From contig JAGYOR010000006.1 of assembly GCA_018399535.1 (NCBI GenBank), forward strand, positions 1 to 34,563: a stretch of DNA of 34,563 nucleotides, read 5' to 3'. This stretch comes from Deltaproteobacteria bacterium. GTDB lineage: Bacteria; Desulfobacterota; Syntrophia; Syntrophales; UBA2210. Within the stretch, counting starts at the first letter, position 1, and every line of letters begins with the position of its first letter. A program made the translations under genes and the position numbers. Under the pieces are notes generated by a model. The model ran no database searches and had not been told where the DNA came from. It saw only the letters and a list, made by a program, of their open reading frames with translations. Positions 1 through 34,563 of this stretch are shown here, one piece after another.

Positions 1-243
1 CCGGCCCTGTGCGTGGATACGCACGTGCACCGCGTGTCCAACCGGCTCGGGTATGTCAGTGAAACCACACCGGATAAAACGGAAACGGCGCTTCGCCGGA
101 AATTACCGGAGCGATTCTGGATCGAATTCAACAGCTTGATGGTGGCCTTCGGGAAAACCATCTGTCGGCCCGTGTCTCCGAGGTGCAGTTCCTGTCCCGT
201 AACATCGTATTGCGGGCGCGTCGGCGTAACGACCAGCCGCTGA
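1..243 (+). CDS. nth: Endonuclease III, C-terminal part (5' end outside window)
   Basis: This is the last 80 residues of a base-excision-repair glycosylase/AP lyase that removes oxidised pyrimidines. The reading frame is open from base 1. It begins with [12 protein letters not shown], the segment carrying the catalytic aspartate of the helix-hairpin-helix-GPD fold. It ends with the four-cysteine [4Fe-4S] loop C-x6-C-x2-C-x5-C ([17 protein letters not shown]). The hairpin and catalytic lysine lie upstream of the window. The stop is 47 bases before the next start, so the two plus-strand genes may be co-transcribed. A MutY identity is unlikely, because MutY would continue into a further C-terminal domain after the cluster. 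Confidence 0.93.
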
Positions 244-290
244 ACAGCCAATCCTGTTCGAGAAAAAGACAGGATACGGAGGTAAAAAAG

Positions 291-743
291 ATGAATAAAA
301 GAGGTGACTTGAAGGATGTGCTGGCCCGGCTTTTCGCGACGGAAAATCTGGCCGTGCTCGCCACGGGCGGCGATTCCGGCCCCTACGCGAGTCTCATGTC
401 GGTGGCGGTGACGCCGGACCTGGCGCGTATTTTTTTCGTGACCGAAGGATCATCGAGAAAATATTTAAATATGTTGAAGAATGCCGAGGTTGCCCTGCTC
501 TTCGACAACCGACGCGACAGCGGAGGAGATCTTCAACGGACGATTGCCGTAACGACCCTTGGCCGGGCCGGGCAGATCGAGGAACATGAGAAGGCCTTCT
601 TTCTTGAAACGTTCCTCGCGGTCCATCCTCACCTCGAGTCTGTCGTTCGATCGTCTTCCACTGTCCTCGTCGCGGTGACTGTTGCGTCGTACCTGGTCGT
701 ACGCGGTTTTAACGACGTGGACGAACTGATTCTTCAAAAATAA
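291..743 (+). CDS. Pyridoxamine 5'-phosphate oxidase-like flavin-binding protein
   Basis: This 150-residue protein resembles the small split-barrel FMN-binding proteins of the pyridoxamine phosphate oxidase superfamily. The visible pattern is an N-terminal helix, then AVLATGGDSGPYASLMSVAV, then FFVTEGSSRKYLNMLKN, the usual 'substrate-facing barrel, then S-R-K-x2-N' layout. ATG 291 is preferred over upstream codons because a good ribosome binding site (ACGGAGGT) lies just before it. The physiological substrate cannot be told; these proteins bind FMN, F420 or haem. It is convergent with the cobalamin adenosyltransferase gene, with only 14 bases between them. A second, different member of the superfamily is encoded at 2839-3225. 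Confidence 0.75.
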   Translation: MNKRGDLKDVLARLFATENLAVLATGGDSGPYASLMSVAVTPDLARIFFVTEGSSRKYLNMLKNAEVALLFDNRRDSGGDLQRTIAVTTLGRAGQIEEHEKAFFLETFLAVHPHLESVVRSSSTVLVAVTVASYLVVRGFNDVDELILQK

Positions 744-757
744 AAAGCCGGTTTGAA

Positions 758-1297
758 TCAGGCCGTCGAGTCGTCGCCGTTCCCGGTGATCCTGTTCAGA
801 TGACGCGCGAGCACGAAGAGATAATCGGACAACCGGTTCAAAAACGCGACCGGCCCGCGCGGAACCTCTTCAGCGGTTTCTTTTTCGAGCTCAGCAAGGT
901 CCGCCACGCGCCGCTCCGCCCTGCGGCAGACGGTCCGGGCCAGGTGTGCCGCTGAAGCAGCGGGGTGTCCTCCCGGAAGAAGAAAATGCCTGAGCGGCGG
1001 CAGCTTTTTCTCCATGCGGTCGATGGCGTTTTCCAGCACCGCGGGGGATTCATTGCATGCGGTCCCCGGAGGACCGCACAGCGCCGACGAGATTCTGACG
1101 AGTGTTTCCTGGACGGTGCGAAGTTCACCTTCCAGTGATGTTTCCGAACCGGGAAGAACTGAACGAAGCAGCCCGATGCAGGAATTGAGTTCGTCGATGG
1201 CCCCCAGCACTTCAAGCCGCGGATGACTTTTGGAAACCCTCCTTCCTCCGGGAAGATCCGTCATCCCGCCGTCTCCTCGTTTCGTATATATCTTCAT
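758..1297 (-). CDS. Cob(I)alamin adenosyltransferase, PduO type
   Basis: It transfers the adenosyl group of ATP to cob(I)alamin to make coenzyme B12, in the cytoplasm. The 179-residue protein has the N-terminal ATP site pattern YTKRGDGGMTDL, then the conserved GAIDELNS helix, then FLLPGG, and late in the protein the ARTVCRRAER arginine motif that anchors the triphosphate. Length is normal for the family. Its ATG overlaps the stop of the preceding VOC gene by four bases (ATGA), so the two are translationally coupled. That pairing would suit a methylmalonyl-CoA or other B12-dependent acyl-CoA pathway, but no mutase gene is in the window. Confidence 0.92.
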   Translation of the reverse strand: MKIYTKRGDGGMTDLPGGRRVSKSHPRLEVLGAIDELNSCIGLLRSVLPGSETSLEGELRTVQETLVRISSALCGPPGTACNESPAVLENAIDRMEKKLPPLRHFLLPGGHPAASAAHLARTVCRRAERRVADLAELEKETAEEVPRGPVAFLNRLSDYLFVLARHLNRITGNGDDSTA

Positions 1298-1887
1298 GTG
1301 TCCTGTTCCTCTTCCCGCAGGGCTGTCTTGAGTTCGTCGATCAGCAGCCGTGTTTCCGAAGCGGAGAGCGTTACAGTGGCCCGACCGCCGCCAGGGTGGG
1401 CGAAGGTAACGGCATATCCATCGCTCGTACGGCTGACTGAAAACCGCCGTCCGGCGGACATCATGACCGACGGGTCGAGCCAGTCGCCGGGTTTAAATTC
1501 GGCAATCTGGATCAGCACGCCGTAGGCGTCCCGGGGATGGATGAACAGTTCTTTCCAGCGGTCTTGCGTGTTGTTGAATCCGAAATAGGGGATTCCCGAT
1601 TCTTCCAGCAATCGCCTCGTCTTTTCGATGTCCGGCGTCTCCAGCGTTATGTGGTGGACGCCGCTTCCGCGGGAATCGAGGAAATTATCGAGGAAGCTGC
1701 CCGTTCCCGTGGCCTTCATCAATTCCATGCGTGAAAGATCTCCCAGGGAAAAGAGCTGCCAAAAGTACTTCATGTCGGGGTCTTCCCTGCCGGTTCCTGG
1801 AACGGCTCCCAGCAGGTCCTGGAAAAAACGGCGGGCGCCTTCATAATCACCTACGGCGATCGAAACGTGATCGATCCTCGATATCAT
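1294..1887 (-). CDS. VOC (glyoxalase/methylmalonyl-CoA epimerase-like) protein
   Basis: This 197-residue protein belongs to the vicinal oxygen chelate superfamily. It starts IDHVSIAVGDYEGARRFF and carries the second-half signature GSGVHHITLET and the terminal strand YGVLIQIAEF, the layout of methylmalonyl-CoA epimerase. His7 and His79 match two metal ligands. The positions I align with the epimerase Gln and Glu ligands look like Lys58 and Gln127, so epimerase activity is doubtful. About 60 residues follow the VOC domain. The ATG at 1887 is chosen because it has a strong AGGAGG upstream; a longer reading would run into the MutY-like gene. Coupling to the cobalamin adenosyltransferase supports a role with acyl-CoAs, by context only. 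Confidence 0.75.
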   Translation of the reverse strand: MISRIDHVSIAVGDYEGARRFFQDLLGAVPGTGREDPDMKYFWQLFSLGDLSRMELMKATGTGSFLDNFLDSRGSGVHHITLETPDIEKTRRLLEESGIPYFGFNNTQDRWKELFIHPRDAYGVLIQIAEFKPGDWLDPSVMMSAGRRFSVSRTSDGYAVTFAHPGGGRATVTLSASETRLLIDELKTALREEEQDT

Positions 1888-1936
1888 GTGCTGTACCTCC
1901 TCATGTGTCTTTTCCCGGCCATGTGCGGGTGGCTTG

Positions 1937-2797
1937 TCATGGCCGCTTTTTTCCGTCCGGTCGCGCACGGTCGATGGAAAAACGGGATCCCCGCCTCGTT
2001 ATAAGTCCGTCCGTCTCGAGTCCTCGAAGTGCTTCCTCGATGCGGCCGGCTTCGAAAGGCAGTTCCTTCGCCAGCTCCCGGTATGGTACCGGCTCGCTGT
2101 TCAGAAGGCGGCGGAGGACCGCGCCGCGCACCTGACGGGTGGACCCTTCAAAAGGGGACTGCCTCATGTAATGGTAGCTCGCGCGGGAGGGATTGCCTTG
2201 ATCGTGCTTGAGAAAGACGCCGTAATCCATGAGGGCGTTATACCAGCGCCGCGGGTTTTCCCGGTCCAGTGTCTGTTCTACAAGGGGTTCCAGTTCCCGG
2301 TCCGGCACCCGCTCACGACCCTTGAAAAAATGGTGAAGATACACGGTCCTGATGTTCGTTTCTATAAAAACAACGGGTTTGTTGAAGGCGAAGGCCTGCA
2401 CCGCGCGGGCCGTCGCGGTTCCGACGCCCGGCAGTTCGACCAGCGAGGCTTCTTCGTCGGGCACCTTCCCCTGGTGCCGTTCCATTATCAGTTCCGCCGA
2501 TTCTTTCAGCGAACGGGCTCTCCTGTTGTAGCCCAGTCCCTGCCAGGCTTCGAGAACGTCGTGCATGGAAGCACTCGAAAGGGCGGGTACGTCGGGAAAC
2601 CGGCCGACGAATTCCGTAAATTTGTCCCGCACTCTCTGCACCTGCGTCTGTTGAAGCATGATTTCCGAGACCAGTATGTGGTAGGGGTCGGTCGTTTCCC
2701 TCCAGGGAAGACGCCGTCCTCGAAGCCGGTAATGGTCGTCGACGAGTTGCCTGAACGTTTCGATACGGTAGTGGTCGAGTTTGATGTCGGTCGTCAT
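1937..2797 (-). CDS. MutY-like HhH-GPD DNA glycosylase lacking the iron-sulfur cluster
   Basis: The 286-residue protein resembles A/G-specific adenine glycosylase. It has LPWR, the catalytic-glutamate block VSEIMLQQTQV (Glu45), the hairpin LPGVGTATARAV from residue 122, and NALMDYG near 188. Three features differ from classical MutY. The catalytic aspartate position reads Glu146 in FIETNIRTV. The four-cysteine cluster loop is absent, and the protein contains no cysteine. Instead of a NUDIX-like C-terminal domain there is a short segment (about 220-280) that looks like a winged helix. I recall similar 'ETNIR' proteins being annotated as adenine glycosylases. ATG 2797 is chosen; GTG 2818 is possible, and neither has a clear ribosome binding site. 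Confidence 0.8.
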   Translation of the reverse strand: MTTDIKLDHYRIETFRQLVDDHYRLRGRRLPWRETTDPYHILVSEIMLQQTQVQRVRDKFTEFVGRFPDVPALSSASMHDVLEAWQGLGYNRRARSLKESAELIMERHQGKVPDEEASLVELPGVGTATARAVQAFAFNKPVVFIETNIRTVYLHHFFKGRERVPDRELEPLVEQTLDRENPRRWYNALMDYGVFLKHDQGNPSRASYHYMRQSPFEGSTRQVRGAVLRRLLNSEPVPYRELAKELPFEAGRIEEALRGLETDGLITRRGSRFSIDRARPDGKKRP

Positions 2798-2838
2798 GGC
2801 TGATCGGTTGCATGGCACGGGAAGAACCGCGGCGGCGT

Positions 2839-3225
2839 TTATGATTCCTGTTCCCCGCCGACAAGCGGTAAAACCTTGTCCACGCGGAAGTAAACGAGAC
2901 GGGATGTACTTTCCTGTTCGTCGTGATCGTCATGGCGGGTTCGACGACGCAAGGCCGCGATCGCTTTTTCGTCACTCTCTTCACCGGTTTTTGTCAGGTA
3001 AAGCCGTTTCCCCCGGTAGCCGACGCCCGTTTCCCGGAACAGGTAGCAGGCGGATGGATTTGATTCCAGGTTGCTTCGGCTGAGCCGGTCCGCCATGATG
3101 AAGGCGACGGTGTCATCCTCGACGAGATGAGGTTTGCCGTACAGGGCGGCGTTGACCCTGCCTGTGGCGTCCGCCGTGGAAAGAACGCCCGTTCCCGTTG
3201 CGGTTTCAAAATAATTTTTCAACAT
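2839..3225 (-). CDS. Pyridoxamine 5'-phosphate oxidase-like protein
   Basis: This 128-residue protein looks like a small FMN-binding split barrel. The N-terminus (LKNYFETATGTGVLSTAD followed by GRVNAALYGKPHLV) is the typical first strand and turn. AFIMADRLSRSNLESNPSACYLF is the typical second strand with the asparagine-containing helix. The C-terminal third is charged (RRRTRHDDHDEQES) and ends in a hydrophobic strand (LVYFRVDKVLPL). It lies between the CysK-CysS fusion (44 bases upstream) and the MutY-like gene, all on one strand. The substrate cannot be inferred. Sequence similarity to the protein at 291-743 is low by eye, so a recent duplication is unlikely. Confidence 0.75.
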   Translation of the reverse strand: MLKNYFETATGTGVLSTADATGRVNAALYGKPHLVEDDTVAFIMADRLSRSNLESNPSACYLFRETGVGYRGKRLYLTKTGEESDEKAIAALRRRTRHDDHDEQESTSRLVYFRVDKVLPLVGGEQES

Positions 3226-3269
3226 GGGCCCTGATCTCCGGTTTCTCCCGCCGTCGTCCGGCGGAGCAT

Positions 3270-5606
3270 TTATTTCCGCGATGTCCAGACGGTTCCTTCC
3301 GGCGTGTCCTGTACCATGATTCCCCGTTTTGATAACTCTTCGCGGATCCGGTCCGATTCCTTCCAGTCCTTCCGATTTCTCGCGCGGTCCCGCTCTTCCA
3401 GCAGCAGCTCGATATCTTTATCAAGGTGTTGCTCTTTGAAATTCATGACGCCGAGAACATCGTCGATGGTTCGCATGACATCAAGGATGGCCCGTTGCTC
3501 CCGTTCATCGGGGCGGTGTTCCGAAAGGGCGAGGTTGACGGCCTTCACGAAAGCAAAAACGGTTGCCAGGGCGCCCGACACGTTCAGGTCGTCATCCATG
3601 GAAGTCATGAATCCCTGTTTGAGATCGTAGATCAGCTGGTCTATTTCGTCGCCGGTTCCCGGTCCCGGGACATACTTTATCAACAACTGAATAAAATTAT
3701 CGAGCCTTTTTACCGTGTTTGCCGCCGTGTCAAGGGCAGCGAAGGAAAAATTCAGAGGTTTCCGGTAATGCGAGCTGAGCAGAAAATAGCGAATTTCCCG
3801 ACCCGTGTATCCCTTCGCGGCAAGTTCTTCGATGGTGAACGTGTTTGACAGGGACCGGGACATTTTCTTGCCGTCCCGCATGACCAGCTCGGCGTTAAGC
3901 CAGAAACGGGCGGGATTGCTTTCGCAGGCAGCCGTTCCGATAGCCATGACGTTTTCACAGTGAGGGAAAATGATATCCGAGCCAGAAAGATGAATATCGT
4001 AAGTATCGCCCAGGTTTTTCCAGGCCACGGCCGCGCATTCGAGGTGCCAGCTTGGACGGACGTTTCCCCAGCGCGTTTTGTAGAAGATGCCCTGCTTCAA
4101 TTCTTCCAGCGTGGCGCGCTTGAAAAGGGTGAAGTCAACGGGGCTGTCTTTTTCGTAATCGTCCTGGTCGATGGTTTTCCTGTGCCGGACGCGGCTCAGG
4201 TCGATGTTGGAAAGGCTTCCGTAGTTGTCGAGCCGGGAAATGTCGAAGTACACCGAGCGTAATTTCTCGTAGGCGTATCCCTTTTCGACGAGTTTCTGCG
4301 CGAGATCGATCATGGCTTCCACGTGCCGGCTTGCCCGGGGATAGTGGATATCCTCGCTGACGTTGAGGATGCCCATATCCTTGAGAAAGGCCTCTATGTA
4401 TTGCCTGGTGTAGTGTTCCACGTCCATGCCGGCGCGGGTCGCACCCTTGACCGAATTGTCCGCCATGTCGATTATGTTGATTTCATGGACGACGGTAAAA
4501 CCCTTCAGTTTCAGGTAGCGCATGATCATGTCGGCCAGGACGAACCGGCGGTGTGTCCCGATATGGGGCACGTCGTGAACGGAGGGTCCGCAGGAATGCA
4601 TCAGCACGCGGTCAGTCCTGAGCGGCTTGAAGGGTTCCTTGCTCCGGGTCATGGTATTGTACAGCGCGAGGGTCATCAATTTCTCGTCGTTGAAAAGTTC
4701 CGTGCTGAGGTAGCGTTCGGCATTGTCGGGCAGAATGACGACCATGACGCCCTCACTCATGGTTTTCGCCTTTTCCAGGGCAACGTGCATCGCGGCGCCG
4801 GAACTCATGCCGACCATGATTCCCTCGACCCTGGCCAGCCTGCGTGCCATGGCCAGGGCGTCTTCATCCGCCACGTTCACCTTTTCGTCGAGCACGCTCC
4901 GGTCGAAAATGCCCGGCCGGTAGGATTCCTTCATATTTTTCAGACCCTGGATTCGATGACCCAGGTATGGTTCCACGCCGATGACGCGGATGTCGGGGTT
5001 GTACTCCTTCAGCCGTTTGCCGATTCCCATGATCGTTCCCGTCGTTCCGAGGGCCGCGACCACCGCCGTGACGGTTCCTTCCGTCTGGCGCCAGATTTCC
5101 TCCGCCGTTCCATGATAGTGGGCGAGAACGTTGTTCTCGTTGTTGAACTGATCGGGGGCGAAATAGTTATCCGGAGATTGCCGGACCGTTTCGTACACCT
5201 TCTCGATGGCGCCGTCCGTGCCCAGGCGGGCGGGCGTGAGAAGCAGTTCGGCGCCCAGCGCCTTGAGAACTTTCTTGCGTTCGTCACTCACGGCTTCGGA
5301 CATGGCGAGTATGATCCGGTATCCTTTTGCGGCGGCCACGAGGGCCAGGCCTATGCCCGTGTTTCCGCTGGTGGCCTCGATGATCGTTTTCTCCGGCGTC
5401 AGTACGCCGTCTTTTTCAGCCGCTTCGATCATGGCGAGGGCGATCCGGTCTTTCACGGATCCGCCGGGATTCATGCCCTCGAGTTTTCCGTAGACGATCA
5501 TCCCCTTCGACGGGTTCAATGTGTCGATTCTCACGAGCGGGGTGTTGCCGACAAGATCGAGGATCGTTCCCCGAGGCTCTCCGGCAGGTCGATTGGATGT
5601 GTTCAT
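3270..5606 (-). CDS. Fused cysteine synthase / cysteinyl-tRNA synthetase-like protein
   Basis: One 778-residue frame joins two complete enzymes. Residues 13-305 are a PLP-dependent O-acetylserine sulfhydrylase: LVGNTPLVRI, GGSVKDR with PLP lysine 52, EATSGNTG at 77-84, and ALGTTGTIMG at 185-194. Residues 311-778 resemble class I cysteinyl-tRNA synthetase: Cys339 and HIGT at 348-351, WHLEC with Cys524, HLSGSD, KMSRS at 581-585, and a full-length helical C-terminal part. Two synthetase blocks are altered: FPHHENE reads FPHCENV (residue 553 is Val, where E. coli has a zinc-ligand Glu), and the DDKII-like block reads ADNSV. ATG 5606 is preferred to an upstream TTG at 5654; neither has a good ribosome binding site. 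The product would make cysteine and activate it, if both halves work. Confidence 0.93.
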   Translation of the reverse strand: MNTSNRPAGEPRGTILDLVGNTPLVRIDTLNPSKGMIVYGKLEGMNPGGSVKDRIALAMIEAAEKDGVLTPEKTIIEATSGNTGIGLALVAAAKGYRIILAMSEAVSDERKKVLKALGAELLLTPARLGTDGAIEKVYETVRQSPDNYFAPDQFNNENNVLAHYHGTAEEIWRQTEGTVTAVVAALGTTGTIMGIGKRLKEYNPDIRVIGVEPYLGHRIQGLKNMKESYRPGIFDRSVLDEKVNVADEDALAMARRLARVEGIMVGMSSGAAMHVALEKAKTMSEGVMVVILPDNAERYLSTELFNDEKLMTLALYNTMTRSKEPFKPLRTDRVLMHSCGPSVHDVPHIGTHRRFVLADMIMRYLKLKGFTVVHEINIIDMADNSVKGATRAGMDVEHYTRQYIEAFLKDMGILNVSEDIHYPRASRHVEAMIDLAQKLVEKGYAYEKLRSVYFDISRLDNYGSLSNIDLSRVRHRKTIDQDDYEKDSPVDFTLFKRATLEELKQGIFYKTRWGNVRPSWHLECAAVAWKNLGDTYDIHLSGSDIIFPHCENVMAIGTAACESNPARFWLNAELVMRDGKKMSRSLSNTFTIEELAAKGYTGREIRYFLLSSHYRKPLNFSFAALDTAANTVKRLDNFIQLLIKYVPGPGTGDEIDQLIYDLKQGFMTSMDDDLNVSGALATVFAFVKAVNLALSEHRPDEREQRAILDVMRTIDDVLGVMNFKEQHLDKDIELLLEERDRARNRKDWKESDRIREELSKRGIMVQDTPEGTVWTSRK

Positions 5607-5650
5607 GATTGCAGGATACTTTCGCGATTGCGCCGCCGGTTCAAGACGCG

Positions 5651-6076
5651 TCAACTGTCAAGTTTGGGAGGAGGCGGTATTCGTAAAAATTCGATTCCCT
5701 CTTCTTCGAGTGTTTCCTGTTCTTCTTTCGTTGTCACTCCCTTGATGTTTCGCTTCGTTTCCTCGCCGCGATGCATCTTGATCGCTACATCGGCAAAGCG
5801 GTCGCCCACGTCGTCGAAGTGCTTGTCTATGAAGTCGTTCAGCATCTTGAGCATGGTCGGCACGGAGACATTCCGGTCATCCTCGCGGTCCCGCTCGGCC
5901 GATGCTTTCCGCCCGCTGATTGAAATCGACGACGGGACCATTTCGACCAGTACGCTTCCGCACACGGGGCATTCGATGCACTTCCGCCTTTTCTGATCTT
6001 CGAAGGACGCCCGGTCCTTGAACCAGCCTTCGAATTTGTGTTCATTGTCGCATACGAGATCGTAAATTATCACCAC
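5651..6076 (-). CDS. DUF1178 zinc-ribbon-like protein
   Basis: This 141-residue protein has the DUF1178 layout: YDLVCDNEHKFEGWF at the start, a charged linker, then CIECPVCGS, which gives a paired-cysteine metal site near residues 33-39. The C-terminal half has the family's IKMHRGEE...RNIKG block and ends in a proline run (IPPPPKLDS). The function is unknown. The start is GTG at 6076, with a second GTG at 6073; a GAGGAA sequence lies just upstream. It would be the first gene of the minus-strand operon, 44 bases before the CysK-CysS fusion. Confidence 0.85.
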   Translation of the reverse strand: MVIIYDLVCDNEHKFEGWFKDRASFEDQKRRKCIECPVCGSVLVEMVPSSISISGRKASAERDREDDRNVSVPTMLKMLNDFIDKHFDDVGDRFADVAIKMHRGEETKRNIKGVTTKEEQETLEEEGIEFLRIPPPPKLDS

Positions 6077-6152
6077 TCGGTTCCTCGCTGTCCACTTGTG
6101 ATCATGCTATATGTATGCATACCATGAATCCTGCGGTGTGGCAACGCGGTCC

Positions 6153-6172
6153 CGGCACCGTTAACGGTGCCG
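6153..6172. repeat. 20-bp perfect palindrome
   Basis: CGGCACCGTT is followed directly by its reverse complement AACGGTGCCG. It lies in the 152-base gap between the divergent DUF1178 operon and tRNA-Pro, and abuts a second inverted repeat at 6173. It could be an operator or a hairpin. It is not obviously a terminator, because no plus-strand gene is upstream. Confidence 0.7.
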
Positions 6173-6194
6173 TTGTCCATTTTTTTATGGACAA
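6173..6194. repeat. Inverted repeat 8-6-8, hairpin with T6 loop
   Basis: TTGTCCAT, six T residues, then ATGGACAA form a perfect 8-bp stem. It directly adjoins the palindrome ending at 6172 and overlaps the likely -35 element of the tRNA-Pro promoter. Confidence 0.7.
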
Positions 6195-6214
6195 TTCCCG
6201 TCGAATTATATAAG
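6188..6214 (+). promoter_or_regulatory. Probable promoter of tRNA-Pro
   Basis: TGGACA (6188-6193) and TATAAG (6209-6214) are each five of six matches to sigma-70 consensus, separated by 15 bases, which is short. A start near 6221 would leave a leader of a few bases before the tRNA at 6229. Confidence 0.4.
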
Positions 6215-6228
6215 GGGTAATGCCGAGT

Positions 6229-6305
6229 CGGGATGTGGCCCAGTCTGGTAGGGCACTGCGTTCGGGACGCAGGGGTCGCGCGTTCAAATCGCGCCATCCC
6301 GACCA
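6229..6305 (+). tRNA. tRNA-Pro (anticodon CGG)
   Basis: A complete 77-base cloverleaf can be drawn. The acceptor stem is CGGGATG (6229-6235) with CATCCCG (6295-6301), discriminator A, and an encoded CCA (6303-6305). The anticodon stem is CTGCG/CGCAG with loop TTCGGGA, placing CGG at 6263-6265. The T arm is GCGCG, loop TTCAAAT, CGCGC. The first base pair C1-G72 is typical of bacterial proline tRNA. It reads codon CCG. Nine T residues follow the CCA directly and may serve as the transcription end. Confidence 0.97.
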
Positions 6306-6344
6306 TTTTTTTTTATTCCCGTCGCGAAACAACAGCGCGCGCCC

Positions 6345-7553
6345 TTATCCCACGGCGCCGGCCATGGAGAAAATGGGAAGGTACAGTGCGATCAGCATGC
6401 CTCCCACCACGCCTCCCAGGAACACCATCATGAAGGGTTCAAGAAGCGATGTCAGGGCTTCAACGGCGGCGTCCACCTCGTCGTCGTAGAAATCAGCGAT
6501 CTTGGCGAGCATTTCGTCAAGGGCGCCCGTGTTTTCTCCTACGCCGATCATGGAAACCACCATGGAAGGAAAAATGCCGGCGCTGCTCAACGGTTCAGCT
6601 ATAGTCTTGCCTTCACTTATGCTTTTCCTGGTATCCATGAGCGCGTTTTCCACGACCTTGTTCCCGGCGGTCTTGCTCACGATTTCCAGTCCCTGGAGGA
6701 TGGGAACGCCGCTGCTGATCATGGTGGCCAGCGTCCGGGAGAACTTCGCCACGGCGACTTTCTTCATAAGCATGCCGAAGACGGGCGACTTGAGAATCAG
6801 GGAATCAATCTGAAGCCGGCCCCGCTCCGTTTTGTAGTAGCGCCTGAAGGCGAACACGATCACGGCGAAGATAACCACCATGTAAATGATGTAACTTTGA
6901 ACGAACTCGCTCGCGTCCACCAGGAACTGCGTCGGTGCGGGCAGGGCCGATCCCATGCCGGAGAACATATCTTCAAAAACGGGGACGACCTTGTACAGCA
7001 GCAGCACCACGACGGCTATGGAAATGACCAGGACGCTTGCAGGGTAGGTCATGGCGCCCTTGACCTTGGCTTTCAGTTTCATGGCTTTTTCCATGTAGTT
7101 GGAAAGCCGGTTCAGAATGATGTCAAGAATGCCGCCCGCTTCACCGGCCGCCACGAGGTTGACGAAAAGGTCATCAAAAATGTCGGGATACTTCGCGATG
7201 GCATCGGACAGGGAGATGCCGCCCTCGATGTCCGACTTGACCGTTTCGATAATCTTTTTGAATTTTTTGTTCGGTTCCTCCACCGAGAGCAGTTCCAGGC
7301 ACTGAATGATGGGGAGTCCCGCGTTGATCATGGTTGCGAACTGGCGGGCGAAGATAACGACTTCCTTTTCCTTGACCTTTTGTTGAAACATCGGAATGTT
7401 TTCAAAAAGGTCCTTGGGTTTTTTCTTGATGCTGGTGGGGGTGATTCCCTGCCGCCTGAGCGCCACCCGCACGGCCGCTTCGTCGTCGGCTTCTATTTCG
7501 CCCTTCCGGGGTTCCTTCTTTCTTGTCAGACCTTCCCAGATATATTCGGGCAT
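6345..7553 (-). CDS. pilC: Type IV pilus / type II secretion inner-membrane platform protein
   Basis: PilC/GspF is the polytopic inner-membrane platform on which the extension ATPase acts during pilus assembly. The 402 residues show two copies of the T2SSF domain: FARQFATMINAGLPIIQCLELL from about 69 and FSRTLATMISSGVPILQGLEIV from about 271. Membrane segments lie near 170-192, 217-237 and 375-397. The N-terminal YIWEGLTRKKEPRKGEIEA is the usual PilC leader. ATG 7553 has a strong GAGGAG site. It stands alone here, without pilB, pilT or pilD beside it. A promoter candidate lies at 7593-7621. It could be a GspF of a secretion system, but the lone setting and the start favour pilC. Confidence 0.9.
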   Translation of the reverse strand: MPEYIWEGLTRKKEPRKGEIEADDEAAVRVALRRQGITPTSIKKKPKDLFENIPMFQQKVKEKEVVIFARQFATMINAGLPIIQCLELLSVEEPNKKFKKIIETVKSDIEGGISLSDAIAKYPDIFDDLFVNLVAAGEAGGILDIILNRLSNYMEKAMKLKAKVKGAMTYPASVLVISIAVVVLLLYKVVPVFEDMFSGMGSALPAPTQFLVDASEFVQSYIIYMVVIFAVIVFAFRRYYKTERGRLQIDSLILKSPVFGMLMKKVAVAKFSRTLATMISSGVPILQGLEIVSKTAGNKVVENALMDTRKSISEGKTIAEPLSSAGIFPSMVVSMIGVGENTGALDEMLAKIADFYDDEVDAAVEALTSLLEPFMMVFLGGVVGGMLIALYLPIFSMAGAVG

Positions 7554-7592
7554 GATTTACCTCCTCACCTTTGCTTCTTTCGAGCAGAAATC

Positions 7593-7621
7593 TGAATAAG
7601 ACAGCATTTACTCCGTCTCAA
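7593..7621 (-). promoter_or_regulatory. Probable pilC promoter
   Basis: On the minus strand TTGAGA (7616-7621), a 17-base spacer, then TATTCA (7593-7598). The -35 matches five of six consensus bases and the -10 matches three. It sits in the gap between rlmB and pilC, 39 bases before the pilC ATG. Confidence 0.4.
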
Positions 7622-7631
7622 AAACATCATC

Positions 7632-7646
7632 CCGGTTTCAAACCGG
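7632..7646 (-). terminator. Possible terminator after rlmB
   Basis: CCGGTTT-G-AAACCGG follows the rlmB stop directly on the minus strand. A T-rich stretch (GTTTTTG) comes about seven bases later rather than at once, so termination may be partial. Confidence 0.4.
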
Positions 7647-8414
7647 TCAGGGTTTTCTTGCGGTCCCGGCCCTCGACGGTTCCCCCGCTGCGACACGCGT
7701 TATTTCGTAAAGGAGTATGCCGCCCGCCACGGCTACATTCAGGGAATCAACAACGCCTTCCATGGGAATGCGTACCAGGTAATCGCATTTCCGGCGGACA
7801 AGCGCCCTGAGTCCCGTTCCTTCGCTTCCCAGTACGAGGGCTGATGGGGGTTCGTATTCGAGTTCGCGGCAATCATTTTCGGCGGACGCGTCAGCGCCGA
7901 AAATCCAGTAGCCGGCTTCCTTCAACTGTTCGATCGTGCGGGCGATGTTCACCACGCGACAGACCGGCGTGTGAAGCACGCTTCCCGCCGATGCCCTGAT
8001 CACCGCCGGAGTCACCCCGGCCGCCCTGTCCCTGGGGATGATGACGGCACGGATGCCGAAGCAATGGGCGCTTCGAACGAGGGATCCGAGGTTTTGCGGA
8101 TCGGTTATAGAATCGAGTATGATCAGCGGCCCGCCGGAAAGGTCTGCCTTGCCGTTTTGAATGATCGAGTCAAGTGAATGATATGTGAAATCTCCGAAAA
8201 GTGCCAGTACTCCCTGGTGCCTGTTCCCACCGGCGAGACGGTCCATGAAAGCCCCTTCTCTGCAGGTCACCGGAATTTTCTGCTCACGGGCGAGTTTCGT
8301 TATTTCCTCAACCCGGGGGCCGTGCCTGTTGGAAGAAAGGAAGATTGTTTTGATGCCCCTGGTGCCCGACCTGAGGCCTTCAAGGACGGGATTGAGGCCG
8401 TAGATTACCTGCAT
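7647..8414 (-). CDS. rlmB: 23S rRNA (guanosine-2'-O-)-methyltransferase RlmB
   Basis: A SPOUT-fold enzyme of the TrmH family, expected to methylate a ribose in the peptidyl-transferase region of 23S rRNA. The 255 residues begin with the RNA-binding domain VIYGLNPVLEGL. They then show the three SPOUT motifs: DPQNLGSLVRSAHCFG with its catalytic Asn/Arg, LVLGSEGTGL, and IPMEGVVDSLNVAVAGGILLYE, which form the knotted SAM site. The start at 8414 is chosen because the family begins just before this VIYG motif. The upstream gene pyrF ends 25 bases earlier. A close paralogue acting on tRNA cannot be fully excluded. Confidence 0.92.
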   Translation of the reverse strand: MQVIYGLNPVLEGLRSGTRGIKTIFLSSNRHGPRVEEITKLAREQKIPVTCREGAFMDRLAGGNRHQGVLALFGDFTYHSLDSIIQNGKADLSGGPLIILDSITDPQNLGSLVRSAHCFGIRAVIIPRDRAAGVTPAVIRASAGSVLHTPVCRVVNIARTIEQLKEAGYWIFGADASAENDCRELEYEPPSALVLGSEGTGLRALVRRKCDYLVRIPMEGVVDSLNVAVAGGILLYEITRVAAGEPSRAGTARKP

Positions 8415-8439
8415 GGATGCCCTCGACGCCCGTTGTTGT

Positions 8440-9198
8440 TCAGTGTTGGCCGCTTTGCCCGGCCAGTCCCTCACTGATCTCGTCGGTTATACGCCGGGCC
8501 GCCGCGACCGGATCAGAGGCCGTTCGTATGGGGCGTCCCACGACAAGGTAATCAGCGCCCACGGCGGCGGCTTCCGCGGCGGTCAACGTTCTCTTCTGGT
8601 CATCGCCGGCGATGTCGCCCGCCTGCCGAATGCCGGGAGTGACGACGATAAAGTCGTCGCCGCAGGCCTGCTTGATCGTCCTGATGTCGCCGGGGGACGC
8701 CACAACGCCTGGGACACCGGCTTCCCGGGCCAGCAGGGCAAGCCTGGTTACAAGGTCTTTCATGCTCAGCGAGAAACCGAGTGAGACGACATCGTCGTCG
8801 CCGAGACTCGTCAATACCGTTACGGCGAGTATCAAAGGCTGTTCACTCTTTCCCGGTGTGACCGAACGATACGCCGCGGCCACGGCTTCGCTCATCATGG
8901 CCGTTCCGCCTGAGGCGTGAACGGTAAGCATCGAAACGGGCATTTTCAGCGCGGCATCGGTGGCGCGGGCCACTGTATTGGGAATGTCGTGAAACTTGAG
9001 ATCAAGAAAGACACGCACGCCTCGACGGGCCACCGCTTCGACGATCGCGGGGCCGAAGCGGGTGAACGCTTCCTTGCCGATCTTGAACATACCCACATGA
9101 TCCTTGAGAAGATCGACCAGCGCCAGCGCTTCGTCGAGGTCATCTCCCACATCAAGAGCGAAAATAAGGCGTTCTTTCGCCGTCTTATTCGATTTCAT
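8440..9198 (-). CDS. pyrF: Orotidine 5'-phosphate decarboxylase
   Basis: It catalyses the last step of UMP synthesis. The 252-residue protein has LIFALDVGD at the start, the catalytic D-x-K-x2-D tetrad in LDLKFHDIPNT (Asp66, Lys68, Asp71), and the phosphate-gripping C-terminal VTPGIRQAGD and YLVVGRPI motifs. The ATG lies within the last codons of rpoZ (14-base overlap), so the two are likely coupled. Length is slightly over the common 230-240 residues. Confidence 0.96.
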   Translation of the reverse strand: MKSNKTAKERLIFALDVGDDLDEALALVDLLKDHVGMFKIGKEAFTRFGPAIVEAVARRGVRVFLDLKFHDIPNTVARATDAALKMPVSMLTVHASGGTAMMSEAVAAAYRSVTPGKSEQPLILAVTVLTSLGDDDVVSLGFSLSMKDLVTRLALLAREAGVPGVVASPGDIRTIKQACGDDFIVVTPGIRQAGDIAGDDQKRTLTAAEAAAVGADYLVVGRPIRTASDPVAAARRITDEISEGLAGQSGQH

Positions 9199-9457
9199 CT
9201 TCGCTGCCGATGAATTCCTGTTCGTTGGGGAGCATCTTGAAAGTATCATCGAGCTGATCGAGGTATTCGGGATAGGCGTAAACAACCTTTTGCTCGGCGA
9301 TTTCACGCAAAGCGGTGACCACTTCCCGGTTGTTCTTTTTTCCCGAAAGCGGTTTTGAACCCTTGTACAGCTGCCTGGCCCGCTGAACCGTCAGAATGGT
9401 CAGTGCGAACCTGTTTCGTGCCTGTTTCAGTGAATCTTCAACGGTAATCCTTGCCAT
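9185..9457 (-). CDS. rpoZ: RNA polymerase omega subunit
   Basis: This 90-residue protein starts MARITVEDSL, then NRFALTILTVQRARQL, and contains NREVVTALREIAEQKVV, the conserved omega signature. It helps fold and hold the beta-prime subunit. ATG 9457 has AAGGAGG upstream. It overlaps gmk by 20 bases and pyrF by 14, an arrangement that suggests tight coupling. The gmk-rpoZ pairing is common in bacteria. Confidence 0.95.
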   Translation of the reverse strand: MARITVEDSLKQARNRFALTILTVQRARQLYKGSKPLSGKKNNREVVTALREIAEQKVVYAYPEYLDQLDDTFKMLPNEQEFIGSEDEIE

Positions 9458-10088
9458 CGGTTCTATTTGCCTCCTTGGAACGAATGACTTCCGCCACCTT
9501 GTCCAGTTGCCGGATTCTTCTGTTCTTCTCCGCAACGTATATTGATTGAAGGACTGATACGGAAGTATGTACTTTATCATTAAAAATAATATAATCATAC
9601 CAGTAATTGTCGTTTATTTCATCGACGGCACGTTCAAGACGCCGGATCATCGACGGTTCGTCTTCCGATCCGCGCCTCCTCAGGCGTTCCTCGAGGGCCA
9701 GCAGGGAGGGCGGCAGTATAAAGACGTAAATGCCTTCGTTCAGGACCTGTTTCAGGTTTTTCGCTCCCCTCGTGTCGACGTCGAGCAGCACGTCGTCGCC
9801 GCCGGCGAGCACGCTTTCTATGTCGTTCCGGGATGTCCCGTAGAGGTTCCCGAAGATTTCCTCCCGTTCGATGAATTCCCCCCGGCGCTCCATTGTCTCG
9901 AATTCTTCCGGGGAGACAAAAAAATAATCCTTGCCGTTTTTTTCACGGTGCCGGGGCGGCCGCGTGGTATAGGACACGGAAAAGCGGAGTGCTGGAACGA
10001 TCTTCAGAAGTTCCCTGCAGAGTGTTGTTTTCCCGGCGCCCGACGGCGCCGAAACGACCATCATGACTCCCCGTTTCGGCATGGTCAT
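9438..10088 (-). CDS. gmk: Guanylate kinase
   Basis: It converts GMP to GDP using ATP. The 216-residue protein has the P-loop SAPSGAGKTT at 13-22, the GMP-binding block VSYTTRPPRHREKNGKDYFF, and the LID-region arginines (RRGSEDE...RRLERAVDE). ATG 10088 has AAAGGTG upstream; a GTG at 10115 would add nine residues without a better site. It follows yicC by 59 bases, a widely conserved pairing. Confidence 0.96.
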   Translation of the reverse strand: MTMPKRGVMMVVSAPSGAGKTTLCRELLKIVPALRFSVSYTTRPPRHREKNGKDYFFVSPEEFETMERRGEFIEREEIFGNLYGTSRNDIESVLAGGDDVLLDVDTRGAKNLKQVLNEGIYVFILPPSLLALEERLRRRGSEDEPSMIRRLERAVDEINDNYWYDYIIFNDKVHTSVSVLQSIYVAEKNRRIRQLDKVAEVIRSKEANRTDGKDYR

Positions 10089-10147
10089 GGTTGCACCTTT
10101 TCTCGAAACGTTCACCGGCTGATCACGGTTTCTGAACGGTTCTTTTT

Positions 10148-11032
10148 TTATTCAATATTCTGGGCCTGTTCGCGCAGCTTGGCAAGTTCCGTTTTTACGT
10201 CGATGACGGTACGTGATATATCGAGATCGCTGCTCTTCGAACCGATCGTGTTGATTTCACGATGCATTTCCTGAATGAGAAAATCGAGCCGCCTGCCCGC
10301 GGGTTCCGTGCCGTCCAGCAGGTCCCTGAACTGGCTGATGTGACTGTCAAGACGAACCAGCTCTTCGGTGATGTCCGTTTTCTCTGCCATCAGGGCTATT
10401 TCCTGTGAAATGCGAGTTTCGTCCAGTTCCACTCCCGTGGTGAGTTCCTTTAAACGGTCCGTCAGGCGCTGGCGGTATTCCACTACCACTCGTGGTGAAC
10501 GGGAATCAAGGAAATCCCGCCATTCTTTGATCGAATCGATCCGGTCCAGGAAATCCCGGTACAGCAGGGCGCCTTCCCGCTCCTTCATGTCCGTCAGGGC
10601 CGACAAGGCGCCGTCCACGCCCTGCTCGATGGCGGGCCTGACGCTCTCGTTGGTATATTCGGGTTCCGCGGCGTATATCCCGTTTTTAACCGAGCTGACA
10701 AGCTCAAGTGTTACAGGATCCTGCAGGTTCAACTCTTCCCGTATTTGTTCGAGAACGGCGTAGTATTCGCGAATGAGCGGCAGGTTGAGCTGCAGGACGG
10801 AAGACTCTGCGGTCCCCTGGCCCGCCTCGAACCTGAGAACCGCCTCGACCCGTCCCCGGGAGACCCGTTCGGCGATTTTCTTTTTTATCATGATTTCAAG
10901 TTCGCCGAGACCGTTCGGAATCCGCACGCTCATTTCAAGGTTCCGGTGATTGAGAGACTTGATTTCGACGATCAGGGATTTATCTCCGCATGCCGTTTCC
11001 GACCGTCCGTATCCCGTCATGCTTCGTATCAT
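10148..11032 (-). CDS. yicC: YicC/YloC family endoribonuclease
   Basis: A 294-residue YicC family member. It starts MIRSMTGYGR, as members do, and its C-terminal DUF1732 domain carries the RLDFLIQEMHREINTIGSKS block followed by VIDVKTELAKLREQAQNIE. E. coli YicC has been reported as an endoribonuclease; activity here is inferred from family. Its ATG overlaps the DUF4416 stop by four bases (ATGA), so the two are coupled. Confidence 0.92.
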   Translation of the reverse strand: MIRSMTGYGRSETACGDKSLIVEIKSLNHRNLEMSVRIPNGLGELEIMIKKKIAERVSRGRVEAVLRFEAGQGTAESSVLQLNLPLIREYYAVLEQIREELNLQDPVTLELVSSVKNGIYAAEPEYTNESVRPAIEQGVDGALSALTDMKEREGALLYRDFLDRIDSIKEWRDFLDSRSPRVVVEYRQRLTDRLKELTTGVELDETRISQEIALMAEKTDITEELVRLDSHISQFRDLLDGTEPAGRRLDFLIQEMHREINTIGSKSSDLDISRTVIDVKTELAKLREQAQNIE

Positions 11033-11586
11033 TCAGCCGTCTCCGTTTCTTTTTCTTTTCTGGCCGCCGCCAGCTGTTTAAGGTATTTTTTCCGTATTCC
11101 CGCAAGCATGTCGATCATCGATTGCTCCCGGTAATCGGGGTAGGTCCATTCCTGCGGCCTGAAAGACATGTCCCGGTAAATCAGCGTGACGTCGGCGTAG
11201 ACGCCGTTCCGCAGGTACGGCCTGTGCGCGTATGGTTTTCCCGTTGCCAGGAGCAGGTGCCCCACGGAGATATAGCCGGGATCGATGTTGATCCGTCTCT
11301 TCATCCCCGTGGCGGATTGTTGCTCCAGCTCTGCAGTGAACATTTTTATATCGGGAAGATCAGCCGGGTGGATCAGCGTTTCGAAAGCGATAAGCCGCCG
11401 CACCAGGCCAGGACCCATTTCTTTCCTGTAATACGTCGTAAAATCGAAAGGGAGTATCGCGCTGACATAATCCGTTTTGCCGTATCGTTCCGCCAGGGCG
11501 CCTATGACCCCGGGAATAAGGTCTCTCTCTGTTGAGAGCAGGCTTGCCACCAGTTTGACCGGGTCTGGTTGTTGAAGAATACTCAT
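11029..11586 (-). CDS. DUF4416 family protein
   Basis: This 185-residue protein resembles DUF4416, a family of unknown function. Recognisable stretches are DPVKLVASLLS near the start, TDYVSAILPFDFTTYYRKEMGPGL in the middle, and RRINIDPGYISVGHLLLATGKPYAHRPYL, with late YREQSMIDMLAGIRKKYL. It has no signal peptide or membrane segment. The stop-start overlap with yicC and the chain to gmk and rpoZ suggest a conserved RNA- or nucleotide-linked role, but that is context only. Confidence 0.85.
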   Translation of the reverse strand: MSILQQPDPVKLVASLLSTERDLIPGVIGALAERYGKTDYVSAILPFDFTTYYRKEMGPGLVRRLIAFETLIHPADLPDIKMFTAELEQQSATGMKRRINIDPGYISVGHLLLATGKPYAHRPYLRNGVYADVTLIYRDMSFRPQEWTYPDYREQSMIDMLAGIRKKYLKQLAAARKEKETETAE

Positions 11587-11673
11587 GAATTCCGTGCTTG
11601 GTTTTTCGAGGATCCTTCCCTTTGGTATCTGGAGCGATCACGGCTGAACCCCGCCGGTCAGCGCGCCGTTGTG

Positions 11674-12657
11674 CTACAAAACGCGGAGCAGTTCTTCGGG
11701 CTTCACCGTCGCCGTTCCCACCTTTCCCACGGCGACGCCGGCGGCGCGGTTCGCCAGGACCGCCGCTTCCTTGGACGATGCCCCGGCGGCAACGGCCAGG
11801 GCGAACGTCCCGATCACCGTGTCACCCGCCCCCGTAACATCATACACTTCCTTGGCCACGGCGGGAATATCGGTGATGTCGCCGTTTTTCTCAAACAGCG
11901 TCATTCCCTCTTCTCCGCGGGTGATGAGCAACGAAGCGAAACCGTAATCCCCTGTCAGCCGAAGGCCGCCCTTCACCAGGTCGTCGTGCGATTGCATTTC
12001 TTCGCCCAGAGCCTGGGACGCTTCGGCCAGGTTCGGCGTAATGAGATCGCATCCCTGGTAGAGCGAGAAACCATTCTGTTTTGGATCGACGAAAATCGGT
12101 ATGCCCGCCTGTTTCGCGACGGCGGTAATTTCTTCAAGGAGTTCGGCGTTTACCATTCCCTTGTTGTAATCTGAAATGACGATCACCCCGATGTCGTGCC
12201 GCAGCGATTGCAGGTAGCGGATTATTGCGCGCCTGTCTTTTTGCAGAAGCGGGTCGCGGTCTTCCCGGTCGAACCGGACCACCTGCTGATTATGAGCGAT
12301 GACCCGTGTTTTAACGCTTGTAGGTCGGTTTTCCTTGATAATGATGCCGCCCGCGTCCACCTTTATTTCCTCCAGGCGTTTCCGCAACAAGCCGCCCATT
12401 TCGTCCCGGCCAGCCACGCCGGCGATAAAGGCAGCTCCGCCGAGGGAATAAATATTGTTCAGGACATTGGCGGCGCCCCCTAAAAGCAGACTTTCTGATG
12501 TCACGCGGACGACCGGTACCGGTGCTTCTGGAGATATGCGGGAAACCTTTCCCCAGATGAAATGATCGACGATGATATCGCCTACGACGAAAACCCGCGC
12601 CGAAGCGAAACGATCGATGATTTCAACAGCCCGTTTTCTGGAAAGAATTTTTTTCAT
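11674..12657 (-). CDS. hldE1: D-glycero-beta-D-manno-heptose-7-phosphate kinase (single-domain HldE1/RfaE1)
   Basis: It phosphorylates heptose-7-phosphate at C1, the second step of ADP-heptose synthesis for the LPS core. The 327 residues form one PfkB-type kinase. RISPEAPVPVV at 40-50 is typical of RfaE1, GGAANVLNN follows, and the C-terminal DVTGAGD (273-279) carries the catalytic aspartate. The cytidylyltransferase half of the fused E. coli HldE is absent, so a separate HldE2 is expected elsewhere. ATG 12657 is chosen; the upstream alternative at 12726 is TTG with no clear advantage. The promoter at 12792-12820 drives it. Confidence 0.93.
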   Translation of the reverse strand: MKKILSRKRAVEIIDRFASARVFVVGDIIVDHFIWGKVSRISPEAPVPVVRVTSESLLLGGAANVLNNIYSLGGAAFIAGVAGRDEMGGLLRKRLEEIKVDAGGIIIKENRPTSVKTRVIAHNQQVVRFDREDRDPLLQKDRRAIIRYLQSLRHDIGVIVISDYNKGMVNAELLEEITAVAKQAGIPIFVDPKQNGFSLYQGCDLITPNLAEASQALGEEMQSHDDLVKGGLRLTGDYGFASLLITRGEEGMTLFEKNGDITDIPAVAKEVYDVTGAGDTVIGTFALAVAAGASSKEAAVLANRAAGVAVGKVGTATVKPEELLRVL

Positions 12658-12791
12658 GATATCCGCGGCACGGCGCCCATCTTCTTTTTCCGGGCGGAAC
12701 TTCCCCAGCCCCGGTAGGTGGTTCAATCGGCATCGCCGACGGCGGAGGGTGAGAAAAAGACAATTTATCTCCGCTTTGGCGTCGGCAAGGC

Positions 12792-12820
12792 ATGCTAGTA
12801 TCGGCGTCTGTTTTTGTCAA
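12792..12820 (-). promoter_or_regulatory. Promoter of the hldE1 operon
   Basis: On the minus strand there is a perfect TTGACA (12815-12820), a 17-base spacer, and TAGCAT (12792-12797), four of six to consensus. It probably starts the transcript for hldE1 and perhaps the genes through rlmB. Confidence 0.6.
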
Positions 12821-12828
12821 TGCTTTTC

Positions 12829-12850
12829 TCAAGATTATCAAATATCTTGA
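12829..12850. promoter_or_regulatory. 22-bp dyad, candidate operator between divergent promoters
   Basis: TCAAGAT, eight central bases, then ATCTTGA form a perfect 7-8-7 inverted repeat. It lies just upstream of the hldE1 -35 element and overlaps the lysS -35 at 12847, so a bound regulator could affect both. No regulator gene is adjacent. Confidence 0.4.
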
Positions 12851-12873
12851 CTAAAATCATCAAAACATATAGG
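12847..12873 (+). promoter_or_regulatory. Probable lysS promoter
   Basis: TTGACT (12847-12852) and TATAGG (12868-12873) with a 15-base spacer. This gives a leader of about 70 bases before the lysS ATG. Confidence 0.4.
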
Positions 12874-12951
12874 TATGCCTCCTTATTGTCACCATGGATA
12901 TTTTTTTGCCGTGGAGTCGTGACGATATCCGCGGACCCCGATTGGACGAAC

Positions 12952-14442
12952 ATGGAAGATACAAGTGAACTGCTGAGAAAGAAAAAGGAAAAGGCCGAGC
13001 AGTTGAGGGCGGCAGGAATCGACCTGTATCCCAACGATGTACGGGTGGATCATACATCCGAAGAGCTGTTGACCCGTTACGGCGATGCCGGCGACGAAAC
13101 GTTGCAGCAACTGGAAGAACGGTTCAGTCTTGCCGGAAGGATCATGGCGCAGCGGTTCTTCGGCAAGGCCTCGTTTATAAATATTCAGGATCGAAAAGGC
13201 CGAATACAGGTCTTTGTGAGAAAAGAGCGTGTCGGCGATGATTGCTACGCGCTGTTCAAGAAATTCGACGTGGGCGACATCGTGTTCGTCGCCGGAAGAC
13301 TCTTCAGAACGAAAACAGGTGAACTGACCATCGACACTGACGAAATCCGTCTTCTTTCCAAGGCGATGCGGCCGTTTCCCGAAAAATGGCACGGGCTTAC
13401 CGACGTGGAGATCCGGTACCGGCAGCGCTATCTCGATTTGATCATGAATCCGGAGGTAAGGGACACGTTTCTGGTCAGAAGCAGGATCATTCGCCTTATC
13501 AGGGAGTTCATGACCGACCGTGACTTTCTCGAGGTGGAAACACCCATGATGCATCCCATCGCGGGCGGAGCGACAGCACGACCCTTCAAAACACACCACA
13601 ACACCCTGGACATGGATCTCTATCTCCGCATTGCCCCCGAACTCTACCTGAAGCGCCTGGTTGTGGGAGGCCTGGAGAGAGTTTTCGAGATCAACCGCTG
13701 CTTCAGGAATGAGGGGATTTCAGTTCTTCACAATCCCGAATTCACCATGATGGAATTTTACCGGGCCTACGCCGATTACGAAGATCTCATGACCTTCACT
13801 GAGGAACTGCTGACCTTCGTGGCCGACCGTGTTCTCGGATCGCTCAGTTTTTCCTACCAGGGGACGCCTGTCGATTTCACGCCTCCCTGGCCGCGCATGT
13901 CGGTTACCGAGGCCATCGAGCGGTACGCGGGCATTCCGGCGGCGCGTCTCGGCTCGAAAGAAACCGCTTCGGCCGCGGCCGAAGAGCTGAACGTTCACGT
14001 GGACGAAACAGATTCCAGGGGCAGGATCATCATGGAGATTTTCGACGAGACCGTGGAGCACAAGCTGGTGCAGCCGACGTTCATAACCCGGTATCCCGTG
14101 GAGGTGTCGCCCTTGTCCAGGCGAAACGCGGCCGATGGAGATTACGTGGATCGCTTTGAGCTTTTTATCTGCGGGCGGGAAATAGCGAATGCCTTCTCCG
14201 AGTTGAACGATCCCGATGATCAGCGGGAACGATTCCGGGAACAGCTTCGGGAAAAAGAGGCCGGCGACGAGGAAGCCCATGATTTCGATGAGGATTACAT
14301 CACCGCCCTTGAATACGGCATGCCGCCCACGGCAGGCGAGGGGATCGGAATCGACAGGCTTGTCATGCTGTTTACCGATTCGCCGTCGATCAGGGACGTC
14401 ATTCTTTTTCCCCATATGCGATCCAGAACCAGGCAACCCTGA
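12952..14442 (+). CDS. lysS: Lysyl-tRNA synthetase, class II
   Basis: It charges tRNA-Lys. The 496 residues have the N-terminal helix and OB-fold (LAGRIMAQRFFGKASFINIQD), then the class II catalytic core. Motif 2 is VFEINRCFRNEG at 244-255, with EFTMMEFYRAYADY after it. Motif 3 is GIGIDRLVMLFTD from 464, ending SIRDVILFPHMR. Length is normal. ATG 12952 is chosen by family start; a GTG at 12919 in frame would add eleven residues. It is the first plus-strand gene of the envelope region, 114 bases before lolC/E. Confidence 0.97.
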   Translation: MEDTSELLRKKKEKAEQLRAAGIDLYPNDVRVDHTSEELLTRYGDAGDETLQQLEERFSLAGRIMAQRFFGKASFINIQDRKGRIQVFVRKERVGDDCYALFKKFDVGDIVFVAGRLFRTKTGELTIDTDEIRLLSKAMRPFPEKWHGLTDVEIRYRQRYLDLIMNPEVRDTFLVRSRIIRLIREFMTDRDFLEVETPMMHPIAGGATARPFKTHHNTLDMDLYLRIAPELYLKRLVVGGLERVFEINRCFRNEGISVLHNPEFTMMEFYRAYADYEDLMTFTEELLTFVADRVLGSLSFSYQGTPVDFTPPWPRMSVTEAIERYAGIPAARLGSKETASAAAEELNVHVDETDSRGRIIMEIFDETVEHKLVQPTFITRYPVEVSPLSRRNAADGDYVDRFELFICGREIANAFSELNDPDDQRERFREQLREKEAGDEEAHDFDEDYITALEYGMPPTAGEGIGIDRLVMLFTDSPSIRDVILFPHMRSRTRQP

Positions 14443-14556
14443 GCGGAGAGCCTTCGTGAGTTTTAACGTCGGGCAGGAAAACCGGGACAGGGAAAATTTT
14501 CGAGCGCCGGACCCCGCCCGTCTTTATGCGAATAAACGCCGGTGGTGAGATTGCTT

Positions 14557-15813
14557 ATGGGTTATGAACTGTTCGTCGGCACCCGCTATCTCCGGGCGAA
14601 AAGAAAACAGACCTTCATTTCCGTCAATACCGTGATTTCAACGGCGGGAATCTTTCTCGGCGTCGCCGCCCTTATTATTGTTCTGGCCGTCATGAGCGGT
14701 TTCGAGGCGGAACTCCGGAACAAGATCCTGGGAATAAACGCCCATATCCTTCTTACTCGACTCGATGGAAACATGGAGCAATACCGGGATGTTATGCGTG
14801 ACATCGCCGGCATCGACCGGGTCGAGGCGACAACGCCGTTCCTTTACGGCCAGGCCATGGTGAAAAAAGGCAACCGGGTCACGGGTGTGGTGCTTCGCGG
14901 CATGGATCCCGAAAGCGCGCCCGATGTCATCAACGTGGGCACGATAGTGGAGGGCGATCTTTCCTCTCTGTCCGAGGTCCGCGACCGGGAAGAAGATCTT
15001 CCGCCGATTATCGTGGGCAGGGAACTGGCGGGTACCCTGGGAACGCGACACGGGGACACAATAGAAGTTCTGCTTCCGATGGGAGTTTCGACGCCCATGG
15101 GGACGATGCCCCGTCTCAAGACCTTCCGTGTTTCCGGCGTTTTCGAATCGGGATTCTACGAATATGACTCCACGCTGGCCTTTCTGTCCCTGTCGGATAT
15201 GAGGCAATTTCTTAATACCGGTGACGCCGTCACCGGCATTGAAATCAAGATAGATTCCATCTATCGCGCGAAGGAAGTAGCGGACGCCATCGAGGAGCAT
15301 CTCGGTCCGTCCTACTGGGCAAGAACCTGGATGGAACTGAACCGGAACCTGTTCTCGGCGCTCAAGCTGGAACGGACGGTCATGTTTATTATTTTGAGCC
15401 TCATCGTTCTGGTGGCGGCTTTCAACATCGTTATCACCCTCATTATGTCGGTTATGGAGAAGACCGGCGATATCGCCATACTGAAGTCCATGGGTGCAAC
15501 GGGTCGCAGCATCATGAAAATATTCATGGTACAGGGGCTTATTATAGGTTTTGTCGGCACCGCGCTCGGCTGTGTCGCCGGTATCACGGCGGCGCTCAAT
15601 CTTGAATCCATTGTCGGTTTCATCGAGGATCTGTTCGGCTTTACGGTCTTGCCCCGCGACGTTTATTATCTCAGTACCCTGCCTTCCGAGGTGAATTATC
15701 CGGACGTGGCGCTTATTGTCCTGGTAACCCTGGCGATCTGTTTCGTGGCGTCCATTTATCCCGCCTGGACGGCGTCCCGGTTGGATCCGGCGGAAGCGCT
15801 GCGGTACGAATAG
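14557..15813 (+). CDS. Lipoprotein-releasing ABC permease LolC/LolE
   Basis: It forms the membrane part of the LolCDE complex, which extracts lipoproteins from the inner membrane for transfer to LolA. The 418 residues show the family N-terminus VGTRYLRAKRKQTFISV, a first membrane helix near 23-45, a large periplasmic domain to about 270, then three helices near 270-297, 315-340 and 383-407, and the ending SRLDPAEALRYE. Only one such gene is present, so it may form a homodimer, or a partner may be elsewhere. ATG 14557 is used; GTG codons at 14542 and 14545 are alternatives, and GGTGGTGAG lies upstream of the ATG. Confidence 0.92.
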   Translation: MGYELFVGTRYLRAKRKQTFISVNTVISTAGIFLGVAALIIVLAVMSGFEAELRNKILGINAHILLTRLDGNMEQYRDVMRDIAGIDRVEATTPFLYGQAMVKKGNRVTGVVLRGMDPESAPDVINVGTIVEGDLSSLSEVRDREEDLPPIIVGRELAGTLGTRHGDTIEVLLPMGVSTPMGTMPRLKTFRVSGVFESGFYEYDSTLAFLSLSDMRQFLNTGDAVTGIEIKIDSIYRAKEVADAIEEHLGPSYWARTWMELNRNLFSALKLERTVMFIILSLIVLVAAFNIVITLIMSVMEKTGDIAILKSMGATGRSIMKIFMVQGLIIGFVGTALGCVAGITAALNLESIVGFIEDLFGFTVLPRDVYYLSTLPSEVNYPDVALIVLVTLAICFVASIYPAWTASRLDPAEALRYE

Positions 15814-15825
15814 GAGGTTCGGTTC

Positions 15826-16494
15826 GTGGTCACCCTGAAAACTTTGACCAAGACCTTCATAAAGGACGGCAACGCTGTGGACGTGCTGAAGGGGATCGAC
15901 CTCGAGATAGCCGCCGGGGAGACCGTGGCGGTTCTCGGTGTGTCGGGATCGGGGAAAACGACGCTCCTGCAGATCATGGGTTTGCTTGATCATCCGACCG
16001 GCGGTTCCGTCTTGTACGACGGCGTTGATGTATTCACGGGCGACGAGCGGACAAGGGCCAACTTCCGCAACCGGCGGATCGGGTTTGTTTTTCAGTTTCA
16101 CCATTTGCTTCCTGAATTCACGGCATTGGAGAACACCATGATGCCGGCTCTGATCGGTGGCGTGCCTCGCCGGGAGGCGCTCGGAATGGCGGAGGCAGCC
16201 TTGACTGAGGTCGGACTTGGTGATAGGTTACCCCACAAACCGGGTGAGCTTTCAGGGGGGGAACAACAGCGGGTCGCCGTGGCGAGAGCCATGATCATGA
16301 AACCGGCCGTCCTTCTCGCCGATGAACCCACGGGCAATCTGGATGAGGCGACAGGTCGGAAAATCGAAGAATTGCTGTTGCAGTTGAACGGAGCGCGGGA
16401 GACGACGCTCGTAGTTGTCACCCACAACAATCAGCTGGCCCGGCGTATGTCGAGGACGTTAGGCCTGAAGGACGGTACGTTGCATGAATTATAA
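15826..16494 (+). CDS. lolD: Lipoprotein-releasing ABC ATPase LolD
   Basis: The 222-residue ATPase powers lipoprotein release by the permease encoded just upstream. Walker [10 protein letters not shown] is at 38-46, the Q-loop region is [15 protein letters not shown], the signature LSGGEQQR starts at 142, and Walker B ends with Asp166-Glu167 in [11 protein letters not shown]. The [10 protein letters not shown] segment is typical of LolD. The start is GTG, with GGAGG overlapping the stop of lolC/E. The end overlaps bamA by eleven bases. Confidence 0.95.
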
Positions 16495-19129
16495 TCACCT
16501 TAAAAAGCTGGTGATGGTCATACTGATGCTGCTTCTTGTTGCTCCTCGAGTTTCTGCGGCTGAAGAGACCAGGAAAATAGCCCTTTTCCCGTTCAGCATT
16601 CACAGCGAAACCGACGTGTCGTTTCTCAAGGAACGCATCGCCGGGAGTATCAGGGCTGAATTTCTGAAACAACCATACATCCAGGTTATCGACCGGGAAA
16701 TCCTGCGGGATCTTGTCGGAAATGATCCGCCGACGGAGCGGTCCGCGGTTGAAGCAGGTCGACGGGTGGGCGCTCACTACGTGGTCACGGGAAGTCTGAC
16801 CATGCTCGGTGAGTTAATCAGCGCCGACGTCCAGGTTGCGGACCTCGAACGGGGGGTTGTCGTGCGGGATTTGTACGCCCAGGGACGGGGCATTGAAAGC
16901 GTCGACACCATAGCGGCTGATCTGGTGAAAGAAGTGCTCGTCAGGCTATTCGCCCGCCTGCGAATTGCCGAAGTTCGCTTTGAGGGAAATCAGCTCGTGG
17001 AGGACGACGCCCTGTATAACGCGATCGAGGGAACCAGGGGGACCCTCTTCTCCCAGCATGTTTTGTCAGAGGACATCAGGGCTCTCTACCGTATGGATCA
17101 TTTCAGCGATGTCAGGGCCGAAGTGACCGAGTCTCCCGAAGGAAGGACAGTCACCTTTATACTGAAAGAGCGGCCCCGTATCGCCGAGATCAGCATCGAG
17201 GGAAACCGCAAAGTCAAGGAACGGGATATCAGGGACATACTCACCATAAAACCCCGGCAACTGTATGACCCCGACAAGACCAACAACGACGCCGAAAATA
17301 TCAGGATGCTATATAAGGAACGGGGATATCTCAATGCCCGCGTGTCGTTCGTTGCTGAGGGCGAAGAAGAGGGGCGCGATGTCACCGTGGTATTCACCGT
17401 GGAAGAGCATCGAAAACCATCGATCAAGAGCATTTCATTTGAAGGGAACAAGGTCTATACCGACAAGGAACTCAAAAAAATGATGGAAGTGTCCGAATGG
17501 GGCATTTTCCATTTTCTCACCGATGCGGGCCTGTTCAATCGGGTGGAGCTGGAGAGGGATATGGAGCGGCTCACCGTTTTTTATCATAATAACGGGTTCA
17601 TTGACGCCCAGATCGGCGAGCCCGAGATAGAGACGGATGAACGGTGGATATATATTACCATCCCCGTCCACGAAGGCCGGCAGTACCAGGTAGGTACGAT
17701 TGACATCACCGGCGATACCCTGGATGTTTCATATGACGAGTTACTGGAGAATCTCGAAATTACGCAGAAGGACTATTTTGACCGTGAATCAGTGGTCAAT
17801 GACATTGATTACCTCACCGGCGCCTGTAATAACGAAGGATATGCCTATGCGAACGTGATCCCCCACACCGAGATCGACAAGGAAAAGCAGACAATCAGCG
17901 TGACCTTCGAACTTCAGAAGGGCAACAAGGTATACATCGACAAGATCACCGTTTCCGGAAACACGAGGACCAGGGACAAGGTGATCCGCCGGCAGCTCCA
18001 GATCATCGAAGGTGAACTCTATAACAGGGACAAGCTGGAAAACAGTTATGAATCCCTGAACCGGCTCGAATATTTCGAGGAGGTCAATTTTCAGACCGAG
18101 CAGGGTTCCGATGAATCTCTCATGGATGTGGATGTTCAGGTCAGCGAAAAGGCCACGGGGCTGTTCAGTGTCGGCGCCGGGTACAGCGCCCAGGAAAAGG
18201 CCCTTTTCATGGCCCAGATAGCGGAACGGAATCTCTTCGGCCGCGGGCAGACGATCAGCGTCAGCGCCCATCTGGGATCGTCCACCACTAATTACGAAAT
18301 AGGCTTTGTCGAGCCCTGGCTATTCGACATGCCCCTCTGGAGCAAGGCCGAGGCCTGGAACATGGAAGTGGACCGCGATTTCTACGATGTCAAGACCAAG
18401 GGAGTGGCGGGAACGCTCGGCTATCGCCTCTTCGAATACGTGGATGGTTATGTCCGGTACCGGTACGCCGAAAACGATGTAACAAATATTTCTTCCTACG
18501 CTTCCTGGTATACCCGGCAGCAGGCGGGCAGTACCAGCTCAAGCGGCGTGAGAATGACTCTGATGCGGGATACGAAACGGCCCTGGATGTTTCCTTCCCG
18601 CGGTTCGCGCAACTCGGTGTACGTGGAATACACGGGCGGTATTTTCCAGGGCGACACCAGTTTCATCCGCTACGGTGCCGAAACACGCTGGTATTTCCCC
18701 CTTCCCATGAATAACGTTTTCAGCGTTAAGGCTGAGGTAGGCGCCATCAGCGGACAGAACGACAAGGGAGTTCCCATTTACGAACGATTCTACATGGGCG
18801 GTATCAATTCACTGAGAGGCCTTCGCGATGTAGGCCCCAGGGATCCTGGCTCGGGAGAGGTGATCGGCGGCAAGACCATGATGCTCTATACCGCTGAATG
18901 GCTTTTCCCGCTTCTCAAGGACGCGGGCGTCAGGGGCGTCGTTTTCTACGATACCGGGAACACGTGGGAAAGCGGCCTGCATCTGGACGATATGCGTCAG
19001 ACGGCCGGCGCGGGTATTCGATGGAATTCACCTATCGGCCCCTTCAGGCTCGAGTGGGGGCACGTGCTTGACAGAAAAGACGGCGAGTCTCCCCATCGAT
19101 GGGAGTTTACCATCGGCATGTCCCTGTAG
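16484..19129 (+). CDS. bamA: Outer membrane protein assembly factor BamA with N-terminal TolB-like domain
   Basis: BamA folds and inserts beta-barrel proteins into the outer membrane. This 881-residue form is longer than E. coli BamA (about 810). After a signal peptide (about 1-25, ending VSAA) come residues 29-158, which look like a TolB-N/FlgO-type fold ([32 protein letters not shown]). Five POTRA domains then start near 160, 232, 311, 400 and 482, each with a F/I-x-G-N or similar motif. The barrel (about 560-881) has the surface motif SLRGLR and ends in a hydrophobic-aromatic final strand. It overlaps lolD by eleven bases and is followed by skp. Confidence 0.95.
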
Positions 19130-19188
19130 CGGTCCGCCGCGGGGAACCCCGGTCGATCAATAAAGAAAAATATGGAGAGGAAAGTTCT

Positions 19189-19713
19189 ATGAGAAAATGT
19201 CTTGTTGTAGCAAGTATCGTTGCGGCGTTCATTCTGGTCGGTACCACGGTCCAGGCCGCGGAGAAGATCGGTTTTGTCGATATCAAGAGGATATTGTCGG
19301 AATCGGAAGCCGGCAAGGCCGCGACGCAGGAGATCATGCAGCACGTGGAGCAGAAAAAAGGCGAAATCAGTGCGATGGAAGGTGAATTGCAGAAGCGTAA
19401 GGATGAACTGGAAAAACAGCGTTCCGTACTGACCGAGGCGGCTTACCGGGAAAAAGAAATCGATTACAGGCAGCGCACGCGGGATTACCAGCGTTTTGTT
19501 GAAGACGCCAACGAGGAAGTAAAAATGAGAGAACAGCGGATGACGCAGGCCCTCATTCCCGATATACAGAAGGTAATCAATGAAATAGGAAACAAGGAAG
19601 GCTACACCGCTATTTTCGACGTGGGCACCATGGGGCTTCTTTTCAATTCCGACAAGTATGACATTACAGACAAGGTTGTGGAGCAGTACAACAAGGTGTA
19701 CCGTTCGAAATAG
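19189..19713 (+). CDS. skp: OmpH/Skp-family periplasmic chaperone
   Basis: It binds unfolded outer membrane proteins in the periplasm. The 174-residue protein has a signal peptide (about 1-23, ending VQAA), then KIGFVDIKRILSESEAGKAA, and a long charged coiled coil from about 45 to 125 that would form the tentacles. A C-terminal strand segment (YTAIFDVGTMGLLF) completes the small barrel. ATG 19189 has GGAGAGGAAAG upstream. The order bamA-skp-lpxD is a conserved envelope arrangement. Confidence 0.93.
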   Translation: MRKCLVVASIVAAFILVGTTVQAAEKIGFVDIKRILSESEAGKAATQEIMQHVEQKKGEISAMEGELQKRKDELEKQRSVLTEAAYREKEIDYRQRTRDYQRFVEDANEEVKMREQRMTQALIPDIQKVINEIGNKEGYTAIFDVGTMGLLFNSDKYDITDKVVEQYNKVYRSK

Positions 19714-19903
19714 TAACGGGCGGCGTCGGCTTTTCGCCGCGGCCGGCCTGCCTGCCGCCTTTCGGACTTTTCTCGACATTTTTTTGCAAGGGCGCCGCTC
19801 CGGTGTGAATTCAACATGTCCGCCGCCGGCGCTTCTGTATTGCACCCGTTAGTGATCGTACCCCGTGCCGCTGCGGCGGGGTAATCGAGTGCCGGAGCCT
19901 GTC

Positions 19904-20944
19904 ATGGCCATAAAACTTGCTGACATAGCTTCCCTTTTGGGAGGAACGGTCATCGGTGACGACGGTGTTGAAATCAGCGCCGTTGCCGGAATCGACGAGG
20001 CCTCGGACGGTGACCTGACCTTCGTGGCGAATCCGAAATACCGGGCGAAGATCGCCGAAACGGGAGCTGCTGCGATACTGGTGCCGCCCGACATCACTAC
20101 CGCCACGAAACCGCTGGTCGTTGTCGCCGATCCTTATGTCTCGCTGGCGATGGTCCTTGAAATTCTTTATCCGGAAGAAAAACCTGTTCCCGGCGTGAGC
20201 GAAAAGGCCTTTATTGCCCGCGATGCGGTCATCGACGACGATGTAACAATTTATCCCGGTGTCTTCGTGGGGTCAAAGGCGAGGCTGGAAAAAGGCGCGG
20301 TTCTTCATCCTGGCGTTTTCGTGGGTCCGGGGGCCGTGATCGGCGAGGATTCCGTCCTCTATCCAAATGTCGTCGTGTACCGCCGTTGCGTCGTCGGCAG
20401 AAGGGTCGTTCTTCATGCCGGTGTCGTGGTCGGCGGCGACGGATTCGGATTCGCCAATCCCGGTGGTTCCAACGTGAAAGTACCCCAAGTCGGAATCGTT
20501 CAGATAGACGACGATTGTGAGATAGGGGCGAACACCACTATCGACCGGGGCACCCTGGGAAAAACCTGGATCAAGCGGGGTGTGAAAATAGATAACCTGG
20601 TACAGATCGGCCACAATGTGGTTGTCGGTGAAAACTCGATCATCGTGGCCCAGGTGGGCGTATCCGGAAGCACGAAAATAGGAGATGCCGTTCTGGTTGG
20701 CGGCCAGGCAGGCCTCGTGGGACACATCACGGTTGAAAACGGCGCCATGATCGCCGCGAAAACAGGCGTTCACAAGAATGTTCCGGCGGGGGCGGTTGTG
20801 TCCGGTTCTCCCCAGATGCCGCATGGCGAATGGTTACGGGTGCAGAGCACGCTTCCCCGTCTTCCGGAGATGCGGAAAGAGCTGGCGCGTCTGGTCGAAC
20901 GAATCGAAGGGCTTGAGAAAAAAATACGAAACAACGAGGAGTAA
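19904..20944 (+). CDS. lpxD: UDP-3-O-acylglucosamine N-acyltransferase LpxD
   Basis: It adds the second acyl chain in lipid A synthesis. The 346 residues have the N-terminal uridine-binding domain (to about 100) and a left-handed beta helix of hexapeptide repeats. The catalytic histidine is His237 in [10 protein letters not shown], and [11 protein letters not shown] matches the family signature. A C-terminal helix ([19 protein letters not shown]) follows. ATG 19904 has GGAG seven bases upstream; a GTG at 19865 would add thirteen residues. The stop is seven bases before lpxA, so fabZ, which often lies between them, is missing here. Confidence 0.96.
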
Positions 20945-20951
20945 TACAGGG

Positions 20952-21725
20952 ATGAACATTCACTCGACCGCCGTCGTATCGCGTGATGCGACCGTCGGAA
21001 GTGACGTGACTATAGGGCCCTACAGCATCGTGGGACCCGACGTTTCCATCGGTGACGGGACTGTCATCGGTCCCCACGTAGTTATCGAAGGTCCCACGGA
21101 TATAGGGAAGGGAAACCGCGTATTCCAGTTCGCTTCGATCGGGGCCGAACCTCAGGATCTCAAGTTCCGCGGGGAACAGTGCAAGGTCGTCATCGGCGAC
21201 AACAACACGATACGGGAATTCGTGACCATTCACCGTGGAACGGCCGCCGACATAGGTATGACCGCGATAGGCGACAGCAACCTTATCATGGCGTATTGTC
21301 ACGTTGCTCATAATTGCAGCCTGGGAAGCAATATCGTTATGGCCAATGCCGCCAACCTGGCGGGGCACATCACCGTTGAAGACCACGTAACCATCGGCGG
21401 TATGACGGGCGTGCACCAGTTCTGTTCCATCGGCTGTTACGCCATGATAGGCGGGGCGTCGGCGGTCACCGCGGATGTGCCGCCTTACGTGATTGCCTCG
21501 GGAAACCGGGCGAAACTTTACGGTCTCAACCTCGTGGGAATGGAACGAAAAGGGTTCCCGGCGGATACGGTCAAGGCGCTGAAAGAGGCATACCGGCTGC
21601 TCTTCCGATCATCGCTTTTGATAAAAGAAGCGGTGGAAAAAATAAAAAAAGACATGCCGTCCATTCCCGAGGTGAACCACCTGGTCGCGTTCATCGAAAA
21701 ATCGGAACGGGGCGTCTGCCGGTGA
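20952..21725 (+). CDS. lpxA: UDP-N-acetylglucosamine acyltransferase LpxA
   Basis: It starts lipid A synthesis by O-acylating UDP-GlcNAc. The 257 residues are hexapeptide repeats with the catalytic histidine His120 in CHVAHNC, then [30 protein letters not shown]. The C-terminal helical part is [11 protein letters not shown]. Gly168 aligns with E. coli Gly173, a residue linked to acceptance of C14 acyl chains, so a long hydroxyacyl chain is likely; this is inference. GAGGAG overlaps the end of lpxD, giving a coupled start. Confidence 0.95.
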
Positions 21726-21759
21726 CAATCCCGCGGGACGGCGAATCAGGGAATTGGAA

Positions 21760-22707
21760 ATGAAAGAATTGAAAGTCGGGGTCGTGGGGATCGGTCACCT
21801 GGGAACCTATCACCTCGAAAAATATAATAAAATAAAAAATTGCACAATCGGCGGCGTGGTCGATATCGACCGGGCACGGGCGGAAAACGCGGCCGCGCGG
21901 TTCGGCTGTGAGGCATTCACGGATCACAGGGATCTCGTCGGCATCGTTGATGCCGCCAGCGTTACCACGCCGACGGTGTCGCACCATGCCGTAGCGATTG
22001 ATTTTCTCGACGCCGGCGTTGACGTTCTTGTCGAAAAACCAATGACATTGACACTCGAAGAAGCTGATGATCTCGTGGCCGCCGCGAAGAGGGGCGGGCG
22101 GGTGCTCCAGGTCGGGTTCGTTGAGCGGTTCAACCCCGCCGTCATGGCCCTGCGGGAAATCATGGGCCCACCGCTTTTTATCGAGGCCCACCGGCTTCAC
22201 CCTTTTCACAGCCGGGGAACCGACGTGGACGTGGTCCTGGATCTCATGATACACGATCTGGACCTGATCCTTGCCTCCGTGAAATCGCCCGTTGAAACCA
22301 TCGACGCCGTCGGCGTTTCGGTATTGTCCGACAAGGTGGACATCGCTAACGTGCGGATAGCCTTCGAAAGCGGGTGCGTCGCCAACATTACGGCGAGCAG
22401 AATCACGGGCAAGAAAATGCAGAAAATACGGTTTTTCGGTCTTGATGGTTACCACTCCCTCGATTACGCCAAGCGGGAACTGGTGTCGCTGGAAAAAGTG
22501 GCCGGTCCGAACGGTGAAACGGATATCGGCATGAGGGATGTGACCCTGAGACAACACGATCCCCTCGAAGAGGAAATACGTCACTTCGTCGATTCGGTCG
22601 CCTCGAGAACTGTTCCTCTCGTCTCGGGCGAGGAGGGAAGGAAATCCCTGGAGTTGGCGCTTCGCGTGATACAGTGCATGAAACGAGGAAGAAGCCCCGG
22701 CGAGTGA
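21760..22707 (+). CDS. Gfo/Idh/MocA-family oxidoreductase in lipid A cluster
   Basis: This 315-residue NAD(P)-dependent sugar oxidoreductase has the Rossmann glycine motif VGVVGIGHLGTYH, the EKPM lysine-proline motif (VLVEKPMTLTLEEAD), and the C-terminal half with MIHDLDLIL, a histidine pair typical of the catalytic site. The position between lpxA and lpxB suggests a role in modifying the lipid A sugar or nucleotide-sugar. GnnA, which oxidises UDP-GlcNAc to allow 3-amino lipid A, is one such enzyme, but its aminotransferase partner GnnB is not seen here. ATG 21760 is used; a TTG at 21754 is possible. Confidence 0.88.
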   Translation: MKELKVGVVGIGHLGTYHLEKYNKIKNCTIGGVVDIDRARAENAAARFGCEAFTDHRDLVGIVDAASVTTPTVSHHAVAIDFLDAGVDVLVEKPMTLTLEEADDLVAAAKRGGRVLQVGFVERFNPAVMALREIMGPPLFIEAHRLHPFHSRGTDVDVVLDLMIHDLDLILASVKSPVETIDAVGVSVLSDKVDIANVRIAFESGCVANITASRITGKKMQKIRFFGLDGYHSLDYAKRELVSLEKVAGPNGETDIGMRDVTLRQHDPLEEEIRHFVDSVASRTVPLVSGEEGRKSLELALRVIQCMKRGRSPGE

Positions 22708-22712
22708 GTGTC

Positions 22713-22841
22713 ATGGCAGAGCAATTCCCGCGGGTACAGAAGGTGATAAAACGGCCGGTCGCTTGCTTCGAGCCGTGGATTTTCCGGCGGAATACCACGG
22801 GGAGGTACCTGTCCCCACATCGGCGGGAGTGTGAGTTGTAA
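22713..22841 (+). CDS. Candidate 42-residue small protein between Gfo/Idh gene and lpxB
   Basis: An ATG at 22713, five bases after the upstream stop, opens a 42-codon frame whose TAA overlaps the lpxB ATG (TAATG). It fills the gap exactly. The product is basic (MAEQFPRVQKVIKRPVACFE at the start, RRNTTGRYLSPHRREC near the end), with no clear membrane segment or motif. It may only couple translation to lpxB, or be chance. The upstream ribosome-binding signal is weak. Confidence 0.25.
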   Translation: MAEQFPRVQKVIKRPVACFEPWIFRRNTTGRYLSPHRRECEL

Positions 22842-24082
22842 TGGAAGCCGACGCGATTCTGCCGGCCGGTTCCGGGAAAAACATTGTCATCGTGGCCGGT
22901 GAAGCATCAGGAGACCTTCACGGGTCGATGCTGGTGACCGAGATGTTACGCCTCGATCCGGGCGCACGTTTTTTCGGCATCGGCGGCGACCGGATGAAAA
23001 AGGCCGGAGTCGAGCTGACCGCGCACGCTTCCGATCTCGCGGTGGTGGGAGTGACGGAAGTGATCCCGAAACTGGCGGCCATTCTCGCATGCCGTCGAGC
23101 CCTCAAGGATCGTATTCGACGGGATCGGCCCGATCTTCTGATCCTGATAGATTTTCCCGACTTCAATATGCCGCTGGCCAAATTCGCCCACAAACAGGGC
23201 ATTCCCGTATTCTACTACATCAGTCCCCAAGTCTGGGCATGGCGGAAAAACCGTATTTACTTCCTTGAAAAATATGTCGATGCCATGGCTGTCATTCTTC
23301 CATTCGAGGAGGAATTTTACCGTTCCACGCGTCTCCCCGTGCGTTTCGTGGGGCATCCGCTCCTGGACCGCGTGTTCCTGAGGGAGCCCCGGGAAAAAGC
23401 AGCGCAGCGCCTCGGTCTCGAACCGGGCAGGACAACTGTCGCCCTTCTTCCGGGAAGCCGCCGGAAGGAAGTGTCGTCACTCCTGCCGGTTATGTTCGAC
23501 ACGGCCCGCCGTATTGCCGACCTGGTTCCGGGGGTGCAGTTCGTACTTCCCCTGGCAGAGGGCATACCGGCCAATGCCCTTGACGAAGCCGGCCGTGAAC
23601 ACGCGCCGGATATAACTGTTGTCAGAGACAGCTTCTACGAGGCGCTGGGAGCGGCCGACGGCGCCATCGTGGCGTCGGGAACATCGACGCTGGAGGCGGC
23701 GCTCCTTGAAGTCCCCATGGTTATCATATATAAGGTGTCCGTTCTTTCGTATCTTCTGGGAAGGATGTTCATAAACGTGGATTATATCGGGCTTGTCAAT
23801 ATAATAGCAGGACGTCGGGTGGTACCGGAATATATACAGGGGAACGTGAAACCGGCGGAAATCGCGGGCGAACTGGCTTCAATGCTCGCCAGCGGAACCC
23901 GGCGGTCCAGGGTTCTGTCCGATCTCAGGGAACTGCGGAGCAGGCTGGGAGAGCCGGGAGCGGCGGCCAGGGCGGCCGCCATGGCCTTCGAGTTGATACA
24001 TCGTGATCCGGCGATGCGTGCCGGGAACAATTCATCGGGGCATATCCCGGCGTCGACGTTTTCCGGGGGAGGCGCGTCATGA
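22841..24082 (+). CDS. lpxB: Lipid-A-disaccharide synthase
   Basis: It joins UDP-diacylglucosamine to lipid X to form the lipid A disaccharide. The 413 residues (family about 380) have VAGEASGDLHGS, FFGIGGDRM, LLILIDFPDFNMPLA, the YYISPQVWAWRKNRI block, VRFVGHPLLDR and ALLPGSRRKEVSSLLP, all hallmark LpxB segments. The N-terminus has about twelve extra residues before KNIVIVAGEA. Its stop overlaps the msbA start (ATGA). Confidence 0.96.
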   Translation: MEADAILPAGSGKNIVIVAGEASGDLHGSMLVTEMLRLDPGARFFGIGGDRMKKAGVELTAHASDLAVVGVTEVIPKLAAILACRRALKDRIRRDRPDLLILIDFPDFNMPLAKFAHKQGIPVFYYISPQVWAWRKNRIYFLEKYVDAMAVILPFEEEFYRSTRLPVRFVGHPLLDRVFLREPREKAAQRLGLEPGRTTVALLPGSRRKEVSSLLPVMFDTARRIADLVPGVQFVLPLAEGIPANALDEAGREHAPDITVVRDSFYEALGAADGAIVASGTSTLEAALLEVPMVIIYKVSVLSYLLGRMFINVDYIGLVNIIAGRRVVPEYIQGNVKPAEIAGELASMLASGTRRSRVLSDLRELRSRLGEPGAAARAAAMAFELIHRDPAMRAGNNSSGHIPASTFSGGGAS

Positions 24083-25821
24083 AAATATACCTGCGTCTTC
24101 TTGCAATGGCCAGGGATCACGTGGGGAAATTTCTGATTGCCCTCCTGTGCATGGGCGGTTTCAGTATCGCCACGGCGGCAATGGCCTACCTGGTGAAACC
24201 CATCATCGACGATATTTTTGTAAACCGCGACGCTTCCATGCTCACCATCGTCGCCCTCACGATCCTCGCCGTCGCGTTCGTGAAAGGCATCTGCAGCTAC
24301 GGCCAGGTGGTGCTCATGAGCTTCATAGGCCAGCGGATCGTCACGGACCTGCGGAACAACCTGTACAATCACATTCAACGGCAGTCCCTTTCCTTTTTTT
24401 ACCGTAATCCCACGGGAACACTCATGTCCCGGATCACCAACGACGTCAATTTTATTCAGCAGGCCGTATCGGAAGCGGTTACCAGCCTTCTGAAAGATTC
24501 CCTGATGATTCTGGCGCTGGCCTGCGTCATCGTGTACATGAACTGGAAACTGGCCCTGGTGGCGCTTTTTGTTTTTCCCCTGGCCGTGTATCCCATCGTC
24601 AAATTCGGGGAGAAAATGCGACGCGTCGCGACGGACAGTCAGGTAACCATGGGAACCCTGTCGAGCCTTTTGCAGGAAACCATAGCGGGCACCCGCATCG
24701 TCAAGGCATTCGGTATGGAGGCCCATGAAGGGGATCGATTCGCCCGGGAGAACGAAAACCTTTTCCATCTGTTCATGAAATCCGTTTCCATTCGCGCGCT
24801 CTCCAGTCCTTTCATGGAGTTTCTCGGGCACCTGGGAGTGGCCGCTATTGTTCTCTACGGCGGGTACCAGGTCATCCAGGGAGAATCGACGCCCGGGACG
24901 TTTTTTTCCTTCATGACGGCCCTTATAATGCTCTATGAGCCGGTGAAGCGTCTCAGCAACGTGAACAATACCGTTCAGCAGGGAATCGCGGCGGCCCAGC
25001 GTGTGTTTAACGTCATGGACAGCAGGCCTGACATCGGGGACAGAGAGGGGGCGATTGACCTGCCTCCGATACGGCGTTTCATCGAAATCAGCAACATGAC
25101 GTTCGGATACGGCGACGAGCCGGTGCTGAAAAATATCAACCTTACCATCAGGACCGGGGAAGTGGTAGCCTTCGTGGGGATGAGCGGCGTGGGCAAGTCC
25201 AGCCTGGTAAACCTGATTCCCCGGTTTTACGATGTGTCGGAAGGTTCGATCCGTATAGACGGTCGTGACATACGGGATGTGACACTTCGGTCCCTTCGAG
25301 GCCAGATCGGAATCGTCACGCAGCAGGTAATTCTTTTCAATGACACCGTGCGGAACAATATTGCTTACGGGGATATAACGAAAAGCGACGAAGATATTGT
25401 CAGAGCGGCCGTGGCGGCACGGGCACACGATTTCATCATGAAGCTGCCGAAAGGATACGATACCGTTATCGGCGAACAGGGCGTAAGGCTTTCCGGGGGT
25501 GAACGCCAGCGCATCTCCATCGCCCGTTCGTTGCTGAAAGACGCCCCGATTCTTATTCTCGACGAGGCCACATCGTCCCTGGACACGGATTCCGAAAAAG
25601 AAGTCCAGGAGGCGCTGGAAAACCTCATGCGGGGCAGGACGACGCTGGTCGTGGCTCACCGGCTTTCGACCATACGCAACGCCGACCGGATCATCGTACT
25701 CTACGACGGGACCATCGTTGAGGAAGGATCGCACGACCTGCTCATGGGAAAGAGGGGAGAATACCACCGCCTGTTTACCATGCAATTTGAAAACAACGGG
25801 ACTCCTCTCGCGGTGGAATGA
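24079..25821 (+). CDS. msbA: Lipid A export ABC transporter MsbA
   Basis: It flips lipid A-core across the inner membrane. The 580 residues fuse a six-helix exporter domain (about 1-320) to an ATPase: Walker A GMSGVGKS at 367-374, signature LSGGERQR from 471, and Walker B ending Asp495-Glu496 in ILDEATSSLD, followed by the AHRLSTI switch. The N-terminus YLRLLAMARDHVGKFLIALL and the lpx context support MsbA over other exporters. It is coupled to lpxB by the ATGA overlap. Confidence 0.94.
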   Translation: MKIYLRLLAMARDHVGKFLIALLCMGGFSIATAAMAYLVKPIIDDIFVNRDASMLTIVALTILAVAFVKGICSYGQVVLMSFIGQRIVTDLRNNLYNHIQRQSLSFFYRNPTGTLMSRITNDVNFIQQAVSEAVTSLLKDSLMILALACVIVYMNWKLALVALFVFPLAVYPIVKFGEKMRRVATDSQVTMGTLSSLLQETIAGTRIVKAFGMEAHEGDRFARENENLFHLFMKSVSIRALSSPFMEFLGHLGVAAIVLYGGYQVIQGESTPGTFFSFMTALIMLYEPVKRLSNVNNTVQQGIAAAQRVFNVMDSRPDIGDREGAIDLPPIRRFIEISNMTFGYGDEPVLKNINLTIRTGEVVAFVGMSGVGKSSLVNLIPRFYDVSEGSIRIDGRDIRDVTLRSLRGQIGIVTQQVILFNDTVRNNIAYGDITKSDEDIVRAAVAARAHDFIMKLPKGYDTVIGEQGVRLSGGERQRISIARSLLKDAPILILDEATSSLDTDSEKEVQEALENLMRGRTTLVVAHRLSTIRNADRIIVLYDGTIVEEGSHDLLMGKRGEYHRLFTMQFENNGTPLAVE

Positions 25822-25836
25822 AAAGACGGCGCAATC

Positions 25837-26901
25837 ATGGCAAGATCGGCCGACTACGTGAGAAAGAAACTCGAAGGAACGGGCAGGGCGCTGCCGCTCG
25901 TTTCCTTCCCCCTGTCGCTCGGATACGAAGCGATCGTCAGTCTGCGCAACACCTGCTATGACAGGGGGCTTCTTCGCACGCGACGGCTTCCTCTTCCCGT
26001 TATCAGTGTGGGAAACCTGACTCTCGGCGGTACCGGGAAGACACCGGCCGTGATCATGCTGGCCCGCCTTCTTCAGGAATGCGGATACCGGCCGGCAGTC
26101 GTCAGCCGAGGCTACGGCGGGCGAAACCGTGACGCCGTTACCGTGGTGTCGGACGGCAGGAGCATAAGTGCGACACCGGAGGAAGCAGGCGACGAGCCCG
26201 TGCTGATAGCGGAATCACTCGAAAATATACAGGTCGTAACGGCACGGCGACGCGTCGACGCGGGACGGGCGGTTCTGCAGAAATTCGAGGCAGATCTGCT
26301 GATTCTCGATGACGCATTCCAGCACCGAAGCCTCTTCCGGGACGTGGATATCGTTCTCGTCGATGGTGATCGTCCCTTTGGAAACGGGTGCATTATTCCG
26401 GGCGGCACGCTTCGGGAACCACCCGGCGGGATCCGTCGGTCTCACTTGATTATCGTGACGGACAGCCCGCCTGATTTCGACGCCGGTATAATCGAGCGGG
26501 TCGCCCCCGGCATTCCCATCTTCATGGCGCAACGTCGGCCGGAGGATCTGCTGGATTGTTCGAACGGAACGGTCCGGTCCCCGGAGTTCCTGCGGAATAA
26601 ACGGGTTGCCGCATTTGCGGGCATAGCGTTCCCGCGGCGTTTTCGCGAAACTCTTCTTCCCTGGTGCGGCTCGCTGGAGGCATTTTTTTCATTTCCCGAT
26701 CACCATATCTATGATGAGCGGGATGTACGAAAAATACGCGCCGCCGACGCCGATATCATAGTGACGACGGAAAAAGACGGTGTACGCCTGAGACGGTTCC
26801 CCGAATTTTACAATTCTCTCCGACTTTTCCGGATCGGAATGCACATCGTTCCTTCACCGGAAGAGCTGATGACGACCCTGTGCGGGAAGTTGCGACAGTG
26901 A
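25837..26901 (+). CDS. lpxK: Tetraacyldisaccharide 4'-kinase LpxK
   Basis: It phosphorylates the lipid A precursor at the 4' position on the inner membrane face. The 354 residues contain LPLPVISVGNLTLGGTGKTP with the P-loop at 59-70, then RPAVVSRGYGG, GDEPVLIA, the LLILDDAFQHRSL Walker B-like motif, and IVTTEKDGVRL near the end. The first helix (residues 18-36) probably binds the membrane. It follows msbA by fifteen bases; waaA, often placed between these two genes, is not here. Confidence 0.95.
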   Translation: MARSADYVRKKLEGTGRALPLVSFPLSLGYEAIVSLRNTCYDRGLLRTRRLPLPVISVGNLTLGGTGKTPAVIMLARLLQECGYRPAVVSRGYGGRNRDAVTVVSDGRSISATPEEAGDEPVLIAESLENIQVVTARRRVDAGRAVLQKFEADLLILDDAFQHRSLFRDVDIVLVDGDRPFGNGCIIPGGTLREPPGGIRRSHLIIVTDSPPDFDAGIIERVAPGIPIFMAQRRPEDLLDCSNGTVRSPEFLRNKRVAAFAGIAFPRRFRETLLPWCGSLEAFFSFPDHHIYDERDVRKIRAADADIIVTTEKDGVRLRRFPEFYNSLRLFRIGMHIVPSPEELMTTLCGKLRQ

Positions 26902-27002
26902 ACGGGAGTAATCGGGACTGCGGGCTGAAAGACGGTCGAACGACGGACCGGCGGAACAAAAATAATAATCAAAACGGCCGGTGAAGAAAGGAAACGGTAA
27001 CG

Positions 27003-28067
27003 GTGACTGATAACTCTGATCTTCTGAATGCGAAACATCTTTTTGTGCGGGGTACGAACTGGATCGGCGATGTCATCATGAGTCTTCCGGCGCTGAGGGC
27101 CGTGAGGGAAAGTCTTCCCGACGCCAGGATCGAAGTGCTGGCCAAACCCTGGGTTGCCGACCTGTACAGACTGTCTCCCTGCGTGGATGACGTGATTATA
27201 TTTCGAAGTCCGGGAATGCATGACGGAGTCACGGGAAAATTCCGGTTGGCGGGCGAATTGAATTCCCGGGGCTTCGATGCGGCGCTCCTCCTGCAGAACG
27301 CGATCGAGGCGGCCATCATAGCATTTCTGGCCAGGATACCGATCCGGGCCGGTTACAGCACTGATGGGCGTCGTTTCCTGCTGACCCATCCCGTCAAGAA
27401 GCGGAAGGGCGTGGAATCGCTGCACCAGATGTACTATTACCTGGAAATGGTTCAGGCTCTCGGGTTCAACGAGGATCCGGGGGAATTTCTGATCCAGCCG
27501 GATGCCAGGAGCCTTGAACGTGTTGAAACCATGCTCCGTGAGGAGGGCGTTGGAGAGAATGAACGCCTCGTGGGTATTGCACCAGGAGCTGCCTATGGAC
27601 CAGCCAAGATGTGGTTCGCCGATCGTTTCGCCGACCTTGCCGACCGTCTCGTGGAGAACTTTTCCGTCCGGATTGTTCTTCTGGGGAGCGGCGCCGATGC
27701 CGACCACGCCGTCGCGGTAAGCGAAAACGCCCGTCATTCTTTTGTCAATCTGGCCGGCCGGACAAGCCTCGCCGAGGCAGTGGCACTGATCAGCAGGTGC
27801 AGCCTGTTTGTGTCCAACGATTCCGGATTGATGCACCTGGCGGGCGGTCTGGATCGTCCGCTGATCGCCGTTTTCGGTTCGACCGATCCACATGCCACGT
27901 CGCCGCTGGGTACGCGGAGCCACGTCGTGTATCGCCAGGTATCGTGCAGTCCCTGTTTCAAGAAGGTCTGTCCCGGTGATTTCCGATGCATGGATGCCGT
28001 CACGGTGGACGAGGTCTATGAACTGGCGGTTCAGTTGCTGGCGGGCCGGGAGGTGTCGGAACTGTGA
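27003..28067 (+). CDS. waaF: Lipopolysaccharide heptosyltransferase II
   Basis: This GT9-family enzyme adds the second heptose to the inner core, at the cytoplasmic face. The 354 residues start with FVRGTNWIGDVIMSLPALRAV, the WaaF nucleotide-sugar loop. They contain APGAAYGPAKMWF and end with SNDSGLMHLAGGLDRPLIAVFGSTDPHATSPLG, which binds ADP-heptose. A cysteine cluster CSPCFKKVC follows near residue 317. The start is GTG with AAAGGAAACGG upstream, and the stop overlaps gmhB (GTGA). Confidence 0.92.
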   Translation: MTDNSDLLNAKHLFVRGTNWIGDVIMSLPALRAVRESLPDARIEVLAKPWVADLYRLSPCVDDVIIFRSPGMHDGVTGKFRLAGELNSRGFDAALLLQNAIEAAIIAFLARIPIRAGYSTDGRRFLLTHPVKKRKGVESLHQMYYYLEMVQALGFNEDPGEFLIQPDARSLERVETMLREEGVGENERLVGIAPGAAYGPAKMWFADRFADLADRLVENFSVRIVLLGSGADADHAVAVSENARHSFVNLAGRTSLAEAVALISRCSLFVSNDSGLMHLAGGLDRPLIAVFGSTDPHATSPLGTRSHVVYRQVSCSPCFKKVCPGDFRCMDAVTVDEVYELAVQLLAGREVSEL

Positions 28068-28642
28068 AGTGCGGCGCCGTGTTTTTCGACCGTGACGGGA
28101 CCATCAACAAGGAAGTGGGATACCTGGCTGACCTTGATCAGCTTGTCCTGTACCCGGAAGCCGCCCGAGCCATACGAACGGTCAACGAAAGCGGCATGAA
28201 AGCGGTCGTCGTCACCAACCAGTCGGGTGTCGCCCGGGGATATTTCGACGAAGCTTTCGTTCTCACCGTTCATCGCCGCATGGCGGAATTATTATTGGCC
28301 GACGGCGCGATGATTGACGGTTTTTATTATTGTCCGCATCATCCTGATGAAGGCCTCGGTGAATATCGAAAAGACTGCTTTTGCCGGAAACCAAAACCCG
28401 GGATGCTGCTTGCGGCGGCAAGGGACATGAGTATCGACCTCAAGCGTTCCTACGTGGTGGGCGACATGATGAAGGACGTCGAGGCCGCCGAAAACGCGGG
28501 TGCGCGTGGTATACTGGTCAAAACGGGGTACGGCGGCGACAGGGTGTCGTCAACGGCGAAACCGGTTTACGTGGCGTCGGACATTCTCGACGCGGTCATG
28601 TGGATCATGAGGAACGAACGACGTGAACATACTGATCGTTAA
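28064..28642 (+). CDS. gmhB: D-glycero-beta-D-manno-heptose 1,7-bisphosphate 7-phosphatase
   Basis: It removes the 7-phosphate in ADP-heptose synthesis, after HldE1. The 192-residue HAD protein has the nucleophile motif FFDRDGTINKEVGY (Asp9, Asp11), TNQSGVARGYF, the zinc site Cys90, His92, Cys105, Cys107 in YYCPHHPDEG...CFCRKPKPGM, and VGDMMKDVEAAENAG for the final acidic motif. The start is GTG, overlapping waaF by four bases. It overlaps waaC by 20 bases. Confidence 0.94.
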   Translation: MKCGAVFFDRDGTINKEVGYLADLDQLVLYPEAARAIRTVNESGMKAVVVTNQSGVARGYFDEAFVLTVHRRMAELLLADGAMIDGFYYCPHHPDEGLGEYRKDCFCRKPKPGMLLAAARDMSIDLKRSYVVGDMMKDVEAAENAGARGILVKTGYGGDRVSSTAKPVYVASDILDAVMWIMRNERREHTDR

Positions 28643-29657
28643 GCTCAGCGCCGTGGGTGACGTGATTCACACCCTTCCTTCCCTGTCGGCGTTGCGGGAG
28701 GCCTTTCCCGATGCCCATATCACCTGGGTGGTTGAGGAATCGGCGGCGGACCTTCTTCTGGGGCATCCACAGTGTGACCGAGTCCTGATATCCGGTCGAA
28801 AACGATGGATCGCCGACCTGCGACGAGGCCGCCGGATCGCCGGGACTTTTGCCGATATACGATCGTTCCTCGCCGATCTGCGGGATCGCCGCTACGACAT
28901 TGCAATTGATTTCCACGGGCTTTTCAAAAGTGCCGTTATCATGGGATTCGCCGGAGCTCACCGTAAAATCGGGTATCGAAGCATGCAGGAGATGAGCCGG
29001 CTGTTCTACAGCGAGACGGTTCACGAAGACATGACGAAACATGCCGTGTTCAGGTATCTTGATTTTATCGCATACCTCGGGTTCCCGGTTTCCGAACCCC
29101 GTTTTGTGATTCCCGGCGGATCAGAAGAACGAGAACGGGTCGACCGGATGCTGGTCGAGGCCGGCATAGAGCGGGAGCAGAAGTTCGTAGCGGTAAGCCC
29201 GGTGGCGCTCTGGAATACCAAGCTCTGGTACAACGATCGCTTCGCGTTCCTGGGCGACCGCATAACGGATGAACTGGCCCTGCCCGTCGTTTTCACGGGC
29301 GGACCCGACGCGATCGGCGTGGTGCACGATATCAGGCGACGCATGTCCGCAGGATCAGTTGATCTCGCCGGGGAAACATCCCTCAGGGAACTTGCCCGAC
29401 TGTACGAGCGGGCCGCGCTGGTGATAAGCACTGATTCCGGCCCCATGCACCTGGCGGCGGCGGTGGGAACGCCCACGGTAGCGCTCTTCGGACCGACCGA
29501 TCCCGCGAGGACGGGACCCTTCGGGGAGGGACACCGCGTCATTCGGACGGGCATCGAGTGCAGTCCCTGTTTTCGAAAAGAATGCGACTCCCGCGCCTGC
29601 ATGGCGGACATCACCGTCAAAGCTGTTTTTGACGCCGTCCGTGAACGGCTCGAGTGA
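28623..29657 (+). CDS. waaC: Lipopolysaccharide heptosyltransferase I
   Basis: This GT9 enzyme adds the first heptose to Kdo. The 344 residues start MNILIVKLSAVGDVIHTLPSL and continue WVVEESAADLL, close to E. coli WaaC. The core STDSGPMHLAAAVGTPTVALFGPTDPARTGPFG binds ADP-heptose and is followed by CSPCFRKECDSRACM, a cysteine cluster that resembles the one in the upstream waaF product. The start is GTG, with GAGGAACGAAC upstream inside gmhB. Confidence 0.91.
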   Translation: MNILIVKLSAVGDVIHTLPSLSALREAFPDAHITWVVEESAADLLLGHPQCDRVLISGRKRWIADLRRGRRIAGTFADIRSFLADLRDRRYDIAIDFHGLFKSAVIMGFAGAHRKIGYRSMQEMSRLFYSETVHEDMTKHAVFRYLDFIAYLGFPVSEPRFVIPGGSEERERVDRMLVEAGIEREQKFVAVSPVALWNTKLWYNDRFAFLGDRITDELALPVVFTGGPDAIGVVHDIRRRMSAGSVDLAGETSLRELARLYERAALVISTDSGPMHLAAAVGTPTVALFGPTDPARTGPFGEGHRVIRTGIECSPCFRKECDSRACMADITVKAVFDAVRERLE

Positions 29658-29724
29658 AAACAAACGATGAGTCACGGCGGGGACCCTGTCGTGAAACGAA
29701 AAAGAAAGAGAGGACCCCGTAATC

Positions 29725-29904
29725 ATGGCTGTTTCCAGGGAGCTGCTTGACATTCTCGTCTGTCCCGCCTGCAAGGGGAAACTGGAGATTACCGAAGACG
29801 GCACCGGCCTGGTTTGCCGGTCATGTCGACTCGTATACGAGATACATAACAACATTCCCGTAATGCTGGTCGACAAGGCGAAGCCGCTGGAAGAGGGAAA
29901 ATAA
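29725..29904 (+). CDS. Trm112/UPF0434 family zinc-ribbon protein
   Basis: This 59-residue protein begins MAVSRELLDILVCPACKGKL, with a second cysteine pair in LVCRSCRLVYEI and the family ending IPVMLVDKA. The four cysteines suggest a zinc ribbon. UPF0434/YcaR proteins are bacterial relatives of the Trm112 methyltransferase activator and often lie beside lpxK or LPS genes. GAGGA lies upstream of ATG 29725. It is the last gene of the envelope operon. Confidence 0.9.
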   Translation: MAVSRELLDILVCPACKGKLEITEDGTGLVCRSCRLVYEIHNNIPVMLVDKAKPLEEGK

Positions 29905-29919
29905 TAAACGCCGGCGCAT

Positions 29920-29948
29920 TTGACATTGCGGGCGGACAGGTCTACGCT
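29920..29948 (+). promoter_or_regulatory. Probable promoter of the DUF151 gene
   Basis: A perfect TTGACA (29920-29925), a 17-base spacer and TACGCT (29943-29948). The -10 keeps the TA...T positions only. A start near 29955 gives a leader of about 40 bases. Confidence 0.45.
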
Positions 29949-29996
29949 TTATCTTCGAAATGCCGAGCGTGATTGAAGCGGCAAGGGGAGTGCAGC

Positions 29997-30602
29997 ATGC
30001 GGGCGGGTCTGCGTATTGTAAAGTCGGCGTGCAAAATACTGATACTTGTGATCGTGCTCGTCGTTCCGGTGTCTGTCAGCTGCGCGGCCGATAGCAGATC
30101 GGAGGATCTCGACGACCGTTGTCCGGTTTTTGTGGGCAACGTGGTCATGCTTCCGGAATCGGGGGCGGCGCTGGTCTTCCTGGTTACAACGAAGAATGAC
30201 CGTTACCTGCCGATCACTATCGGGCAATTCGAGGCCTCGGCCATCCTTCGTTCGCTCAGTTCCATCGAGACGCCCCGCCCCATGACCCATGATCTCCTTC
30301 TGGCTATCGTGGGACGGCTTGACGCACGGATCGCCGGCGTCACCGTGACGTCGCTCGACCGGGGCACGTTCAGGGCGGTGATCGAGATAGAGCGGGAAGA
30401 CGGGTCAACAATAATGATCGACGCCCGTCCAAGTGATTCAATCGCACTCGCGGTGGAAACAGGCGCCGCGTTGTTTGTGGCCGCGGCGGTCCTGGAGCAG
30501 GCCGGGAAGAAGATGGATGATGAGGCGGATCGTGAACCGGAACGTTCCGAACCTCCGGAAGCCCCGGCTCCCCGAAAGGGTGTTACCGAAACTATCCTGT
30601 AA
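29997..30602 (+). CDS. Exported bifunctional nuclease (DUF151) family protein
   Basis: The core (about 43-162) matches the DUF151 bifunctional nuclease family: LPITIGQFEASAIL, ETPRPMTHDLLLAIV, and IDARPSDSIALAVETGAALFV. Unlike usual members it begins with a basic N-terminus and a hydrophobic stretch (residues 13-28, ending VSVSC), which looks like a signal peptide. Cys29 may be lipid-modified, though the box (S-V-S-C) is imperfect. A charged, proline-rich tail (about 175-200) follows. ATG 29997 is chosen because AAGGGGAG is seven bases upstream. Nuclease activity is inferred from the family and untested in the periplasm. Confidence 0.88.
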   Translation: MRAGLRIVKSACKILILVIVLVVPVSVSCAADSRSEDLDDRCPVFVGNVVMLPESGAALVFLVTTKNDRYLPITIGQFEASAILRSLSSIETPRPMTHDLLLAIVGRLDARIAGVTVTSLDRGTFRAVIEIEREDGSTIMIDARPSDSIALAVETGAALFVAAAVLEQAGKKMDDEADREPERSEPPEAPAPRKGVTETIL

Positions 30603-30668
30603 AGGTTCGTGATTCCCGTCGTCGCTGCCCGCGGAATCCGCTTCACGGTTTACGAAAGAAGACGCATT

Positions 30669-31517
30669 ATGACGATAATAGAAACCATACACGTTCGGAA
30701 ATCCTGTCGCACGTACGATGAAAAGACAATTGATCCCGGAAAACTCGAGGAATTGCGAAGCTACACGGAATCGAGTGAATCACCGCCTTTCGGCGCCGCC
30801 CCGCGGTTCCGTCTTGTCGGCGCGGACGGGGAGCACGCAGCTGCCCTGAACAAATCAGTTACCTACGGCCTGGTCAGCGGGGCGCGTCACTTCATCATCG
30901 GGGCCATAGAGCCGGGCCCGAAAGCTATGGAAGATTTCGGCTATTGCCTCGAGAAGCGCATACTGCGGGCCACATCACTGGGGATGGGAACCTGCATCAT
31001 GGGAGGAACGTTCAGGCGGGGGCCGTTTGCTGATGAAATAGGCCTCGCGGAGGAAGAACTGCTTCCGGCTGTCAGCCCCGTCGGATATCCCCGTGCCAGG
31101 CAATCAATGAGAGACGGACTTTTCAAAACCATCGCCGGATCCGCCGGAAGAAAGCCCTGGAAAGATATGTTTTTCCTGGGCGACATGGATGCCGCGCTCG
31201 AAAGAGACGATGCCGGCTCCTACGCGGAATGTCTTGACTGTGTCCGGCTGGCACCGTCGGCGTTGAACAGGCAACCCTGGCGTATTATCAAGGACGAGAG
31301 ACGGAATGATTTTCACTTTTATCTCAAGAGAACGCCCGGATACAGAATCGGATTCGGAAAAATCGAACTTCAGAACATCGACATGGGAATCGCCCTGTGT
31401 CATTTCGAGCTTTCGGCGCGCGAGCTCGGTCTTGAAGGCGCCTGGATGGTGAACGAGCCGACCATGCGGCCGCGGGGGCTCGAGTATACAGCGACCTGGA
31501 TCGACGGCGGCCGGTGA
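30669..31517 (+). CDS. Nitroreductase family protein (TM1586-like)
   Basis: This 282-residue protein begins IIETIHVRKSCRTYDEKTID, the FMN-binding arginine pattern of nitroreductases, and later has RATSLGMGTCIMGGTF, then a second RLAPSALNRQPWRIIKD. This is the tandem-half layout seen in the TM1586 type (PF14512), in which one chain carries both halves of the usual dimer. FMN is the expected cofactor; the substrate is unknown. ATG 30669 is used although the upstream ribosome site is weak. It converges with the barrel gene 50 bases downstream. Confidence 0.85.
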   Translation: MTIIETIHVRKSCRTYDEKTIDPGKLEELRSYTESSESPPFGAAPRFRLVGADGEHAAALNKSVTYGLVSGARHFIIGAIEPGPKAMEDFGYCLEKRILRATSLGMGTCIMGGTFRRGPFADEIGLAEEELLPAVSPVGYPRARQSMRDGLFKTIAGSAGRKPWKDMFFLGDMDAALERDDAGSYAECLDCVRLAPSALNRQPWRIIKDERRNDFHFYLKRTPGYRIGFGKIELQNIDMGIALCHFELSARELGLEGAWMVNEPTMRPRGLEYTATWIDGGR

Positions 31518-31566
31518 TCTCATCTTCGATCATCCTGTTACGCTGTGATACGTCCGGACCCGACAA

Positions 31567-32514
31567 TTAAAAATTTTTTCGAATATGCAATCCCAGGATG
31601 GGCGCCGTGCTGTAATGTGTTGAACGGATGCCGTTTCCCCCGCTGTCCTGCAATTCCAGTTCTCCACCCAGAGTCGCGCCGCCGTATAGATCCAGGCGGA
31701 ACGATGGTTCGGGATTATAGCTGATGCGTGCATGCACCGGCCAGCCGGTGTTTTCTCCTATTCCTCCGGGTACGGACCCGTCACGGTCCAGCCGGAATCT
31801 CGATGATCGGTACCCTCCGCCGACGGCAACCTCCCAGTCGTCGGAACCCCTGTATGATAATTCAAGACCGGGCGTCCCGGTCAGACCCGGGCGATGAGCG
31901 TTGCCCAGGCGCAGCCGGTCGGTGATATTCCAGGATACTATCAGGGTGGGAATCACCCTGGTCTCGTGAAACCCGTGAAAGACGCCGCCGCCGAACCCGA
32001 TCAGGAAATCCGGGCTGATTCGATATCTGACCGTGACGAGGGCGCCGTACATCAGGGAATCGTCGAATTCGGCCCCCGTCTCACCCGCGTACCGAACGAC
32101 CGGACCACCGCCGATGTCGCATTTGTCGGTCAGCGTGTATTCCAGGCTGGCGGCGATTCCCGCGAGATTAATATTATTCCAGGGTTTCGCAACGGGGAAT
32201 GCGTTGGTTCCGGAAAAATCGTATTCTTCCCGGTTGTAACTCAGGCGGCCGCCGAACCTGATCTTGTCGGTGAGGAAAGTTGAACCGTCGACACCTATTC
32301 CGTAATGATTGATCGATACATCGCCGCCACCGTCCATGCCCGACTTGAACTGGTGTCCCGATGACGCGGATGCCGAAACCCGGACATGCCCATCGGTTGT
32401 CGGCGGTCCGGGTTCCCGGGCGAAAAGATTTACCGGGATCACGAGAAACAGCACGAGAACCAGAACCCCCGTTATTGTGGTTTTGCCCCTGTGTTTTCTC
32501 GTTTCGTCCCACAT
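31567..32514 (-). CDS. Outer membrane beta-barrel protein (possibly DUF6268)
   Basis: The 315-residue protein has a signal peptide (about 1-32: basic start, then VLVLVLFLVIPVNLFA), and then alternating-hydrophobic strands separated by glycine- and charge-rich turns, such as GGRLSYNREEYDF, YGALVTVRYRIS, WEVAVGGGYRSSRFRLD and FRLDLYGGATLGGELEL. It ends RKNF, with a terminal phenylalanine typical of BAM substrates. The pattern resembles the DUF6268 barrel family from memory; function unknown. ATG 32514 is chosen because a longer start at 32580 would give a very long signal region. A TATGAT -10 at 32593-32598 (minus strand) would start transcripts near 32586, which fits. Confidence 0.75.
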   Translation of the reverse strand: MWDETRKHRGKTTITGVLVLVLFLVIPVNLFAREPGPPTTDGHVRVSASASSGHQFKSGMDGGGDVSINHYGIGVDGSTFLTDKIRFGGRLSYNREEYDFSGTNAFPVAKPWNNINLAGIAASLEYTLTDKCDIGGGPVVRYAGETGAEFDDSLMYGALVTVRYRISPDFLIGFGGGVFHGFHETRVIPTLIVSWNITDRLRLGNAHRPGLTGTPGLELSYRGSDDWEVAVGGGYRSSRFRLDRDGSVPGGIGENTGWPVHARISYNPEPSFRLDLYGGATLGGELELQDSGGNGIRSTHYSTAPILGLHIRKNF

Positions 32515-32777
32515 TTCAGCACTCACGGCGTAACAAAGGAACCCCTTGTATTTTTTAAATAATTTATTCTGACATTCCATGTTCGAATCCGTATCATACT
32601 TGTTACTGAAAGTCTTAAAAAAAATGATCGAAAACGACGGCGAACGGACAGTTTTTCGGGCTTAACACATCGGAAGAAGAAGCGCGTTGAAGAACCGGTA
32701 ACGAGAAACGTCCTTACAATGCTTGTGCCCCGGGTATTGAAGAAAAGAGGTACATCACAATACCAAAGATCGCAACA

Positions 32778-32806
32778 TTGACAATATGTTATGATTACGA
32801 TACAAA
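32778..32806 (+). promoter_or_regulatory. Promoter-like element upstream of a terminator
   Basis: A perfect TTGACA (32778-32783), a 17-base spacer and TACAAA (32801-32806). It would start a transcript near 32813, only about ten bases before a hairpin terminator, so its product is either very short or reads through toward ehuB. Confidence 0.4.
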
Positions 32807-32821
32807 AAAAGCCGAGTCAAT

Positions 32822-32846
32822 AAAACCGCTTTATAAGGCGGTTTTT
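32822..32846. terminator. Intrinsic terminator, AAAACCGC/GCGGTTTT
   Basis: A perfect 8-bp stem (32822-32829 and 32838-32845) with loop TTTATAAG; T residues close the stem and one more T follows on the plus strand. A-rich and T-rich flanks make it bidirectional. No gene ends just before it on either strand. Confidence 0.6.
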
Positions 32847-33029
32847 CTTCATGGTACCAGGCGGCCGAACGATACTTCGACAGACGAAGAGTCAAATGAT
32901 TTTCACACGATCGTGCCATATAAACGAACACCCGGAAAGTGTGGATTTTCTGCCCGCCTGCCCGTCCCGATGCATGCGGCAATGGCGCCGTTCATGATTT
33001 TATCCCCGAAAACGTGAAGGAGGTGCACC

Positions 33030-33893
33030 GTGACAATCAGAAGAGTAAAGAAGTGGATACGTATATTTCCTGCAATAAGCCTTGTTATGATCCTGGCGTG
33101 GTTGCCGTGCCCGTCTCATGCCGACTCGATATTCGATCGCATCAACGACGGTGAACCCATCAGGCTGGGATTCGCCCATGAAATTCCCTGGGCGTATCCG
33201 GGCGACAACCAGAACCCCCTCGGTTTCGTCAACGCGATTACGCTGGGGATTCTCGAGTCGATGGGATATACCGACATCGAGCCGGTCGTTACCGAGTGGG
33301 GCGGCCTCATTCCCGGCTTGAAGGCCAATCGTTTCGATATCATCACCGGCGGCATGTATATCACGAAGAGCCGTTGCGAGAATGTTAATTTTTCCGAACC
33401 CATCGGGGTATTCGGCGAGTGTTTCATCGTTCCGAAGGGAAATCCAAAAGACCTGCACAGTTACCAGGACATAAAGGAAAGAAACGCGATCCTCGTTTCC
33501 GGTGCGGGCTATACCACCATTGAAAACGCGAAAAAGGAAGACGTGCCTGAAGGCAACCTCATGGTTGTGCCGGGGAACACCGAGATCCTGGCCGCCGTGA
33601 AGTCGGGCCGGGCCGATGCCGGCGGGTTGACCTATTTCAGCGCCCTGCATCTTTCCCGGGAAAGCGGAGACGCCGTCGAGGCCACCGATCCCAGGAAAAA
33701 TCCCGAGTGGACCTTCAACTGGGTGGGGATCGGGTTCCGAAAAACGGACACCGAATTCATGAAGGCCTTCAACGAAGCTCTGAAGGACTATGTCGGGTCA
33801 GAGAAAATGCTGAAGGCTGTTGAACAATATGGATACACGGAAGCCCAGTTGCCCGGGGACATTGCCACGTCGTGGGTGTGTGAAAACCGTTAA
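33030..33893 (+). CDS. ehuB: Ectoine/hydroxyectoine ABC transporter substrate-binding protein EhuB-like
   Basis: A periplasmic solute receptor of the polar amino acid family. The 287 residues have a signal peptide (1-31, ending SHA), then LGFAHEIPWAYPGDNQ. They continue with VTEWGGLIPGLKANRFDIITGGMYITKSRCENVNFSEPI, which closely follows the EhuB pattern of rhizobial ectoine uptake. The next block, GECFIVPKGNPKDLHSYQDI, also fits. Ectoine is taken up as an osmoprotectant or nutrient; general amino acid binding remains possible. The start is GTG with AAGGAGGTG upstream. The permease gene follows. Confidence 0.85.
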   Translation: MTIRRVKKWIRIFPAISLVMILAWLPCPSHADSIFDRINDGEPIRLGFAHEIPWAYPGDNQNPLGFVNAITLGILESMGYTDIEPVVTEWGGLIPGLKANRFDIITGGMYITKSRCENVNFSEPIGVFGECFIVPKGNPKDLHSYQDIKERNAILVSGAGYTTIENAKKEDVPEGNLMVVPGNTEILAAVKSGRADAGGLTYFSALHLSRESGDAVEATDPRKNPEWTFNWVGIGFRKTDTEFMKAFNEALKDYVGSEKMLKAVEQYGYTEAQLPGDIATSWVCENR

Positions 33894-33992
33894 TATTTTG
33901 AGACCTTGCCGAACGTCTTGGGGCGGCGCTGAATAAGAAATTTTTACATTGTGTTCACTCGTCCGAAGCAGCGGCGGATTCCGGTCGCTGTT

Positions 33993-34008
33993 GTCGGACG
34001 TCTCCGAC
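33993..34008 (+). promoter_or_regulatory. Small hairpin between ehuB and ehuC
   Basis: GTCGGA, loop CGTC, TCCGAC form a 6-bp stem in the 163-base gap. It is not followed by T residues, so it may stabilise the binding-protein mRNA end rather than terminate. No gene is seen in this gap. Confidence 0.3.
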
Positions 34009-34056
34009 TTCACGGAATGAACATAAACCGTTCCTGCAGATGAAAGACGAATCACG

Positions 34057-34563
34057 ATGATGACATATGCCGAGTTTCTTCGGGAATACCTGCCTGCCCT
34101 TCTGAAGGGAACCGTCGTCACGCTTGAGCAGACGGCGTTGGGCATCCTGGTCGCCGTCATCGTCGCCGTCATCATGGCCTTTATGAAAATGGCCCCTTTT
34201 TTTGCTCTCCGGTGGTTTGGCATAGCATACATAGAAGTGTTCCGGGGAACATCGCTCCTGGTGCAGCTGTACTGGATATTTTTCGTACTTCCGCTCTTCG
34301 GGTTTACACTTGACAAGTTTACGGCGGGATTTCTCGCCGTCGGTTTGAACCTGGGCGCCTATGGCGCCGAACTTGTCCGGGGGGGCATACAGGCCGTGCC
34401 TCGGGGGCAGTACGAGGCGGCAGTCGCGCTCGGTTTTTCGCCGTTCACGCGTATGCGGAGAATCATTTTTCCCCAGGCCCTGCTGAAAATGCTGCCGCCC
34501 TGGGGTAATCTGCTGATCGAGCTGCTCAAGGCGACGGCGCTGGTCGCCTTGATATCCGTGACC
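34057..34563 (+). CDS. ehuC: Ectoine/amino acid ABC transporter permease, 5' part (runs off window)
   Basis: The first 169 residues of an inner-membrane permease of the polar amino acid (HisM/EhuC) type. It has the family start YLPALLKGTVVTLEQTALGI, hydrophobic helices near 20-45 and 55-80, IEVFRGTSLLVQLYWIFFVLP, and the EAA loop EAAVALGFSPFTRMRRIIFPQAL, which contacts the ATPase. The frame is open to the last base. Pairing with ehuB suggests ectoine uptake; ehuD and ehuA are expected beyond the edge. ATG 34057 has an in-frame ATG just after it at 34060. Confidence 0.88.
   Translation, partial: MMTYAEFLREYLPALLKGTVVTLEQTALGILVAVIVAVIMAFMKMAPFFALRWFGIAYIEVFRGTSLLVQLYWIFFVLPLFGFTLDKFTAGFLAVGLNLGAYGAELVRGGIQAVPRGQYEAAVALGFSPFTRMRRIIFPQALLKMLPPWGNLLIELLKATALVALISVT

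Follow-up and report, generated by a model that had tools for sequence, protein, structure and literature searches.

What does a Gfo/Idh-type oxidoreductase do between lpxA and lpxB when no gene for the aminotransferase GnnB lies beside it? This question is raised by a gene in a stretch of 34,563 nucleotides of Syntrophales DNA, which was analysed as a whole and is called the window. The source genome, a draft with a completeness of 96%, comprises 230 contigs and 2.06 Mb. An earlier note on this DNA had reported a Gfo/Idh gene in the lpxA-lpxB gap, and this was confirmed. The open reading frame (the GFO gene, 315 amino acids) is intact, matches PF01408 and has lpxA (TIGR01852) upstream and lpxB (TIGR00215) downstream. 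It starts with ATG at position 21760 of the forward strand and its stop codon ends at 22707; an alternative TTG start is possible 6 bases upstream of the ATG. lpxA lies 34 nt upstream and lpxB 133 nt downstream. The genes form the row bamA-skp-lpxD-lpxA-GFO-lpxB-msbA-lpxK, in which bamA and skp were named by eye, and on the 3' side of lpxK two heptosyltransferase-type genes and a GmhB-type phosphatase gene were found. Promoter- or terminator-like sites from 19700 to 23000 were not commoner than in shuffled sequences. The features of the locus are the following.

16484..19129 (+): first gene of the row, bamA-like, assigned by eye from the translation; same position in relatives
19913..20944 (+): lpxD; TIGR01853, 346 bits (cut-off 242)
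20952..21725 (+): lpxA, UDP-GlcNAc O-acyltransferase; TIGR01852, 360 bits (cut-off 231)
21760..22707 (+): Gfo/Idh dehydrogenase of the GnnA type (315 aa), with NAD-dependent UDP-GlcNAc 3-dehydrogenase as its proposed activity; PF01408, best solved relative 7bvj, dN/dS 0.07-0.18
22036..22038 (+): codon of Lys93 (EKP motif), aligned with Lys91 of AfGnnA in the alignment to 7bvj
22252..22254 (+): codon of His165, aligned with His164 of AfGnnA in the alignment to 7bvj
22708..22840 (+): gap in which no gene or gnnB remnant was detected by blastx and locus comparison; position of gnnB in 29/57 related loci
22841..24082 (+): lpxB, lipid A disaccharide synthase; TIGR00215, 337 bits (cut-off 190)
24079..25821 (+): msbA; TIGR02203, 615 bits (cut-off 602)
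25837..26901 (+): lpxK; TIGR00682, 225 bits (cut-off 92)

The GFO protein has the make-up of a two-domain Gfo/Idh dehydrogenase, scoring over the cut-offs for PF01408 (E 7.3e-31) and for the two Gfo/Idh C-terminal families PF22725 and PF02894. Its best sequence match among solved structures was 7bvj with 208 bits, followed by the next with 85 bits. A predicted model of the protein (mean pLDDT 94.7) was superposed on 7bvj and 7bvk with Z 41.0 and 40.4, respectively (38% identity, rmsd 1.6 over 301 residues). Both entries are titled GnnA of Acidithiobacillus ferrooxidans, and both also took the top ranks in Foldseek. The next structure had a Z of 36.1. For WlbA structures with UDP-GlcNAcA, Z was 34.8 (19% identity) and 33.3 (22% identity), and the sequence match to WlbA 3q2i was 40 bits, compared with the 208 bits to 7bvj. 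Being nearer to GnnA in bits and Z, the protein was not assigned to the WbpB/WlbA group of UDP-GlcNAcA 3-dehydrogenases. Its best curated NCBIfam match was NF040723, the archaeal UDP-GlcNAc 3-dehydrogenase, yet the 226 bits obtained lie far below the cut-off of 450 bits and place the protein outside this equivalog. In the alignment to 7bvj, K93 and H165 align with K91 and H164 of AfGnnA, which we take to be the proposed catalytic bases. Both residues were invariant in 55/55 Syntrophales sequences and in 40/40 sequences of a wider set, the window's own being counted in both. Of the named relatives, the draft of Syntrophales bacterium STD1_60 is the nearest, with 71% identity in this protein. 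Sequence and model thus point to a gnnA orthologue, of the GnnA type rather than of the WlbA/WbpB type. The reading of the gene as a GnnA-like nucleotide-sugar dehydrogenase within the lipid A operon was borne out. The protein shares fold, length and both proposed catalytic residues with A. ferrooxidans GnnA, but its gene has no adjoining gnnB. Blastx of the gap to lpxB and its edges found neither gnnB nor a gnnB scrap (best E 1.5).

The GFO gene had been described as sitting in the place that lpxI has in many genomes. This holds in other groups: in 36 of the best 80 loci of a wider set, from several phyla, the gnnA-like gene has lpxI no more than 3 kb away. It does not hold in the Syntrophales, where LpxI was found in 0/80 genomes. 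The LpxI_C family (PF06230) had no match in the window's genome and gave a match in the control genome, Caulobacter; the GFO protein itself had no LpxI_C match at E <= 0.001. A match to the LpxH family was obtained in 73/80 Syntrophales genomes, over the curated cut-off in 5 of them, and the LpxH-like gene of the window's genome reached 121-122 bits, below the cut-offs. Since LpxI was found in none of these genomes and an LpxH-like gene is present in the window's genome, nothing suggests that the GFO gene stands in for LpxI. Its position and the 7/80 relatives without an LpxH match, including G001 and G003 of the window's genus, are what would speak for a UDP-diacylglucosamine pyrophosphatase that replaces LpxI. 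The Gfo/Idh oxidoreductase fold, the LpxH-like gene in the other relatives and the window's own genome, and the 36 loci in which lpxI and a GFO gene lie near each other make such a role extremely improbable. The seven genomes without an LpxH-family match at E <= 0.001 are G001, G003, G017, G024, G046, G055 and G061, and they had no LpxI match either.

As a separate observation, in four of these genomes (G001, G003, G024 and G046; 93-100% complete) lpxA and lpxB are present and the UDP-diacylglucosamine pyrophosphatase is unaccounted for. An LpxA match at E <= 1e-20 was absent in G050, G061, G069 and G074, of which G069 is listed as 100% complete.

We surveyed the locus in 80 Syntrophales genomes, the window's included. 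Some GFO match was found in 66/80 genomes, and in 57/80 an orthologue lies beside lpxA or lpxB; such recurrence of the gene at this position means that its placement is not due to chance. Directly 3' of the GFO gene, gnnB was present in 29/57 of these lpx loci and absent in 28/57. The gnnB-bearing loci include G072, where gnnB is interrupted by N, and G033, where it is split over two frames. Three of the 28 gnnB-less loci (G015, G047 and G068) retain gnnB scraps between the dehydrogenase gene and lpxB. In G015 (L139) the scrap covers codons 1-32 (best E 3.5e-7) and in G068 (L176) codons 261-362 (1.4e-31), and in G047 (L161) three separate gnnB pieces together form a short in-frame ORF (6.5e-14). 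As a control, 500 shuffles of the G015 gap gave an E of 1e-3 at best. The 24 other gnnB-less loci tested, the window's among them, yielded nothing better than E 0.07, and G013 is at a contig end. A tree of the neighbouring proteins with 56 placed genomes requires at least 10 changes in the gnnB state. Within the window's genus, each of the 5 genomes examined is gnnB-less, and other clades share this state.

Where gnnB is absent, the dehydrogenase gene is still under purifying selection. Its dN/dS was 0.07-0.18 in 7 gnnB-less pairs, some of which share genomes, and 0.06-0.19 in 4 gnnB-bearing pairs; three pairs inside the window's genus also gave 0.07-0.18. The values for lpxA, lpxD and lpxB span a range that includes these; dS was > 1 in several pairs, and G033/G077 gave no value for the GFO gene. 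Judged by the gnnB-less pairs, the dehydrogenase therefore appears to be still in use where gnnB is gone. The gene can also be lost, as lpxB lies next to lpxA with no GFO match between them in 16/19 GFO-less genomes with an lpxA match. Among the LpxA active-site columns listed, there was none that separates gnnB-bearing, gnnB-less and GFO-less genomes (23, 28 and 19 sequences; G072 was placed in the gnnB-less group, and the set was without Leptospira LpxA). Across phyla no clear LpxA signature was seen either. The scraps in three genomes, the loss of the GFO gene elsewhere and the uniform LpxA would all be expected of a leftover, that is, of a gnnA that has not yet decayed after gnnB was lost and lipid A went back to GlcN. 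We regard this as doubtful, given the low dN/dS and the conserved catalytic positions in gnnB-less lines and the gnnB-less state throughout the examined genus and in other clades.

The earlier note had stated that there is no GnnB partner and that the aminotransferase needed by GnnA is missing. For the neighbourhood this was correct; for the genome it is not clearly so, as the search for gnnB elsewhere turned up a candidate of the right family. Six DegT-family matches were found in the window's genome (G000), five of them over the cut-off. One, at G000:C176:34204-34764, covers the 187 N-terminal residues of a WbpE/GnnB-like aminotransferase whose gene is cut by the contig end. This fragment is 79% identical to a whole gene in the sister genome G001, and G003 also has one. 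We refer to proteins with at least 55% identity to the G001 protein as GnnB2, partial genes counted. GnnB2 matches the DegT family (PF01041) and forms one clade, separate from the clade of operon GnnB. The PLP lysine is kept in both, K204 of the G001 protein being fixed in the GnnB and GnnB2 groups. In the window's genome the fragment stops short of this position, so the lysine is unseen there. Against the WbpE structure 3nu7, GnnB2 scored 353 bits and operon GnnB 299 bits; the best structure match of GnnB2 was 4qgr (359 bits), an unnamed DegT enzyme.

The distribution of GnnB2 was then compared with the gnnB state. It occurs in 20/28 gnnB-less, 3/29 gnnB-bearing and 3/23 GFO-less genomes, and among genomes at least 90% complete in 19/23 gnnB-less versus 3/22 gnnB-bearing ones. 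With kinship ignored, the Fisher test gave 2.5e-6 for all genomes and 4.1e-6 for those at least 90% complete. On the tree, the exchange of gnnB and GnnB2 comes down to about 3 independent informative pairs, all in the expected direction, and a sign test on them falls short of significance (median p 0.25). In 8/20 gnnB-less genomes with GnnB2, no Gfo/Idh match other than the lpx dehydrogenase was found (E <= 0.001). GnnB2 was not found in G002 and G004 (84% and 80% complete). Four further genomes, G047, G056, G058 and G068 (92-99% complete), have the GFO gene, and neither gnnB nor GnnB2 was found in them. G068 has a different WbpE-type gene, 48% identical to GnnB, and in the other three the best DegT matches to GnnB are 34-37% identical.

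The neighbourhoods of GnnB2 were inspected in 23 loci (those of G033, G039, G055 and G065 excluded). GnnB2 directly adjoins a strongly matching nucleotide-sugar dehydrogenase gene in G003. A WbpM-like gene separates GnnB2 from such a dehydrogenase gene in G000 and G001; the dehydrogenase of G001 has 409 bits to TIGR03026. Weaker matches of this kind were seen in 8 more loci, and the fetched flanks of 12/23 loci contained none. Some GnnB2 genes, judged by eye, stand away from such genes, for example beside ilvD-like or acetyl-CoA-synthetase-like genes. A distant second Gfo/Idh was found near GnnB2 in 8/23 loci. In Pseudomonas aeruginosa, the UDP-GlcNAc3NAcA pathway is described as running through WbpA, WbpB, WbpE and WbpD (PMC10622841). 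WbpB and WbpE carry out the same pair of reactions on a uronic acid sugar, according to passages of the same source, and GnnB2 is WbpE-like; in contrast, the window's dehydrogenase is GnnA-like and not WbpB/WlbA-like.

These neighbourhoods bear on an alternative in which the GFO protein now serves O-antigen synthesis. Together with the C176 nucleotide-sugar dehydrogenase and the WbpE-like aminotransferase it would make a sugar of the UDP-GlcNAc3NA type, replacing a missing WbpB, and lipid A would contain ordinary GlcN. The gene setting of the WbpE-like GnnB2 in G000, G001 and G003 agrees with this, and so does the window's genome, in which no second Gfo/Idh match was found at E <= 0.001. At the 8 loci with a second Gfo/Idh close by, that protein looks like the usual partner of GnnB2. 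However, the dehydrogenase resembles GnnA, its gene stays within the lpx operon across the order, and 12/23 GnnB2 loci showed no nucleotide-sugar dehydrogenase match in the fetched flanks. We therefore consider this alternative unlikely, though it deserves more weight than the leftover.

Beyond the order, the best 80 of 582 relatives' loci (L009-L088; flanks incomplete in some) were evaluated. In 13 of these 80, gnnB lies directly 3' of the gnnA-like gene; lpxI and gnnB occur together in 0. We searched the genomes of 33 of the 36 lpxI-type loci, L025, L064 and L084 being left out. A GnnB/WbpE-like aminotransferase at E <= 1e-70 was present in 29/33, and therefore unlinked partners may be common. 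The corresponding count in GFO-less Syntrophales genomes was 8/23, a comparison that is no proof because phyla and genome sizes differ. The mutual exclusion of a nearby lpxI and an adjoining gnnB would fit a GFO protein that acts alone or with another, unnamed enzyme on a keto sugar, for example in C3 epimerisation or for another lipid A sugar, and that may do so in lpxI-GFO-lpxB operons as well. It would also fit G047, G056 and G058, which keep the GFO gene with only distant DegT proteins. Such a function appears improbable, less probable still than a decaying leftover, as most of the lpxI-type genomes searched have a GnnB/WbpE-like aminotransferase and no product-specific partner gene was seen. 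In several phyla a gnnA-type gene stands in lipid A operons, often as lpxA-lpxI-gnnA-lpxB, without an adjoining GnnB. It is conceivable, though rather unlikely, that it supplies, via a single borrowed aminotransferase, a pool of UDP-3-keto-GlcNAc or UDP-GlcNAc3N on which both lipid A and O-antigen draw, or that it leads to an undescribed lipid A sugar.

A further arrangement was seen in L056, L061, L068 and L072, three Rhodocyclales drafts and one betaproteobacterial one. Here gnnA and gnnB are followed by an LpxA-like gene (204-220 bits), which perhaps codes for an LpxA dedicated to GlcN3N.

The explanation that we favour, giving it about an even chance, is that the GFO gene is a gnnA whose protein works with the unlinked aminotransferase GnnB2, that the product goes into lipid A and that the LpxH-like protein carries out the pyrophosphatase step. 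GlcN3N is made from UDP-GlcNAc by GnnA and GnnB, as described in PMC8036547 and PMC3342949. Judging from family, fold and conserved residues, the GnnA-type protein would oxidise the 3-OH of UDP-GlcNAc with NAD+ to UDP-3-keto-GlcNAc. The gene for the next enzyme, gnnB, lies directly behind gnnA in many lines; in the window's genus it is out of the operon and was probably lost. Amination of this keto sugar to UDP-GlcNAc3N is most likely the work of unlinked GnnB2. In what is the least certain step, LpxA would acylate the 3-amino group, and lipid A would then contain some or only GlcN3N with amide-linked 3-acyl chains. The pyrophosphatase step would fall to the LpxH-like protein and not to the GFO protein. 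We infer the partnership of GnnA with GnnB2, the reaction and the entry into lipid A. The product may enter lipid A, O-antigen or both; the LpxA sequences do not discriminate, and GnnB2 lies near a nucleotide-sugar dehydrogenase in the genus. A new sugar modification had also been proposed, and we obtained no positive support for it. Since a candidate partner exists elsewhere in the genome, we are probably dealing with a known pathway whose genes have been rearranged.

Comparison with GnnA and with the 57 gene neighbourhoods, one of the checks suggested earlier, can be extended to described systems. In Mesorhizobium loti gnnA and gnnB lie apart from each other, and the genus is described as having GlcN3N lipid A (passages of PMC5644692). 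Thus, on that description, unlinked gnnA and gnnB partners are already known, and the window resembles M. loti in that gnnB does not adjoin gnnA. Unlike in the window, where gnnA is still in the cluster, both M. loti genes are placed away from lpxD-lpxA-lpxB in the same source. Granulibacter bethesdensis, which makes GlcN3N-lipid A, has one gnnA candidate and loosely similar gnnB candidates (37% and 39%), and its gnnB assignment is given as unproven at publication in the relevant part of PMC8036547. The window's genome is alike in that it has a single gnnA candidate, while its candidates for gnnB are only loosely similar. A search of titles and abstract openings, mostly open-access, found no treatment of an orphan gnnA in Syntrophales and no lipid A structure for this group. 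If our explanation is true, a gnnA next to lpxA is by itself a marker of GlcN3N-type lipid A in uncultured anaerobes, and surveys that demand gnnA and gnnB side by side would therefore miss it. The repeated change of the gnnB state with gnnA kept would provide a natural test of WbpE-like enzymes standing in for GnnB.

Another aminotransferase of the window's genome was examined as a GnnB candidate and rejected. At 70-3675 of L002 (on C156), an iron-containing alcohol dehydrogenase, a DegT aminotransferase and an HldD-like epimerase are encoded in a row. The aminotransferase shares 35% identity with GnnB across 284 residues and has a KdnA/KdnB-like setting. It resembles KdnA of 8-amino-Kdo synthesis, and the alcohol dehydrogenase and the aminotransferase are possibly a KdnB-KdnA pair of that pathway. 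Two other genes of the window, both on the reverse strand, were noted. A 794-residue ORF at 3270-5654 (-) combines a PLP-dependent domain of the cysteine-synthase type with a cysteinyl-tRNA synthetase. At 11029-11586 (-) a gene for a DUF4416 protein lies beside a YicC-like gene, followed in the same row by guanylate kinase.
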